A DNA stretch of 53,828 nucleotides from a virus. This document shows positions 1 to 53,828 of the stretch, in pieces. The position numbers were made by a program, and so were the translations under genes. The notes beneath the pieces are model-generated. The model saw only the letters and a list, made by a program, of their open reading frames with translations. It was not told the origin of the DNA and did not search any database. How positions within the stretch are numbered: the stretch's first letter is position 1; every line of letters starts with the position of its first letter. Location of the stretch: positions 1 to 53,828 of the IMG/VR virus record IMGVR_UViG_3300021062_000019; one strand, given 5' to 3'.

Positions 1-114
1 CCCTAGTAAACCTCCATTGACTACCCTAGTAAACCCAGATTTACCACCTAGTCAACCAAAGATTACTACCCCTAGTAAACCTCCATTGACTACCCTAGTA
101 AACCCAGATTTACC
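1..114. repeat. 45-bp direct repeat at the window edge
   Basis: Bases 1-45 and 70-114 are identical, giving a 69-bp period. Translated in the frame of the overlapping gene, each copy encodes a Pro/Lys-rich stretch containing PLTTLVNPDLP. The contig starts inside the first copy, so more copies may exist upstream; a repeat of this kind is a common place for an assembly to break. Confidence 0.9.
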
Positions 115-676
115 CAAACCATGTAAGAGTAAAGAAGAAGAAATAAGAAAAGAAGAAAAAGAAATAAATAAAGAAAAAGAAGAAATCAGCGAGCAACCTT
201 CGGTTGTCGCTTCATCAATTTCTGATTTTTCAAATTCTTTTTCTGAACAAAAAGAAACTATTGAAAACCCAGTAGAAGAAAAAGCACAACCAGAAAAAAG
301 CACAGCCAAACCTAAACAGCGAAAAGAAAAAACTCCATTAACTACACTTCCTAGGCCATTTAACCTGACTCCAGCAATGCAGGAATGGGCTAAGTCAAGA
401 TGTCCTTTGGTTGATGCAAAACACGAAACAGAAAAGTTTGTTAATTGGGCTTTGTCTAACGCAATCAAAAAAGCTGATTGGGATGCAACTTGGAAAAATT
501 GGCTAATACGAACACAAGAAGGACTAGAAACAAAAACGCCTATAACTGTCAAACCAAAAACAGAAACTCCAAAGCCGACAAATTCAAAATGGAAAAAACC
601 TTATTGCAATTCTGTTGAGGAGATGGAAAGACGAGAAAAACTTGCTGGTGAATGTAAAGAAACAACCACAACATAA
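2..676 (+). CDS. Phage replisome organiser / DnaT-like replication protein (5' partial)
   Basis: The frame is open from base 2, so the true start lies outside the window; the TTG at 17 falls inside a repeat and is unlikely to be the start. The N-terminal part is low complexity: two PLTTLVNPDLP units, then a Lys/Glu-rich linker. The C-terminal 110 residues contain a helical module with AMQEWAKSRCP, then KHETEKFVNWAL, then DWDATWKNWLIR. This is the pattern of the C-terminal domain of phage O-like and DnaT-like replication proteins, which bind DNA and help load the helicase. The DnaB gene follows after 12 bases, which supports that role. The missing N-terminus would be expected to hold the origin-binding winged helix; that is inference. 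The role is fairly secure, the exact subfamily is not. Confidence 0.8.
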   Translation, partial: PSKPPLTTLVNPDLPPSQPKITTPSKPPLTTLVNPDLPKPCKSKEEEIRKEEKEINKEKEEISEQPSVVASSISDFSNSFSEQKETIENPVEEKAQPEKSTAKPKQRKEKTPLTTLPRPFNLTPAMQEWAKSRCPLVDAKHETEKFVNWALSNAIKKADWDATWKNWLIRTQEGLETKTPITVKPKTETPKPTNSKWKKPYCNSVEEMERREKLAGECKETTTT

Positions 677-688
677 GGAGCTAAAGAG

Positions 689-2041
689 ATGAGTAAAAAA
701 GAAAAAGACACTAACGAAGCATATCAAGAAGTAGTTGAAATACCTAGCGATCCTGAGGCAGAAAAATATTTGCTTGGAAATTTACTCTTTGATCCTAAGC
801 TACTCCTAGAAGTTTTGGGAAAGCTAAAGTCAGATGATTTTTATCTTACTGCACATAGACGAATATTTGATGCTTTTGTAGATTTGCACAATGAAGGTGC
901 AATTATAGATATTCTAGCCATTCCGGCTAAGTTAAAAGAGCAGGGAGTTTTAGAGTCTGTCGGTGGAAGTGCTTATATTGCAAGCTTGCTAGATTCAGGA
1001 CTTGGGCTTGTTAGTCTAAGTCGTTGCATCCAAAAGATTAAAGAAGCTTCTTTAAGACGTAAAACTTTAAGATCTACTAACTTTCTTACTAGTCTAATTA
1101 CTGATAAATCTTTGGAATGGCGAGAAATTCTTAATGAAATTAATAAAACTGTTGAAATTGCTAATGAGGTTACTGCTGAGCGAGCTTTACCTAAACTAAT
1201 TGATTTAGCTTTTAATCGTTTAAGTTTTGTTGAAGAGTTGGCTAGACGTGGCAATGAGTTAATCGGTGTTACTACTGGATATAGAGCTTTGGATAGGTTA
1301 ACCCTAGGATTACAAAACTCAGATCTGATCGTTGTAGGTGCCCGTCCTGGTTGTGGTAAAAGTGCCTTGGCTCTGAATATCGCTACTAATGCAGCAGCAA
1401 AAGGAAAATCTATTGCTTTCTTTTCTTTGGAAATGTCAGCAGCACAATTGACTGATAGACTATTATGCTCAATTGCTCATGTAGATCTTCATACTTACAA
1501 AAGTGGTTATTTAAACCGTGAAGAATGGACTAGGCTGAATGAGGCTTTATCTACCATTCAAGATTACAAAATCACTATTGTTGATAGTACTGAGCTAACA
1601 CCCACCACCTTAAGATCAGAATGTCTAAGAATCAAAAAGCAACTTGGTTTGGATTTAATAGTTGTTGATTATCTTCAATTGATGCAAGCAGATAATCCTA
1701 AGAAAGAGAGATACCAAGAAATCGGGCAAATCAGCCGTGGTTTAAAACGTGTAGCCAAAGATCTTAATCTTCCTATCCTTGCACTAGCCCAAATTAGCCG
1801 CGAGGTAGAAAAACGTGGAGATTCTAAACCAAAACTTTCTGATTTAAGAGAAGGTGGTGATATTGAGCAAGATAGTGATGTAGTTTGGTTCCTTCATCAA
1901 CCAGCAATAGATCCAGATGTCGCCGAGGATAGTTACCCAACAGTTAGCCTATTAATAGAAAAACACCGCAATGGCCCCACAGGAAAAGTAGATTTTGTTT
2001 TCCTAAAAGAATTTACTCGCTTTGAATTGAAGGAGAGTTAA
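689..2041 (+). CDS. dnaB: Replicative DNA helicase, DnaB family
   Basis: At 450 aa this is normal length for a replicative helicase. The N-terminal domain (about 15-115) starts with the typical PSDPEAEKYLLGNLL pattern, including the helical part that contacts primase in this family. The RecA-like motor domain follows: Walker A GARPGCGKS near residue 218, the H1a-type segment FFSLEMS, Walker B LIVVDYLQLM near 322, and the late motif SDLREGGDIEQDSD with its acidic residues. A ribosome-binding site (AAGGAG) precedes the ATG. It acts at the replication fork as a hexameric 5'-3' helicase, loaded by the organiser encoded just upstream. All key motifs look intact. Confidence 0.96.
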   Translation: MSKKEKDTNEAYQEVVEIPSDPEAEKYLLGNLLFDPKLLLEVLGKLKSDDFYLTAHRRIFDAFVDLHNEGAIIDILAIPAKLKEQGVLESVGGSAYIASLLDSGLGLVSLSRCIQKIKEASLRRKTLRSTNFLTSLITDKSLEWREILNEINKTVEIANEVTAERALPKLIDLAFNRLSFVEELARRGNELIGVTTGYRALDRLTLGLQNSDLIVVGARPGCGKSALALNIATNAAAKGKSIAFFSLEMSAAQLTDRLLCSIAHVDLHTYKSGYLNREEWTRLNEALSTIQDYKITIVDSTELTPTTLRSECLRIKKQLGLDLIVVDYLQLMQADNPKKERYQEIGQISRGLKRVAKDLNLPILALAQISREVEKRGDSKPKLSDLREGGDIEQDSDVVWFLHQPAIDPDVAEDSYPTVSLLIEKHRNGPTGKVDFVFLKEFTRFELKES

Positions 2042-2045
2042 TAGA

Positions 2046-2258
2046 ATGAAAATTATTAAGAAGTTTGGCGATTGGGCAGTAACTGATTTAGGAGTTGATC
2101 ATATAGGTGATCCATCTTATGAGATTGATAAAGAGTGTTTGTTGACTGTTGATTGGGTTAACCACATGAAGGTTAAACGGTGGGTAAATATAAACAATTT
2201 TACCAGGGCTTTTAACTTCGCTTTGAAATATCACTGCAATGTAAAAGAGGCTGCGTAA
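2046..2258 (+). CDS. Small conserved phage protein, function unknown
   Basis: This 70-aa protein begins 4 bases after dnaB, and its stop overlaps the next start (TAATG), so it is translationally linked to its neighbours. It contains GDWAVTDLGVD, a Tyr/Trp-rich core and the segment WVNINNFTRAF. Small proteins of this general look are found near phage replication genes, but I do not recognise a function. No membrane segment, cysteines or HTH are visible. Its place in the replication operon suggests an accessory role there (inference). Confidence 0.7.
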   Translation: MKIIKKFGDWAVTDLGVDHIGDPSYEIDKECLLTVDWVNHMKVKRWVNINNFTRAFNFALKYHCNVKEAA

Positions 2259-2755
2259 TGAACCAAGAACGGAACCAACAAAATTGCACCTACTGCAATG
2301 CTCCAATCAGTCAACCTCACCAGCAGGAGTTGCACGAGCAAACACCGTGTGTGTTGAGGCAGGAGATAGCTAAGCAGGCAACGATTATAGAGGCATTGTT
2401 AGGGTTACTAGAGAGCGCGAATAGCAAGAGGCTGGAGCTGCAGAGCGAGGTAAATAACTTCCTTACCTTTGGCCAAGGAGGAGCAAATTTTAACGAATCT
2501 CAGTTAATTGCTGAGATAGCAAAACTAGAAATGCAGCTTGCTCAAGCTAAAACAAAAGGCAATTGTAATTTTTGCAACGGCACTGGCTCTTACTCGATAC
2601 CAGAAAAATCTAGCTATCCAGCTATGTATGGTGAGGAGGAGATAGATTTGCTTGGCTCTCCTGGGGATGGTGAATATAAACACGAGCTGCTGAGCCAACC
2701 AAACGCAACGCTAAGGGTAGAGAAGGTAGTAAAGGCAAGCGAGGAGGATAATTAG
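2258..2755 (+). CDS. Zinc-binding coiled-coil protein, function unknown
   Basis: The 165-aa product has two cysteine clusters around a helical stretch. The N-terminal cluster is CTYCNAP followed by spaced His and Cys residues (about 9-30); the second is CNFCNGTGSYS (about 102-112), a CxxCxGxG knuckle as in DnaJ-type zinc ribbons. Between them, residues 35-95 are rich in Ala, Glu, Leu and Gln and probably form a coiled coil. The start overlaps the stop of the preceding gene by one base. Membership of the replication/early operon is seen; a nucleic-acid or protein-scaffolding role is only inferred. Confidence 0.72.
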   Translation: MNQERNQQNCTYCNAPISQPHQQELHEQTPCVLRQEIAKQATIIEALLGLLESANSKRLELQSEVNNFLTFGQGGANFNESQLIAEIAKLEMQLAQAKTKGNCNFCNGTGSYSIPEKSSYPAMYGEEEIDLLGSPGDGEYKHELLSQPNATLRVEKVVKASEEDN

Positions 2756-2761
2756 TCACGA

Positions 2762-2980
2762 ATGAAACAACTTACGAATAGAGAACTAGAGGTATTGAAA
2801 TTGATTGCTGATGGGTATACTCACGAGGAGGCAGGAGAGAGATTAAATATTTCTGCCAAAACTGTTAACGCACATATAACTAGTATTACTCATAAGCTAA
2901 ACATTTATGGTGTGGCCAACCTAACTAAATACGCTATATCTATTGGTATTACTACATTAGACGTAGTTTCTAGAACTTAA
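2762..2980 (+). CDS. Stand-alone LuxR/GerE-type HTH protein
   Basis: The 72-aa protein is almost entirely one GerE-type helix-turn-helix: LTNRELEVLKLIADGYTHEE, then the recognition helix region with ISAKTVNAHITSI and a final helix containing KLNIYGVANLTKYA. All hallmarks of the LuxR DNA-binding domain are present (the NRELEVL opening, a Gly before the turn, KTVxxH), but no sensor or receiver domain is attached. It is the last gene before the promoter-bearing gap at 2981-3189, so control of the downstream late genes is a reasonable inference. It could pair functionally with the separate receiver protein at 29779, but there is no direct evidence for that. Confidence 0.88.
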   Translation: MKQLTNRELEVLKLIADGYTHEEAGERLNISAKTVNAHITSITHKLNIYGVANLTKYAISIGITTLDVVSRT

Positions 2981-3069
2981 TTTCTAGGACTAAGTAACTA
3001 TTGACAACCATTAGAAAAATGTGAATTAATTTCTATAATCACTCTATTTGCATAGATAAGATATTGCTT
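2981..3069 (+). promoter_or_regulatory. Candidate rightward late promoter region
   Basis: A perfect TATAAT lies at 3034-3039 and a perfect TTGACA at 3001-3006. They are 27 bp apart, too far to act together as a sigma-70 pair. TATAAT may use a weaker -35 near 3011, and TTGACA may pair with an AT-rich -10 near 3024-3030. The region separates the replication genes from the packaging genes, so it is a likely place to start late transcription. No single promoter is convincingly defined. Confidence 0.45.
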
Positions 3070-3129
3070 TACGCCCATAGCTCCAGGGGGAGCATAACCC
3101 AAAAGGTTATCAATCACTTATACGGCGTA
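3070..3129 (+). ncRNA. Compact multi-stem RNA element (leader or small RNA candidate)
   Basis: The DNA can fold into a closed three-way arrangement. The outer stem TACGCC (3070-3075) pairs with GGCGTA (3124-3129). Inside are hairpin GCTCC/GGAGC (3080-3084 with 3089-3093, loop AGGG) and hairpin ATAACC/GGTTAT (3094-3099 with 3105-3110, loop CAAAA), then a 13-nt unpaired tail. The first hairpin with its preceding TA resembles a tRNA D-arm, and the whole resembles a cloverleaf lacking the T-arm. It lies about 30 nt downstream of a TATAAT and upstream of the first late gene. Confidence 0.5.
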
Positions 3130-3189
3130 GCTATCTCCAAAACTTCACAATCCAATCAATATCTAATCAATTACACTTAACGTTTCACG

Positions 3190-3558
3190 ATGAAAACCAA
3201 ATCAAAAGCAATTATTAAAGTCGTTAAATCTATTAAAAATACATTCTTACTTCGTCTTGCTTCCAACTTTGAACTAACTCTAAGTTACACTGAATATCAT
3301 GCATTGCTTAATTGTGAGGCTGAACTAGTTGAGCGAGTAAAAGATAAACTAGTTACCGAGCAAGATGGTAGCTTAACCAGAACAGCAGTGTTAAAGCTTA
3401 AAAATCCTTTGAATGCTTATTGTACGGCATATCATCAGCATACAGGTGTAGTGATAAAAGTACTAGAAGAGTTTTGCAGTTGGGCAAGTGATGATGTAGC
3501 TAGTGCTTTACGCTCTCATATAGGCACAATGATAAGAAAATTTGGTAAGGCTGCTTAG
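3190..3558 (+). CDS. Hypothetical protein preceding the terminase genes
   Basis: The 122-aa product is basic at its N-terminus (MKTKSKAIIKVVKSIK) and mixed alpha/beta after that, with no recognised motif. It is the first gene after the promoter and RNA-structure gap and lies about 50 bp upstream of the putative small terminase, so it is probably co-transcribed with the packaging genes. No clear ribosome-binding site precedes the ATG. A DNA-binding or packaging-related role would fit its charge and position, but nothing in the sequence proves it. Confidence 0.6.
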   Translation: MKTKSKAIIKVVKSIKNTFLLRLASNFELTLSYTEYHALLNCEAELVERVKDKLVTEQDGSLTRTAVLKLKNPLNAYCTAYHQHTGVVIKVLEEFCSWASDDVASALRSHIGTMIRKFGKAA

Positions 3559-3606
3559 GAGGAGAGAGTCGGATAAGGTCGGGTCAGTTTCGCTAGGTTT
3601 CGTAAA

Positions 3607-4320
3607 ATGGCAGCAAATAAATTATCAGGTATTGCAAAAATAAGAGCCAAAGAAATTATTACTAGCGTATTTCTGTTTAATGGTGATGAGCAGACAGCTA
3701 TAGATCGTGTGTATCAAGAGCTTGGTGTTCAACTTAGCGAACGTCAGATTCAGTACTATTTTACCGATATAAAAAAACCTATCCAAGAAAACCAAGAACA
3801 GCAAGCCCAAGAAGCACTAGAAGAAATCAGGCAAAAAGAATTAAAGAAGCTCGACTACTTAGAGCTAGAAGTTATTCAGCAATGGCATAGAAGTAAACAA
3901 AACGCTGAAAGTATAACAGTTGAAAGTGTTGGGGTTGATGTAGATGAATTAAACCAACTCAAAAAAGACTTACCACAGGATGATAAATTTGCTGATGATC
4001 CTCGTAATCCTGACCCAACTCTAAAAGAAGATCTTAAAGTCCAGGTCAAAACCAAAGAGAAAAGAAAATCATCTGGCCGTATTGCAGAGCCTCGCTACAT
4101 TAAACTTCTTGTCGAAATACAAGCAAGACGCGCTCAACTGCTTGGCTTGGACAAAAAGGATGATCGCCTAGATTGGCGAGAACAGCTAAGAAAAGCTGGT
4201 TTAGACGAAACAACAATCAATGCAATTGAATATCAACTTACAGAACTTATCTCAAAGTATATTGCCGGGCTTAATAACGGCAACAATACCCAAAGCCAAG
4301 AAAACGGCTACGTCTCTTAG
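3607..4320 (+). CDS. terS: Putative terminase small subunit
   Basis: Residues 1-60 read as a helix-turn-helix-like segment (GDEQTAIDRVYQELGVQLSE, then RQIQYYF). A long charged helical part follows (about 65-100) with KKLDYLELEVIQQWHRSKQ, a pattern I associate with phage small terminases. The C-terminal portion contains EPRYIKLLVEIQARRAQLLGL, also typical of TerS-like proteins whose last helices mediate oligomerisation and contact the large subunit. The large terminase gene overlaps the 3' end by about 100 bp. TerS recognises the packaging site and hands DNA to TerL. The call rests on pattern and position. Confidence 0.72.
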   Translation: MAANKLSGIAKIRAKEIITSVFLFNGDEQTAIDRVYQELGVQLSERQIQYYFTDIKKPIQENQEQQAQEALEEIRQKELKKLDYLELEVIQQWHRSKQNAESITVESVGVDVDELNQLKKDLPQDDKFADDPRNPDPTLKEDLKVQVKTKEKRKSSGRIAEPRYIKLLVEIQARRAQLLGLDKKDDRLDWREQLRKAGLDETTINAIEYQLTELISKYIAGLNNGNNTQSQENGYVS

Positions 4321-5581
4321 ATTAAACGCTGAGCATAAGTATACACCTTATGGCATAGCAGCTAAGATCCAAGATCTTGATGTACCTGAATTATTGGTTT
4401 CTGGCCCAGCAGGCACAGGCAAGAGTCGTGCTTGCTTAGAGAAGCTTCACACAATTTGCCAAGATAATGCTGGAGTTAGATGTTTAATTGTTCGTAAAAC
4501 TCGTGAGAGTTTAAGTGAGAGTGCTTTATTTACTTTTGAAGAACATGTTTTAGGCCCAAGTCATCCCCTAAAGGATGGAACAAAAAGACGTATCAGGCAG
4601 GTTTATCATTATCCCAATGGTAGTGAAATTGTTGTTGGTGGGATGGATAAATACTCCAAGATTATGTCTACGGAGTTCGATTTAATTTATGTTCAAGAAG
4701 CTACTGAGTTAGAAAAAACGGATTGGGAGGCTTTAACTACTCGTCTTAGGAATGGCAAGTATCACTACCAGCAACTAATAGCTGATTGTAATCCTGAAGC
4801 TCCAGGACATTGGTTAAAAGTTCGTTGTGATTCTGGCAGAACATTACTACTAGATAGCGATCATAAAGATAATCCTGTTCTTTGGGATCAAGAAAAACAG
4901 GAGTGGACTAAAAAAGGTAAAGCTTATATAGCCAAGCTAGACGCTCTAACAGGTGCAGAAAAAGATAGGCTCCGTTATGGTAAATGGGTTCAAGGTACTG
5001 GTGTTGTTTACTCTGAATGGGTAGATAAGCCGGATGATCCTGATAATAGTAATGTAACCTATAACGCTGAGTATGATCCTAACCTTGATGTTTATTGGAC
5101 TGTAGACAATGGATACTCAGGAGAAGAAGACGAAAACGGGGACTTTACTCCTGATTCTCACCCATTAGCAATTTTGTTCTATCACCTGCTCGATAATGGC
5201 GATATGCTTATTTTTGATGAACTGTACAGGATTAGGTTACAACCAGAAGAAGTAATTAGGGAAGCGTTACACACTAAGCCTTATCCAAAACCACGCCAAG
5301 CAATAGTTGATAAAAGTGCAGCAGCATTAAAGGATCGCTTATATGACGATTTCGGTATTTATTATATTAGCAGTCAAGGTTTTGTCGATGAAGGCATTAA
5401 AAAAACTAGATCTTGGATTAAGCCTGATCAGAATGGACACAGAAGGTTAAAAGTGAATCCTAGGTGTAGACACCTCAGAAAAGAATTTGTCAGTTACGTT
5501 TATGGCAAAGATGGCAAACCAAAGAAGGCAAACGATCACGGCCCAGATATTGTTAGATATGCTTGTGTAGAACATAGTTAA
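4220..5581 (+). CDS. terL: Terminase large subunit (packaging ATPase/nuclease)
   Basis: The 453-aa product has an N-terminal motor domain with YTPYGIAAKIQ leading into Walker A GPAGTGKS (about 61-68), the coupling segment RKTRESLSES, and a Walker B-like DLIYVQEATE (about 154-163) ending in the expected acidic residue. The C-terminal nuclease half has candidate metal-binding acids at VDNGYSG (about 294), MLIFDELYR and AIVDKSAA (about 363). It cuts concatemers and drives DNA into the prohead through the portal, encoded two genes downstream. The ATG at 4220 overlaps terS by 101 bp; no better in-frame ATG lies before the motor domain, but a later non-ATG start is possible. Confidence 0.94.
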   Translation: MQLNINLQNLSQSILPGLITATIPKAKKTATSLRLNAEHKYTPYGIAAKIQDLDVPELLVSGPAGTGKSRACLEKLHTICQDNAGVRCLIVRKTRESLSESALFTFEEHVLGPSHPLKDGTKRRIRQVYHYPNGSEIVVGGMDKYSKIMSTEFDLIYVQEATELEKTDWEALTTRLRNGKYHYQQLIADCNPEAPGHWLKVRCDSGRTLLLDSDHKDNPVLWDQEKQEWTKKGKAYIAKLDALTGAEKDRLRYGKWVQGTGVVYSEWVDKPDDPDNSNVTYNAEYDPNLDVYWTVDNGYSGEEDENGDFTPDSHPLAILFYHLLDNGDMLIFDELYRIRLQPEEVIREALHTKPYPKPRQAIVDKSAAALKDRLYDDFGIYYISSQGFVDEGIKKTRSWIKPDQNGHRRLKVNPRCRHLRKEFVSYVYGKDGKPKKANDHGPDIVRYACVEHS

Positions 5582-5598
5582 TAAAGGAAATAAAACAA

Positions 5599-5946
5599 AT
5601 GGCAAAGAAATCACATGAAGAAAAAGCAGATAAAGAAACTCCTACTACTTCAGAAAATGCTCAAGCGGCTGAAGCTCCAGCAGATAAGCAAGTGGCAGAA
5701 CTTATTAATCAAGCTATTACTGATGCTGCAATAGGTAACGATAAGCTTTATTTTATTAAAGATAAGAAGGTTATTGAAAAAAATAAGTACGGGAAAGAGA
5801 CAGAGTTATTTGATTTTAACACTCTTGATCCTGCTCCTGAGTCAGTAACTGTTGAAGGATTTTATTTAAACAAATTAGTTTTCCTTATGGATGGGAAATT
5901 AGTTTATTTGACAGAACGTTCAACCCTCGGATTATTAGCTGAATAG
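5599..5946 (+). CDS. Hypothetical small protein between terminase and portal
   Basis: The 115-aa product starts after a ribosome-binding site (AAAGGAAA). The first 30 residues are Glu/Lys/Ala-rich and probably disordered. The rest looks like a small beta-rich domain (KLYFIKDKKVIEKNKYGK, and later LNKLVFLMDGKLVYLTE). Nothing identifies a family. The position between terL and portal suggests a minor head or packaging factor, which is inference only. Confidence 0.65.
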   Translation: MAKKSHEEKADKETPTTSENAQAAEAPADKQVAELINQAITDAAIGNDKLYFIKDKKVIEKNKYGKETELFDFNTLDPAPESVTVEGFYLNKLVFLMDGKLVYLTERSTLGLLAE

Positions 5947-5950
5947 CCAA

Positions 5951-7441
5951 ATGTCTTTTCTATCTAAGTTTCAAAATATCCCAATAGTAAAACGTGCTGC
6001 TAATGTCTACAATACTTTTATAGGCAGTAATGAAGCTGCTACTACACCCCAAGGCACTCCAGCTAAGACAGGAGAGACTCATCCTTTGGTTGGGTTTAGT
6101 GATCCTTCTCCTTCACAGCACCAAGTTAATTTTAGTTACAACACACCACAGCAACGGGTTAGGAAAAATATTGAACTAGATGTAATGATTGCCTTAAACG
6201 TTGAACTGAAAACGGCATTAAAGAATTTAGCTTATGATGCTGCTGGGACGTTTCAAGGTATTAGGGTTGTTAGTGCTGTAAATAAACCTTTAACTCAAAA
6301 GGTTGTAGATGATTTTGTTAAACGAACAAAACTAAAAAGATACTTAGCAGAGATTTTTAGACGTTGCTTATTGTATGGCAATGGCTTTCCACAGCACGAA
6401 ATAAAAAGGATTTCTAATACTAAAGCTCAGATTAATCAATTATTTTGGATGCCCGTTTATGGAATGATCCGTTGTAGTAACGAGCTAGACCAGTTTGAGA
6501 ATGTAGACGAGGCGTATCAATTACCTGATTTATCTTTAGGTGTTTGGCAGAAAAACTCTAACGTAAAATTGCCTGTATGGGCAATTAACCATATCAGGTT
6601 TTTTAATCTACCAGGAGAGCCTTACGGTTTTTCTTTGTTTGAATCCAATTTAGCTAGTAAAACGAGCCAGCAATTAGTTGATTTGTTAGTTGAATTATAT
6701 TGGCAAAGAAAATACAGCACTGTTACCGATATACACTTATTACAAGGCCCTGAAAATAGACCTGCAAATGATGAGCTATTGCGCAACCATGAGAGCAAAA
6801 TATCTAAGCTAAGAAGAATTATATTAGGGCAAGCTCCTCTTAGAGATCTTGTAATGGCCACAGGTTCTGTTAATCGTTTACCTTCTGATGCCAATACAGA
6901 TAAAACAAAAGACATTGAACTTCGCGCAGCAATCTCCCTAGCAGAAGCCCACCAATCTAGACAAATGATTTCTGATGATCAGTTTGCTAATGTTGGAGTG
7001 TTAGTAGAAAAGTACAGACAATTTTACAACCGACAAGAAACCCATCTGCAAATGATGATCGGTGAACTTGATGAGTCTGTACAGTTTGAGTTAGCTCTTA
7101 ATGGTATTGATCCTGGAGATGTAGAACTAGAATATCAGGTCGCACAAACCTTTTTGTTTCAAGATCTTGTAGTAGCTAACCAAGAGGCTAGAAATGATTT
7201 AGATAAAGGGTATATTACCAAAGACACCAAAATCAAAATAGGCTCAATGCTTTATCGTGTAAGCGCGAAAAGTGAAACCGAGAAACTTGCTCAAGAACAG
7301 AAAGCTAAGGAAATCACAGAGCAAAATCAATCCGATGATGTTCGTAGAGTCGTTGAAAACAAGCTTGAGAAAACCGATATACAATCTCGCCCAGTGGCTT
7401 TAACAGAAGTTGACCCAATAGAATCCCAGCAAATCAATTAA
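5951..7441 (+). CDS. Portal protein
   Basis: At 496 aa with the usual place after terminase and before the protease/capsid gene, this reads as the dodecameric head portal. Typical features are the stretch beginning LDVMIALNVELKTALKNLAY, a stem/clip region with FFNLPGEPYGFSLFESNLAS, and a helical C-terminus with EAHQSRQMISDDQFA. The last 60 residues are charged and low complexity. The portal forms the channel for DNA entry and exit and nucleates capsid assembly. It begins 4 bases after the preceding stop. Confidence 0.88.
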   Translation: MSFLSKFQNIPIVKRAANVYNTFIGSNEAATTPQGTPAKTGETHPLVGFSDPSPSQHQVNFSYNTPQQRVRKNIELDVMIALNVELKTALKNLAYDAAGTFQGIRVVSAVNKPLTQKVVDDFVKRTKLKRYLAEIFRRCLLYGNGFPQHEIKRISNTKAQINQLFWMPVYGMIRCSNELDQFENVDEAYQLPDLSLGVWQKNSNVKLPVWAINHIRFFNLPGEPYGFSLFESNLASKTSQQLVDLLVELYWQRKYSTVTDIHLLQGPENRPANDELLRNHESKISKLRRIILGQAPLRDLVMATGSVNRLPSDANTDKTKDIELRAAISLAEAHQSRQMISDDQFANVGVLVEKYRQFYNRQETHLQMMIGELDESVQFELALNGIDPGDVELEYQVAQTFLFQDLVVANQEARNDLDKGYITKDTKIKIGSMLYRVSAKSETEKLAQEQKAKEITEQNQSDDVRRVVENKLEKTDIQSRPVALTEVDPIESQQIN

Positions 7442-7448
7442 TGATCAA

Positions 7449-10400
7449 ATGTATAAATTAAAAGAATTTGAACCTATATTCTTGGAGTATAAGCTCAGAC
7501 AAGATGATACTGCCAAAGAAGAGGATAAACTTGTCTCTGTCCTATATGAGGTTACACGTGCTGATACCCCTATGGTTGATGGGGAGTCTCTTACATGGGA
7601 TTCAATGGTGGAAGCTTGTGAAGCTTGCCAGCAGGATATCCTCGATGGAGCAATGTTTGGTTACCTTGGGCACCAGCCAAAAGTTTTTGATCAATTTGGT
7701 AATCCAGTAGGTTTTTATCCTGATCCAGAAAAGCGTTTATTTAAGGCTTCTTCTATGTGGCCTGACTACGAAGAAAAGAGGATTTTATCTTGGGCAGACT
7801 ATCTAGATAATTTCTTAGGCAGACAAGAGTCTAAGAAGATTAGGCAACAGGGTTTTAGGCCAAAAGTCTCGATGACTTCCTTTGTAAGTCCTAGCTCTAA
7901 GGGAGATGGGGTTTATGATGTAACCCGCATTGTTAATTTTGATCAAGTTGCAGTTCCTAATATGCGCTCTGCTGTAATGCTTCGCTTTAACTCTTCTCCA
8001 GAAGTAGAAGCAAAGTACAGAAAAGATTTAGAGAAATATTACCTAGAACAATCTAACCACAAAGCAAAACAAGATCCTCTAAACTCTCAACAAACGAAAC
8101 TTATTAAACCAAAATATTTCAATAGCTTATCGCCAGATCTTAAAAATAACTCTCGATCTGGCAAATTTATTTTTTGTCAAAATTCATCCAGAACGGGAGA
8201 TAATAAAATGAAACTAAATTTTCAATCAAAGTTTATGCAGAATAAGCTTGCCCAGTACTCTGCCATTCTCTCTTTAGAGGCAGTCTACGGCATGGCTTTA
8301 GGTGGCTGGCTAACTCAAGAGGGACTAATCGCGCTCAAGTATTGGTGCGATACACTGCAAGAGTTAATGGAAGGGGGCAAAGCTGCTAGTACTAGTGTTA
8401 GTACCGATGCAACTGATGCAGAGATTTCCACAGAAGCAACTATGATTGCTACTGATGCCAGAGAATTAAATAAGGCGATTGTTGAGCTTAATAAGACCTA
8501 TGATCAAAAGAAGAAGGACAACGCTCCGAACTTCATTGATATGGTTAAACAGCATTCAACTATTCAAGCAACAGAAAAAGAGAATTCTGCTATTACTGTT
8601 TTAGCTAACCAAATGTCAGAACTAACTAAAATTGTTGGTACTTTGGTAACTGATGGTCGTCCAAAAGTAGAGGAAAAACCAAAAGAAGAGAAGCCAAAAG
8701 ACGATAAGCCTACATTAGTTACTGATTCTAGAGAAGATATTGAAAAATATATTGATAGTTTATTGGCAAACGATGTTATTAAGTTTGGTGATTTGAATTA
8801 TCAGAGAGCGTCTTTTGCAAAGAAAGATGTTGAGCTAATCCGTCAAAACAGTTTACTTGCCGACAGTAAAGCCAATGCTGAGAAATCATTAGCTAATGGC
8901 TTCGCTCTTCTTTCACAACACAACGCACAAAACTTTTTAAATGGCAAAGGTTTTGATATTAACAATTCTGATTTGAAGCCTAAAGGAAGTACAACAACTG
9001 TGGAAGCAAACACCAAATCTAGATACGATCAATTCCAAGAAGCTTACTTAGATAACGTCGCTAAGCATGATTATGGTAAGGCTAAGCAAATTCGTCAGAA
9101 TATGGCTAGTGCAGCATATCAGGAAAAAGTTAAACCCATTAAACAGATGGCATTAAAAAATGCTGAAAATGAGTTAAAACGTATTGCTGAATATGCGAGT
9201 GCAAAAGGTTTACGTACAGATGGCGTTTTTGATCAAGGTGGCGTTCACGGTGCAGTCGATAGGGTTTTAGATTTATTACCAAAAGGATCTGGCAATAGAA
9301 TGATGGCTCTACGTACTGATGCAGCAGCTCCAGCCGTTGTTGATAGTACTGTAAATGTAATGTTGCCTATCCTCTCATTGGTAAGTAGATTAGCACCAGT
9401 TGAAGACTTAGATATATTGCTTACCTGTTACTCTGGTTTGGGTTCAGACTCTCTAGATTCTACTCCTCCAATCGGTTCACCCGCTTTTGGTCGTACTTTT
9501 GCTTTTACTCAAGATTATCCTGCTGTTGCAACAGGCGATAATGACGATCCTGATAATTTAGAGTTACTTGTAACTACCCAAGGCAAGAACAAATTACAAG
9601 AAATTTCTTCTAAAAACAAACGTGAAGAGTTCGTAGCACATGATTATGGGGCTACAGTCAGATTGGCTCGCCAACATATGGTAGCCCTAATGGAAATTAA
9701 CTATGATTTAGCGGCTAATCAAATTAGGCGTGCTACTGAAAAAATGACTCGTGATCAAGTTACAAGAGGATTACGAGCTTTATTTAGACGCGCTGGAGAT
9801 GCTAATGCTAAGGCCAGAACAGATACAGTAGCAAACGTTGCTCCAAATGGTTCACAAGCAGCAGGATCGCTTACCTATATTGGAGAATATAAACAACGCT
9901 CTGGTGCAAACGTAGCAATTAATTTAGCAGGTAAAACCTTTGGTGGTACAGCTTCTAATATTGATGCAGTTGTTCGGGTAATTGGTGGTCAAACTAGTAA
10001 TACCGCGATAAAGAATGTACCTTTAGCAAGTTTTCGCACTGAATATTCAGCATTGAAAAACGGCGATCTTGATACAGTAAAATACAATGAGATTACCGTT
10101 GTTATTAATTCTGTTGATATTAGCGAGCATAGAGGACGCATTGCAACAGACTCTAATGGTGTAACCTATATAGCACAGCGTTTAGGTGGGTCTGCAACTC
10201 CAAAATGGGCAGAAGATGAGGATGGTTTTATTTGTTTAGCTGCTGGTGCTGGTCAAGGTAGTAATCCAACAAGTCCACAAATTGTCGTAACCTACTATGA
10301 ATTAACAAATTGCATTTGGCAAAAAATCGATTCTGGTACAGACGATCAACAAAAGTTCTGGAGAGAGTACATTTATAACATTGCTGATCAGAATAGTATA

Positions 10401-10850
10401 TTAGCTAGTAAGCCTAACTACGCTCGTGCTGATATGGTTTTACATGATTCTGTAATTGGCACTCAAATCCGCAAGGCTGATTTATTTAAGGCTGATAGCC
10501 AATTAGGAGAGCTAGAAATTCTTTCTGAGCAAATGAAAGCAGTTGCTAGATATGATTGGGAAACCCATATTTCTACTAATGCAACAATGCCATTTGGATC
10601 AAGAAGATCTTTATTAATGAAACAAAACTACGGCAAAATGGCTTCTCAGATTGGTCAATTTGGTAATTGGTATCAAGGTCAAACTGTGTCAGGATCAGAC
10701 ATTCTAACCCTTGACGCTATACTTGCCGATATTTATATGCGTGAAGTGTTCGGCATTAGCTTACTTACAGATCCTAACAATCAAAATAAAGCTACTGGAT
10801 TTCCATTTACTCAGATTATTAACTGGGGAATCCTTAAATCTCAACAATAA
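7449..10850 (+). CDS. Fused prohead protease - scaffold - major capsid protein
   Basis: A single 1133-aa frame seems to hold three head functions. Residues 1-200 look like a prohead serine protease: candidate catalytic His75 in MFGYLGHQPK and candidate Ser141 or Ser144 in RPKVSMTSF, the arrangement of herpes/HK97-type maturation proteases. Residues 254-600 are helical and Glu/Lys-rich with low-complexity linkers, as expected of a scaffold or delta domain. From about 617 onward comes a folded HK97-like capsid protein (VDSTVNVMLPILSLVSRLAP, ending in TGFPFTQIINWG). An in-frame ATG at 8208 (residue 254) has its own GGGAGA site 7 nt upstream, so an 880-aa scaffold-capsid product may also be made. 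No separate capsid gene is present nearby. Confidence 0.82.
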   Translation: MYKLKEFEPIFLEYKLRQDDTAKEEDKLVSVLYEVTRADTPMVDGESLTWDSMVEACEACQQDILDGAMFGYLGHQPKVFDQFGNPVGFYPDPEKRLFKASSMWPDYEEKRILSWADYLDNFLGRQESKKIRQQGFRPKVSMTSFVSPSSKGDGVYDVTRIVNFDQVAVPNMRSAVMLRFNSSPEVEAKYRKDLEKYYLEQSNHKAKQDPLNSQQTKLIKPKYFNSLSPDLKNNSRSGKFIFCQNSSRTGDNKMKLNFQSKFMQNKLAQYSAILSLEAVYGMALGGWLTQEGLIALKYWCDTLQELMEGGKAASTSVSTDATDAEISTEATMIATDARELNKAIVELNKTYDQKKKDNAPNFIDMVKQHSTIQATEKENSAITVLANQMSELTKIVGTLVTDGRPKVEEKPKEEKPKDDKPTLVTDSREDIEKYIDSLLANDVIKFGDLNYQRASFAKKDVELIRQNSLLADSKANAEKSLANGFALLSQHNAQNFLNGKGFDINNSDLKPKGSTTTVEANTKSRYDQFQEAYLDNVAKHDYGKAKQIRQNMASAAYQEKVKPIKQMALKNAENELKRIAEYASAKGLRTDGVFDQGGVHGAVDRVLDLLPKGSGNRMMALRTDAAAPAVVDSTVNVMLPILSLVSRLAPVEDLDILLTCYSGLGSDSLDSTPPIGSPAFGRTFAFTQDYPAVATGDNDDPDNLELLVTTQGKNKLQEISSKNKREEFVAHDYGATVRLARQHMVALMEINYDLAANQIRRATEKMTRDQVTRGLRALFRRAGDANAKARTDTVANVAPNGSQAAGSLTYIGEYKQRSGANVAINLAGKTFGGTASNIDAVVRVIGGQTSNTAIKNVPLASFRTEYSALKNGDLDTVKYNEITVVINSVDISEHRGRIATDSNGVTYIAQRLGGSATPKWAEDEDGFICLAAGAGQGSNPTSPQIVVTYYELTNCIWQKIDSGTDDQQKFWREYIYNIADQNSILASKPNYARADMVLHDSVIGTQIRKADLFKADSQLGELEILSEQMKAVARYDWETHISTNATMPFGSRRSLLMKQNYGKMASQIGQFGNWYQGQTVSGSDILTLDAILADIYMREVFGISLLTDPNNQNKATGFPFTQIINWGILKSQQ
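8195..8210 (+). promoter_or_regulatory. Internal ribosome-binding site and start codon inside the capsid fusion gene
   Basis: GGGAGA at 8195-8200 lies 7 nt before ATG 8208, which is in frame with the 7449 start. It falls at the junction between the protease domain and the helical scaffold region, where a second start would release scaffold-capsid without protease. Confidence 0.6.
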
Positions 10851-10865
10851 TACTGCTTAGCTAAA

Positions 10866-10892
10866 AGGGTAAGAAGTAAATCTTCTTACCCT
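10866..10892 (+). terminator. Strong hairpin after the capsid gene (terminator or processing site)
   Basis: AGGGTAAGAAG (10866-10876) pairs perfectly with CTTCTTACCCT (10882-10892) around a 5-nt loop. The following bases are T-rich but interrupted (CCCTTTCTTTCTT), so termination may be partial. Its place right after the most abundant virion protein fits transcript shaping of the late operon. Confidence 0.7.
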
Positions 10893-10922
10893 AAAACCCT
10901 TTCTTTCTTAATACTAATCACA

Positions 10923-11693
10923 ATGCCTAATTATTTAGAAGATTTTTATCTAGAATTACGTAGTTATATTAGTAATAACAAGTATTCTACAGAAGTTCAA
11001 GATAGCCATATCAATGCTGGTCAGAAACAAACTTGTTTGTTTATTTCTAGGTATAAGCCGAGAGTAAACCAAAAGAAGGATGTTGTTATTACAGATAATG
11101 CAACCAGTGTAGAATTGCCTTCCAACTTTAGATCCGCAACTTTAGGTGCTTTGCACAAACTTAAATATAACAGTAACTTACTAGACACTAATCTTGCTAA
11201 AGAGCAGATTGATATCTATAAAAGTAATTCTTATGGTAGCCAGCTAAAAAGTCGGTTTGATTCTGATGGTAGGGTTTTTGCCCAAATGCCTAATTTTGGT
11301 AATGCTGTAGGTGGTTGGCCGGGTTTAGGTAACTACGAGAATTATAATACTCGTGGTAATAACATTGATACTTTTACTATAGAGATTTTCTCCAACGGGA
11401 AAAAAGGTTGGTCGCTGTGGTTCGATGATGGGCAAGAGGTAGTTGCACGGACAGAAAAGCTTTTTCCTTATATAGCAATCCACGAAATTACTAGCACGGA
11501 AGATACTATTACTAATGATATTAGGGATGTTTTTATTGATTGGTGTGCAAGGCATACTTTTCTAGAAGCCTCTAGGCAATTCGCCAAAGAAGGCAAAACC
11601 AGTGAGGCAAAAATCATGGCTGAGCAAGCAGAACTCTACGGTCAATCTATTTGGGATTTAGGTGCTACTGTAGCAGTAAGTGATTTTTATTAA
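10923..11693 (+). CDS. Hypothetical head-completion / adaptor candidate
   Basis: The 256-aa product begins LEDFYLELRSYISNN and contains mixed alpha/beta sequence with a Gly/Asn-rich centre (GGWPGLGNYENYNTRG). The C-terminal helices include DWCARHTFLEASRQFAKEGK. A protein of this size directly downstream of the capsid gene is commonly the head-tail adaptor; the N-terminal helical segment and C-terminal helix bundle are compatible with that. No decisive motif is visible. Confidence 0.6.
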   Translation: MPNYLEDFYLELRSYISNNKYSTEVQDSHINAGQKQTCLFISRYKPRVNQKKDVVITDNATSVELPSNFRSATLGALHKLKYNSNLLDTNLAKEQIDIYKSNSYGSQLKSRFDSDGRVFAQMPNFGNAVGGWPGLGNYENYNTRGNNIDTFTIEIFSNGKKGWSLWFDDGQEVVARTEKLFPYIAIHEITSTEDTITNDIRDVFIDWCARHTFLEASRQFAKEGKTSEAKIMAEQAELYGQSIWDLGATVAVSDFY

Positions 11694-11726
11694 TATTTAT
11701 AATTGTTTGGTTTATAAAGGTTTATT

Positions 11727-12095
11727 ATGAGTAATTTATGGAAAGATCCTTATACTTGGCAAGAAGCATACAGCGACGTTGACGCAGATCCAGCGAGTCC
11801 TTCGCAGTCATCACAGTTCCCAGGTGGTAGAGACAATGCAGCAATACTAATTGATTATCAGTTAACCTTTGATGTTGGTGCAGTAGCTCCAGCAGCAAGC
11901 ATTGTGGTAGAGCTATACAATGGCACCAAAGACACCTATCAAGAGTTTTATACAGAGTCCTTAGAAGAAGGCAATCACAGGCTAAAAATTGATACTCATG
12001 GGAGTCCAGGCCAAATACGGTTAAAGGATATTAGTGAGGTTACTGTTGATTGGTTGCTCTGGACAATGGTTGATCGTGCTACTGGAGGTAATTAA
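11727..12095 (+). CDS. Small structural protein candidate
   Basis: The 122-aa product is acidic and beta-rich (AAILIDYQLTFDVGAVAPAA, later STPGQ-like turns and VTVDWLLWTMVD). It reads as a small beta-sandwich, possibly a capsid decoration or tail-associated protein. A usable ribosome-binding site (AAAGGTTT) precedes the ATG. Its own 3' end supplies a GGAGG for the next gene. No family is recognised. Confidence 0.6.
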   Translation: MSNLWKDPYTWQEAYSDVDADPASPSQSSQFPGGRDNAAILIDYQLTFDVGAVAPAASIVVELYNGTKDTYQEFYTESLEEGNHRLKIDTHGSPGQIRLKDISEVTVDWLLWTMVDRATGGN

Positions 12096-12098
12096 TCA

Positions 12099-14732
12099 AT
12101 GAGAATATATAAGTTTTTATTGCTCTTAATCTTGATTAATTGCTTTTCTGCTGTTACTTACGCTCAGTTTCCTGTTGATACCAATGAGGTCAAAACCAAT
12201 CGGCTAGACTTTCGTAAAGGTGTAGCCTCTCCTACTCCTCCAGCAGGGATTACTAGAATCATTGTTGATGCCAATGGAGTAATAACAGTCAAACAATCAG
12301 ATGGCAGCACTACTTCGTTGCTTACTGGCTCTAGCGTTGTTACCTCTGTCTTTGGCCGTACTGGTGCAGTAACAGCACAATCAGGGGATTACAACACAAG
12401 TCAGGTAACAGAGAATACTAATTTATACTTCACAGATGCACGAGCTAGAACAGCCATCGATGGTACAAGCAGAACTTTATCAGGGTTGACCGTAACTGGT
12501 TTAAGTGGAGTAGGCAAGTTTTCAGGCGGTGTGTTAAGCGCTAGTGCTATAACCAATAGCGATGTTGATTCAGCAGCAGCCATAGCCTATTCCAAGCTCA
12601 ATTTAGCTTCTTCCATCGTCAATGCTGATATTTCAAACTCAGCCGCTATTGCTTACTCGAAATTAAATCTAACAGGCGCAATACTGAACGCAGACCTAGC
12701 AGGTAGTATCGCTAATAATAAGCTACTAAACTCGACTATAAGTGGAGTCAGTTTGGGCAGTAACTTAAATAACTTAAACATAGCAGCTAGGTTATTGGGC
12801 ACTTCTTACAATGGTTCTTCAGCAGTAACAATAGATTTAGCTGATAGTGGAGTTACAGCAGGTAGTTGCACAAATTGTGATCTAACAATCGACCAGTATG
12901 GACGTGTTACAGCCAAAGCAAATGGTTCAGGTGGATCAAGTGGGTATACAACAATAGCTGAAGAAGGCAGCAACCTAACCCAAAGAAGTGTACTCAATTT
13001 CATAGGGAGTGGTATTACTGCTACGGATAATTCAGGATCTTCTAGAACTGACATTACCCTAAATGAGGCAGGGGCTTCTACACCCGGAATCCTAACCTCT
13101 AGTGGTACACAAACCATAGGCGGCGATAAGATTTTTAACGGTTCATTAGGTATTGGTGGCGCAAGTATTACTTCTAATCCTATTGAAGTGGCCTTATCTG
13201 GCGCAAAGGGAATGAGGTTTAGGAATAGTAGCAGTAGTGGTGGCAGTGGTTTTCAAGTTTTTAATGATTTAGGGTTTAATGATAGCTACAGATTAAGCAA
13301 TGGCATTACTAGCACAACCGGACAGGTTAGCGCGGCCTTTGATGGAACGGCCTACACGTTTTATACAGGGATACCGTATAAAATCATTAGCGGTGGGAGT
13401 CATGTAATAACCCAAGTTTACACCACTAATGCAGAAACTTACTTTCCAGTAAATGTTGGCTTTGGGTCAACTACTGACCCTGAGGTTCAAATTGACGCAC
13501 GGGGGGCTTATGGTTTTGCGGTAGGCGCTAGAGTAAGAAACACTAGTGCTAGTTCAGCTGAAAATCAGCAAGCTGTTGTAGAAGTTGGCTTTACAGATTC
13601 GTATAGATTGTTAATGGTTAGTGGTAGTACTAATGTGCTAGGTGATGCTAAATTTAGTGCCAACTATTTTAATAGTATTGGTACTGCAATGAATTTTGTT
13701 GTCGATTCTACCTACCTAACTTTAGCTTTAGATACAAGTGGACACGCTACTTTTCGAGATACAGCTAGATTTAGATTTGGTGGAACGGGTACAAGTAATC
13801 CTGCACTAATCAATTCTGGTTCAACTTTGAAGGTTCGTTTGGCTAATGATTCAGGGGATGCACCCTTAACCGCTTTAAGTTTTAACGGGTTAAGTATTAC
13901 CACTACTACAGGTACACTTACAGTTACAAATGGAAAAACAATATCTTTTAGCAATACTCTTACCTTCACAGGAACTGATAGTTCATCTGTAGCTTTTGGC
14001 GGGGGTGGCACTGTAGCGTACACAGCAAACAATTTATCTGTATTTGCTAGTACAACTTCTGCTCAATTAGCAGGAGTTCTTTCTGATGAAACAGGTACTA
14101 ACAAGGTCGTATTTTCTGATAGTCCTACTTTAGTAACTCCCACTTTAGGAGTAGCAACAGCAACTAGCGTAACTGTAGCAAATACAGGTTATTATAATTT
14201 TACAGGTAGAGCAAAAATTACATCAGAAGCAGATGGAATAATTACTCTAGCAAATAATGCAGGGAACGGATTTACAGGTTTAGCATTTGGTCTGTACAAC
14301 GATGATGGCTTCCCATTCTTAAAAATCAATGGCACAGGACTTGAGCTCAAGGATGCTGCCGATGGGAATTATACTAATTTTAGGGCAGCAACTATTACTG
14401 CTAGTCAATTTGCAAATATAGTTACAACTAATACTGACAATGGTTCTGTTGCTGTTAGTCTACAAACCGGAATCATTCATTTTGCCCTGACAGGTAATTT
14501 AACTATTACGGCTCTAAATAGTGCTGTTACAGGTACTGAATACACTTTGGTTTTCACCCAAGATTCCAATGGGACTAGAACAGTAACATTTCCTAGCTCG
14601 GTCAAGTGGGCTGGTGGTTCTGCTCCTACAATCGCTACTGGTAATGGTGCTAAGAGTGTCATAAAAGTAATCTATGCACCAGATGGAACGACTAACTTTT
14701 ATGGCTCAACTCATTGTTTAGGATGTAGTTAA
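12099..14732 (+). CDS. Tail-fibre-like protein with N-terminal signal peptide
   Basis: Residues 1-22 form a textbook Sec signal peptide: MRIYK, a hydrophobic core LLLLILINCFSAV, and a cleavage-like TYAQF. The remainder is a repetitive Ser/Thr/Gly/Asn-rich beta fibre. It contains the motif VFGRTGAVTAQSGDY followed by LYFTDARARTA, widespread in phage side fibres and tail spikes, and an FPSSVKWAGG-type C-terminal domain shared by many phage fibre tips. The GGAGG before the ATG supports this start. A signal peptide on a virion fibre is odd: either the protein is exported by the infected cell or the N-terminus has been borrowed. The gene lies among head/connector genes rather than with the tail-tip genes. 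Confidence 0.82.
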   Translation: MRIYKFLLLLILINCFSAVTYAQFPVDTNEVKTNRLDFRKGVASPTPPAGITRIIVDANGVITVKQSDGSTTSLLTGSSVVTSVFGRTGAVTAQSGDYNTSQVTENTNLYFTDARARTAIDGTSRTLSGLTVTGLSGVGKFSGGVLSASAITNSDVDSAAAIAYSKLNLASSIVNADISNSAAIAYSKLNLTGAILNADLAGSIANNKLLNSTISGVSLGSNLNNLNIAARLLGTSYNGSSAVTIDLADSGVTAGSCTNCDLTIDQYGRVTAKANGSGGSSGYTTIAEEGSNLTQRSVLNFIGSGITATDNSGSSRTDITLNEAGASTPGILTSSGTQTIGGDKIFNGSLGIGGASITSNPIEVALSGAKGMRFRNSSSSGGSGFQVFNDLGFNDSYRLSNGITSTTGQVSAAFDGTAYTFYTGIPYKIISGGSHVITQVYTTNAETYFPVNVGFGSTTDPEVQIDARGAYGFAVGARVRNTSASSAENQQAVVEVGFTDSYRLLMVSGSTNVLGDAKFSANYFNSIGTAMNFVVDSTYLTLALDTSGHATFRDTARFRFGGTGTSNPALINSGSTLKVRLANDSGDAPLTALSFNGLSITTTTGTLTVTNGKTISFSNTLTFTGTDSSSVAFGGGGTVAYTANNLSVFASTTSAQLAGVLSDETGTNKVVFSDSPTLVTPTLGVATATSVTVANTGYYNFTGRAKITSEADGIITLANNAGNGFTGLAFGLYNDDGFPFLKINGTGLELKDAADGNYTNFRAATITASQFANIVTTNTDNGSVAVSLQTGIIHFALTGNLTITALNSAVTGTEYTLVFTQDSNGTRTVTFPSSVKWAGGSAPTIATGNGAKSVIKVIYAPDGTTNFYGSTHCLGCS

Positions 14733-14752
14733 GAGGAGAAATAAGAATTTTA

Positions 14753-15205
14753 ATGCGTAAATTTATTATTTTATCCATCATAGCCTGTTTTCTAGGTTTT
14801 ATCTCTGCTCATTGCTCAGTGCCAATAAACTCTGTTCAAGCTCAGCAACAAGAGGCTAAAGTTTTATCCGTCAAGGATGAGCCAGCACCAGCTAAAGCCA
14901 ATGATCCAACTGTTCGCTTATCACAAGAAGAGATCGACCTACTCCAATCAGCTATTGATAAAGGGAATGCCGATACTGAGCAAGCTCAAAAGAATGCCCA
15001 GCAAGCTATTAAATTAGCCGAGGAAACAGCTAGGTCAAGATCTGCTGAAGTAAGAGCGTTATATCTAGAAATCAAAGAAAAGTACAAAGATAAGCTTCCT
15101 GGCAATGATTGGGAAGTAGTTTTTGATAAACAAAAAAGGATCATTGGTTGGGCACCTAAAGCTCAAACAAAACCAGCAGCAGCTCCAGCAACACAGCCTA
15201 AATAG
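14753..15205 (+). CDS. Exported helical protein paired with the fibre gene
   Basis: The 150-aa product starts with a hydrophobic signal sequence (RKFIILSIIACFLGFISAHC); a Cys at the end could make it a lipoprotein, though the lipobox is not canonical. The mature part has a helical stretch (LSQEEIDLLQSAIDKG, through to AEVRALYLEIKEK) and ends in an Ala/Pro/Gln-rich tail. A GAGGAG site precedes it and it follows the fibre gene by 20 bp, so the two are probably translated together. It could be an exported partner or anchor of the fibre, or a lysogenic-conversion factor (inference). Confidence 0.65.
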   Translation: MRKFIILSIIACFLGFISAHCSVPINSVQAQQQEAKVLSVKDEPAPAKANDPTVRLSQEEIDLLQSAIDKGNADTEQAQKNAQQAIKLAEETARSRSAEVRALYLEIKEKYKDKLPGNDWEVVFDKQKRIIGWAPKAQTKPAAAPATQPK

Positions 15206-15220
15206 CCAGCCTAAATTAAT

Positions 15221-16003
15221 ATGAGTGGACTACGTTTCTGTACACCAGCACAGGTATTTCAATTTATACCAACTAGAACTATTGATGATCCTATCTCTCC
15301 TGAAAGTGCAACCACTGCTATTGATAAAGATATAAGCAAAACAGCTAAAAGAATCTTGCAGGCTAGAACAGGTATAACTTTTCCAACAGAAGAACCAGAT
15401 CCTTTAACAAATACTTGGTTGCTACTGAAAAACCTTAACTTATTGCCTGCAGTACCTCCACAGCTTTCAATAGTAGGGTTAAGTTGTAATCCTCAAGTTT
15501 TCAAGTTCGCCAGTGCTTTTAAGAAATTAGGGGAAGACAGAATCAAAGAATGGGAAACACACAGATTACTTAATGGTTATTTTAAGGAATTAGAAGGTAA
15601 TCCTTTACCTATAACTGCTCTAACTACAGTAACAGAATGTTGCAGATTAACACCTGGTTTTACTCCTATAAATGCTGATGATGACGATTCAGATAATAAG
15701 CTTAATCAACCTTACATAGAGACTATAGAAGAATGGATTCTCATGGAGACTGCTATAGTTCGTGTGAAGGCTGCTAGGCGTGGAGGCAAACAAGTAAATG
15801 CTGACTTTACTGATGATCAAGAAGAGCTTTATTCAGAGTTAGTTGCTGGAGTAGTGCAGTGCTTTGTTTTGGGTGTTAGGGCAATTGTAGAAGGGAAATA
15901 CGATCAGGTTGATTCATATCTAGCTAGTTTGTTAGCTGAAGCTAGAGAAAACCAAGAGCTTATTACCGTAGGCCGTCATGATGACATATTAGTATTTCAA
16001 TAG
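15221..16003 (+). CDS. Hypothetical connector-region protein
   Basis: The 260-aa mostly helical product has no family motif that I recognise. Notable are a short poly-Asp stretch (ADDDDSDN, about residue 147) and a C-terminal helix pair ending in SYLASLLAEARENQEL. It sits between the exported pair and a beta-sandwich structural protein in the head-to-tail joining region, so a neck or head-completion role is likely but unproven. No clear Shine-Dalgarno is present before the ATG. Confidence 0.6.
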   Translation: MSGLRFCTPAQVFQFIPTRTIDDPISPESATTAIDKDISKTAKRILQARTGITFPTEEPDPLTNTWLLLKNLNLLPAVPPQLSIVGLSCNPQVFKFASAFKKLGEDRIKEWETHRLLNGYFKELEGNPLPITALTTVTECCRLTPGFTPINADDDDSDNKLNQPYIETIEEWILMETAIVRVKAARRGGKQVNADFTDDQEELYSELVAGVVQCFVLGVRAIVEGKYDQVDSYLASLLAEARENQELITVGRHDDILVFQ

Positions 16004-16016
16004 GACAAACTAAATT

Positions 16017-16730
16017 ATGCCAAAATTTGAAGTAGGAAGTAGACAAGGTAATGGTCGAGGTGGGCCAATAGGAACCATAGAGGCTGATGATTACGAAGAT
16101 GCCATTGACGACTTTCTTGCACTGTCAGAGGTTCAAGCAGCAGGCGGTGCAGAGAGTGATTATGTTAGACAGATAAACCCAACTGCTGCTGCCGATGGGG
16201 GATTTTTCACTCAAACAACAGGAGCGGCATTAGCAACAAGTGCTGATAATATTGATGATAAGTTACCAGATGAAATCGCTTTAGCAGATAACCTAAGTGA
16301 AGTCACAGCAACAATAATAGGTGCAGCTTTGCTTCACTGGAATGGCTCTAATCGTGAGAGGCAAACAGGCAACCAGGATTTAACAATTTATTCATCAGCA
16401 GCTAGAACCGCTAATCCTACTTATGTAGATCAAGTTAACAGGAATGCAAAGGGTTTACATTGCTATATTAAGTGTACTGCTAAAATTAGTAGCCCTTCAG
16501 TAGTTTTTACAATTGAAGCTAAAGACGTTTTAACTGGTGATTATTACACCATTCTAGCAAGTGCAGCTATTACTGACGTAGGAGTAACTGTATTAAAAGT
16601 TTATCCAGGTTTAACACCAAGTGCTAACCTAATTGCCAATGATGTTTTACCTAGAACTTGGCGTATCAAGGCAGTGCATGCCAACTCAGATTCTATAACT
16701 TACTCAGTTGGTGTTTCTCTTATCCTCTAA
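16017..16730 (+). CDS. Beta-sandwich virion protein (minor structural)
   Basis: The C-terminal half carries a pattern frequent in phage structural proteins: QDLTIYSSAARTANPTYVDQ, then NAKGLHCYIKCTAK, GDYYTILASAAITDVG, VYPGLTP and finally VLPRTWRIKAVHAN with SITYSV. This domain is normally found among head-decoration or tail-associated proteins of unknown detail. The N-terminal 110 residues are an acidic region that may attach it to the virion. It starts after an AGGA site and abuts the next gene by 3 bases. Confidence 0.7.
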   Translation: MPKFEVGSRQGNGRGGPIGTIEADDYEDAIDDFLALSEVQAAGGAESDYVRQINPTAAADGGFFTQTTGAALATSADNIDDKLPDEIALADNLSEVTATIIGAALLHWNGSNRERQTGNQDLTIYSSAARTANPTYVDQVNRNAKGLHCYIKCTAKISSPSVVFTIEAKDVLTGDYYTILASAAITDVGVTVLKVYPGLTPSANLIANDVLPRTWRIKAVHANSDSITYSVGVSLIL

Positions 16731-16733
16731 TCT

Positions 16734-17294
16734 ATGACTAACCTCTACACTACATATGATGGTTCTGATTATGCAGAACCTCCACTAGATGTTTATGAAG
16801 AAAACCTTAAAAGACTTATCCTTTTAAGTAATGCTGCCTATACAGAAGTAGGAGTAGAAAGGGGTATTACTCTTAATCCTATTCCAGCCAAAGACATAAC
16901 AACAGGGACAGTACAAACTAATAATGCTAGAGGTATCAGTATAGAAGCAGTTTCAGGACAGGAAGAAAATACGCCGATCCCAGTAAACATTGAGATCATT
17001 CAAATTAATATCATTATTCGTTCTGGTACTAATGGCACCATAGAGGAGCAAATCAAAAGAGCCAAGGCTGATTTAGCCGTCATAAAACGTATCACTAGAA
17101 AAATCTTTGCTGATAATTATATTAATGATTTAACCTTAGGTTGGCCTGCAAATGGGGATGAACGTTATACGCCTCCATTTATACCTGTTTGTAGCTTAGA
17201 GCAATTTCCCGTGGCTCAATCAAAAGAAAAAGAGTATGGCTACAGTGGCGGTATTCGAATCACTATGAAAGCTCAGTACTTCCCGATCCTTTAA
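16734..17294 (+). CDS. Putative tail-completion / terminator protein
   Basis: The 186-aa product starts 3 bases after the preceding gene. It is alpha/beta, with EENLKRLILLSNAAYTEVGV near the N-terminus, NIEIIQINIIIRS in the middle and a C-terminal strand GYSGGIRITMKAQYFP. The central strand followed by helices and a late basic strand is typical of the small tail-terminator proteins that cap the tail tube, and the next gene is the probable tail tube. No residue-level motif proves it. Confidence 0.6.
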   Translation: MTNLYTTYDGSDYAEPPLDVYEENLKRLILLSNAAYTEVGVERGITLNPIPAKDITTGTVQTNNARGISIEAVSGQEENTPIPVNIEIIQINIIIRSGTNGTIEEQIKRAKADLAVIKRITRKIFADNYINDLTLGWPANGDERYTPPFIPVCSLEQFPVAQSKEKEYGYSGGIRITMKAQYFPIL

Positions 17295-17358
17295 GAAAAG
17301 CTCATTAAATCAATTACTTATAACTCAACTTATAACCTTTCCTATAGGAGAATAATTT

Positions 17359-18822
17359 ATGGTTAGTTTACCTACTAATTATAGTGTGCCTTTTAATCAA
17401 GGAGCAGACAAAATAGCAGCAGGTGCCCCTAGTATTGCCTTTTTGCTTATTAATGTTCCTAAGCCTAGTACGGCTTCTATTACTCCTGGTCACGGACTAG
17501 GATTAAAAAATGCTAGTAAGACTTTGCCTATTCGTGTAGATGAAAATGGATTGAATTTAGCAGGCGGTGTTACTGCTGTTAAAAAAGTTTATGTACTTAC
17601 TTATACAGGTCAACCTACAGCAGGCCAGACCATAACCCTAGGAGGAAAAACCTATGAAGCTGTTGCTTCTGGGCCTACTGGGGATCAGTTCCTAATAGAT
17701 ACAGATGCAAAAACAACATATGATAATTTGGTTGCGAAGGTTTTAGCTGATACTGCGACAACTTTATGCACTGGGGTTAATTCTGGATCTGGTGCAAATG
17801 GTACAGTTACATTTACAGCTAATACAGCAGGCACAACCTTTGCAGCTTCAGAAACACTAGGTAACGCCACTGGGGCAGAAACAGTTGCTAACGTTGCTGG
17901 TGTTAAAGCTTCAATTTTAATAGATATTCAGGGTTCGGTTTATACTGGCATTCCTGACGAAATAGAGATTCCAATAACTAAAAACTCTGTAACTCGCTTA
18001 ATTCGTGTTCAAGCAAAAGCATTAGCAGATAGCAGTATCACAAAACAAACAGCCGCTGCAGGAACCCACTTTACCAATGGCTTATTAGCAACTTTAACAG
18101 CCGCTATTAATGGAAGTGCTGCAACTGACAATAACCGCTATTTCAGTAGTATTAACACAGACACTGAAACTGATATAGCTGATATGATGGAAGATTTGTT
18201 CGGCACAGCCTCTAGTTTTACTGTTACTGGCAATCAGTTAAAAATTGAGGCAGGAGCAACAGGAGCAAACGGCAATAATATCAAGATTATTACCAGAGTG
18301 CTTCCTAGTGTGCCTTCACCCTTACCAAGCGTTATTTCTAATGGAACTCCTCAATTTGCCGAAGGTGTGGTTATTCATTGTGGTATCCAAGACGAAAGTA
18401 AGGATTCCGCAGCAATTTCTAACTTAGTTATAAAAGGTTCAAATGGCTTTGGCGATCTCTTAAATCTTACTGGTGATATAACTGATGTTACCTCACTCAA
18501 ATTATTTATAAACAATAACCCTGAGTTTTTGAGGGCTTTAGTTATAAATGGTGCAGTAACCTATGATGCTACTAGAGATATATATATGTCTACTAATGAT
18601 ATTTCTGCTAGAACCCTAGGTTTATTTATTTCTAGTAAGGCAAAACGTGTTAAAGGCGGATGGAAAGCTAGATGGTTTTATGATGTAACTATTGAGGGCA
18701 ACGTAGAGCAAGACAACTCTTTGCGCGGTGTTGCAGGTTATACGATTAGCCTCAAGATTAACAAAGATCAAGAAAGATCTGGCGATCCTAGTTTCGTAGC
18801 CTTTGATCCTAGAACTCTATAA
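17359..18822 (+). CDS. Probable major tail protein with Ig-like insertion
   Basis: The 487-aa product begins after an excellent ribosome-binding site (TAGGAGA). Residues about 75-175 contain an Ig-like module often inserted in phage structural proteins (YTGQPTAGQTITLGGKTYEA, then GPTGDQFLIDTDAKTTYDNL, then VTFTANTAGTT). The C-terminal part, with DISARTLGLFISSKAKRVKG and a final YTISLKINKD, reads as the tail-tube core. A strong terminator follows at once, as expected for a highly expressed tail protein. A contractile-sheath identity is the main alternative, but I see neither sheath signatures nor other contractile-tail genes. Confidence 0.65.
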   Translation: MVSLPTNYSVPFNQGADKIAAGAPSIAFLLINVPKPSTASITPGHGLGLKNASKTLPIRVDENGLNLAGGVTAVKKVYVLTYTGQPTAGQTITLGGKTYEAVASGPTGDQFLIDTDAKTTYDNLVAKVLADTATTLCTGVNSGSGANGTVTFTANTAGTTFAASETLGNATGAETVANVAGVKASILIDIQGSVYTGIPDEIEIPITKNSVTRLIRVQAKALADSSITKQTAAAGTHFTNGLLATLTAAINGSAATDNNRYFSSINTDTETDIADMMEDLFGTASSFTVTGNQLKIEAGATGANGNNIKIITRVLPSVPSPLPSVISNGTPQFAEGVVIHCGIQDESKDSAAISNLVIKGSNGFGDLLNLTGDITDVTSLKLFINNNPEFLRALVINGAVTYDATRDIYMSTNDISARTLGLFISSKAKRVKGGWKARWFYDVTIEGNVEQDNSLRGVAGYTISLKINKDQERSGDPSFVAFDPRTL

Positions 18823-18844
18823 TCTAAATTTTCAGGATGATAGG

Positions 18845-18878
18845 AAGGCAGAGAATATCTTTCTCTGCCTTTTCTTTT
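18845..18878 (+). terminator. Rho-independent terminator after the major tail gene
   Basis: AAGGCAGAGA (18845-18854) pairs perfectly with TCTCTGCCTT (18862-18871) around a 7-nt loop, followed by TTCTTTT. It sits in the 58-bp gap between the major tail gene and the next ATG at 18881, so downstream genes would receive reduced read-through. Confidence 0.9.
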
Positions 18879-18880
18879 AT

Positions 18881-19642
18881 ATGGCAAGTAGCAGAGAAGA
18901 ATTTATTAAAAAACGTGGTGCCTCAAGGAAATGTTTTCCTTGGGCTAATGTTCTTATTGATTGGGATACGTTAAGAGTTGAAACAGCACTTTGGCCTAAT
19001 AATGGTGTTCGTCCCTATGACATCTATTATCCTGCTCGTGTTCCTTATCCTAGTAAGGGTTTCCCTACTTATTTAGGCCAGTTAGAAGGAAAAACAAAAA
19101 CTAATCCTGGTTATAACACAGAAGAAAACCGCTATGACTTATCTCTAAATCCTGAAGAAATGTTTTTTTCTAGCCAAAAAGAAACTATTGACATGACTTT
19201 GCTTTGGTGTGGAGATACAAATATTGAAAAGCTAATTGAGGAACGTGGGCCAGGAGACGAAACTAGCAAAGGCGGAGGTGGTTCACCTAACCCAATTACC
19301 ACTAACTTATTATTAATTTATGTTGATGGATTTGATCCTCTTTATGGCTATGATGAAGAAAGGCCAGTTGTTATAACTTACAAGCTGTTCTGGAAAATTG
19401 CTATGATTCCACCTCCTCTTGAAAATGATGGTTTACCTGAGAGATGGCAATTTCAAGGAGTTGCTCTTGCAGGGAAGAACCAAGCTACAGGACAATGTTT
19501 TCCCCCTGGTATGCAGTTATTTAATAGGTACAGAATGAATTTGCAAGGTCAGTTAGTTAAGAAAAATGGCACTGTAATTAATCCAAATGTTCCTAGTCCT
19601 TATATCCCAATTATTTATCCAAGTTTGCCTGGAACAATCTAA
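18881..19642 (+). CDS. Hypothetical tail protein
   Basis: The open frame extends to 18803, but the start is placed at ATG 18881 (MASSREEF). The longer version would overlap the major tail gene and run through the terminator hairpin, which would then be coding. The resulting 253-aa protein is Pro- and aromatic-rich (NNGVRPYDIYYPARVPYPSKG), has a Gly-rich loop (SKGGGGSPNP) and the strand segment NLLLIYVDGFDPLYGYDEE. It resembles a beta-rich tail component but no family is recognised. No Shine-Dalgarno is visible; the start lies immediately after the terminator T-run. Confidence 0.65.
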   Translation: MASSREEFIKKRGASRKCFPWANVLIDWDTLRVETALWPNNGVRPYDIYYPARVPYPSKGFPTYLGQLEGKTKTNPGYNTEENRYDLSLNPEEMFFSSQKETIDMTLLWCGDTNIEKLIEERGPGDETSKGGGGSPNPITTNLLLIYVDGFDPLYGYDEERPVVITYKLFWKIAMIPPPLENDGLPERWQFQGVALAGKNQATGQCFPPGMQLFNRYRMNLQGQLVKKNGTVINPNVPSPYIPIIYPSLPGTI

Positions 19643-19681
19643 GTTATGGCTTGTTTGGCCTAACAACTACTATTATCAATA

Positions 19682-20128
19682 ATGAGCAAAGATTTTAAGA
19701 TACAAGGATTTGATAGCCTACAAAGGCGGGTAAACCGCAGGGTAGACACTATCAGAAAAGCAGCTACACTAGAAAGCTTTAGCAAGTCTCCTGAACTGCC
19801 AATGATTGTTGGGCGATGTATCCAACGAACTATTGATGCTCAAAGATTCAAACCTCTAAAACCTAAGTATAGGATAGCTCGTGATAAAAAATTTGGTAAA
19901 AAACCCATATTAAGATTAACAGATGGCTTATATAAAAGAGCTTTATTACCTGGTTTTGTAAGGGTTAGTACGAGTGATAGTTTTAGGGTAGTTCAGATAA
20001 GAATTACTGATTTGATAGGTAGTTATCAGCAAGGATTGGGTAGAGATCTGTTTAAGCCTGATGAGGAGTTTAGGCGAGATTTACGAGATTTAGCTGATAG
20101 AACGATAAAAGAAACACTAAACAAGTAA
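19682..20128 (+). CDS. Phage virion morphogenesis / tail-completion-like protein
   Basis: The 148-aa basic protein contains QRFKPLKPKYRIARDKKFG followed by KKPILRLTDGLYKRA. This resembles the PLxxxY...K...PILxxTGxL pattern of the Mu gpG/virion-morphogenesis and HK97 gp10-like families that join or complete tails. The C-terminus is helical and charged. It lies between tail-tube and tape-measure genes, the usual neighbourhood. The similarity is read by eye, so the family is moderately certain. Confidence 0.65.
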   Translation: MSKDFKIQGFDSLQRRVNRRVDTIRKAATLESFSKSPELPMIVGRCIQRTIDAQRFKPLKPKYRIARDKKFGKKPILRLTDGLYKRALLPGFVRVSTSDSFRVVQIRITDLIGSYQQGLGRDLFKPDEEFRRDLRDLADRTIKETLNK

Positions 20129-20165
20129 GTCATCGCTTGGCGATAAATAAGGAGAACGGCGATTT

Positions 20166-20519
20166 ATGACCACACAGACACAATCCCTAAACGATATCGC
20201 ATTAGTTCAAATAAACACCCAATTATCCATAGCTAACCTCAAATTAGAAGGCTCTAAACCTGCTAACTATGATCCTCAAATCAAATATTATGAAGGCCAA
20301 ATATGCCAGCTAGAAGGGATAAAAGGTTATTTATCTATTGCTAGCATTACAGATAAAGAAAATTTTATCAAATACTTGGATTCCCTTTGGGACTTATCTT
20401 ATGACGCACAAGAAAACGCTGTAGGTAAAACGAATAACACAGGACAACCTCATCTTGGAGGTTGCTTTTTTATGGGCAAAATGGATTCCATTAAAACCAT
20501 TAAGACTAAATTAAAGTAA
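20166..20519 (+). CDS. Small protein upstream of tape measure; tail-assembly chaperone candidate
   Basis: The 117-aa protein starts after a good ribosome-binding site (TAAGGAGAA). It is helical at the N-terminus and contains GQICQLEGIKGYLSIASITD and a C-terminal GGCFFMGKMDSI. Its place directly before the tape measure matches tail-assembly chaperones, which often have a programmed frameshift product. I see no obvious slippery heptamer near the stop, so only the unshifted form is supported. Confidence 0.6.
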   Translation: MTTQTQSLNDIALVQINTQLSIANLKLEGSKPANYDPQIKYYEGQICQLEGIKGYLSIASITDKENFIKYLDSLWDLSYDAQENAVGKTNNTGQPHLGGCFFMGKMDSIKTIKTKLK

Positions 20520-20583
20520 CTGCTTTTCTTCTTTTTTCTCACCTACAAAACTATTCTCTTAAACCAACTCCCGGCAATTATTT

Positions 20584-23500
20584 ATGGCAGATAACGATAT
20601 TGATTTAAACGTCAGAGTCAGGACGCAAAGTGCAGAGCTAGAGCAACTTATTAACCAGTTTAGAGAAGCTGGTCAAGTTTCGGAGCGTTCTGCTGAAATT
20701 GCAGCTAGAGCCGCTCGTAATGAATTAGGTACTATTGAACAGCTTGAACTCCAATTAAGAGAGCTAAATGAAGCTCGTAGAAATGCTCGTACTCAAGAGG
20801 ATCTAGTTAAAATTAATTCTGCTATTCAGCAAACAGAAAGAAATTTACGTGAGCTTAACCAAGTTGGCAGAGATAGCGGAAAAGCTGCTGAATTTTTCGG
20901 TGATAAATTAGAAGGCTTAACAGGTGAATTAGGTAGTGTTGCTAAATCTCTAGGTGTAGGTGGAGCAGCAATTGTTGGTTTCATTGGGCTACTAGGGGCT
21001 GCTTCTACGGCTGCTATTAATGCTGCTCAGGCAACGGCTGCTTTTGCAAAAGATCAATTAGCTATACAACGCTCAACTGGTGCAAGTGCCAGTTTCGTAG
21101 CCTCTTTATCCTCCATCATTAAACAGTATGGCGGGGAAATCCAAAATGTCCAAGAATTATTACTTCAAGTAGGTAGTGTTGTTAATACTGCAGTTGCAGA
21201 TCCTACAGGAGTAATGGCCGCAAAGTTTAAACAGTTGGGAGTAGCTTTTACTGATGTCTCAGGTAGAGCAAGAAGTGTTGAAGATGTTTTAAGAGACATT
21301 GATAATACTGCCAAAAACACAGGGTTAACAATTTCCCAGCTAAGTACCTTAAGTACTATTACGGGTGAGGAAGCTGCAAAACAGTTCTTAGACCGCTTTG
21401 GACAGATACAAGATCTAGAATCTCAGCTTAAACAAACAGGGGCAGTACTAAGTGAAGAGCTAACCCAAAGGGCAAATGAATTTAATAAATCAGGTCAACT
21501 ACTTAAAGATCAATTGGATGGTTTAACCTTTTCTTTAGGTGGAGAATTACTAGATGCATTAAAACGAGTAAATGGAATTGCAAGTGAAACGCTTAATAAT
21601 ATTGATCCTAGAACTCTTGAAGGCTTCAAAGGGTTAATTCAGGATTTAGGAAGGGCTTTAGTTGCCACAGCAGAAACTGCCAGTGGAGCTTTTGATTTAT
21701 TGGTAGATGGGGTTAGAGATAGCTTTGGAACAACTCTTATTCCTGGCCTGGGTCAATTCGCAGAAGCAGCAACAGCAATATTAAGCCCTATAGAAAGCCT
21801 TAAAATCATACTGTTCAATGAGTATCCCATTGCTGCTAATAAATCAGATATTTCTACTAAAAATTTAGTTCAGACTTTCACGGCTGGAACATTTGCGGCT
21901 GAAGCATTAAGTAAAAAAATTAAACAATTAGCCGATGATCAAAAGTTTTTAGCTGATATTGTTGAGATTTCGACAGCTAAACAAATAGATAATATTAAGG
22001 AGCTAGAAAGATTAGGGAAAATATCTGCTCAAGATGCGGCTGATCGAATCAATCAACTTGAAGATGAAAAATTAAAGAAGGCTACTGATAATGCTTTTAT
22101 CCGTTTAGCAAAGGTAAATAGCAGCTTTCGCGAACAAACAAAAAGGCTTGAAGAAGAAGCGCAGAAAGAATTAAAAATTGAGCAGGATATTACTACGAAA
22201 AAGAAACAAGCACGAGCAGATTTAGAGAGATTTGAACGTGAAAGTTTTGAAAGGTTAGCAGGTTTACAAAGTGATGCTAATAAAAGTATTGAAGGGGCAA
22301 AACGGCTAGAAGCCGCTAGACAAACGGACAACGCTTTACTTCTCCAAAAGCAAACCTATCTCAAACAGCTAGAAAAAGCTGAGATTAATGCGGGGGAAAA
22401 TACCAAGAAAGCGGCTAAAGAATTAGCAGATTTCCGCAGTGCGATTAATCTGGATGAATTAGTTGATGAAAAACAACTATCAGAAGATAAGCTGAAAGCA
22501 AGAGAGATAGCAAAAAACGCATTCTTAGAATTGCAAAAAGCTGAAGAGGCTGAGAGGAAAAAGAATTTAGAACAACGTAGGAACGATGAAAAAACCATTC
22601 TTGCTGATAGGCAAACTACCTTACATAAAATAGACGAAGAAGAAAAACTAGCAACTGCTAAACTAGCAGAACAATTAAAGCAACAAAAAATCACTCAAGA
22701 TCAGTTTAATCAACAAGAATTAGCCGAAAAAATTAAGTTTGCACAGAAAAAATTAGAGGCAGAGCAATTAGCACTTACTAAATTAAATGTTTCTGAGAAT
22801 ACCTCTTTCCAAGAAAAAGTTGCTACTACTCAACGAGTTGAAACTCTTAGAACTCAAATTGCAGCGGATCAAACTACTGAAAGAATCGCTACTACTCAAC
22901 GAGAATTTAATGCTCTTAAATTAACCTTAGAAGCAGAACAATCTTTTCGTGCTGCGGCTTTTGAAACTCGCAAATCTCAAATAGCACAGATCAAAGATCT
23001 TAACTTAAAACGCATACAAGAATTCTTATTAGAACGCGACATAGCACAGGAGAACAATCTTAAAGCTTTAGAAAAAGTAACATTAGAGCAGAAGGCTTTA
23101 GATGTACTTCGCGCCCAATCTGCAACGAAAGAACAACTCTTAGCCCAGGAAGGGAAAATAGCTTTAGCAATAGCAGAAGCAAATAAAGTTCGTGAACAAG
23201 CTCGTGTTGTTGAGAAAAAAATATTAGATGAAAAACTTCAAAATGCAGCTAAAGCTATTGCTGCTAACCAAGCAGAGGTAGACTCACTAGACGCGCGTAG
23301 CAAAGCTTTTGTTAAAGGACTAGAACAGGTTGGACAGAAATTAAACCAGATAGCTGACTTCTTTAAGGTAACATTTAACCCTGATAATTTTAATCTTGAT
23401 GGTCTAGTAGCAGCAGAAAAACAATTACAAAAGTTTAGAGATATTGCAGCAGAAACCAAAAAAGAATTAACTACTGGTTTTGGTGCTTTTTCTACATTGC

Positions 23501-25962
23501 TTCAAGCTCAGTTAATAATAGCCGAAGAAGCAGTTATTGAACTTGAGAATAAGACTAATCTTGCCCGCCAACGCTTAGCCCAAGAAAATGCACGTAAACA
23601 AGCTGAGATCCTCTTACAGGAACAGCGTCAACAACAGTCCCAATCATTTGAATTATTTAAGAATTTTCAAGAAGAACTTGGTTCACTTAAAAAAGATTTT
23701 CGTACTAGAGAACGTGAGCTTACCAAAGAATTAGCCCAAAGTGAAAAGGATGAAGAAGAAGATCTTAAGAATTTCCAGAAAGAACAAGAAGACGATTTAA
23801 CAGCTTTTGATAAGGAGCAATCGGATAAAAGGATAGCTCAAGCCGAAGAAGAACGGCTAGCTAAAGAAGAACAAGCCCAACAAACTGTAGATAATATTAA
23901 GGAAATTAACCGTCAATCTGCTGATAAGGAAGCTGACGAGAGGATTAAATCTTTAACTGAACGCGGTAAAATTGAATCACAGATTGCAGTTTTAGGAGCT
24001 AAACAAGAAACAGCAGAAACTAAAGCCGAAATAGAGAAGCTAAAAAAAGATCTTCAGGCTTTGGATGCAGCAGAGAAGGCTAGGCAGGATAGGGTTAAGG
24101 AACGTGATAAGCAGATAGGTGAAGCTCAAAAATCTGCTCAAAAAAAGTTAAAGAATGCCAAAACTAAAGAAGAAGTTGACGCCATTAATGAAGAACTAGA
24201 AATAATCACTAAGGGTATTAACGATAGATTCGATATTGAGGAAGAAAAAAACGCTAAGTTAAAAGAACTACAAGGTAAAGCTAGCGCAGAAACCTTACGT
24301 TTATTAGCTGAAGAATTTGAGAAGAAAAAGAAGATTGCTTTAGAAGAAGAGAAAGCACAGATTGAAAGCAATGCTCGTAAGGTAGCCCAGCAGAAGGCAG
24401 CCTTAGAAGCACAGGCCAAAGCCCAAGCAGAGGCAGACAAGAAGGCTAGAGATGAGTTTCTTGCTAATCAAAAGAAAGATTTTGATGATCGTCAAAAAGC
24501 TTTTGATGACAAGCAACAACAACTAAAAGATGAACTGGATAAAGAACGCTCAGAATATAAGAAACATTTATCTGAACTTCGAACCAACACAGCCGAATCC
24601 CTAGCAGAGATAGGTTCATCCTTTACTGATGGAGGAAAAGCAGCAGAAGAATTCTTTAAGAAGTTTGCAGAAGGTGCAGGAATATCAGGTAAAGCCATTG
24701 ATGATATCTTAAAGAAAATCGGTCAATTCAAGCAGCAAATAGCCGACGATAAGGCACAATCAGGACAAGCTAGCCCTTCCTCCTCTCCCACCTCTACCCC
24801 TACAATCACAGGTGGCTCATCAAGTACCCCTAGCAATGATCCCCTAACAGGCACAGGTAAACAAAGCTTTATTAAATCAAGCAGCCAATCAAGTACACCT
24901 AGTAGCACATCATCACCTAGCACTAGTTCAACTACTACACCAAGTACAACTCCTAGTTCATCAAGTGCAAATGCTTCAATAGTTGCAGGCAATCCTGATA
25001 AAGGTGGTAAACCCGATAGAGAGAAGGACACAGGAAGCCCAAGCACAGGCTTTAATGTTCCAAATTCAGCTAAGGATGATGTTTCATTCAAAAAAGGCAT
25101 GCTTAGTGCTAGAGATAGGTTCTTTGCAACAGCTAAATTTAATCAAAAAGGAAACATTAAATTAGACGATAAATCAATTAAAGCTCAAGACGATTATGGA
25201 AAAGCTCGTGGTGATTTAATCAGGAGTTACTTAGGTGGAGTAAAAATAGATGAAAAAACAATTCTACGAACAATGGATAAATTTAGCACCGTTGCTCAAG
25301 ATCGTGATCCTAGACCATATGTTGCTTTATTAGATGAAACTGTAAACCTTGTAGAAGCTAAGCGGCAAGAAGATGAAAAGAAGCCTGTAAAAACCGCTGA
25401 CAGTATAGGCTCTCTAGATAAACCTGATAGAAAACCTGATGTAAGTCCTACTGGTGGCAATAGTCCTACCCCAATTCCAGGTGGAAGCCAGCAACCTGTA
25501 AAAGATCCTGTATTAGCTGCAAGAGAAGCAGAAAATTTTAGTGAGATTGAAGAACAGAACGCTGAGACAGGCGCACAGCTAAGAGGCCCCAATTTTCCAA
25601 GTCCTCCTTCTACACCATCAGAACCAGGAGCTTCTCCATCTAGCCCAGCTAGCGAGCCTAGCGATAATATTTCTGCTACTGGTGATGGTTCTACAAATAA
25701 TGTTAGTGCTAGTGCTGGAGTATCAGCAAGCGCGGTAATAGAAAAATTAATCAACATAGAACAAGTAAATATTACTGCTCCAAATGGAAGTCAAAGTAAT
25801 GGTAAGTTTGATATGGCAGTTCTAGCTAAAGCATTAATTCCAGAGATAACAAAGCTCATTCCAGAAGAACCAGAGTTAGTAAATGTTATGGCTGGTGAGC
25901 TTGATAGAAAATCTTCTAGAGACTTTGCTGCACGTAATCCTTTAAGACAATTCAAGGTTTAA
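20584..25962 (+). CDS. Tape measure protein
   Basis: At 1792 aa this is the longest gene. Its architecture is that of a tape measure. A short N-terminal coil is followed by an Ala/Gly-rich hydrophobic stretch (about 118-160, with AAIVGFIGLLGAASTAAINA). Very long coiled-coil blocks rich in Glu, Lys, Gln and Ala run from about 450 to 1390, then a Ser/Thr/Pro-rich linker (about 1395-1480), a small charged helical domain, a second Pro/Ser linker and a short C-terminal domain. It sets tail length: by the usual 0.15 nm per residue the tail would be around 270 nm, an estimate that includes the low-complexity linkers. No lytic transglycosylase or peptidase domain is evident. Confidence 0.92.
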   Translation: MADNDIDLNVRVRTQSAELEQLINQFREAGQVSERSAEIAARAARNELGTIEQLELQLRELNEARRNARTQEDLVKINSAIQQTERNLRELNQVGRDSGKAAEFFGDKLEGLTGELGSVAKSLGVGGAAIVGFIGLLGAASTAAINAAQATAAFAKDQLAIQRSTGASASFVASLSSIIKQYGGEIQNVQELLLQVGSVVNTAVADPTGVMAAKFKQLGVAFTDVSGRARSVEDVLRDIDNTAKNTGLTISQLSTLSTITGEEAAKQFLDRFGQIQDLESQLKQTGAVLSEELTQRANEFNKSGQLLKDQLDGLTFSLGGELLDALKRVNGIASETLNNIDPRTLEGFKGLIQDLGRALVATAETASGAFDLLVDGVRDSFGTTLIPGLGQFAEAATAILSPIESLKIILFNEYPIAANKSDISTKNLVQTFTAGTFAAEALSKKIKQLADDQKFLADIVEISTAKQIDNIKELERLGKISAQDAADRINQLEDEKLKKATDNAFIRLAKVNSSFREQTKRLEEEAQKELKIEQDITTKKKQARADLERFERESFERLAGLQSDANKSIEGAKRLEAARQTDNALLLQKQTYLKQLEKAEINAGENTKKAAKELADFRSAINLDELVDEKQLSEDKLKAREIAKNAFLELQKAEEAERKKNLEQRRNDEKTILADRQTTLHKIDEEEKLATAKLAEQLKQQKITQDQFNQQELAEKIKFAQKKLEAEQLALTKLNVSENTSFQEKVATTQRVETLRTQIAADQTTERIATTQREFNALKLTLEAEQSFRAAAFETRKSQIAQIKDLNLKRIQEFLLERDIAQENNLKALEKVTLEQKALDVLRAQSATKEQLLAQEGKIALAIAEANKVREQARVVEKKILDEKLQNAAKAIAANQAEVDSLDARSKAFVKGLEQVGQKLNQIADFFKVTFNPDNFNLDGLVAAEKQLQKFRDIAAETKKELTTGFGAFSTLLQAQLIIAEEAVIELENKTNLARQRLAQENARKQAEILLQEQRQQQSQSFELFKNFQEELGSLKKDFRTRERELTKELAQSEKDEEEDLKNFQKEQEDDLTAFDKEQSDKRIAQAEEERLAKEEQAQQTVDNIKEINRQSADKEADERIKSLTERGKIESQIAVLGAKQETAETKAEIEKLKKDLQALDAAEKARQDRVKERDKQIGEAQKSAQKKLKNAKTKEEVDAINEELEIITKGINDRFDIEEEKNAKLKELQGKASAETLRLLAEEFEKKKKIALEEEKAQIESNARKVAQQKAALEAQAKAQAEADKKARDEFLANQKKDFDDRQKAFDDKQQQLKDELDKERSEYKKHLSELRTNTAESLAEIGSSFTDGGKAAEEFFKKFAEGAGISGKAIDDILKKIGQFKQQIADDKAQSGQASPSSSPTSTPTITGGSSSTPSNDPLTGTGKQSFIKSSSQSSTPSSTSSPSTSSTTTPSTTPSSSSANASIVAGNPDKGGKPDREKDTGSPSTGFNVPNSAKDDVSFKKGMLSARDRFFATAKFNQKGNIKLDDKSIKAQDDYGKARGDLIRSYLGGVKIDEKTILRTMDKFSTVAQDRDPRPYVALLDETVNLVEAKRQEDEKKPVKTADSIGSLDKPDRKPDVSPTGGNSPTPIPGGSQQPVKDPVLAAREAENFSEIEEQNAETGAQLRGPNFPSPPSTPSEPGASPSSPASEPSDNISATGDGSTNNVSASAGVSASAVIEKLINIEQVNITAPNGSQSNGKFDMAVLAKALIPEITKLIPEEPELVNVMAGELDRKSSRDFAARNPLRQFKV

Positions 25963-25963
25963 T

Positions 25964-27454
25964 ATGACATGTGTTAATGCTGAGCTTCGCCTTGAAATAG
26001 GTAAAAATAAGTTCTTTCCTGTAGTTGGTAATCCTGAAATAGATGATAACCTTGCCTCTCATGGTGCAGAATGTAGCCTAAATATTAGGATTCCTAGAAA
26101 CGGATTATTGCCCAAGAAAGGAGATCTTGCCTTTCTGACTAGACTAGTCAATGGAGTCAGAGAAAAGGTTTTTGGTGGTATATGCCCAGATCCTCAAGTT
26201 AAACTAGGCATTGCTGGTGACGACATACCATTAAAGTTAAATAGCTATATCAAATATGCTAATTATAGTTCTATTGATAATTATAGAAACACTACTACTT
26301 TAACAGGGCATATAAGGGCAGCGGCTAAGAAGGGTGGCATATTTGAAATAGATGAAGCAACTAGACAAATAGCTCAAGTTTTTATTGCTCCAGACCCTGC
26401 AAATGATGAGCCGTTTTACTTTGAATACCCTAAAGGCAAACTACAGGGTTTCCTAGAAGAAATTTGTAAAAAGAGAAATTGCTCATGGACACTTGAGGAT
26501 ACTGGAAGTTTAGCAATAGAAAGTTTGGCCCATAACACTTTTCTAAAAGTCAGCAGCAACGTATACCTAAACAATCCAGCACCTAGAGCTTTGTTGCGTA
26601 TCCCTGAACCAGGTGAGCCTATTTCTTCTGATACTGTTTGGTGGACTCCTGGTTTAAGTTATACCCCGATTGCACCCATTGCTAGTGTGGTAAGGTTTTT
26701 TGGTCATCTTGGAAAAGACTATTTTCTTAACTACCTAGGAAAAGGGAAAGAAATAAACCCTCTTATAGAAAAACATACAGGTGAAGATGGAAGAAATTGG
26801 TACCCACTACCAGAAACAGCAGATGAAATCTTACAAATTAAAATCACTAAACCAGATATGACCACATATAACTTAAAGAGAAAACCTTTTAACCCTGATC
26901 AGGTTCAACCTCCTGATGGCAGTAAAGAAGCTAGGATTAGACTAGAAGAGAAGAAGTTTTTCTGTTCTCCTGTAGATGTACCTAAAGACTCATTAGTTGA
27001 AGTATTTGGAAAAGTCAATTTTGTTTATTATGAAGAAGAAGATCCAGATGCTATAAATGAATTTAAGGCTAATGATGAGCAAGCTGGAGATGGTAGGGTT
27101 TTTGATGATATCGACGATGAAAACTGTAGAGATCTAAACACGGCTATTGCAGCAGTGAAGGCTAGACGCGCACAAGTCTGTGTAGGTAATTTAGCTATTA
27201 ATTTTGGCACTAACGTTGTAAAAGGGTGGCGATCTAGGCAGCAGTTTATTGCTCAGCACGAAGCACGAGATATTTATTATTTAGTTACCATTCAAAATTC
27301 TAAAAGGAAACTCTTAGCAGGTGGACGTGATTTCTATAGTATTAATGCTGCTACTATCCGACAATTAACGCCTCAAGATATGCAAGATATACTAATAGAA
27401 AGAGCTTTGAACCCTGCTAAACCTCCATTACCTACTTACACTGTTGATACTTAA
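25964..27454 (+). CDS. Tail-tip/hub protein A
   Basis: The 496-aa product begins one base after the tape measure gene. A central block, SYTPIAPIASVVRFFGHLGK followed by NYLGKGKEINPLI, GRNWYPLPETADEILQIKIT, is shared closely with the next gene, so the two are paralogues. The N-terminal 150 residues resemble baseplate-hub/tail-associated domains (PKKGDLAFLTRLVNG). It probably forms part of the tail tip that the tape measure ends on. The C-terminus contains a helix pair and YYLVTIQNSKRKLLAGG. Family identity beyond a tail-tip role is uncertain. Confidence 0.68.
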   Translation: MTCVNAELRLEIGKNKFFPVVGNPEIDDNLASHGAECSLNIRIPRNGLLPKKGDLAFLTRLVNGVREKVFGGICPDPQVKLGIAGDDIPLKLNSYIKYANYSSIDNYRNTTTLTGHIRAAAKKGGIFEIDEATRQIAQVFIAPDPANDEPFYFEYPKGKLQGFLEEICKKRNCSWTLEDTGSLAIESLAHNTFLKVSSNVYLNNPAPRALLRIPEPGEPISSDTVWWTPGLSYTPIAPIASVVRFFGHLGKDYFLNYLGKGKEINPLIEKHTGEDGRNWYPLPETADEILQIKITKPDMTTYNLKRKPFNPDQVQPPDGSKEARIRLEEKKFFCSPVDVPKDSLVEVFGKVNFVYYEEEDPDAINEFKANDEQAGDGRVFDDIDDENCRDLNTAIAAVKARRAQVCVGNLAINFGTNVVKGWRSRQQFIAQHEARDIYYLVTIQNSKRKLLAGGRDFYSINAATIRQLTPQDMQDILIERALNPAKPPLPTYTVDT

Positions 27455-27456
27455 AA

Positions 27457-29769
27457 ATGCCTTACAATAACTCCAACGCATACGGCAAATTATTTATTGA
27501 TAGTATTCGCACACCATTTTTAGATATTGGTGAGATAGATGATGCTCCCTCTGATGGAGGATCTATTTGTAGTGTGCTGATTCCTGGCTATTTACCTACA
27601 TTAAAGTTAACCCCTAAGGTTGAAATCTATGATTACAACAATGATTTAGCAGCCATTGGTAATGTCAAGATAGACAGTGTTAAGACTGGAAACAAACCAA
27701 AAACTAGTTTCCAAGTCATTAGTTATAACAAGCATTTAAGTAGGAAAAGGGTTGTAGGCCAATTTAGCAACACTTTATTAGAACTCCTAAGAACTTTAAT
27801 ATCAGAAGGAAATGCTAGTGCTTTCTTCACATCTATAAATTTCCGCACTTCTCCAGAGGTACCATCTATAGTTGTTTCCAGGTATATAGATTTCAAGTAT
27901 TTAAAAGATGCTATACCAGAGGTACTTAGCCAAACAGGTAAAGTATTAGACTACGCAGTTCCTGTCAATGATCGAGCAATTGAAATAATAGAACCTGGTT
28001 ATGGTGGCTTAGCTCCTATAGCTAAAGTACGAATAGATGATTTTTATATCAATAAAAAGGTTGGTATTAGCAATACCACTTATACACCTATAGGAAAACT
28101 AGCAAGTGTAGTAAGGTTCTTTGGCCACAACGGAAGGGAGTATTTTAATAGCTACTTAGGTAAAGGCAAAGAAGTTCCTTTACTTACTTTAGCAATGCGT
28201 GCCCAAGATGGAAAAAATAACTACCCTCTCCCTGAAACAGCAGATGAGATTATTTTGATTAGGATCACAACTCCCGAACCCCAAGGATGTACCGTTGTTG
28301 CTGTTGCATCAGGGGATAACTATACCCAGTATAATCAATTATTCTCAGCCGATTTTATTCTACCTAATAATCCAAGCGAGCCTGTAACATTAACCTACAC
28401 AGCTACCATACAAAATATTAAAAGTACTAGTTCAGCTTGTTTTTATTTCTTTGCCAACCTAGGCGATACTATAGGCCATATTACTATTAGTTTTAACGGT
28501 AATATACTCTACGACGAAGATCTAACAGAAGATAATAGTTCAAATAATTTTGATAATCCTATCACAGTGTCCCTTGCTGATTACGTAAATCAATCAGGGG
28601 ACGTTATAGTTGATATTACTCTAGACGAACAAATTAATTTTACAACAGATTATGAGGTTTTAATGGATGTAAATTGCTGCAAGATAGATACTATCATTGG
28701 CAACGGAAATGACGGGTTTTCTCCTGACGGGACATCCCCTTTAAGCTGTAATTTAAGAACAAGGGATTTCCGTGCAGGTGTTCGTAGCTATAACGGCGAG
28801 ATAATTTTTGCCGATTCCAATAATATGCGCGTCAGAAAATTAGATTCCAGTTCTAATACTATAGTTACAATAGGCGGCAATGGCTCTAGTGGCACAACAA
28901 CAGACGGACAACCTGCCTTATCTCAGCCATTAGGGAATATTACACATATTGATTTAGTTGGTGACGAATTATTTTTATTTTTAAGAGATAGACCAGAGAT
29001 AGGTAAGATCAATCTAGTAACTGGTGTTTACAATAAAATTTTTACCAGTACTGATTTTGCTAATTTAGATATTACGTTTAGTGCTGCATTTCCTGCTATT
29101 GAGGGAATGATTGTAGATCCTACTGATCTTAGTATCTACTTTACTCATAACCATCTAAACGAATCCTTGTTAAGGGCTTATTCTGTTATTTATAAAATAA
29201 CTAGCGGTGTAGCTACTTTATATGCAGGGCAACTTGATGGAGACTATGAGCCTATCGGAGATGGAGGTGATAGGCTTGATGCTGGTATATATCAAGCTTA
29301 TGCGTTGGCTTTAGATAGTAACAATAATTTAATTTTTTCTGACGTAAATAGACCTAATGGGATCTCTACGTATAGCTTAGTAAGAAAAATTAATAAAACT
29401 ACTGGGATAGTCAACACTATAGCTGGTGATGTTAGTGGTTTTGGTAGTCTTGAGTTTGATATAGACGCAAGTAACTTCTTTTTATTTGGGTTTGGCACAA
29501 ATTTAACCGTAGATAAAAGTACTAATGATTTATATATTGCTAGTGATGATAGTGTATTAATTCTAAAAGTTAAGGCTACTACTAATATAATTAGTCATTT
29601 TGCTGGCAATAAATTAAGTGCTGCTTTTTGTGGTGATGGTGGTAGCCCAATGATTGCTGGTATAGGTCGAGGTGGCAATATTACAGGAGCCATCCATTTT
29701 GTTAGTGCTGATGAGTTTTTAATCCTTGATGCCTATAATCGCCGTATCAGAAAAGTATTTTGCACTTAA
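27457..29769 (+). CDS. Tail-tip protein B with C-terminal NHL-type beta-propeller
   Basis: The 770-aa product has three parts. Residues 1-275 are paralogous to the preceding protein (YTPIGKLASVVRFFGHNGRE, YLGKGKEVPLL, NYPLPETADEI). Residues about 278-410 form a beta-sandwich-like insert ending in NCC. Residues 410-770 are NHL-type repeats: KIDTIIGNGNDGFSPDG, IIFADSNNMRVRKLD, IVTIGGNGSSG, NTIAGDVSGFG, FAGNK with FCGDGGSPM, and a last AYNRRIRKVFCT. The propeller is a plausible receptor-binding or polysaccharide-binding module displayed at the tail tip. Such repeats are common in secreted proteins of environmental bacteria, so acquisition from a host gene is likely (inference). Confidence 0.78.
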   Translation: MPYNNSNAYGKLFIDSIRTPFLDIGEIDDAPSDGGSICSVLIPGYLPTLKLTPKVEIYDYNNDLAAIGNVKIDSVKTGNKPKTSFQVISYNKHLSRKRVVGQFSNTLLELLRTLISEGNASAFFTSINFRTSPEVPSIVVSRYIDFKYLKDAIPEVLSQTGKVLDYAVPVNDRAIEIIEPGYGGLAPIAKVRIDDFYINKKVGISNTTYTPIGKLASVVRFFGHNGREYFNSYLGKGKEVPLLTLAMRAQDGKNNYPLPETADEIILIRITTPEPQGCTVVAVASGDNYTQYNQLFSADFILPNNPSEPVTLTYTATIQNIKSTSSACFYFFANLGDTIGHITISFNGNILYDEDLTEDNSSNNFDNPITVSLADYVNQSGDVIVDITLDEQINFTTDYEVLMDVNCCKIDTIIGNGNDGFSPDGTSPLSCNLRTRDFRAGVRSYNGEIIFADSNNMRVRKLDSSSNTIVTIGGNGSSGTTTDGQPALSQPLGNITHIDLVGDELFLFLRDRPEIGKINLVTGVYNKIFTSTDFANLDITFSAAFPAIEGMIVDPTDLSIYFTHNHLNESLLRAYSVIYKITSGVATLYAGQLDGDYEPIGDGGDRLDAGIYQAYALALDSNNNLIFSDVNRPNGISTYSLVRKINKTTGIVNTIAGDVSGFGSLEFDIDASNFFLFGFGTNLTVDKSTNDLYIASDDSVLILKVKATTNIISHFAGNKLSAAFCGDGGSPMIAGIGRGGNITGAIHFVSADEFLILDAYNRRIRKVFCT

Positions 29770-29778
29770 CCTGTACCT

Positions 29779-30264
29779 ATGCCAACAGACACACTCATTG
29801 AAACTAAAATCCCTCTAACCGCTTTAGTTGTAGAAGATACAGCACACGGATTATTTAGTATAATGTACTGCTTAGAGTGTTCTGAACAATTTGATATTTT
29901 ACCTGTAGTAGCACTTAACCTAACTAGGGCTAAAAATTACCTACAAAGAATGAAATTCCAAGTAATAGTTTTAGACCTAGGTTTGCCCGATAGTACTAGC
30001 ACTAATACAATAACCCAGATAAGAGAGGTAGCTAGTATACCTATAGTAGTCGTTACAGGAGGAGATTTAACAGACGAAGAAAGGGAACAGTTTAATGTTA
30101 AGGGATATTTGACTAAAAGAAACTTATCCCCAATAAGTCTAGATGAAGAGATTATCCATTCAGTAGAAACACCAAACTTTACTCGCTTTAATAGAAAGCT
30201 ACAGCTTACGACAGCTAGCCTAGAAAATACTCTCGAAAGGTTATCAAAAGACCTAAAAATATGA
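29779..30264 (+). CDS. CheY-like receiver-domain protein
   Basis: The 161-aa protein carries every residue needed for a working receiver domain: acidic pair Glu19-Asp20 (ALVVED), phospho-acceptor Asp66 (VIVLDLGLPDS), Thr93 (IVVVTGG) and Lys113 (KGYLTK), with spacing close to CheY. Residues 125-161 form a C-terminal helix instead of a DNA-binding or enzymatic output. No histidine kinase is encoded in the window, so phosphorylation would depend on the host. Its ATGA junction with the next gene ties its translation to the lysis cassette. A receiver domain in a late/lysis operon is unusual; it may titrate or redirect a host two-component pathway (inference). Confidence 0.86.
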   Translation: MPTDTLIETKIPLTALVVEDTAHGLFSIMYCLECSEQFDILPVVALNLTRAKNYLQRMKFQVIVLDLGLPDSTSTNTITQIREVASIPIVVVTGGDLTDEEREQFNVKGYLTKRNLSPISLDEEIIHSVETPNFTRFNRKLQLTTASLENTLERLSKDLKI

Positions 30265-30635
30265 ATGAGAATAATAATTCTGAATTGCTAAGCCAAATAA
30301 TAGAACTCAAAACTAAATTAGATATGCACTTAACCATATCGCATAAAGTTGATGAAAAGCTTTCTAACACGAGTGATAAGTTTATAGCCCTAGAAAAAAC
30401 TGTTGAATCGTTAAGCGAAAAAATAGAAGCACTAGAGAAAGATAGAATTGAGCATTGCAATATCCTCCACAAAGGTACTGATAGAGAACCCTCCATAAAA
30501 GAACAATTAGCAATTATCCGCAAAGAAGGACAAGACAGAGAAAAGAAACAAAATTTAATCTGGGTGATTCTCGCTGTAACTTTCGCTGCCATTCAAGCTT
30601 GGCCTGTCATTTCACAATTTTTTAATAAACAATAA
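30261..30635 (+). CDS. Coiled-coil protein with C-terminal membrane anchor (lysis-associated)
   Basis: The 124-aa product overlaps the receiver gene by 4 bases (ATGA). Residues 5-75 predict a coiled coil (SEKIEALEKDRIEHC), and residues about 98-118 are a single transmembrane helix (NLIWVILAVTFAAIQAW). This layout, a cytoplasmic coil with a C-terminal anchor, resembles XhlA-type holin partners. It stands immediately before the endolysin gene. A holin-associated or antiholin role is inferred from layout and context. Confidence 0.68.
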   Translation: MNENNNSELLSQIIELKTKLDMHLTISHKVDEKLSNTSDKFIALEKTVESLSEKIEALEKDRIEHCNILHKGTDREPSIKEQLAIIRKEGQDREKKQNLIWVILAVTFAAIQAWPVISQFFNKQ

Positions 30636-30657
30636 ATATTAATTAAAGGAATAGTTT

Positions 30658-31200
30658 ATGCAATTAACCTTAGAACAATTACAAGAAATTATGCCTTATA
30701 TGAAGAAACATAAGGAAAAAGCGGAGCAATATCTTCCTTTCCTTCAAGCTGCAATGATCGAAGCCTCAATTGATACTCCTCTTAGGGTAGCCGCTTTCTT
30801 AGCCCAATTAGCTCATGAGAGTGGAGAGCTTAAATACTTTGAGGAAATTGCGAGTGGTAAGGCTTACGAGGGCAGAAAGGATTTAGGAAATACTCAACCA
30901 GGTGATGGAATACGTTTCAAAGGTCGAGGCCCAATTCAACTCACCGGACGATTTAATTATGAGGAATGCGGCAAAGCATTAGGAGTAGATCTAGTTAATC
31001 ATCCTGAAAGAGCAGACGATCCTGACATTGCCTTTAGAACTGCTGCCTGGTTCTGGACTAAGCGGCGATTAAATATTTTTGCTGATAAAGGTGGTGGTTT
31101 TTTTGATGAGATCACTTTTCGTGTTAATGGTGGGTACAACGGCAAAGAGAGCAGAAGGAAGTACTACCACAAAGCTCTAGAAGTACTAGGAGCAAGATAA
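30658..31200 (+). CDS. Endolysin, GH19 chitinase-like lysozyme
   Basis: The 180-aa enzyme shows the GH19 phage-lysin pattern: PLRVAAFLAQLAHESGELKY with the general-acid Glu in AHESG, a second Glu in YFEEIASG, then GIRFKGRGPIQLTGRFNYEE, the family's signature loop, and the late segment FRVNGGYNG. There is no signal peptide or wall-binding domain, so it needs a holin to reach the cell wall. It cleaves the glycan strand of peptidoglycan. The ribosome-binding site is AAAGGAA. Its stop overlaps the next ATG by one base. Confidence 0.92.
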   Translation: MQLTLEQLQEIMPYMKKHKEKAEQYLPFLQAAMIEASIDTPLRVAAFLAQLAHESGELKYFEEIASGKAYEGRKDLGNTQPGDGIRFKGRGPIQLTGRFNYEECGKALGVDLVNHPERADDPDIAFRTAAWFWTKRRLNIFADKGGGFFDEITFRVNGGYNGKESRRKYYHKALEVLGAR

Positions 31201-31418
31201 TGCTCAGGATAAACAAGCTAGATCATATTTGGAGACTATTTATTATATTGCTAATCCTAGTAGGTGTATGGGTACCTACTAGGGCAGTATGGTTGGAAAC
31301 AATATCTAGGGATATAGTTGTTGCTATCATCACGCTAACTGTAAATAACAAAATTCAAAACCTCAAACAGGATAGCAAAGAAGTTACCATTAATAACACC
31401 GAGATTACTCCCAAATAA
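31200..31418 (+). CDS. Two-helix membrane protein, holin candidate
   Basis: The 72-aa protein has hydrophobic segments at about 10-29 (IWRLFIILLILVGVWVPT) and 35-50 (SRDIVVAIITLTVNN), followed by a charged C-terminus. Size, two membrane passes and its place directly after the endolysin (TAATG overlap) fit a class II holin. No sequence family is recognised. Confidence 0.65.
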   Translation: MLRINKLDHIWRLFIILLILVGVWVPTRAVWLETISRDIVVAIITLTVNNKIQNLKQDSKEVTINNTEITPK

Positions 31419-31472
31419 CCAACCAAATTTATTTCAACTGTTAATGTAATCCGTAAAAATAAGGAGAAATTT

Positions 31473-31904
31473 ATGAGCTTTAAGTCATTTTTTAAGGCTA
31501 TAGGTTCTTTGTTTACTAAAATTTTTGGTAATAAAAAACAAATAGAAGAAGGAATTAAAAAACTATCTGCTTTGGCTAAGCAAGCCCTACCTATTATTGA
31601 ATTAGTCGCTAAGGCTACACCAACTCAGGCGGATGATTTAGTTATTGCTGCCGCTAAGAATCTTGGCTATAGCATTAAGCAAATATATGAAAGTACAGAT
31701 GACTTAATAAAAGATGGTGGCAGACAACGTATAGCAGGTGAAGCACTTAAGCTAAAACTAATAGAACTGGTACAAAAAGAAGGAAAGGTAAAAGTAGACG
31801 ATTTTACTCTTAGTACAGTAGCAGATGTGCTAAACCTTGATAAGACGACACTTCTTACTGCTGTCCAAGCAGCTTTCTTTTTCTTCAAAGGTACAAAGAA
31901 ATAA
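31473..31904 (+). CDS. Amphipathic helical protein at the end of the late operon
   Basis: The 143-aa protein follows an AAGGAGA site. Its N-terminus is amphipathic and aromatic (SFKSFFKAIGSLFTKIFGNK), then helices rich in Ala, Lys and Leu continue to a hydrophobic end (AAFFFFKGTKK). It lacks a clear full-length transmembrane helix. It is the last gene before the late terminator, so it may be a lysis accessory or a virion-associated membrane-active protein. No family is recognised. Confidence 0.6.
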   Translation: MSFKSFFKAIGSLFTKIFGNKKQIEEGIKKLSALAKQALPIIELVAKATPTQADDLVIAAAKNLGYSIKQIYESTDDLIKDGGRQRIAGEALKLKLIELVQKEGKVKVDDFTLSTVADVLNLDKTTLLTAVQAAFFFFKGTKK

Positions 31905-31985
31905 CTTTGTAAGTCTCAACAAATCAACACTTTTTCATTAACTCCTCCTAAAAAGTAAAAATAAATAGCAAGATACCCAGCTATT

Positions 31986-32014
31986 GCCCACCTCTAACCA
32001 GGTGGGCTTTTTTA
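31986..32014 (+). terminator. Rho-independent terminator of the late operon
   Basis: GCCCACCT (31986-31993) pairs with AGGTGGGC (32000-32007) around a 6-nt loop, followed by seven T residues. It ends rightward late transcription about 80 bp after the last lysis-region gene and separates it from the convergent integrase gene. Confidence 0.95.
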
Positions 32015-32104
32015 TTTCTGCTATCGGGTTTGGAAGGGAAGTAGCTAAAACAAATTTGGTCACACCATCTGTAGTTGACATCCTTATGACTACGTAATAA
32101 GTAG

Positions 32105-33289
32105 CTAATTAATCAATTCCTTCTTCTCTCCCTCCTCCTGCTTCTCCTTCTTCTCTGGCTTCTGTGCATGGAACTGGTTTAGTGCTTCTGCTGCACGTCT
32201 AGCAGTATCAGTGTTAGCGTTTACGTAGCGATAGGTAGTGTTAGCCTGTGTATGGCCAAGGATTCTACCTACTTCTTGAAGCGGCAATCCTTGTTGGATA
32301 AGGCGTGTAGCTGCTGTATGGCGTAGATCATGGAATCGAAGATCTTTAATCTTTGCTAGTTTGCAGGCTGTTGCAAAGCTTCTTTTAATGGACTTAACTC
32401 CAAAGACTACTGCATCAGGATCACCAGTAGAAAGCTTGTGTAAAGCTTCTAGCTCTTGCTTTAATCTATAGCTAAGTGCTACCTGACGAGACGTAGAAGT
32501 CTTGGTGTTAAAAGCTTGAATGGTAATTAACCCATTATCAAAGTTTATATCTTTCCAGCATAAACTAAATATTTCTCCCTGCCTCATTCCTGTATCTAGG
32601 GCACAAATGATAATAGCTTTTAGGTGTACTCTTTCTTCTACGCATTGAGCTAATAATTCTTTCTCCTCCTGTCTACTTAAAATCCTCTCCCTCTTTACTT
32701 CATCAGCAGTGCTAATCAAATCACCCTTAGCGAAGGGAGATCTATTCAGCCATCCCTCATCAACAGCAATCTGCAATACTCTCCTAAGCAAAGATAGCTC
32801 ACGATTAACCGTTGTGATAGTTCTTGGCCTTTGAGTCTCTATCGGTTTTCCTTCTGCATCTTTCTTTACAGTGATAATGGGAGTTTTTAATCTGTGTAGT
32901 TTATAGTTGATTATATCGGCGTGTGAAATGGATTTGATTTTCTTATCTCCAAACCATTCCTTGACGGGTTTAAAATGGCTGGTGGCTTCTTTATGGGATC
33001 TCATACCAGAGATTTTACGAGTGGAGGAGTATTCAGCAGGTTTTAGGTAGTTAGCTGTAAAATATTCAGCCAGATCGTTAAAGGTCATTTGATCGGCTTT
33101 GAAAGTTTTTTCTCCATGATCTTCTAAGCTTCTTAGTAATTCTCTTAGTAGCTGTTTAGCTGCTGTTGCATTCTCTGCCCTTCGTTGGATATTTTTTCTT
33201 TTGCCTGACGAATCAGTAAATGTTAATCTAGCGAACCATCGACCTTGTTTATCTTTGCCTGTATACCCTGTAGTAATCTTACCAGCCAA
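32105..33289 (-). CDS. int: Tyrosine-recombinase integrase
   Basis: The 394-aa protein has an N-terminal arm-binding segment (about 1-60), a SAM-like core-binding domain (about 68-190, TFNDLAEYFTANYL) and the catalytic domain. Catalytic residues are visible: Arg236 (DTGMRQGEI), Lys263, His320 and Arg323 (HDLRHTAATRL), His346 (LGHTQANTT) and nucleophile Tyr355 (RYVN). It recombines attP (33476-33517), which lies about 190 bp upstream of its start, with a host tRNA-Arg gene. It is convergent with the late operon and ends in a Lys/Glu-rich tail. A GGAGG site precedes the ATG. Confidence 0.95.
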   Translation of the reverse strand: MAGKITTGYTGKDKQGRWFARLTFTDSSGKRKNIQRRAENATAAKQLLRELLRSLEDHGEKTFKADQMTFNDLAEYFTANYLKPAEYSSTRKISGMRSHKEATSHFKPVKEWFGDKKIKSISHADIINYKLHRLKTPIITVKKDAEGKPIETQRPRTITTVNRELSLLRRVLQIAVDEGWLNRSPFAKGDLISTADEVKRERILSRQEEKELLAQCVEERVHLKAIIICALDTGMRQGEIFSLCWKDINFDNGLITIQAFNTKTSTSRQVALSYRLKQELEALHKLSTGDPDAVVFGVKSIKRSFATACKLAKIKDLRFHDLRHTAATRLIQQGLPLQEVGRILGHTQANTTYRYVNANTDTARRAAEALNQFHAQKPEKKEKQEEGEKKELIN

Positions 33290-33319
33290 GTTTTTATCCT
33301 CCTAGAATGGATCAGGAGG

Positions 33320-33350
33320 TTAGCACATTAACACATTTGTTAACACATTT
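33320..33350. promoter_or_regulatory. Left arm-type repeat pair (candidate integrase or regulatory sites)
   Basis: AACACATTT occurs at 33330-33338 and 33342-33350, 12 bp apart in direct orientation, with a degenerate AGCACATT just upstream. The same 12-bp-spaced pair recurs at 33571-33591 on the far side of attP. The site also overlaps the upstream region of int, so a role in int control is possible. Confidence 0.6.
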
Positions 33351-33475
33351 AGTTGCAGGTTATAGCTACTTATAGCCAGATCAAGCAATCTATAGCTATA
33401 TAACTAATTGATAATCAAAGGTTTTCGCAGGGTATAGCCAGATATAGCCGTCCCTACTATGGATGAGATCGTAGA

Positions 33476-33517
33476 CTCCGGAGCCAAAGGCCGGGCGTTC
33501 GAATCGCCCAGGGTGTA
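33476..33517 (+). other. attP core: 3' part of a tRNA-Arg(CCG) gene
   Basis: From an anticodon loop CTCCGGA (33476-33482, anticodon CCG) the sequence continues with GCCAA, variable AGGCC, T-stem GGGCG/CGCCC around TTCGAAT, acceptor 3' strand AGGGTGT and discriminator A. The 5' side of the anticodon stem does not pair (GTAGA instead of the expected TTGGC), and no 5' tRNA half exists. This is what a phage attP core looks like when it restores the 3' end of its target tRNA on integration. Confidence 0.85.
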
Positions 33518-33570
33518 TATTTAGAATCAGTAAGTTAGAAGTGGTTTTGAGATCGTTGGTTTTTAGTATC

Positions 33571-33591
33571 AACACATCTGTTAACACATTT
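33571..33591. promoter_or_regulatory. Right arm-type repeat pair
   Basis: AACACATCT (33571-33579) and AACACATTT (33583-33591) repeat the spacing and orientation of the left pair at 33330-33350. Together they bracket the attP core, as arm sites of tyrosine integrases do. Confidence 0.6.
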
Positions 33592-33598
33592 AGAAAAA

Positions 33599-33814
33599 TT
33601 AGGCTATTTTGGAATTTAGCTTTTTAGGCGTGTAGGTAGGTTGGACAGTACAAACTTCTAGTATTTTTTGAATATCCTGATCAGTGTATCTAATACAAGT
33701 ACCAAGGCGACGAAAGGGGATTTTCCCTTGTCGCCTTAATCTATATAGGGTGTAAGCTGATACACCAATCTTTTTAGCTGCTTCACTCTCACTATAAGTT
33801 ATTACCTCGCTCAT
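33599..33814 (-). CDS. xis: Excisionase-like HTH protein
   Basis: The start is set at the ATG with MSEVITYS, directly after a purine-rich AAGGAAGGAGAAGGAG stretch; the upstream ATG (33838) would overlap the preceding gene. The 71-aa product is a MerR/excisionase-type winged helix: YSESEAAKKIGVSAYTLYRL, then RRQGKIPFRRLG, then IRYTDQDIQKIL. Proteins of this kind bend att DNA and steer the integrase towards excision. It lies on the far side of attP from int, a sensible place for a recombination directionality factor. A purely transcriptional role is the alternative. Confidence 0.78.
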   Translation of the reverse strand: MSEVITYSESEAAKKIGVSAYTLYRLRRQGKIPFRRLGTCIRYTDQDIQKILEVCTVQPTYTPKKLNSKIA

Positions 33815-33828
33815 CTCCTTCTCCTTCC

Positions 33829-34215
33829 TTATTTGCAATCCATTCCTAAAACGTCATGGCAATAGTAATATTCAAGCCACTGACAAAACTCTTTAATTGA
33901 TTTATTAGAATTTTTCCAAACCCTTTTTATTAAAACTTGCTTTAGTCGGTCTTTGAATTCTGGGTTTAATTTCTTGTAATCAATTTTTTTATTAAAATTT
34001 TTCTCTAGTATTTCCTCTGTGTCGATTAAATGAAGCAGTTCGAGTTGTAGCCTAGAAAGATTAGTATTAATAATGTCGGTATCTTCAAAACCTTCTAGAG
34101 ACACGAATTCCTCTACTTCGCGAGTTCGCTTAGTATAGAAAATAGAGTCCTTGGGAATCCATCCCGTACCCCAGCCGTCAAGTTTTACCTGATCGATTAT
34201 TAAATTGCTCTGCAT
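33829..34215 (-). CDS. Hypothetical early protein
   Basis: The 128-aa product has a good ribosome-binding site (AAGGGAGAGGG). It is charged and helical, with WGTGWIPKDSIFYTKRTREV near the start and an aromatic/basic C-terminus (KEFCQWLEYYYCHD). No domain is recognised. It is the second gene upstream of attP in a leftward series. Confidence 0.6.
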   Translation of the reverse strand: MQSNLIIDQVKLDGWGTGWIPKDSIFYTKRTREVEEFVSLEGFEDTDIINTNLSRLQLELLHLIDTEEILEKNFNKKIDYKKLNPEFKDRLKQVLIKRVWKNSNKSIKEFCQWLEYYYCHDVLGMDCK

Positions 34216-34306
34216 AACCCTCTCCCTTATCTTTACATTTCAAAATAAACCCGCGAACAATCACCCCATATTTTGATAAATGGGCGATTATCAAGATAAG
34301 CTATCC

Positions 34307-34645
34307 TTACTGTTCTGCTACCAGAGAATCTAAAAGATTTTCAACCTGTGAATCATCCAGCTTAGAGATATCACTTATCAACAGCTTGAACTCATCACTT
34401 GTTTCCATTCTTTTACGAATCAGACCTTGCAGTAAACTAATCTCTTGATCGGTTGAAAGTTGCTCGGCTATTAAAAATGATTGAAATCTATCTAGCTCTT
34501 GGTCATTAAAAGTTAGCAGCAAGTTCACAATACCCTTAAACACTTGATTCTCTCTGTAAGTATGGAGTAGCACTTGTTCATTCTTCTGCCAGTGGGCTAA
34601 ACCTAATCGCTCTTTCATCTCTTGAGACATGATCTTTTTCTTCAC
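34307..34645 (-). CDS. Helical early protein with GTG start
   Basis: The start is GTG at 34645, 6 nt after a perfect AGGAGG; the later ATG inside the frame has no comparable site. The 112-aa product is all helical, and its C-terminal motif LDDSQVENLLDSLV resembles the last helix of the neighbouring XRE protein (LSLGQVNQLISTIL). The two may share a small dimerisation motif. No enzymatic signature is present. Confidence 0.62.
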   Translation of the reverse strand: MKKKIMSQEMKERLGLAHWQKNEQVLLHTYRENQVFKGIVNLLLTFNDQELDRFQSFLIAEQLSTDQEISLLQGLIRKRMETSDEFKLLISDISKLDDSQVENLLDSLVAEQ

Positions 34646-34663
34646 AATAACCTCCTAGCAACC

Positions 34664-35053
34664 TTACTCATAATGCAAAATGGTACTTATTAACTGGTTA
34701 ACCTGCCCTAAACTCAAACCCACAGCCAGTTTTAATAAGGTTTGCAACTCTGGCCTTTCTTGAGCTATTAGGACAGATTTTTCCAGCTCCTCATCAATTC
34801 GACCAGCAACGCTTATTAGCTTAGCTTCTTCTAGTTGTGACAAGCCTAATCCTTTACTTGCTCTTCTAAGCCAATTAAGACTAGGACTATAAGGGATGTA
34901 AGCGGCTTCAACCTTAGCCCAATAAGCTTGATCTAAACCACTCAGCTTACTTGCTTCTATTTGGGTTAGGTTACGAGATTTTCTTAATTCTTTAAGGTGT
35001 TTGCCCAGTGCTTTAGATCTCTCACGATTCTTTTTATATGCAATTTGTGGCAT
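34664..35053 (-). CDS. XRE-family HTH regulator
   Basis: The 129-aa protein contains a Cro/C1-type helix-turn-helix at about 12-70: LGKHLKELRKSRNLTQIEAS, then KLSGLDQAYWAKVEAAYIPY. The C-terminal 50 residues are helical and may dimerise. It lies in the leftward early block and is one of several HTH proteins in the genome. It may control neighbouring early genes or the int/xis switch (inference). Confidence 0.83.
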   Translation of the reverse strand: MPQIAYKKNRERSKALGKHLKELRKSRNLTQIEASKLSGLDQAYWAKVEAAYIPYSPSLNWLRRASKGLGLSQLEEAKLISVAGRIDEELEKSVLIAQERPELQTLLKLAVGLSLGQVNQLISTILHYE

Positions 35054-35092
35054 CCCTTGTACCTCATAGGAGGCTGTTACCCCTCCTGGTTG

Positions 35093-35887
35093 CTAGTAGT
35101 TGACGACTATTAATAGGTTAGGAAGCTTTTCTTTGACCAACTCTTTGAAATCGTTTATTTCATCGGTGACAGCTTGAGCGATAACATTTTCTTTTTCTGG
35201 CCAAAGCAAAGAAAATTCAATGCCAGCTTTGCCGTTGGTAGTGCTTAAAGCCGAATCAATTTCTAGTTCAGCCTCATAAAATCTTTTAGAATCTCTAGCA
35301 AATTGTAGTTTAAGTTTTAACGTTGCAGGTAATGCAGTGTTGTTGGTTCCACCGTTTCGACCAAATTCAACAATAATAGAAGAACCACCTTTGCCCTGTT
35401 CTACTAAAGGCTGACTGTTAAATGTAGTCTTTTCATCAAATGAGACTTTTCTATACTGCCTCATAAATTCAGCATAGTTATCTACAAAAGAATCACGTAG
35501 ACTTTGAAAAACACGTATTAACTCAAGGTGAGATAATCTAGATCTTAACTTCTCAAGAACACGAGCTAGTTGTGGTGATAGCTTACGATGATAGGTAATA
35601 CTATCGTACTTATCTACTGCGTCTATTAGTAAGCATTTAGCTGAATTCTCGGCAAAGATAACTGTCATTCCTTTGCCGCCAGCTTGATCTAAACCTCTGC
35701 GGTTAGCTTCTTCCAGGACATAAGCAGCAAAACTTTCTATATTAGAAACTTGTCTTTCAAAATAAGGCACTTTAACTTTTTGATATTGTTTATTGTGGTC
35801 TGAATAAATGTATTGTCCGTCGATTGTGTCTATCAGTGGACTCCTAGACAATTCTGTTGTGAGCTTATCAATAACTTCTACTTTCAT
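35093..35887 (-). CDS. DUF2303-like phage protein
   Basis: The 264-aa protein begins after an AAGGAGA site. Its organisation recalls the DUF2303 (YfdQ-like) family found in phage early regions: an N-terminal alpha/beta part with SFAAYVLEEANRRGLDQAGG, then TVIFAENSAKCLLIDAVD, a central helix, and a C-terminal beta region ending in LPNLLIVVNY. It co-occurs here with a companion small protein and recombination genes, as in other temperate phages. The molecular function of the family is not established. The assignment is by eye. Confidence 0.6.
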   Translation of the reverse strand: MKVEVIDKLTTELSRSPLIDTIDGQYIYSDHNKQYQKVKVPYFERQVSNIESFAAYVLEEANRRGLDQAGGKGMTVIFAENSAKCLLIDAVDKYDSITYHRKLSPQLARVLEKLRSRLSHLELIRVFQSLRDSFVDNYAEFMRQYRKVSFDEKTTFNSQPLVEQGKGGSSIIVEFGRNGGTNNTALPATLKLKLQFARDSKRFYEAELEIDSALSTTNGKAGIEFSLLWPEKENVIAQAVTDEINDFKELVKEKLPNLLIVVNY

Positions 35888-35901
35888 TGTTCGTAATCTC
35901 C

Positions 35902-36252
35902 TTAGTTGCTAATCTCATCATTCTCAAAATTAAAATTTGATTGGAATGGATTCTCAAAAAATGGCTCGCCTTTTTGATTGGTATAAAGCTTGATAGGTGT
36001 AGGAACTCCTTTTGCAGCTTTGGTATTTACCTTGGCAGAAAGTGCAACCTTGTGGTGTTCTTCCTTCTTAACAGAAAAGGTCACAGTTACAGTACTTTCT
36101 TTTCCATAACGATCAGTTGCTTCTATAGCTACATTGAGAGCATTGGTCATAGCATCATTAAGAAACATTGCTCGTCCACCTTCGCTTACTTCAATAGCTT
36201 CTATAATTTCCTTGCTCGTTACTTTCTCTAAAATGTCAGATTTCTTTTTCAT
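35902..36252 (-). CDS. Conserved phage protein next to the DUF2303-like gene
   Basis: The 116-aa product has a helical N-terminus (TSKEIIEAIEVSEGG) and a beta-strand-rich middle (TVTVTFSVKKEEHHKVALS) that resembles a small sandwich, with an acidic Asn-rich tail. It has an AGGAG site and precedes the DUF2303-like gene by 14 bp. Functional linkage to that gene is inferred from position. Confidence 0.6.
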   Translation of the reverse strand: MKKKSDILEKVTSKEIIEAIEVSEGGRAMFLNDAMTNALNVAIEATDRYGKESTVTVTFSVKKEEHHKVALSAKVNTKAAKGVPTPIKLYTNQKGEPFFENPFQSNFNFENDEISN

Positions 36253-36278
36253 AATGCATTACTCCTAATTAAATTAAT

Positions 36279-36590
36279 CTAAATAACTTCGCTAATTATT
36301 TCTTTTTGTTTATCTTGTTTCAGGATCACAGCTAAGGCTTCTTTTGTGTTGTGTATAACGTGGACTTGCCCTCTCCACTCCTCATGCCATTTCTTTTCTA
36401 GCTTTGTTAATTGCCTTTTTGAAGGTGGCTGCTTAGGATCTTTGACCTCAAACAGGTAATTGCAGCCACGAAAAGATACTAATAAATCAGGACAACCATC
36501 ACGAACGCTAGCCAAGCTTTGCACGGCACATCCCATCTGTCTGAGTTCTGCTACTATTTGAGCTTGATTGCTATCTACACGAGAGGGCAT
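36279..36590 (-). CDS. VRR-NUC-type nuclease
   Basis: The 103-aa protein has the PD-(D/E)xK layout of VRR-NUC nucleases: an N-terminal helix with QAQIVAELRQMGC, catalytic Asp in GCPDLLV, then the Glu-x-Lys pair in YLFEVKDPKQPPSKRQLT, and a final helix/strand with EWRGQVHVIH. Phage members are thought to process branched or replication intermediates. The start overlaps the stop of the DUF5131 gene by 16 bp, and RecT is encoded two genes further upstream, so it may belong to a recombination set. Confidence 0.78.
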   Translation of the reverse strand: MPSRVDSNQAQIVAELRQMGCAVQSLASVRDGCPDLLVSFRGCNYLFEVKDPKQPPSKRQLTKLEKKWHEEWRGQVHVIHNTKEALAVILKQDKQKEIISEVI

Positions 36591-37420
36591 TGCCTACCCT
36601 CCACACTTGGGAAATCTGCCCATTGCCTACCATCTAAAACAGGGAGTGAGATCTTGTTTTTCTTCTCATCCATCGCTTGCTTGTAGAAGAAATCCACACC
36701 GAACTTTTTACACTGATCACGAAGCGACCTAACCCAATCGTCGCTCATAGGACGAACGCCTTTACCTTTGCCGCTTTCAGCCCCAGCAATAATCCACCTA
36801 ATTTTTGAATCATAAATATATTCTTGCATTATGTTAGTTACAGGATTAGAGATAGCTAAATATCTACTAATATCTATCTGCTCCAAAAGAGGCTCACAAC
36901 TTATAAATAAATTTCTAGCAGGAACTTGAAGGAGGAGAGGAAGAAATTTATCAACAGTTTTTTGGCTACCAGCACTAACACCAAACCAACAGTTATCAAG
37001 CTTATTTATAGTATCTCTATGGTTTCCTGTTTCCTCTAAAAACTTAATTAGATTTTCTGGCCTTTTAGTTAATATTAAAAATGTGTGCTGTTCGCATTTT
37101 TCTATCATTTCTAAAACATCGTGAATAAACCAAGTAGGCACATCTTTATGAAACAAGTCAGCCATTGAATTAACAAAAACCCTTTCAGGAGTTTTCCAAG
37201 TAAGAGGTAGTCTAAGTAAACTACGAATGATTTTTACTTCTCCTGTCCATCTAACGCCGTTCGAGGTTAGCTTGGTCAACCCTTCATAAGGTTGACCTTT
37301 CCCACTAAATCTGTGTGCTTGTTTTTCGGCATAACAATTTTGACATTCAGGAGCTACACGCTCGCAACCTCTAACAACATTCCAAACCTTAGTTGCCCAC
37401 TCAATTGTCGTGTCAGCCAT
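36575..37420 (-). CDS. DUF5131 family (Gp37/Gp68-like) protein
   Basis: The 281-aa protein starts with the family's signature: TTIEWATKVWNVVRGCERVA followed by PECQNCYAEKQA, with Cys residues spaced as in a radical-SAM-like cluster site. Further hallmarks are RVFVNSMADLFH, FLILTKRPENL, NCWFGVSAGSQ and WIIAGAESGKG. This family is frequent in phages, and no reaction is firmly assigned to it. A ribosome-binding site (AGGTAGG) precedes the ATG, and the stop overlaps the VRR-NUC gene. Confidence 0.85.
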   Translation of the reverse strand: MADTTIEWATKVWNVVRGCERVAPECQNCYAEKQAHRFSGKGQPYEGLTKLTSNGVRWTGEVKIIRSLLRLPLTWKTPERVFVNSMADLFHKDVPTWFIHDVLEMIEKCEQHTFLILTKRPENLIKFLEETGNHRDTINKLDNCWFGVSAGSQKTVDKFLPLLLQVPARNLFISCEPLLEQIDISRYLAISNPVTNIMQEYIYDSKIRWIIAGAESGKGKGVRPMSDDWVRSLRDQCKKFGVDFFYKQAMDEKKNKISLPVLDGRQWADFPSVEGRQCPLV

Positions 37421-38449
37421 TTACTTACCTACCTTCTGCTGCTTCTCAGTAGCTTCTTTGATAGCCTGCTTTTTCTTATTGATCCAGATTCGTAGCTGAC
37501 TATCCTCAAACTTGTCATAGCCCTTTGGTAGTCTGTCACAGTTAGGATCAACGCTTTCTAGCTCTGCTTGGAGGTCACAGAGTTGGCCTAGTAGAGGGTT
37601 AGGAGGAGGTGCTTCAACAACTGGCTCTGGCTGTATATCAATAAATGTATCTGTTTTGACTTCTTGTGTGGGTTGTGGCTCTGGAGCTTCTACTGGCAGT
37701 GTTGGTATATCAGCACTGGTTAGCTGAGGAACTCGTGAGTAATCAATCTCGTGTTGTTCTTCAATCTGGCTAGCTCGTTCAACTTTAGCTAAGCCTGGTA
37801 TGTTGTAGGGAAGTAGCTTGCATAATCTTTTGATTACAGTCTTTTTGGCCATCTCTGGATAATCAGTAACCCAGGGGCCGTTATTGGCTGATTTGGATTT
37901 CTTTCTAATGTGGTCAATATCTGCTCTCTCCATTACGCAATGCTTAACTCTGCCACTAGCGAGATAAGCAATTGCATAAGCTGCTACAACTTCACCTCTA
38001 TTTGTTCCTACTTTTTCAGGTGGCTTATGCTTAATAAAAGGATTGGTTCCTAATTCATATTGAAAGAAATCTTTTTCATAAACACATTCTGACACTATAT
38101 CCTCAACAAATCCTTGCTCTTCCACTAGCTGAATGTAGCCACGATAACCAATCTGAAACTTAGCTTCATTGCCATAAGGCACGAGCCAAGCTAGTCCTAA
38201 TTTATTAACTGGTAGTCCTAAAGTAGCTGCATCATAAGCTGCTAGCGCTATTGATTCTGCTGTACATTTTTGCAACGCTACAGAAGCTGCTACGGTCGTA
38301 ATAACACTTGCTATATACAAATCCGCGCTATGACCTTTAGGCAATACTTCTATAAACTTCGGTTTCATCGTTGCTAATAAAGCAGATACTTTCTTGGTTG
38401 GCACCAATTGTTGATTCTGATTCTGTTGACTCTGTGTTGTTGCTGACAT
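37421..38449 (-). CDS. recT: RecT family single-strand annealing protein
   Basis: The 342-aa protein matches RecT: an N-terminal helical part with CTAESIALAAYDAATLGLPV and WLVPYGNEAKFQIGYRGYIQ (the family's core motif), then YAIAYLASGRVKHCVMERAD and SANNGPWVTDYPEMAKKTVI. It anneals complementary strands during phage recombination. The last 100 residues are a Pro/Gln-rich linker and a charged tail. A strong GGAGGAGG precedes the start although that start lies inside the upstream gene (113-bp overlap). No RecE-like exonuclease is evident. Confidence 0.94.
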   Translation of the reverse strand: MSATTQSQQNQNQQLVPTKKVSALLATMKPKFIEVLPKGHSADLYIASVITTVAASVALQKCTAESIALAAYDAATLGLPVNKLGLAWLVPYGNEAKFQIGYRGYIQLVEEQGFVEDIVSECVYEKDFFQYELGTNPFIKHKPPEKVGTNRGEVVAAYAIAYLASGRVKHCVMERADIDHIRKKSKSANNGPWVTDYPEMAKKTVIKRLCKLLPYNIPGLAKVERASQIEEQHEIDYSRVPQLTSADIPTLPVEAPEPQPTQEVKTDTFIDIQPEPVVEAPPPNPLLGQLCDLQAELESVDPNCDRLPKGYDKFEDSQLRIWINKKKQAIKEATEKQQKVGK

Positions 38450-38930
38450 TATTTTCTTCCTCCTCCTTAATTTCCTTCCATATTGATTGTGAGTTTTGTA
38501 TGAAACTACCTGTTACATATAAAGGGACTTTCATTCTGTAATTGCCGTTGTTACCATTTTGTTCTAGGTAAACATTTATTCCTAAACTACTTAATTGTTT
38601 TGCCACTTCTAAAATTCCATCCTTCTCCCACCCTGTAAACATCCAGTACAAAGGATTCTGCTGATCTGCATTCCTACACTTACATCCTGGTAATGTAGGA
38701 GGTGTAAGCTTCTTGACTGGTTTAGTTGGCTCTAGTTTTTCCTCAACGAATGGACGGCCTAGCTTTAGAACAGCACCATCCTCAACTAGAAAGCCTTTAC
38801 TAACTGCTTTTGTGATTGCTTCGCTACGATGATCCAAGCAGCTATTTAGCATGATCCAATCGCTGCAACCTTTCTCTACCTCTTCTACAACCTTTCTTAT
38901 TTCTTCATCAGTGACAGGTTTTTCTCTCAT
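38337..38930 (-). CDS. Early protein paralogous to the 42008 gene
   Basis: The 197-aa product has an N-terminal helical module (EEIRKVVEEVEKGCSDWIML) and a central segment PLYWMFTGWEKDGI followed by LGINVYLEQNGNNGNYRMKV. A closely similar layout occurs in the protein at 42008-42685. A short Cys motif (GCKCRN) is unique to this copy. The last 38 codons overlap recT in another frame, and the tail is Ser/Glu-rich. Function unknown. Confidence 0.65.
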   Translation of the reverse strand: MREKPVTDEEIRKVVEEVEKGCSDWIMLNSCLDHRSEAITKAVSKGFLVEDGAVLKLGRPFVEEKLEPTKPVKKLTPPTLPGCKCRNADQQNPLYWMFTGWEKDGILEVAKQLSSLGINVYLEQNGNNGNYRMKVPLYVTGSFIQNSQSIWKEIKEEEENNVSNNTESTESESTIGANQESICFISNDETEVYRSIA

Positions 38931-38936
38931 AACTAC

Positions 38937-39248
38937 CTACTTCTTGCTGGCTATATCAAAAAAGAATTGTCTCCATCCTGAGATCTCAGGTCTTTTAATT
39001 GGTTCGTAGTTTCTAGGCATTTCAACAACCCTATGTGGGCGATCATCAACTGCTGGTTGTGTTGCAGGAGCTACAGGAGCTAGCCCTATTTCCTGAGAGA
39101 ATGCTTGCTTTTTCTCTGCATGCTTCTCTATTAGCTGTTGAGCTAGTAGCCTAGTAGGGCTTTTGCTTGGCACCAACTGCAAAGGTTCTTTAGGTTGTAT
39201 TCGTTGCACTTTAGGCAATGCTACTTCTGCTAATTCTGGGAGAGACAT
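38937..39248 (-). CDS. Hypothetical Pro/Ala-rich early protein
   Basis: The 103-aa product is rich in Pro, Ala and Lys (PKVQRIQPKEPLQLVPSK) with a conserved-looking C-terminus (ISGWRQFFFDIASKK). An AAGGAGG site lies 8 nt upstream of the ATG, and the gene overlaps the end of the next upstream gene by 19 bp. Mostly disordered in appearance; it may be a small partner or adaptor. No family is recognised. Confidence 0.6.
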   Translation of the reverse strand: MSLPELAEVALPKVQRIQPKEPLQLVPSKSPTRLLAQQLIEKHAEKKQAFSQEIGLAPVAPATQPAVDDRPHRVVEMPRNYEPIKRPEISGWRQFFFDIASKK

Positions 39249-39892
39249 TGTTTTTCCTCCTTCTCTAGTTCTGCTTTTAGTTCTGCCAATAAACCGTTTT
39301 TATTGTCCTGGTAAATAACCTTAATAGAAGTAATGCCTTTAGCTAATGTGCCTAATCTATTGGCTTTCTTTTGATAATGGTCTGTTACTAGCTCTTTAGA
39401 TTCAGGCATAGTACGTGTACTGCCTATGGTTTGCTTAGCTATCTCTTGATAGTGCTGAGATAAGCCAGAGAAGCTTTTAATAAGAGCATCTAAGGTTGGT
39501 GTTATGCCGTAGTGACCAAGCATTGCTGAGATTATTTGTCCTAAGCTGAATGGATCATTGGCCTCTACTATGTCTTGGAAGTCACTACCATCAATAGCTA
39601 GGTCTTCTTCAAGAGCAAACGATAGCTTATAGGCAAGTACATTAAGATCTGCTGCTTCCTCATAGATAGCTTTTGAGTCTTCTCTCTTGCCGCTTTCCTG
39701 CATAGCATAAGCACACAGGCTAAGATCTTGACCTTCTGTTTTAACTACTTCGTGCAATGTTTCAGTCAGTTTGTGGAACCCAACTTCTAAACCTAAAACC
39801 TTTACAAAGGTTGGTAATCCTAACTGTTGAACCAGATTACCTATTGTTATTAATTGCTCACCAGTAGGATTGTTTAATGTAGTTTGAGCCAT
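39230..39892 (-). CDS. All-helical hypothetical early protein
   Basis: The start is set at MAQTTLNN (39892) because AAGGAGG lies just before it; the frame stays open to 39934 but that start has no such site. The 220-aa protein is almost entirely helical, with two similar-looking units, LPTFVKVLGLEVGFHKLTET and IISAMLGHYGITPTLDALIK, and a Lys/Glu-rich C-terminal coil. The tandem helical units suggest a protein-binding scaffold. No known family is recognised. Confidence 0.6.
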   Translation of the reverse strand: MAQTTLNNPTGEQLITIGNLVQQLGLPTFVKVLGLEVGFHKLTETLHEVVKTEGQDLSLCAYAMQESGKREDSKAIYEEAADLNVLAYKLSFALEEDLAIDGSDFQDIVEANDPFSLGQIISAMLGHYGITPTLDALIKSFSGLSQHYQEIAKQTIGSTRTMPESKELVTDHYQKKANRLGTLAKGITSIKVIYQDNKNGLLAELKAELEKEEKQCLSQN

Positions 39893-39949
39893 TCTGTTTT
39901 CCTCCTTCGAGAGTGCAACGGCTAGAGGTGCCATTGCCTATTTAATGAA

Positions 39950-40018
39950 GCAACCTGAAGGATTTGAACCTTCACTGTTAACATGCCTGTTTGCGTCTAC
40001 CAGTTGCGCCAAGGTTGC
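39950..40018 (-). tRNA. tRNA-like element with shortened anticodon arm
   Basis: Read on the minus strand there is a perfect 7-bp acceptor (GCAACCT/AGGTTGC), a D-arm GCGC-AACTGGTAGA-CGC, and a perfect T-arm GAAGG-TTCAAAT-CCTTC. The stretch between the D and T arms is 19 nt, about 3-4 too short for a normal anticodon arm plus variable loop, and can only form AACA/TGTT around GGCA. No CCA is encoded. It is either a degenerate tRNA or a tRNA mimic; no amino acid can be assigned. Confidence 0.55.
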
Positions 40019-40273
40019 AAAATGCCTATCAAGCAGATAGGCCAATCCGTATAAACATACCGTTGTAAAAAACCAAAATATTATTTAAGGAAGCACTCCT
40101 TTCAATTGATTAAAATAACCTATTTGGGATAGGTAACTTGTTTTGGTTAAAGAGTTTGCACCAAATAAACTTGTTGAAAAACAAGCACCAACGCGGCTAG
40201 TAGTAAATGAATCCATGTAACAGGTTTTTGTCTGAAAAATAATTTTCTAGGAGAAACCGCCGCGTTGTACTTG
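40019..40273 (-). ncRNA. Gene-free stretch with several RNA hairpins
   Basis: No convincing ORF lies here. Hairpins are GCCTATC/GATAGGC (40024-40042), ACCTAT/ATAGGT around TTGGG, CTTGTT/AACAAG with a GAAA loop (40170-40185), and a long-range 9-bp stem CAACGCGGC/GCCGCGTTG (40189-40197 with 40259-40267) enclosing 61 nt. On the minus strand they lead into the tRNA-like element. A structured RNA transcribed leftward is the simplest reading. Confidence 0.45.
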
Positions 40274-40582
40274 CTATACTGATAAACCAATTAATCTTCT
40301 TATCTCAGCATCTTCAAGAGGCTGTTTTCCTGACTCAAAACGCGAAAGCGTAACTGCACTGTAGCCAATAACCGCGCAGAATTCTCTAAGGCTATAATCT
40401 TTACTGAGCCTATACTCTTTAATCTTTTTGCCTTCTTCTATCCAGTCGGCTTGTTCTTGTGTGATTTCACCGCTACCGCCACAAGTAAAACAGGTTAAAT
40501 GTTCCCAAGTATGAGGTTTATTCCCTCTGTTTACGTGACAAAAATTAGTTCCTTTGCCGTTACAATGTGGACAAGTAGACAT
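40274..40582 (-). CDS. Zinc-ribbon plus XRE HTH regulator
   Basis: The 102-aa protein joins a DnaJ-like zinc ribbon (CPHCNGKGTN, then CFTCGGSGEIT, with His residues between; about 4-40) to an XRE helix-turn-helix (SLREFCAVIGYSAVTLSRFE, about 62-90). The layout recalls MqsA-type antitoxin/regulators, but no toxin gene is next to it. It is flanked on both sides by hairpin-rich non-coding DNA, so it may regulate, or be regulated through, those RNAs. A terminator-like hairpin stands 28 bp upstream of its start. Confidence 0.8.
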   Translation of the reverse strand: MSTCPHCNGKGTNFCHVNRGNKPHTWEHLTCFTCGGSGEITQEQADWIEEGKKIKEYRLSKDYSLREFCAVIGYSAVTLSRFESGKQPLEDAEIRRLIGLSV

Positions 40583-40875
40583 AATTACCTCTTCCGTGTT
40601 TGATAAAAAGGGGAGTGCATTAACTCCCCAACTCTAAGGAGGAAAAGGGTTTAGCTCCCTTTTCAGTTAACAAAAACGAGCCTGCCAGCGAATTAAAAAT
40701 ATTGTATTTTCAGAGTCTCGAGTGGCTGGCAAGGCTATAACCTTAAAAAGTGGTGGGATACCTACCGAGTTTATCCCACCTAAATTAGCATCTGTCTTAC
40801 TCACATAAGACTCTTTGGAAATCGGTAAATGCCGTAATAAACCTCAAGTGTTTTTAATAGAGAGGAAAGTTTTCC
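40583..40875 (-). ncRNA. Hairpin array with tandem leftward terminator-like stems
   Basis: No gene is visible. In leftward order the stems are GAGGAAA/TTTCCTC (40862-40877), GTCTTA/TAAGAC (40794-40811), GGTGGGATA/TATCCCACC (40752-40780, then ACTTTTT on the minus strand), GCCTGCCAGC with a bulged partner (40680-40735, then TCGTTTTT), AAAAGGG/CCCTTTT (40643-40663) and GGGGAGT/ACTCCCC (40610-40629, then TTTTT). Three are followed by T-runs on the minus strand, so leftward transcripts would meet repeated stops before the zinc/HTH gene. Confidence 0.55.
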
Positions 40876-41868
40876 TCATTTAGTATTTTTCTCTAGGTAG
40901 GCAGATACATCAATGCCTGATAAGTGAAAACTTTCTTCCATCCTGGCTGTGAAAATTTTCTGTATTCGCCTTTTCTCGAAAAACGCATTCCAGCAAATAG
41001 CAACAGAGTTAACCACATCGAACCGAGTCAGGATCTTAGTTTTCCTACTAGCTTTCGTAGAAGTGCTTAACGCAGAGCTTAAAAGTAATTCTCTTAACAG
41101 TCTTGTTGGAGAATGTGTTTCTTTTATATCTCCCGTAGCAACTTCATACCAAAAGTTTTGTGCAACTTCTGGTTGGTGCTTAACAGTAATAAGACCCATA
41201 GCAAAACAAGGTACACTAAATAAGCGTTTCCCAAGACCAGTTCGCATTTTATTGGAAACAATAGAATTATATCGTTTTGCGTAGTGATACCACTCATCTA
41301 ATAAAGCAAGGGTGTTCATTCTAGAAAATTGATTTTTGTGCTTATTGGTGATTTCTAATCCTCTAGAAATAAAGTTAACTGCTGAACCTAGGTAGTTAAT
41401 GGTTTTATTTGACAAAGAATATTTTTCACTAAGAGAGTAGGCACTATACATATCTGCATAGCTTCTTATTACTGGAATATCAAAATGTGTATAAAGTTGG
41501 GCGATCTCGCCGTGATCGTCTACGTAGTATTTCTTTACTGGTAATCGCTGAGATTTACCTGAAACCCAAATAGCTTTTAAGGTGTGTTGGCCATTTATCA
41601 AATATTCTTTGTCGCCTACTACTGCAAAAGCTATAACTGTAGTAGGTTGAAAATTTCCCCTTTCCATTTCTGCAGCGAAAAACAACACTCTGTCTTTCTT
41701 CAAATCTCTTTGACCTTCATATTGACAGTAGGTGAGCCAGTAATCCGCAAGCTCTTTATCTATAAGCGTTTCATTTATTTCTGATGAGGATTGACCGATT
41801 ATTTGATTTTTAATAGTAGAGGTTTTTGTATCTACTATTGTCTTATGTTCGTTTGATGCTAATTGCAT
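40876..41868 (-). CDS. ParB/Srx-like phage protein
   Basis: The 330-aa protein contains, at about 55-110, an N-terminal ParB/sulfiredoxin-like fold: LFFAAEMERGNFQPTTVIAF then YLINGQHTLKAIWVSGKSQ, where NGQHTLKAI is the family's phosphate-binding turn, and then LPVKKYYVDD. The remaining 200 residues are helical (SYADMYSAYSLSEKYSLSN) and of unknown role. An AAGGAG site precedes the ATG. Phage members with this layout have no firmly assigned activity; DNA binding or nucleotide-dependent modification are possibilities. Confidence 0.68.
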   Translation of the reverse strand: MQLASNEHKTIVDTKTSTIKNQIIGQSSSEINETLIDKELADYWLTYCQYEGQRDLKKDRVLFFAAEMERGNFQPTTVIAFAVVGDKEYLINGQHTLKAIWVSGKSQRLPVKKYYVDDHGEIAQLYTHFDIPVIRSYADMYSAYSLSEKYSLSNKTINYLGSAVNFISRGLEITNKHKNQFSRMNTLALLDEWYHYAKRYNSIVSNKMRTGLGKRLFSVPCFAMGLITVKHQPEVAQNFWYEVATGDIKETHSPTRLLRELLLSSALSTSTKASRKTKILTRFDVVNSVAICWNAFFEKRRIQKIFTARMEESFHLSGIDVSAYLEKNTK

Positions 41869-42007
41869 ATTTTGCTCCTTTTTGAATTAATATAAGTTCT
41901 ATCACGTAAGCGATAAAACATTACAATATAAGATCTTATGAGTATGATCATTGAATTATTTTTATTTGATTTTTGAATGGTATTACTAAAGGAAAGTAAC
42001 CCTAACA

Positions 42008-42685
42008 CTAAGCTGCCCTACATTCCGCGTAAGGTGTTAAGCGACCACGCGCCCACCTTGGAACAATCAGAATATACTTGCCGTTTGAGCCGTTTGGCTT
42101 AGCTGTTGAACTAATACCTAGATCCTTCAACCAGCCAACAGCAGAGAAAGCAGCTAATCTACTACCTGTAAATAACCAGTAAGGATCATCACGATCACTA
42201 TTTTTAAGTTTCATTTCTGGAATTTCTAACGTAGTAAAATCCTCTGGCTGTTGTTGCTCCTGCTCAATCTCTGCAACTAACTGATCTAACCAATCGCCTT
42301 TGGTGCAATCGCTAAGCATTTGGGCGTGTAGTCTGTAGGCAGGATCTTGGCTTGCTTGTCCTTCTGCAATTTGTTGGTCAATTAGGTCAGCTTGAGGCTC
42401 AGCTATGGTTTGCTCTTGGTTGATATCTTCCTGGGCTTCTAATTGCAAAGCAGGGGTATTTTCTACAAGGACTAGATAACCATCTCGCTCAATCACTTCG
42501 CCAGACTCAAACAAACCATAAGTTGAGCCATAGACCATTGACACTTCGCAAGCATCAATGCGACCACGGCGTTTAATGTCGGCCACGATCTCGCGTATAT
42601 CACGAGCAGATAATTTGGAATCGTTGTAGTAGGAAAGGCTAAGGCTGTTAGCTACGGTTGTTTGATTGGTGTTAAGTGCTGACAT
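42008..42685 (-). CDS. First gene of the leftward operon; paralogue of the 38337 protein
   Basis: The 225-aa protein begins with a helical module (LSARDIREIVADIKRRGRID) followed by a Glu/Gln-rich acidic linker. The C-terminal segment PYWLFTGSRLAAFSAVGWLK then LGISSTAKPNGSNGKYILIV matches the layout of the protein at 38337-38930. GAGG sits 6 nt before the ATG. It is the promoter-proximal gene of the leftward block, so it is probably made early. Function unknown. Confidence 0.68.
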   Translation of the reverse strand: MSALNTNQTTVANSLSLSYYNDSKLSARDIREIVADIKRRGRIDACEVSMVYGSTYGLFESGEVIERDGYLVLVENTPALQLEAQEDINQEQTIAEPQADLIDQQIAEGQASQDPAYRLHAQMLSDCTKGDWLDQLVAEIEQEQQQPEDFTTLEIPEMKLKNSDRDDPYWLFTGSRLAAFSAVGWLKDLGISSTAKPNGSNGKYILIVPRWARGRLTPYAECRAA

Positions 42686-42723
42686 ATGCTTACCTCAGAG
42701 AGAAGTATTAATTGATATGTCAG

Positions 42724-42753
42724 ATTATCCCACATTATTGTGTGGGTAGTCAA
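42724..42753 (-). promoter_or_regulatory. Leftward early promoter
   Basis: Read on the minus strand, TTGACT (42753-42748) and GATAAT (42729-42724) are separated by 18 bp: a near-consensus sigma-70 promoter. It points at the leftward block whose first gene starts at 42685, and its spacer contains the operator palindrome. Confidence 0.85.
42729..42746. promoter_or_regulatory. Operator palindrome within the leftward promoter
   Basis: CCCACA (42729-42734) and TGTGGG (42741-42746) form an inverted repeat around TTATTG, filling the spacer and touching the -10. A related palindrome, ACACAC-TATC-GTGTGT, lies at 42816-42831 inside the end of the repressor gene. The nearby XRE protein is the obvious candidate binder. 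Confidence 0.7.
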
Positions 42754-42801
42754 TACAAAAACCACACAGGCAGGAAATATTTTTCTGATAAAATAGGGAC
42801 T

Positions 42802-43113
42802 TTAGTCTTGACGCAACACACTATCGTGTGTATTCTTTTTCTCTATAGGAATTGCAAATTTGCCCAGCAATTCTTCTCGTAGAAGAAAAAGTTTGGCGAT
42901 AAACTCGCCACCAGGGTCTTTTAATCCAGCTTCCCAATCTTGGATGCTCCTAACACTACAAGCTAATCTTTGTGCTAGTTCAGCTTGGGTATAGCCAGCT
43001 AAAGACCTAGTGTTCTTAACTAAAGTCTGTAAATTAACTTTTGGTAATTCTTCTAACATTTTTTCTTGTTTGCTCATACCGCAATTATATGTGGTCTGTG
43101 TGGCAAATTCCAT
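42802..43113 (-). CDS. XRE-family repressor candidate
   Basis: The 103-aa protein carries an XRE helix-turn-helix at about 33-85: LVKNTRSLAGYTQAELAQRL, then ACSVRSIQDWEAGLKDPGGE. An AAAGGAAAG site precedes the ATG. It is encoded immediately upstream of the operator-bearing leftward promoter and next to a divergently oriented exported-protein gene, the layout of a lysogeny control region. It is short for a classic CI repressor and has no peptidase domain, so it may be Cro-like or a minimal repressor. Confidence 0.82.
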   Translation of the reverse strand: MEFATQTTYNCGMSKQEKMLEELPKVNLQTLVKNTRSLAGYTQAELAQRLACSVRSIQDWEAGLKDPGGEFIAKLFLLREELLGKFAIPIEKKNTHDSVLRQD

Positions 43114-43329
43114 ATTGTTTTCTTTCCTTTATGGACGGCCTAGGATAACTATGTCCTACGCCAAGGTGTTAACAATTAAACTAAGTCTCCTGGCGAGCAG
43201 AAGATTGTTTGAAAATTTAATATTTCCTACCTACCTAACAATTTTTCACTAGATATCTTTTACTTAATCTGGTAGTTTAAACGCCATCTTTTTTACTTAA
43301 CCTAACCAACCTAAAGAGGAAAACTACCT
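43114..43329. other. Divergent intergenic region, no gene
   Basis: This 216-bp gap lies between the XRE gene (leftward) and an exported-protein gene (rightward), so it should hold two promoters. I see only weak -10-like AT-rich patches and short repeated TTAGGT/ACCTA words; no promoter stands out. A ribosome-binding site (AAGAGGAAA) for the rightward gene lies at its right end. Confidence 0.5.
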
Positions 43330-43947
43330 ATGAGAGTAATACTGTCTATAGCATTAGTGCTATCTTTTTGCTTACTATCATTTGCTCAAGACCAACAACA
43401 GCAACCACCGCCTAAAAAGAAAACCGTAACCCTTGATATGAACGATTTTAAGGCAGCACCGAAAGAGGAAGATCCGCCAGCAGAGGAAACGAAAGAAACG
43501 GACGACAAAGATAAAGGAGGTGATAAGGAAAAAACGGTCAAAGACCAACCCTTAGCCGAAGCAGAAGCCGCTTTACTAGCTCATAAATCCTTTGTTAGTA
43601 CTGTAGGCGGTCAAACGCTCTCTACCTTTATAAACCATAGAAATAATACGCTAAAAGACGATCAAAAATTTTTACTACGAGAAAAACTTCCTAGAGATTT
43701 AGCGGATGTACAAGAACGGCTGAAAAAAGCTCGGTCACTTTGGGATGAATATTTCACCCTCTGGGGCAAGGAAATAAATGCTGACGTTAATAAAAATTAC
43801 ATACTTCAAGCAGAGTATTTAGACAAAATGAAATCGTGCGAAACCCAGGTAAAAAATAATATCGAATTATCTGAAGGTGCAATTAAGCAATACAAGGATA
43901 AGAAGAAAAAAGAAAAGGAATCCAAAGAATCTAACGAAACTAAATAG
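43330..43947 (+). CDS. Exported protein, lysogenic-conversion candidate
   Basis: The 205-aa protein begins with a clear Sec signal peptide (MRVILSIALVLSFCLLSFAQ), then a Pro/Glu/Lys/Asp-rich disordered part (about 25-75) and a helical region (about 80-195) ending in a Lys/Glu-rich tail. It is an isolated rightward gene inside leftward DNA, adjacent to the repressor, and is closed by its own terminator: the classic layout of a moron expressed from a prophage. No domain identifies its activity. Confidence 0.7.
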   Translation: MRVILSIALVLSFCLLSFAQDQQQQPPPKKKTVTLDMNDFKAAPKEEDPPAEETKETDDKDKGGDKEKTVKDQPLAEAEAALLAHKSFVSTVGGQTLSTFINHRNNTLKDDQKFLLREKLPRDLADVQERLKKARSLWDEYFTLWGKEINADVNKNYILQAEYLDKMKSCETQVKNNIELSEGAIKQYKDKKKKEKESKESNETK

Positions 43948-43960
43948 TTAGTTCTGACTT

Positions 43961-43987
43961 AAAGGGAGTGGTTCGCTGCTCCCTTTT
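43961..43987 (+). terminator. Terminator after the exported-protein gene
   Basis: AAAGGGAG (43961-43968) pairs with CTCCCTTT (43979-43986) around a 10-nt loop and continues into TTC. It closes the single-gene transcription unit and also separates it from the convergent gene ending at 43996. Confidence 0.8.
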
Positions 43988-43995
43988 CAAAAACC

Positions 43996-44238
43996 TCATA
44001 TAGTAGTAGGAATGTAGAGCCAACCAACTACTTCCTTAGTGCCAAAGTAAGCGAGTTTGCGCTTCCTTGATTTCCTTTTGGCGTGTGGATTGCCTTTGAT
44101 TTCAGTAGCGAAATAATGCGAGTACTCACTAGAAAGCCAGCCTATAAAAGGATCTCCGCTGGTAGTCACAAAAACAAGCAGCTTATTTTTCTCTGGCAGT
44201 TCTTCTGATACTTTAACCCAAGGACTTTCTTCGCTCAT
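43996..44238 (-). CDS. DUF551-like small protein
   Basis: The start is set at MSEESPW (44238), 6 nt after AAAGG; the frame is open further upstream, but that would overlap the preceding HTH gene. The 80-aa product begins SPWVKVSEELPEKNKLLVFV, then GDPFIGWLS, and ends with EVVGWLYIP, a pattern that resembles DUF551 proteins common in phages. Their function is unknown. The central portion is Lys/Arg-rich (HAKRKSRKRKL). Confidence 0.62.
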   Translation of the reverse strand: MSEESPWVKVSEELPEKNKLLVFVTTSGDPFIGWLSSEYSHYFATEIKGNPHAKRKSRKRKLAYFGTKEVVGWLYIPTTI

Positions 44239-44248
44239 ACTCATCCTT

Positions 44249-44467
44249 TCACGCCATCTTACTAGCTTTATAATCGGCTTCTTCATCGGCATCAATACTA
44301 CTCATTGTTAGCTTTACATAATCAGGAATAGGCTTTTTACCGTTTTCCCAATCAGAAACCTCAGCAGCATTGACCTTGATAATTTTTGCCCACTCTCGTA
44401 ATGATAAATCGTGTTGCTCTCGCCACTCTCTATGCTGTTTGCCTTGCTCTATTAAATCGCTCATCAC
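44249..44467 (-). CDS. Small XRE-type HTH protein
   Basis: The 72-aa protein is nearly all helix-turn-helix: HDLSLREWAKIIKVNAAEVS then DWENGKKPIPDYVKLTM. An AAAGGA site precedes the ATG. It is in the leftward accessory group with the alpha-CTD-like gene just upstream. It may be a local regulator (inference). Confidence 0.75.
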   Translation of the reverse strand: MMSDLIEQGKQHREWREQHDLSLREWAKIIKVNAAEVSDWENGKKPIPDYVKLTMSSIDADEEADYKASKMA

Positions 44468-44498
44468 TAGTTCCTTTCAATCGTGGGGTGTTTCCCAC

Positions 44499-44885
44499 CT
44501 ATTCCTTGAGCTTGTAGCCAAAACCTGCAAGTCTTTCTTTAATCTCAGCCAATGATTTTCTGCCAGCATTCTTAAAAGCTAGATAATCAGCTTCGGTCAA
44601 GTTGAGCAGGTCGCCCAAGGTTCTGATACCGTTTTCCATTAATCTACTAAAAGCCTTCTCAGATAAACCTAACTGGTATATATAAGTTTCTCTCCCAGGC
44701 TTAAACCCTGCTTTAACATCTAGAGTATTAAGTCTATCTTTGAATTCTAGGAGCAGATTTTTATACTCCTGCTTATGCTCCCAAACATCCGACTCTGCTT
44801 CTATCTTGGTTTGCAATACTTCAATGGTTGCCGTTAGTTCGCCTAAAGCGAATGGTATTGCTCGACTTACTGCTATCTTGCTCAT
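44499..44885 (-). CDS. Free-standing RNA polymerase alpha-CTD-like protein
   Basis: Residues 68-127 align well with the C-terminal domain of the RNA polymerase alpha subunit: IYQLGLSEKAFSRLMENGIR, then TLGDLLNLTEADYLAFKNAG, then RKSLAEIKERLAGFGYKL. The helix-hairpin-helix residues Gly108, Lys110, Ser111 and Glu114 match the DNA-contacting set of the bacterial domain, whereas the positions equivalent to E. coli Arg265 and Asn268 are Lys77 and Ser80. Residues 1-60 are helical and lack the alpha-NTD assembly fold. The protein could compete with host alpha-CTD at promoters or bring phage factors to polymerase (inference). A GGAGGAG site precedes the ATG. Confidence 0.88.
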   Translation of the reverse strand: MSKIAVSRAIPFALGELTATIEVLQTKIEAESDVWEHKQEYKNLLLEFKDRLNTLDVKAGFKPGRETYIYQLGLSEKAFSRLMENGIRTLGDLLNLTEADYLAFKNAGRKSLAEIKERLAGFGYKLKE

Positions 44886-45298
44886 TAGTATCTCCTCCTG
44901 CTCCTTTTACATTTCACAAAGTATCTATTACTTGCTCCTACTCGCTTGCAATGCTGGAGCTGCTGTTGTGCGTGGTGATTCGCCAATTGCCTTTGCTCGC
45001 TTAGCACTACCTTTCTAGGTATTGGTTCGGATGGTAACAAGGACTTAAAAGCCTTAATGGATTCTTCACAAACCTTATGGACAGCCTGAGCAAATTCATC
45101 TACCCAGCTAATCAATGTGTAATCTGGCTCTGCATCGACGAGTTCTAATAGCTCAGCAAAGGTGTTAGGCACTACTAGGTTATAGTTTTGGAATACTATT
45201 TTTGCATCGCCACAGTAGTTACCTTGAGTCGGAACTGGGTTTTGCTCTGGCAGTGCTAGTTGTCCCTGAAAGTAGAAGATTTTTATTAAGTCGCTCAT
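44885..45298 (-). CDS. Hypothetical protein upstream of the alpha-CTD-like gene
   Basis: The 137-aa product shares one base with the alpha-CTD-like gene and overlaps the zinc-finger gene start/stop by 4 bases, so all three are probably co-translated. It has an alpha/beta N-terminus (IKIFYFQGQLALPEQNP), an acidic helical middle (FAELLELVDAEPDY) and a strongly basic C-terminus (KCKRSRRRY) that could touch nucleic acid. No family is recognised. Confidence 0.62.
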   Translation of the reverse strand: MSDLIKIFYFQGQLALPEQNPVPTQGNYCGDAKIVFQNYNLVVPNTFAELLELVDAEPDYTLISWVDEFAQAVHKVCEESIKAFKSLLPSEPIPRKVVLSEQRQLANHHAQQQLQHCKRVGASNRYFVKCKRSRRRY

Positions 45299-45537
45299 AA
45301 ACTCCTACTCTCCATCAAGATTTGTTCTACTCTCCACGCTTTGCTATAGCAGCTACCACACAGGTGCTTTGTCCTTCGTGGTCTATCGCTATGCTCACAG
45401 CTTGCCCATTTATCAGGCAGGTCAATCTTTCTGTTCTTACTCCTTCTGCTGCTAGTTAGGCAGGGAGTGCAAGTTTTCCTTCTGAGCAAGAAGCTACTGA
45501 GAGGCTTAGCAATGTTGCACTTAATACAGATTTTCAT
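45295..45537 (-). CDS. Small zinc-finger protein
   Basis: The 80-aa protein has two paired-cysteine knuckles, CIKCNIAKPLSSF with CTPC (about 4-25) and CEHSD with CGSC (about 47-64), and many Arg/Lys residues. This fits a small treble-clef or zinc-ribbon nucleic-acid-binding protein. A GAGGATAG site precedes the ATG, and the stop overlaps the next gene. Specific function unknown. Confidence 0.7.
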   Translation of the reverse strand: MKICIKCNIAKPLSSFLLRRKTCTPCLTSSRRSKNRKIDLPDKWASCEHSDRPRRTKHLCGSCYSKAWRVEQILMESRSL

Positions 45538-45564
45538 AGAACTATCCTCGTGATTCGTGATTAG

Positions 45565-45846
45565 CTATTCACTATCTACTTCTCGAATAGCCACAATACT
45601 TAAAACAATCTTTTCCATTACCTCCTGCAACTCTTCTCTGGTGTAGGTTATCCCTCTCCTCCTCCCTTGGAATTCCAAGTAATCATTGCTCAATGTTGGA
45701 AGGAAAATCTTTCCAGGTTGCAGACTATCTATGACTAATATTTCAAGTGGAGAAGTATGGAGTTGTTTAAGTAGGCTTTTTAACTCATTCAAGCACTGTT
45801 GGTCATACTCCTTGATAGCGCGACGGGTAGCTTTGTTGTGCTTCAT
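45565..45846 (-). CDS. Hypothetical small protein
   Basis: The start is set at MKHNKATR (45846), preceded by GGTAGG; the frame is open 15 bases further. The 93-aa product has a basic helical N-terminus and the segment LEILVIDSLQPGKIFLPTLS. No motif is recognised. It is the first gene of a leftward run that includes the zinc-finger and alpha-CTD-like genes. Confidence 0.58.
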   Translation of the reverse strand: MKHNKATRRAIKEYDQQCLNELKSLLKQLHTSPLEILVIDSLQPGKIFLPTLSNDYLEFQGRRRGITYTREELQEVMEKIVLSIVAIREVDSE

Positions 45847-45861
45847 TGCTATACCTACCAT

Positions 45862-46049
45862 TAAGTAATTTAATTTAAAAAAAGTTATTAATTTTCTGGT
45901 AAAAGTTTTTGCCTCGTGTAATTTTTTGAAAGAAAAATACGTCCTATGTTTATAGGGGTGTCTGTGAAGTCAGAATTATAATTGTGCTTTATTGTTGTTT
46001 GACAAAAATTAAATTAAGGGAGAGTAAGTAGTCTGATTAGTCAGAAAAA
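45862..46049. promoter_or_regulatory. AT-rich gap containing repeat R1
   Basis: This gap holds one copy (R1, 45917-45957) of a 41-bp imperfect direct repeat found again at 46382-46422. It should also contain the promoter of the leftward genes beginning at 45846; AT-rich -10-like words are present, but no clear pair is seen. Confidence 0.45.
45917..45957 (+). repeat. Direct repeat R1 flanking an HTH gene
   Basis: R1 shares TGTAATTTTTT, AAAAAT-CGTC and ATGTT-TAGGG blocks in the same order and orientation as R2 (46382-46422). The two copies flank the HTH gene at 46050. The most likely reading is a duplicated operator/promoter segment. Confidence 0.6.
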
Positions 46050-46304
46050 TTATTTCTTAGTCTGAGGCCAATACTTGAATTTAGGCTCTATTCGAATCCC
46101 TTTATCTACTTCAAGTCGCTTGATATAAATGAACAATTTGGCTACAGATTGACCGTCTGGCTCTGTGTCGCCATTTCTCCACTGATAATAAGTTTTCAGG
46201 TTGAAACCAAGTAACGCAGCTAATTCTTTAGGTTTTAGTCCGGTTTCTTTCTCGATGTCGTTCACTAGAGCTTTTAGGTCAACCTCCCAAGGAGAGTCAA
46301 CCAT
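46050..46304 (-). CDS. HTH protein between two direct repeats
   Basis: The start is placed at ATG 46304 (MVDSPWEV); the longer frame begins with TTG. No Shine-Dalgarno is visible before this ATG, and a TATTAT lies about 6 nt upstream, so a leaderless mRNA is possible. The 84-aa protein has an XRE-like fold: IEKETGLKPKELAALLGFNL, then KTYYQWRNGDTEPDGQSVAK. It is bracketed by repeats R1 and R2, suggesting autoregulation of two flanking transcription units (inference). Confidence 0.7.
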   Translation of the reverse strand: MVDSPWEVDLKALVNDIEKETGLKPKELAALLGFNLKTYYQWRNGDTEPDGQSVAKLFIYIKRLEVDKGIRIEPKFKYWPQTKK

Positions 46305-46381
46305 TCGCGCATAATAACTAAGCAACGGATTTCATGCTAGGCGGAATGGAAGATAAATTTTTATGAAAAATTTCCGGGTTA

Positions 46382-46422
46382 TGTAATTTTTTAAGCAAAA
46401 AATCCGTCTCATGTTATTAGGG
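46382..46422 (+). repeat. Direct repeat R2 flanking an HTH gene
   Basis: R2 is the second copy of the R1 element (45917-45957); roughly three quarters of positions agree by eye, with the TGTAATTTTTT block identical. It lies about 100 bp upstream of the rightward gene at 46526. Confidence 0.6.
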
Positions 46423-46525
46423 AGTATTTTTTCCTAGTAGCCTAGCCGTAGAGAATACTAAGCTATTAGGTTACGATTGCTTCCCTAATATCACGAAGGA
46501 AAGCAGAGGAAAATCACGAATCAGT

Positions 46526-46990
46526 ATGTTTATTTTATTGTTGGACGCGCACGGCGTTTTCTTAGCAGCCGTTTTCTTGTTTATTCTTATAGGCTTACCA
46601 GGGCTTGCCGTAGTTTATTTTATTGTCAGGCACCAATCAGAACAACAAAGATTGAAGGATGCCGAACTCGAACGGCAACGACAACATCAACAAAGATTAC
46701 TTGAGCGACAAAGGCAAGAAGAAGCTAGAAAACAGTACTTGTTTAATAAGTACAACAATCCTGCACTAGTCGAAAGAATTTTAAGCCGCGATATTCGCCA
46801 AGGAGACTCTAAGGATATCGTTACAGATGCTTTGGGTACTCCTGCTTCTATTGATACTGACGTACTTAAAACCAAAACAAAAGAAGTTTGGAAATATAGA
46901 AAGGGTAATGAAAAGAGAGTCAACCAGCACAACATTATAGTTAAGTTTGAAAACAGCGTAGTTGTTGGCTGGGAAGATAAAAACGAATAG
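46526..46990 (+). CDS. Membrane-anchored protein with BamE/SmpA-like domain
   Basis: The 154-aa product has a transmembrane segment at about 10-34 (AAVFLFILIGLPGLAVVYFI), a Gln/Arg-rich coiled coil (about 38-70), and a compact C-terminal domain (about 75-154) with IRQGDSKDIVTDALGTPASI, then KTKEVWKYRKG and IIVKFENSVVVGWED. That pattern resembles the small BamE/SmpA fold (G-x-S...V...LG-x-P...W-x-Y). The gene is followed by a terminator. It may act at the envelope of a lysogen (inference). Confidence 0.66.
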   Translation: MFILLLDAHGVFLAAVFLFILIGLPGLAVVYFIVRHQSEQQRLKDAELERQRQHQQRLLERQRQEEARKQYLFNKYNNPALVERILSRDIRQGDSKDIVTDALGTPASIDTDVLKTKTKEVWKYRKGNEKRVNQHNIIVKFENSVVVGWEDKNE

Positions 46991-47304
46991 GGAAATATTT
47001 AGTTGTCAAATTTTCTGTTCGTCGCAAGGACTCATCAGCAGGCTAGCGAGGATCAATCGCTAGAAGCTGGAAAAAACCTGATTTTGAAACAGCAATCTAG
47101 CTATAAGTAAGCGGCTAGATTTTTCGGCGTTGGATAAACGCATTAAATAAATTTACTAGATAAAAGTTGTTATAAAAAATTGTTGTTTGAAAATCAAATA
47201 TCTGTTTAACGAGCATCCATTGTTATTAAGTTATTTAACTATAGGTTATAATCCTTCCGCTGTTAACCGCAGCATATTTCAACGAAAGGACATAACCTAA
47301 TTTT
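46991..47304. other. Intergenic region with hairpins and a promoter-like -10
   Basis: No gene is seen in this 314-bp gap. It contains a hairpin CTAGCGA/TCGCTAG (47043-47063), the terminator at 47094-47124 and, near its right end, a perfect TATAAT with only a weak -35 partner (TTATTA) before the gene at 47305. Confidence 0.5.
47094..47124 (+). terminator. Rightward terminator
   Basis: AATCTAGC (47094-47101) pairs with GCTAGATT (47114-47121) around a 12-nt loop and runs into a short T-tract. It lies about 100 bp downstream of the BamE-like gene and would end its transcript. Confidence 0.65.
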
Positions 47305-47649
47305 ATGACAGATTCAAATAACGTAACTCAAGAAGAAGTTTTGGAAATGGTTCTAGACGTTTTCGCTTATTCAGCTTTAGCAATTAAAGAAAACAAAGAA
47401 CCTTTGAAAACTCAGCCAATAGAAATTACTTCTAGCGGTTCAGGAGAAGAAAAGCAGTATTGTGTTCACCTGAAAAAACCTAAAGTTGAAAAAGGTGTTT
47501 TAGTCTTTGCAGCTAATGTTAGTCCTGCTTCTACTAAATACCTCGCTTTTCGTAAAGGTAAATGGGTAAAAAACTTAAAACAAGCTATAGATAAATTCAA
47601 AGAATCCTATTGCACTGATATAGACGATTCAGAATATTTTTCTAGTTAG
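47305..47649 (+). CDS. Hypothetical accessory protein
   Basis: The 114-aa protein is acidic at both ends and contains EEVLEMVLDVFAYSALAIKE, then KQYCVHLKKPKVEKGVLVFA, a likely alpha/beta domain. GAAAGGA lies 14 nt upstream of the ATG, rather far. A TATAAT in the preceding gap suggests an independent transcript. It ends tail-to-tail with the next leftward gene (8-bp overlap). No family is recognised. Confidence 0.6.
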   Translation: MTDSNNVTQEEVLEMVLDVFAYSALAIKENKEPLKTQPIEITSSGSGEEKQYCVHLKKPKVEKGVLVFAANVSPASTKYLAFRKGKWVKNLKQAIDKFKESYCTDIDDSEYFSS

Positions 47650-47920
47650 TGTTTAAGCTCAGTTTATCCAGTTCTTGTTTAGCGTGCCTTAGAGCAGATT
47701 CAAGCTCTAGCACGCTTCTTTCTAAGTTAAACCTATGCTGGTCAAGTGGAGTTTTAGTTCCACAAGTTACCACACATCCATCTTGATCATTTGTTTGCAA
47801 GATGACTTGGGCTAGTTCCATGTTTGCTCTTACTCGCTCAACAGTTTGTCTTGCTTTGTCATAGCGAGAAATAAGATTGTCCTGGTTTTTTTGTTCTCCT
47901 GTTTGTTGCTGGCTATCCAT
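47642..47920 (-). CDS. Small coiled-coil protein
   Basis: The 92-aa product is helical throughout, with SRYDKARQTVERVRANMELA and the C-terminal HRFNLERSVLELESALRHAK, interrupted by a Cys-containing turn (DGCVVTCGTK). Such small coil proteins are common phage accessories. It overlaps the convergent gene by 8 bp. Function unknown. Confidence 0.55.
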   Translation of the reverse strand: MDSQQQTGEQKNQDNLISRYDKARQTVERVRANMELAQVILQTNDQDGCVVTCGTKTPLDQHRFNLERSVLELESALRHAKQELDKLSLNTN

Positions 47921-48282
47921 TTGTTTCCTTTCTACGTTTGCTCATTAAACGATATTTGGTTGTCAAAAAGCTAATTAGTTAAATTTGTATTATGTATTAA
48001 TTTCAGCAATGATTTTGAATTGTAGTATAATACATTTTTAAGTCAAGAAAATTTATTATGATTTTTCCGATAGGAGGTAACTGGAATTTATGTATAATGA
48101 TTAATTATCTTTATATTCTGTAACTTACGGTCTATGGAATTTTATTTAGCAAATATCTTATTGCCTATTAAAATGTAGTATGATAAATTTTTCTAAGATA
48201 GTGAAACAAGTAGATATTTTTAATTTGCTAATTTCCCTGAATTTTTAATCTGATTTATTTGCTGGAGAAAAACTTTTGTATT
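47921..48282. other. AT-rich intergenic region with promoter-like and leader-like elements
   Basis: This gap of about 360 bp contains no substantial gene. A perfect TATAAT occurs within TAGTATAAT near 48020, with only a weak -35. A perfect AGGAGGT (48073-48079) precedes a four-codon reading frame (ATG at 48090) and an overlapping eight-codon one, so a leader peptide is possible. The rest is very AT-rich and unremarkable. Confidence 0.45.
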
Positions 48283-48648
48283 ATGATACAAATCCAAGAT
48301 GAGCAACTCGAAAACTTAAGAAAAGCTTTACGAGAAGAATTGGAGAAAGTGCAATCAATGCCATTACCCCCACCAACTCATACATATTGCTGTCATTCGG
48401 ATATTATCATTAGGGTAAATAACTCAAAAGTTTGTAGTGTCTGTCATAAGGAAGATCATTTAAATCCTGATCGTGTAGAGCCGTATAAACCTAGGCAAGA
48501 TGCCGTTAGGCTATATTGCTGTCTTTGCGATAAGGAGTATCACGTTTCCGAAAGAATCTTTGAAATAAAGAAAGAAAGAAACGATAAGATGTTCGAACCT
48601 TATCAAGATACAGAAGGCAACTGGGCTTTTAGGAAAATAGCAAAATAA
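48283..48648 (+). CDS. Zinc-finger accessory protein
   Basis: The ATG at 48283 (MIQIQDEQ) is chosen over the upstream TTG at 48259. The 121-aa protein has a helical N-terminus (LENLRKALREELEKVQ), a Pro-rich hinge and Cys/His clusters: TYCCHSD, CSVCHKEDH and CCLCDKEYH. Two zinc sites are plausible. It precedes the large TPR membrane protein by about 45 bp and is likely co-transcribed with it. No family is recognised. Confidence 0.65.
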   Translation: MIQIQDEQLENLRKALREELEKVQSMPLPPPTHTYCCHSDIIIRVNNSKVCSVCHKEDHLNPDRVEPYKPRQDAVRLYCCLCDKEYHVSERIFEIKKERNDKMFEPYQDTEGNWAFRKIAK

Positions 48649-48692
48649 AACAAAAACTTGTGACACTGTTTTTACTTTAAGGAACAGCGCAC

Positions 48693-50651
48693 ATGGTAAA
48701 CGACTTTTCCGCACAATTTCCTAGTAGCGAATACAGTATCAAACTGTTTGATTTCTTCACTCAGTATGAAGCACTTATGTTTGAGGCTATACCTCAAACA
48801 TTACGCTATTTTGCTCCATCTGAATCCATCGACAGATCGCAATACAGGGCTATAATGCATGATATGTTTGTCTGTTTTGCTGAGGATTTTGAAGAAATCC
48901 TTTCTTGGCAAGACGAAAACTTAAGGAAAACGTATGTCATCGCAAAGGCCATTAGTATTACCTTAGATTGGTTTGTTCTTGGCAAAACAGAATTTGTTTT
49001 ACCGCTATGTTCCCAGTGGAACCCACTTGCAGGCTCTAAATTTATCCATCAATTCACAAACAATAAAGATGAGAAAATTACTTTTTTATTACATAAGCAT
49101 AGAGATATATGTAAAACCTGCACGACTTATTATGAACTATGCTTATTAATTATGAAGGAAAGCTCAAAGGGTGATAAAGCTGAACTGCTTACCAGTTTAT
49201 ATTGGCTAGAGAAAAAGCAAACACTTGCAGAGCTTTACACCAAACCAATAGCAAACAAAAAAACAGAACCTGTAGTCGTTGAGGCTAGTAACGAAAAAGT
49301 CAACAAAGAAAAACATCCAAAGCTTATTGTTTTAGCTTTATGTGCTGGAGTAATTCTTGGTATTTTAACAAGCTCGATCTATCTGCTAACTACTAAACAA
49401 ATATCAAATAGCACAAATCTACCTATACCACTTTCAAACACTAAGCTTAAAGAGCAAAACCTTTACGATCAATTAGATAGATTGATTGATCAGTATTTAG
49501 AATCTACAAATGTTACTTATTTACAAGGAGCAGAAGATTTAGCTCAAGAAATAAGAAGTAAGCATAATGATAAATATGGCGTTGATTTGGTAAGTTATTA
49601 TCGTATTAGTCCTAGATCTGTGCATCAGGAGCTATTAGGCTACCGTAGAGAACTAGCTAAAGCCTTGATTACTCCTTCCGGTGATAACCACCAGCAGCGT
49701 TTGCTTGAAGCTCAGAAATTAGAGCAAAAATTTTTATCATTCGGAAATACTGTAGAAGCACAGAAAAGTAAAGTTATCATCGTAAAACTACACAACTTTA
49801 TGAATAACTATGATACCTCATTACTTATCATTTCTGATTCTCTAAAGTATTGTAAAGAAAAAGATTATATATTTCTGAATGTCCATTTTCTATTATTACA
49901 GGCAAAAGCTCATACCTCTATACGCCAAGAAAAGGAAGCAGAGCAAGCTTTAGAACAAGTTGTTCTTACTAGCAGATCCATGGGGCTTCAAGACATAGAA
50001 GCTAGCGCATCAAAATCTCTCGCTGGAATGTACATCCTAGATAACCAAAATGAAAAAGCTTTCAGCTTGTGTCAATCTAGTTTAATGCTAGATATTAAGA
50101 ATCATGGAGTAACCGTTAGTTTATTGCACAATGCTGGGTTCTCAGCTTTTGGCTTGAAACAATATGATCTCGCCGAGAATTATTTAAATCGAGCCATTGT
50201 GTTATCTAAAGAAAATAATAATCAACTTCTCTTAGGCTTATCCTACGTGTTTTTAGCTTCAACCTACTCAGAGAGGCATTTATTTTCACAGGCAGAAGAA
50301 CTGTTCAATAAGGCTTTAACTGCTGCTAATTCAATAAATGATAAGCAGTCCCAAAAAGATTTATTAGGAAAGATTGCTGCTTATCAGGCTAAAAGTAAGT
50401 TAATACAAAGTCATTACACCGTAGCAATAGATCTCTATAAAAGTGCAATCCTGATGTTCCAAGAGATAGGATTGCGTAATGATTTATTTTACTCCCAACT
50501 CAATGAAGGAATAGGAGTTGCAATGGAACGAACTGGACACAAAGATGCTGCTAGCTATCTAGCCGTGTCTAAACATTATTTAGAACGAGCAAGGGCAAAA
50601 AACGAAAGGGGTACATGTTTACTTTCCTTTGTCCCAGTCTCGTGCGACTAG
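48693..50651 (+). CDS. Membrane protein with extracytoplasmic TPR repeats
   Basis: The 652-aa product has three parts. An N-terminal helical region (1-190) contains a Cys cluster (DICKTCTTYYELC) and resembles an anti-sigma or sensor-like cytoplasmic domain. One transmembrane helix follows at about 210-231 (LIVLALCAGVILGILTSSIY). The C-terminal 400 residues are TPR-like helical repeats (AGFSAFGLKQYDLAENYLNR, then FLASTYSERHLFSQAEELFN). It starts after AAGGAACA. It is far from any virion gene and looks like a host-derived accessory gene acting at the membrane of the lysogen (inference). Confidence 0.68.
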   Translation: MVNDFSAQFPSSEYSIKLFDFFTQYEALMFEAIPQTLRYFAPSESIDRSQYRAIMHDMFVCFAEDFEEILSWQDENLRKTYVIAKAISITLDWFVLGKTEFVLPLCSQWNPLAGSKFIHQFTNNKDEKITFLLHKHRDICKTCTTYYELCLLIMKESSKGDKAELLTSLYWLEKKQTLAELYTKPIANKKTEPVVVEASNEKVNKEKHPKLIVLALCAGVILGILTSSIYLLTTKQISNSTNLPIPLSNTKLKEQNLYDQLDRLIDQYLESTNVTYLQGAEDLAQEIRSKHNDKYGVDLVSYYRISPRSVHQELLGYRRELAKALITPSGDNHQQRLLEAQKLEQKFLSFGNTVEAQKSKVIIVKLHNFMNNYDTSLLIISDSLKYCKEKDYIFLNVHFLLLQAKAHTSIRQEKEAEQALEQVVLTSRSMGLQDIEASASKSLAGMYILDNQNEKAFSLCQSSLMLDIKNHGVTVSLLHNAGFSAFGLKQYDLAENYLNRAIVLSKENNNQLLLGLSYVFLASTYSERHLFSQAEELFNKALTAANSINDKQSQKDLLGKIAAYQAKSKLIQSHYTVAIDLYKSAILMFQEIGLRNDLFYSQLNEGIGVAMERTGHKDAASYLAVSKHYLERARAKNERGTCLLSFVPVSCD

Positions 50652-51448
50652 TTAATTTTTGATTTTGAAAACACACTAGGATCGCAAACTGTTGGAGGTG
50701 GCAAGTAGCCAGCCTTCTTAACTTGAATAGGTACAAAGCGAGTAACAGGTTCTTTGATAACATCATAGTAAAAAGCGAAATGATCGATATTAGCCATTTC
50801 CTTTGGTGGAAGGTTGGTAATATCCACTTTATAAGAAACACCACTTTGATAAGCCAGATTAAGTTCTTTATCTAGCCCAGCAATGGTTAAGCTATTTCCT
50901 TGTTGAAGTTCAATACGTGCAGCAGGTTGACCAATTTCGCGCTTAAATGGGTGTTGAGTAGAACCAGCGAAGAATTGATACTTATCACTAGTTACGCTGT
51001 TGGTAAAAAAATCACCATTAGCAAAATGGATTTTAACGGCTAACTTATCTTCCTTTAAGTAAAGTTGCTTTTGGAAAAGATCTTGCTCCATATCTAGGCA
51101 CCAACGAAAGTCTTTTTTATCAACATTCATATTAGGAGAAATATAGCGAGTAGGTTTTACAGCATTGTTAGGCACACTAATATTAAGTACTTTATTTTGA
51201 AGTTGTTTACCTGAGATTGTTTCTAGCACTTTTTCTTTACCATTAGTAATTTCCTTTATCTCAATCTTTGGCTCATGATGATGGACATCTAATATACCAG
51301 TAGAGACTCTAGTAGGATTACCGAAGGCAAGTACTTGAAGGCCATCAAAGGTAAATGTCACATTGGATTTAGCTGGTGAGCTATTAGTAACAGTAAAGGA
51401 TAGCCCTACAAGCATAAGCAGACAGAAAAATAGAAACGCTTTTTTCAT
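50648..51448 (-). CDS. Exported accessory protein, function unknown
   Basis: The 266-aa protein has a Sec signal peptide (MKKAFLFFCLLMLVGLSFTV, cleavage near 22-25). The mature part is beta-rich, with FTFDGLQVLAFGNPTRVSTG and ILDVHHHEPKIEI. This last pattern recalls chromosomal proteins of environmental bacteria rather than virion proteins. It ends 4 bases into the convergent TPR gene. The gene has its own upstream region (51449-51597), and it is a good lysogenic-conversion candidate. Confidence 0.68.
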   Translation of the reverse strand: MKKAFLFFCLLMLVGLSFTVTNSSPAKSNVTFTFDGLQVLAFGNPTRVSTGILDVHHHEPKIEIKEITNGKEKVLETISGKQLQNKVLNISVPNNAVKPTRYISPNMNVDKKDFRWCLDMEQDLFQKQLYLKEDKLAVKIHFANGDFFTNSVTSDKYQFFAGSTQHPFKREIGQPAARIELQQGNSLTIAGLDKELNLAYQSGVSYKVDITNLPPKEMANIDHFAFYYDVIKEPVTRFVPIQVKKAGYLPPPTVCDPSVFSKSKIN

Positions 51449-51597
51449 GATGTTTCTCCTACATTGGGATTTATTAGTTAATAAAAGACTGTTAGGAATG
51501 CTAGCAGATTTTGAAAGATAGCAACAGTAGTAGATTTAATTAGCAGAGAATAAAAGAGTTGTATTGCAGATGTTTTAAAACGAATTAAGGGGTATCT

Positions 51598-51846
51598 ATG
51601 GGCGCAACTGCAAAAGAAATCTCGCACGGTCAAGATTTCAAAGCATACAGTATTGGAATGGTAGCAGCTTCTGTGTGTTCTTCTCTAAGCATTGAGGAGA
51701 CTACCAGCAGGCTTAATACCGAACATCCCACAGGGATAAACTCACAATGGCGATTATCAAAAGATAATTTTCTAGGTGGTGAAAGCAATCCTTGTATTTG
51801 CCCGGATTACCCAACAACACACAAGCATTATTTGTTTGAGTGCTAA
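51598..51846 (+). CDS. Small accessory protein
   Basis: The 82-aa product contains KAYSIGMVAASVCSSLSIEE, a short Thr/Asn-rich middle and a Cys-rich end (NPCICPDYPTTHKHYLFEC). An AAGGGG site precedes the ATG. The Cys/His pattern could bind one metal, but no family is recognised. Confidence 0.55.
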   Translation: MGATAKEISHGQDFKAYSIGMVAASVCSSLSIEETTSRLNTEHPTGINSQWRLSKDNFLGGESNPCICPDYPTTHKHYLFEC

Positions 51847-51874
51847 CGGATTGATTTAAGGCAAGGGGCGTAAC

Positions 51875-52216
51875 GTGAGTAGCACAATGGACATAACACC
51901 AGAAACAGCCAAATTACTTGTTGATGCTCTATTATTCTCTCTGGGCTATATCCTGATGGATTACATTAGATACAAAGTTGCTGAATATAAACAGAAGAGA
52001 AAAGAAAGGCTAGAGGCGGACTACTGCGGATGGAAGAAGTTTAGCCCACCTTATTTTCCAGATTCAGCTATGTGGGTAGACTGGAATAAAGTTGCCGAAG
52101 AAAGCAAAAAGACAAGAATTATGGTTCCTTTTACGCCAATAACCCTTGAAAGGGAAAAGGCGCATTGCTCTAGTGATTGTGAATGTAGGAAAGAAAAAGA
52201 AATTAAAGCGCTTTAG
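51875..52216 (+). CDS. Small membrane protein, GTG start
   Basis: The GTG start at 51875 is supported by AAGGGG 9 nt upstream; an ATG four codons later is the alternative. The 113-aa product has a membrane segment at about 14-32 (KLLVDALLFSLGYILMDYIR), a basic stretch after it, and a C-terminal Cys cluster (HCSSDCECRKEK). Its stop codon lies inside the 5' end of the tRNA-like gene. Confidence 0.58.
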   Translation: MSSTMDITPETAKLLVDALLFSLGYILMDYIRYKVAEYKQKRKERLEADYCGWKKFSPPYFPDSAMWVDWNKVAEESKKTRIMVPFTPITLEREKAHCSSDCECRKEKEIKAL

Positions 52217-52276
52217 AGGAGTAGCTCCTTGTCAGGCTCATAACCTGAAGACCCCGGTGCAATTCCGGGAAGCGCA
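52208..52276 (+). tRNA. tRNA-Met(CAT)-like gene with reduced D-loop
   Basis: GCGCTT (52208-52213) pairs with AAGCGC (52270-52275) as acceptor. A perfect anticodon stem TCAGG/CCTGA surrounds loop CTCATAA (anticodon CAT, 52239-52241). T-stem CCCGG/CCGGG surrounds TGCAATT. The D-arm is an AGGA/TCCT stem with a 5-nt loop and no GG; the T-loop lacks TTC. No CCA is encoded. The 5' end overlaps the preceding gene by 9 bases. CAT could also mean a lysidine-modified isoleucine tRNA. Confidence 0.7.
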
Positions 52277-52310
52277 ATCAGCCGAAAGGCAGGTTGTTTG
52301 ATAAAAGAAT

Positions 52311-52342
52311 AAAAAACCCTTTGGCAGAACTACACCAAAGGG
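52311..52342 (-). terminator. Leftward terminator after the DUF1883-like gene
   Basis: CCCTTTGG (52317-52324) and CCAAAGGG (52335-52342) form an 8-bp stem; on the minus strand it is followed by six T residues (52316-52311). It ends the transcript of the gene at 52370-52639. Confidence 0.9.
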
Positions 52343-52369
52343 CAAGAGATAAATTAAATCTAATCAATG

Positions 52370-52639
52370 TTAGTTTTGGGTAACAACCTGAACAGAGTAC
52401 TTGAACTGTTTAGGTTGGTAACCGCGTTGATCTAGTACAAGTATCCAGTTGCCAGGATATTGAGGCTTTATTTCTACTGGAGAACTTCTAGAAAAGTAGT
52501 TATAAGCTGTAAAGCTTTCACCTTTTTTGTATCTCCCGTAGTTATAAGAATCCATTAGCCTAACGTTAATTTGGGTATCAGTATGAACTCTGACAAATTG
52601 ATTAGAACTTAAATAGTTTTCACTATATATGTGTGACAT
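52370..52639 (-). CDS. DUF1883-like protein
   Basis: The 89-aa product contains FVRVHTDTQINVRLMDSYNY, then GRYKKGESFTAY and SSPVEIKPQYPGNWILVLDQ. This order (a V-x-LMD-x-NY strand, a Y-x-x-G turn, S-PV, then P-x-x-G-x-W) resembles DUF1883 domains, small beta barrels of unknown function, sometimes attached to signalling domains. Here it stands alone and has its own terminator. The assignment is by eye. Confidence 0.6.
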   Translation of the reverse strand: MSHIYSENYLSSNQFVRVHTDTQINVRLMDSYNYGRYKKGESFTAYNYFSRSSPVEIKPQYPGNWILVLDQRGYQPKQFKYSVQVVTQN

Positions 52640-53246
52640 ATATAACTTTCTCTAGGAAACTGTGAGGGTTGATTGTTGGCAAGAAGAGTGTTATTTTTGT
52701 TATCCTTTCTCAAGGATACAAAATAACAACTAAGCAATAACTAGTAACTGGATTGGTCGGCAAAAACTTTACCAGTCACTAATCGTTGCTGTTCTTCGAG
52801 TTAATGGCGTAACGGGTTCAGTTTCCTAGGCTGGGTTCCCGTTACGCCTTCGCTCTTTTTGCATATAAGAATTTTGAACTAAAACAAAATTCCCTTCATG
52901 AATAAGATCATAAACCTTTAAAGTCAAATAAATTTCCATACTTAGAGCAACATCGCTTTCATTTACAATGGTTTATGGAAAGAAATGAAAAAAAGGGAAT
53001 GCAGATCATTTTCTTAAAAAAGACAATAAGATATCTAACGGGCGAAAATCGTCCGTAGAATTTAGTAAGATGCCATACGCGCTTGGCTACCTAGTAGCTA
53101 GGTAGTAAGTAAGAGGTTAGGGCTAGCAAAGTTTTCCAGGCTAATCTAGCCCTATAACCAGCCACAAAACGATACAAAAACTAAACAAGTTACCTATATG
53201 GTAGCAAGCTTTAAGTGTCTATATCGACAGCAATATAACATAACTT
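52640..53246. other. Long gene-free region upstream of the methyltransferase; origin candidate
   Basis: No gene is seen in this 607-bp gap. It contains a long near-perfect hairpin (52689-52728, two bulged T), a strong terminator (52806-52860), and three shorter stems: ACGGGCG/CGTCCGT (53038-53056), CTACCTA/TAGGTAG (53087-53105) and GGGCTAG/CTAGCCC (53120-53152). AT-rich DNA separates them. It lies directly before the replication module, so an origin is plausible. Confidence 0.5.
52806..52860 (+). terminator. Strong hairpin terminator with 11-bp stem
   Basis: GGCGTAACGGG (52806-52816) pairs perfectly with CCCGTTACGCC (52838-52848) across a 21-nt loop, and a T-run (52856-52860) follows 7 nt later. 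It would stop rightward transcripts from the tRNA region before the replication module. Confidence 0.8.
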
Positions 53247-53771
53247 ATGAGTAAAGCGGATCCAAGAAAAGCAGAAAGATATACACCGCCAGAATATGTA
53301 GGCTTAATAAAGGATGTTTTCCCTAAAAACAAAATATGGTTGGACCCTGCTAGCTGTGCTGCTGCTAATCAAGTCGTGCAGGCTGAAAGATACTTCACCA
53401 AAGAGGATGATGGACTAAGCCAAGAATGGAACGCTTATACACTGTTCTTGAATCCTCCTTACAACAATATGCTGGATTGGGTGGAGAAGCTGCTAGAGGA
53501 GATCCATTTGGAGAATACCAAGGAAGCGATCTTGCTGGCCAATGTGGATCCAAGCACGAGATGGTTTAGAAAAATATCTAGAGTCACTTTCATTGATCCA
53601 CTTTTTTGCTTTCCTGAAAAGAGGATTAGGTTTTATAGCCCTCTTGTTGATACCCCAACTAACAAGGAAAGTGGCTCTGAGCGTCCTTCTATGTTCGTCT
53701 ACTTTGGGGAAAATGAAAAACAGTTTAGGAATGTATTTGAAAAAGTTGGGGCATTGATGAGGTTGACTTAA
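53247..53771 (+). CDS. Phage DNA N6-adenine methyltransferase (Dam-like)
   Basis: The 174-aa protein matches the compact phage Dam family: KAERYTPPEYVGLIKDVFPK, then WLDPASCAAANQVVQAERYF, the catalytic NPPY in YTLFLNPPYNNMLDW, then EAILLANVDPSTRWFRKI and RPSMFVYFG. It methylates adenine using SAM, probably at GATC, a site that is common in this genome. It precedes the next gene by 2 bases and probably belongs to the replication module that continues at the left end of the window. Roles could include protection from host restriction or replication timing. Confidence 0.9.
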   Translation: MSKADPRKAERYTPPEYVGLIKDVFPKNKIWLDPASCAAANQVVQAERYFTKEDDGLSQEWNAYTLFLNPPYNNMLDWVEKLLEEIHLENTKEAILLANVDPSTRWFRKISRVTFIDPLFCFPEKRIRFYSPLVDTPTNKESGSERPSMFVYFGENEKQFRNVFEKVGALMRLT

Positions 53772-53773
53772 CT

Positions 53774-53828
53774 ATGTTAGCTACTGCTACTTACAAGGAA
53801 GAACGGATTAATTTTTATAGCCCGAAGG
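53774..53828 (+). CDS. 5' fragment of a further gene, cut by the window end
   Basis: An ATG 2 bases after the methyltransferase stop opens a frame (LATATYKEERINFYSPK) that runs off the end. By position this should be the start of the replisome organiser whose 3' part opens the window. Joining the two ends directly puts them out of frame, so either some repeat sequence is missing or they are different genes. Confidence 0.55.
   Translation, partial: MLATATYKEERINFYSPK

Follow-up and report, generated by a model that had tools for sequence, protein, structure and literature searches.

A single frame predicted to encode protease, scaffold and capsid

How one gene could supply both the few proteases and the many capsid subunits of a virus head is the question raised by a long ORF in the viral DNA analysed here, a single record of 53,828 nt that is referred to, at its full length, as the window. 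The ORF (7449 to 10850, + strand) starts with an ATG 7 nt past the end of the preceding gene and is a single frame of 1133 codons with no internal stop, predicted to encode a protease-scaffold-major capsid polyprotein of 1133 aa. The original prediction was of one such frame that fused the three head functions. The frame is indeed open throughout, and the fusion is supported, with the same layout recurring in phage proteins encoded beside a homologous portal gene. From its N-terminus, the protein has a predicted prohead protease domain (residues 1 to 202; 7449 to 8054, +), a linker (residues 203 to 253; 8055 to 8207, +) that leads to an internal start, a predicted delta-like scaffold region (residues 254 to 624; 8208 to 9320, +), assigned by its position and by a content of TD(S/A/G) words resembling that of the Emery-type scaffold region, and a predicted mature major capsid protein of 509 aa (residues 625 to 1133; 9321 to 10847, +) with an inserted beta-rich domain. 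An assembly or sequencing artefact that fused two genes is exceedingly improbable, as the same fusion is present in independent records.

Neither the whole ORF nor its parts yielded an accepted relative when searched against Pfam, PHROGs, NCBIfam, PDB, phages, plasmids, IMG/VR and genomes, and a search of ~300 Chloroflexota genomes turned up no close match. The route to relatives was through the portal gene (5951 to 7441, +), which lies directly upstream of the fused ORF and weakly matched Brevibacillus phage Emery. Its product is a homologue of Emery gp4 (Emery portal profile, E = 5.8e-8 among the window ORFs; phrog_19480, E = 8e-5). The gene that follows the Emery portal gene, gp6 (AGR47351.1), encodes a 'hypothetical protein' of 1006 aa that is laid out like the window ORF. 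Scanning first with Emery gp6 and next with an alignment of portals yielded the 21 other relatives of this analysis, from clades reaching down to ~30% identity. In the Emery-type family, as in the window, the fused gene adjoins the homologous portal gene on its downstream side.

Genome context

The shared gene order continues downstream of the fused ORF. A probable head-completion gene (10923 to 11693, +) has a weak match to Emery gp8 (E = 0.0026), which is located two genes past the fused gene in Emery, so that the portal and gp8 matches occur in the same order in the window. Profiles of the Emery tail genes do not match the window, and the head module, rather than the tail, is therefore common to the two viruses. 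The terminase large subunit gene (4220 to 5581) encodes a protein with 38-44% identity to terminases from actinophages and metagenomes. It was considered as an anchor for finding head relatives and rejected, as the head genes of these terminase relatives are unrelated; the terminase has therefore been exchanged, and the packaging and head genes differ in origin.

Several other features of the window were documented. An ORF at 3607 to 4320 overlaps the terminase gene by ~100 nt in another frame, and the terminase start may be further downstream. A probable tail fibre of 877 aa is encoded at 12099 to 14732, with residues 590 to 683 that resemble cyanophage virion structural proteins, a hint as to the host. 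The minus strand between 32105 and 38449 has genes for an integrase (32105 to 33289), a DUF5131 protein (36575 to 37420) and RecT (37421 to 38449), from which the virus is probably temperate.

Relationship of the capsid part to the Emery-type family

The first family profile matched window residues 834 to 1064 with 14.9 bits. When distant relatives were added, the broad profile (hmmsearch) matched residues 834 to 1061 with 28.9 bits (E = 1.6e-8 at a nominal Z of 1000), colinear with the same region of the family. A translated search of the whole record of one relative (E = 5e-5) and a PSSM test (p = 3e-4) agree on the capsid part; the PHROG 22848 model itself, to which Emery gp6 belongs, does not match the window protein. 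By these comparisons, the window protein's capsid part has a significant relationship to the Emery-type family.

That this family is a capsid family is a prediction. A search of family libraries revealed no member with an assigned capsid function, and profile comparison of the family capsid with those of gp23, Dagobah and P1312 yielded nothing more significant than p = 0.014, for gp23. AlphaFold2 models generated with the family alignment had pLDDT values of 41 for the capsid part and 39 for the protease, with no Foldseek match for the capsid model at E<=0.001. As the models are poor, neither an HK97 fold nor a protease fold is established. Translated searches of 50,697 phage records found the capsid family in Emery, in yong1 and, through a weaker capsid part, in Rctr41k; the fused proteins of Emery and yong1 are annotated as hypothetical. 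Residues 561 to 638 of Rctr41k (L121) gp30 pass the cut-off of the NCBIfam tail-tube model NF052337, apparently through an inserted Ig-like domain, and automatic annotation could misname Rctr41k-like capsids as tail tube.

The N-terminal domain

In the relatives scanned, the N-terminal position is occupied by a head maturation protease of phrog_207, as in residues 177 to 402 of Emery gp6; this region also has weak Pfam S77 matches, and a profile made from Emery relatives matches T4 gp21 (5jbl) with E = 7e-10. The window domain aligns colinearly with these T4 gp21-type proteases. An H-x-P is present at His75 and a V-S at Ser141, 66 residues apart (65 in Emery), followed by an F-D at Asp165, making His75, Ser141 and Asp165 the candidate catalytic residues. 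Sequence similarity is another matter. The window domain has no significant match to any protease, with phrog_3014 (head maturation protease) matching weakly at E = 0.13 and a local PSSM test giving p = 0.06; a profile combining T4-like, Emery-type and Rctr41k protease sequences ranked the window 119 of 1001, not above shuffles. This lack of significance is what would be seen if the N-terminal 250 residues were some other head protein, with processing carried out by another enzyme or not at all. That alternative is nevertheless very unlikely given the phrog_207 protease at the same place in the relatives scanned, the matching spacing of His, Ser and Asp, and the strong enrichment of TD(S/A/G) words, described below, that the window has in common with its relatives. 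The domain is therefore predicted to be a protease by its position, its catalytic spacing and the TD words held in common.

A probable internal start at the protease/scaffold border

The original prediction also placed an in-frame ATG with its own GGGAGA at the protease/scaffold border, and this is confirmed. The ATG (8208 to 8210, +) is codon 254 (Met254), with GGGAGA at 8195 to 8200 and a spacing of 7 nt. With an anti-Shine-Dalgarno duplex energy of -7.4 kcal/mol, it ranks first of the 32 in-frame ATG and GTG codons of the ORF, and still first of 42 with TTG included, whereas the ORF's own start scores -1.1. A site of this strength is not, by itself, beyond chance, as an equally good score is reached at 3.4% of the ORF's positions, and synonymous recoding (p = 0.56) indicated no codon bias there. 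Both observations would suit an unused ATG left over from an earlier capsid gene that stood apart, in which case only full-length chains would be made and the protease would equal the capsid protein in number.

The relatives argue otherwise. Each of the 22 has an in-frame ATG or GTG a few nt past a strong, AGGAGG-like Shine-Dalgarno sequence at the same border; this is the top-scoring in-frame ATG or GTG of the gene in 18, and the second or third in the remainder. The more distant Rctr41k gp30 has AAGGAG and an in-frame ATG there, ranked 3 of 54. Residues that flank the border start have diverged (KEDDKM, DIEEETM, KGDKKV, GGDDPM and KGDDIM are examples) but the Shine-Dalgarno has been kept, and the choice of codons favours it more than the encoded residues alone would demand (Fisher p = 4e-5 across 13 members and p = 8e-4 across 7 divergent members, values that overstate independence because the family members are related). 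A relic would be expected to decay, and the unused-relic explanation is quite improbable. Conservation in the relatives thus makes a site that is at chance level in the window alone a probable feature. Its use is something we infer from sequence.

Other features are present close to this border. Located at 8132 to 8162, 45 nt before the ATG at 8208, is an inverted repeat with perfect 8-bp arms (GCCAGATC/GATCTGGC) and, after it, a T-rich stretch. The repeat has an RNA folding z of -2.5 and could be a relic terminator or influence the internal start. Three relatives, L149, L154 and L160, have a DPDGDGD(V/I)DFY insert between the protease and the internal start, which is zinc-ribbon-like in L154.

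TD words as predicted processing sites

Short TD words between the domains had been put forward as possible processing sites, and this suggestion gains support from their enrichment in the window and recurrence in relatives, with the cleavage itself a prediction. Residues 211 to 640 have seven TD(S/A/G) words, where 0.41 are expected, and none of 5000 composition-preserving shuffles reached seven. The flanking domains have no excess, with none in residues 1 to 210 and one in residues 641 to 1133 (0.64 expected). In 13 family members, 64 such words are present, as compared with 12.6 expected, positioned mostly after the protease, inside the scaffold and directly before the capsid. In the window, on the + strand, the predicted sites, each with the cut after D, are STD320/A, ATD323/A and ATD336/A (8403 to 8459), LVTD402/G (8649 to 8657), LVTD426/S (8721 to 8729), LRTD591/G (9216 to 9224) and LRTD624/A (9315 to 9323). 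The last of these aligns with the LTDSA of Emery-type proteins (MAFFT) and is the predicted final maturation cleavage. As it is the last TD site before the capsid, the N-terminus of the mature capsid protein is predicted at residue 625 and not, as first proposed, near residue 617. The linker (residues 203 to 253) has no TD(S/A/G), unlike that of most relatives, and with no such site between the protease and Met254, release of the window protease would differ from that in the relatives.

TD words might instead be compositional or structural repeats of a scaffold, such as helix caps. Scaffold regions are of low complexity and TD cleavage is predicted from sequence, points in favour of this explanation, but shuffles that keep the composition fall far short of the number observed, the TD sites mark domain borders in the relatives, including the residues directly before the capsid, and the corresponding region of other fused proteins has its own repeated acidic words, AES for Rctr41k and LAE for yong1. 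Scaffold repeats of this kind are, on balance, unlikely. For the proteases of T4, phiKZ-type phages and SPN3US, the cut follows the Glu of motifs such as A-X-E (PMC5694885), and cleavage behind the Asp of TD/(S/A/G) would obey the same logic with a different acid.

Proposed mechanism and significance

These observations are brought together in a scheme in which the full chain provides few protease copies, the internal start provides abundant scaffold-capsid, and the protease cuts the TD words and so frees the capsid protein, a reading to which we assign a probability of roughly three in four. Translation from 7449 would give a low-abundance 1133-aa chain with prohead protease, scaffold and major capsid protein, and translation from the ATG at 8208 an abundant 880-aa scaffold-capsid precursor without the protease. 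Both precursors would join one prohead through their common scaffold and capsid parts, so that few protease copies would be built in. Cutting after Asp at the repeated (L/I/V/R)-T-D/(S/A/G) sites, the protease would then break the scaffold into pieces and free a ~509-aa capsid protein that begins at Ala625. The window's protease activity, capsid fold, internal-start use, copy ratio, co-assembly and cleavages are what we infer in this scheme. A T4 head has ~55 protease copies (PMC9958956) and 960 capsid copies (PMC5694885), and a protease to capsid ratio well under one is therefore expected; an internal site stronger than the first start fits an excess of scaffold-capsid.

The same arrangement is present in more than 20 distant relatives and is left unexplained by public databases. 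PHROG 22848 is annotated as function unknown, and a Brevibacillus phage paper appears to count Emery among the phages with no experimentally confirmed capsid protein (PMC4909266). Protease-capsid fusions are already known (NCBIfam scaf_prot_MCP2); a literature search found no account of the Emery-type triple fusion family or of its conserved internal start. If the scheme holds, it offers a one-gene answer to the head stoichiometry problem that extends from Emery-like phages to the distant window virus, gives PHROG 22848 a function, predicts a maturation protease that is specific for Asp and whose sites can be named, and accounts for annotation finding no capsid gene in such genomes. The broader proposal, that heads built from one gene are widespread but unannotated in tailed viruses, with the internal start setting the precursor ratio and a protease of the T4 gp21 kind with a new Asp specificity processing the precursors, stands at about even odds.

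Comparison with known systems

Emery gp6 (PHROG 22848) is a close parallel. As in the window, protease, scaffold and capsid are in one ORF after the portal gene, the capsid parts are homologous, an internal start has a strong Shine-Dalgarno, and TD(S/A) words are present at the borders. The two proteins are, however, only ~20% identical, and Emery gp6 has an extra helical domain before the protease and a TDS site directly after it. In Emery gp6, the predicted catalytic Ser is Ser278, the internal start would be Met343, and TD cleavage would place the capsid N-terminus at Ser564, following AITD. Rctr41k gp30, annotated as 'putative phage capsid protein and protease', similarly has a fused protease-scaffold-capsid with AAGGAG and an in-frame ATG at the border, but its repeated word is AES (with Glu) rather than TD, and the preceding gene is annotated as terminase-like, not portal. 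NCBIfam NF045541 (scaf_prot_MCP2) resembles the window in concept, as by its name it joins a scaffold, a protease and a capsid protein in a single polypeptide; none of the window, Emery, Rctr41k and yong1 proteins gives a match to this model.

In lambda (gpC/Nu3) and Mu (I/Z), an internal in-frame start results in an excess of protease-free scaffold. The capsid protein in these phages is encoded by a separate gene, whereas in the window it is part of both predicted nested products. In HK97 and T5, the protease is the product of a separate gene, unlike the window fusion. Their capsid proteins are nevertheless like the window protein in that scaffold is fused to capsid, the scaffold (delta) domain being inside the capsid protein sequence (PMC3185693). 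The T4 head (gp21, gp22 and gp23) has the same kind of protease as the Emery-type relatives and is likewise processed by cuts after an acidic residue, but it is encoded by three separate genes, and the cut is after Glu rather than the Asp predicted for the window.

Follow-up and report, generated by a model that had tools for sequence, protein, structure and literature searches.

The C-terminal half of a 128-residue protein encoded by a temperate tailed phage is a genuine homologue of the RNA polymerase α-subunit C-terminal domain (α-CTD), and the rest of α is absent from the phage record. The window, that is the whole stretch of DNA analysed, is IMG/VR record IMGVR_UViG_3300021062_000019, of 53,828 nucleotides. 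The gene lies at 44499-44885, as a sequence-only reading of this DNA had proposed, and is on the minus strand (Table 1). We propose, with a probability of about 40%, that its product is a small early phage DNA-binding regulator built on the α-CTD module; a faithful UP-element decoy is less likely.

Table 1. Positions of the α-CTD gene, its parts and its neighbours in the window
Feature	Position	Strand	Basis
Free α-CTD protein gene	44499..44885	minus	open frame of 128 aa from the ATG at 44885 to a stop that ends at 44499
N-terminal helical part, residues 1-62	44700..44885	minus	AlphaFold2 helices, lower confidence
α-CTD domain, residues 66-128	44502..44690	minus	PF03118, PDB, AlphaFold2 and Foldseek matches
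K77-S80, changed counterparts of E. coli R265 and N268	44646..44657	minus	alignment
HhH motif N106-E114	44544..44570	minus	alignment to E. coli α
Shine-Dalgarno-like AGGAGGAG, six bases ahead of ATG	44892..44899	minus	sequence
Coupled upstream gene, 137 aa, basic tail	44885..45298	minus	no match in Pfam or NCBIfam, none convincing in PHROGs
Coupled Cys-rich protein, 80 aa	45295..45537	minus	weakly like HNH-endonuclease zinc modules
HTH_3 regulator gene downstream, possibly same transcript	44249..44467	minus	profile match

The Pfam model RNA_pol_A_CTD (PF03118) matched residues 66-120 (E 7.2e-14; 51.7 bits for a cut-off of 23.8), almost over its full length (model positions 12-66 of 67). The top PDB sequence matches were RNA polymerase α-CTDs (E 1e-7), the nearest helix-hairpin-helix (HhH) protein from outside RNA polymerase being a DNA ligase at E 0.14. 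NCBIfam rpoA models matched the α-CTD part at 1e-12 but, as the protein lacks the N-terminal domain (α-NTD), far under the cut-offs set for the whole subunit. No RNA_pol_L (α-NTD) match and no second α-CTD were found in the 53.8-kb record, which rules out a complete rpoA within it; with the α-NTD absent and the rpoA equivalog cut-offs widely missed, the protein does not belong to RpoA. This is a phage gene, sharing its record with others, and it encodes an α-CTD without an α-NTD, as the sequence-only reading had claimed.

AlphaFold2 run without an alignment gave a pLDDT of 51 for the protein, too low to be informative. Supplied with 45 aligned α-CTDs, it placed residues 61-128 at pLDDT 91-97 and predicted, with lower confidence, two helices in the N-terminus (4-31 and 35-58), where a helical segment had been anticipated. 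All 36 Foldseek matches in the PDB with E <= 0.001 were RNA polymerase α structures. Because the alignment given to AlphaFold2 was made of α-CTDs, the fold is only partly independent evidence; the sequence matches are fully so. A generic repair-type HhH protein, the outcome that would have spoken against α-CTD identity, is excluded by the PDB sequence search together with Foldseek.

Homology searches found no relatives of the N-terminal part (residues 1-62) or of the whole protein, and no DNA-level relatives of the segment 43900-46400 were found among phage records. Since there is no whole-protein homologue, conservation does not argue for any particular function. Heptads in the N-terminus are suggestive and fall short of significance, and an N-terminal coiled coil was not retained. 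In a tree of 106 α-CTDs (63 columns) the window copy has an exceptionally long branch (97th percentile), and the tree did not resolve its position. Its median identity to α-CTDs of the probable host class is about 41%, too low for a recent copy of the host gene.

That the record belongs to a temperate tailed phage is clear. Its plus strand carries terminase, tape measure, endolysin and DnaB genes, and the terminase, tape measure, endolysin and integrase on the contig rule out mis-binned host DNA. The IMG/VR contig showed no end repeats. Relatives of the terminase, at 37-46% identity, occurred in 4 of 162 genomes of one bacterial class. A phylum-wide sample (396 genomes, from the phylum of a locus labelled "uncultured Acidobacteria") gave only two matches, both in that class, and 298 genomes from a further phylum, that of a Gemmatimonadaceae locus, gave no match. 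On this distribution an Acidobacteriota host is likely, though short of proof. One α-CTD match each was the rule among genomes of the probable host class; in one that has a terminase relative (G072), the phage protein matched only the rpoA-size gene. Three others (G276, G355 and G412) gave two rpoA-size α matches each, either true paralogues or contamination of the metagenome-assembled genomes (MAGs).

Alignment to E. coli α showed that the HhH residues N294, G296, K298, S299 and E302 are kept (N106, G108, K110, S111 and E114), as is E286 of the 287 region. R265 and N268 are changed to K77 and S80, and the acidic D258, D259 and E261 are replaced by Y70, Q71 and G73. The residue assignments made from the sequence alone, Lys77 and Ser80 as changed and Gly108, Lys110, Ser111 and Glu114 as kept, are thus correct on the alignment, and N106 can be added to the latter. 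The window copy therefore lacks the Arg265 and Asn268 pair of an UP-element-reading α-CTD. In E. coli, R265 and N294 reach into the minor groove, with K298 touching phosphate (PMC7822876); DNA binding depends critically on R265 and N268, and an UP element no longer activates when N268 is substituted (PMC11434276). As both residues are needed there, the DNA affinity of the window α-CTD may be low (PMC11434276, PMC7822876).

This makes the window copy unusual, because every other domain in the comparison sets that covers the R265 position has Arg there: 30/30 distinct rpoA domains of the probable host group, 39/39 phage domains and 107/107 other domains, the phage set and the 107-domain set having been gathered with HhH-motif or window-derived patterns. 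The N268 position is mostly Asn in the other IMG/VR phage copies; L011 and L013, for example, have both the Arg and the Asn. Given this way of gathering, and since Rhodococcus phage Finch, outside these sets, has Gln at R265, loss of the arginine appears to be rare rather than unique. The change of an arginine kept by nearly all the others makes the window copy a natural test of α-CTD drift.

The α-CTD gene comes last in a coupled set of three, after the genes for the 80-residue Cys-rich and the 137-residue basic-tailed proteins. The last base of the TAA that ends the 137-residue gene is also the first of its ATG (TAATG), and the 137-residue gene overlaps the 80-residue gene by ATGA; the basic tail has a net charge of +10 from residue 91 on. 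It had been suggested that these genes form a small transcription-takeover cluster. Translational coupling is borne out by both junctions and by the Shine-Dalgarno-like sequence; the takeover role is not, the 137-residue protein being without a family match and the 80-residue one only weakly like HNH zinc modules. Between the α-CTD gene and the HTH_3 gene there are 31 bases, in which an inverted repeat, GTGGGGTGTTTCCCAC, follows the stop codon at 44483-44498, a possible operator or mRNA hairpin. RNA structure at the 3′ end of the α-CTD gene was not significant (z -0.49), and promoter-scan matches were no more frequent than in shuffles.

Three HTH genes surround the α-CTD gene (44249-44467, 42802-43113 and 46050-46325). 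A mostly minus-strand run of genes, from about 46.3 to 32.1 kb, includes the coupled set, further HTH genes, RecT (37421-38449, 6 kb from the α-CTD gene and on the same strand), an endonuclease-like gene and DUF5131 (36279-37420), and is closed on the far side by the integrase. Within this run, a plus-strand gene (43330-43947) encodes a secreted-looking Lys/Glu-rich protein, and a minus-strand gene (40876-41868) a 330-residue protein with a ParB-like motif seen by eye, whose sole match is the uncharacterised phrog_5931 (E 7e-17).

Free α-CTDs are not restricted to this phage. Scanning viral_contigs with one conserved α-CTD pattern yielded 46 loci, all free α-CTD proteins, with no rpoA among them; pooled with an earlier scan, they amount to 40 distinct domain sequences with very different N- or C-terminal parts (L006-L013, L101-L146). 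Fusion partners include σ70 region 4 (L102 and L135), an XRE HTH (L141) and a weak Mor-like match (L146). In the two σ fusions (L102:4482-5186 and L135:4449-5186), region 4 (E 1e-8 and 8e-15) and the α-CTD are in one polypeptide; in RNA polymerase the two lie side by side at the -35/UP junction. RecT, a RecE-like exonuclease, SSB or Sak4 adjoins the α-CTD gene in seven loci (L101, L102, L111, L119, L125, L139 and L140), and terminase and portal genes are near it in L133. With such neighbours, these loci are real phage regions. A resolvase-like recombinase lies within about 5 kb of the α-CTD gene in six of them (L139, L140, L137, L110, L124 and L125). PHROGs scans of ten phage α-CTD proteins gave no family for the domain itself beyond weak matches.

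Nor is the kind new, since free phage α-CTDs already figure in public annotation, without demonstrated function. BFVD holds proteins named "RNA polymerase, alpha subunit, C-terminal" from uncultured Caudovirales, and named proteins of Mycobacterium phage Mithril and Rhodococcus phage Finch. Among the UniProt/BFVD Caudovirales proteins (A0A6J5QDR9, A0A6J7WD60, A0A6J5L490 and others), which are likewise phage-encoded free α-CTDs, the first four matches are 131-139 residues long, near the size of the window protein; structural alignments of the first five show, however, 20-40% identity. We know of no function for them. Cultured phages with α-CTD genes are Bacillus phage vB_BmeM-Goe8 (host Bacillus megaterium), where it is gene 5 and lies close to the left genome end, Ruegeria phage vB_RpoS-V16 (gene 23; host Ruegeria pomeroyi) and Finch. 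As in the window, the protein that carries the domain is not RpoA, being too short or of another architecture, but the partner regions differ, and Goe8 and V16 keep both R265 and N268. Matches in the named Salmonella and Listeria phage records examined were complete bacterial rpoA, i.e. contamination. A literature search, with most subscription journals outside it, found no paper on free phage α-CTDs.

Within RNA polymerase, it is the α-CTD that many bacterial activators and UP elements act upon. A free copy might serve as a decoy, or dominant-negative, occupying UP elements or activator surfaces and starving host promoters of α-CTD contacts during takeover. The shared fold and HhH face and the kept residue of the 287 region agree with this; but a decoy should keep the competing surfaces, and here the σ-facing acidic positions are lost along with R265 and N268, on which UP-element binding depends in E. 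coli, whereas nearly all the other phage copies in the set keep both. A takeover toxin would, moreover, be unexpected in the control region of a temperate phage. We hold the UP-element decoy, one of the roles first suggested for this protein, to be unlikely. An adaptor that brings in phage regulators, another of those suggestions, is a possible role. The same loss of R265 and N268 with retention of the fold could mean that DNA binding has largely gone and that the domain contacts a host or phage regulator, for instance a usual partner of α-CTD, and inhibits or tethers it. The α-CTD is indeed the target of many activators (PMC11434276), but the backbone contacts N294, K298 and S299 have been kept, and such a role seems distinctly unlikely.

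The frequent recombination genes raise another alternative, in which the HhH domain would serve recombination or replication as a non-transcriptional DNA-binding module, α-CTD being only its ancestral source. The seven phage loci, and RecT in the window, are in its favour. Early operons nevertheless mix recombination and regulatory genes, which makes proximity weak evidence, and other copies are fused to σ region 4 or HTH domains; we find this explanation improbable.

A small DNA-binding regulator is favoured over a faithful UP-element decoy because the backbone contacts are kept, the groove reader is probably weakened and the σ-facing patch lost, because the N-terminus is helical, and because HTH genes are neighbours here and σ-region-4 or HTH domains are fusion partners in other phages. 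That the gene shares its minus-strand region with RecT and the integrase, and that gene 5 of Goe8 is near a genome end, support the regulator as well. It would be expressed from the early, or lysogeny-control, side of the phage. Its HhH module would retain the backbone-gripping face, with a minor-groove reader that is probably weakened, and the N-terminal helices would probably pair the protein with itself or with a partner. Acting in trans near promoters, the module may offer, at phage promoters, an extra α-CTD-like contact to phage HTH regulators or to host polymerase, and would not read UP elements as the host α-CTD does. Against the regulator stand the possibly low DNA affinity, the non-significant heptads and the recurrent RecE, RecT and SSB neighbours in other phages.

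The comparison with RpoA summarises what has been retained. The α-CTD is nearly full-length with the same predicted fold, but without the α-NTD the window protein is incapable of polymerase assembly, and it has another, helical N-terminus. The IMG/VR free α-CTDs share the module, with varied extensions, and the window copy is one more, unusually altered, member of this phage group. Widespread phage genes with an α-CTD alone, several of them fused to σ region 4 or HTH domains, could represent an unstudied route to steer host polymerase. A broader proposal, which we regard as rather unlikely, is that phages repeatedly detach the α-CTD and fuse it with regulators, with pieces of σ region 4 or with helical segments, making trans-acting promoter modules; in the window copy, the altered UP-element reader would then serve phage promoters or regulators only.

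Use of the domain outside RNA polymerase is shared with cellular proteins of planctomycetes, clostridia and the BREX system (PglW; also in PMC12839542), although these are large and multidomain, and R265 is kept in those compared. Many of L016-L094, mostly from planctomycetes, have two α-CTDs behind TPR-like repeats, an arrangement frequent in planctomycetes. Two clostridial MAGs (L063 and L064) encode a helicase-like part, with a σ-region-4-like stretch seen by eye, followed by two α-CTDs, and a Chloroflexi MAG (L065:7740-8213) encodes a 158-residue protein joining what looks by eye like a ribosomal protein L31-like zinc protein to an α-CTD. Genes with the annotation RNA polymerase subunit alpha occur on many Streptomyces plasmids.
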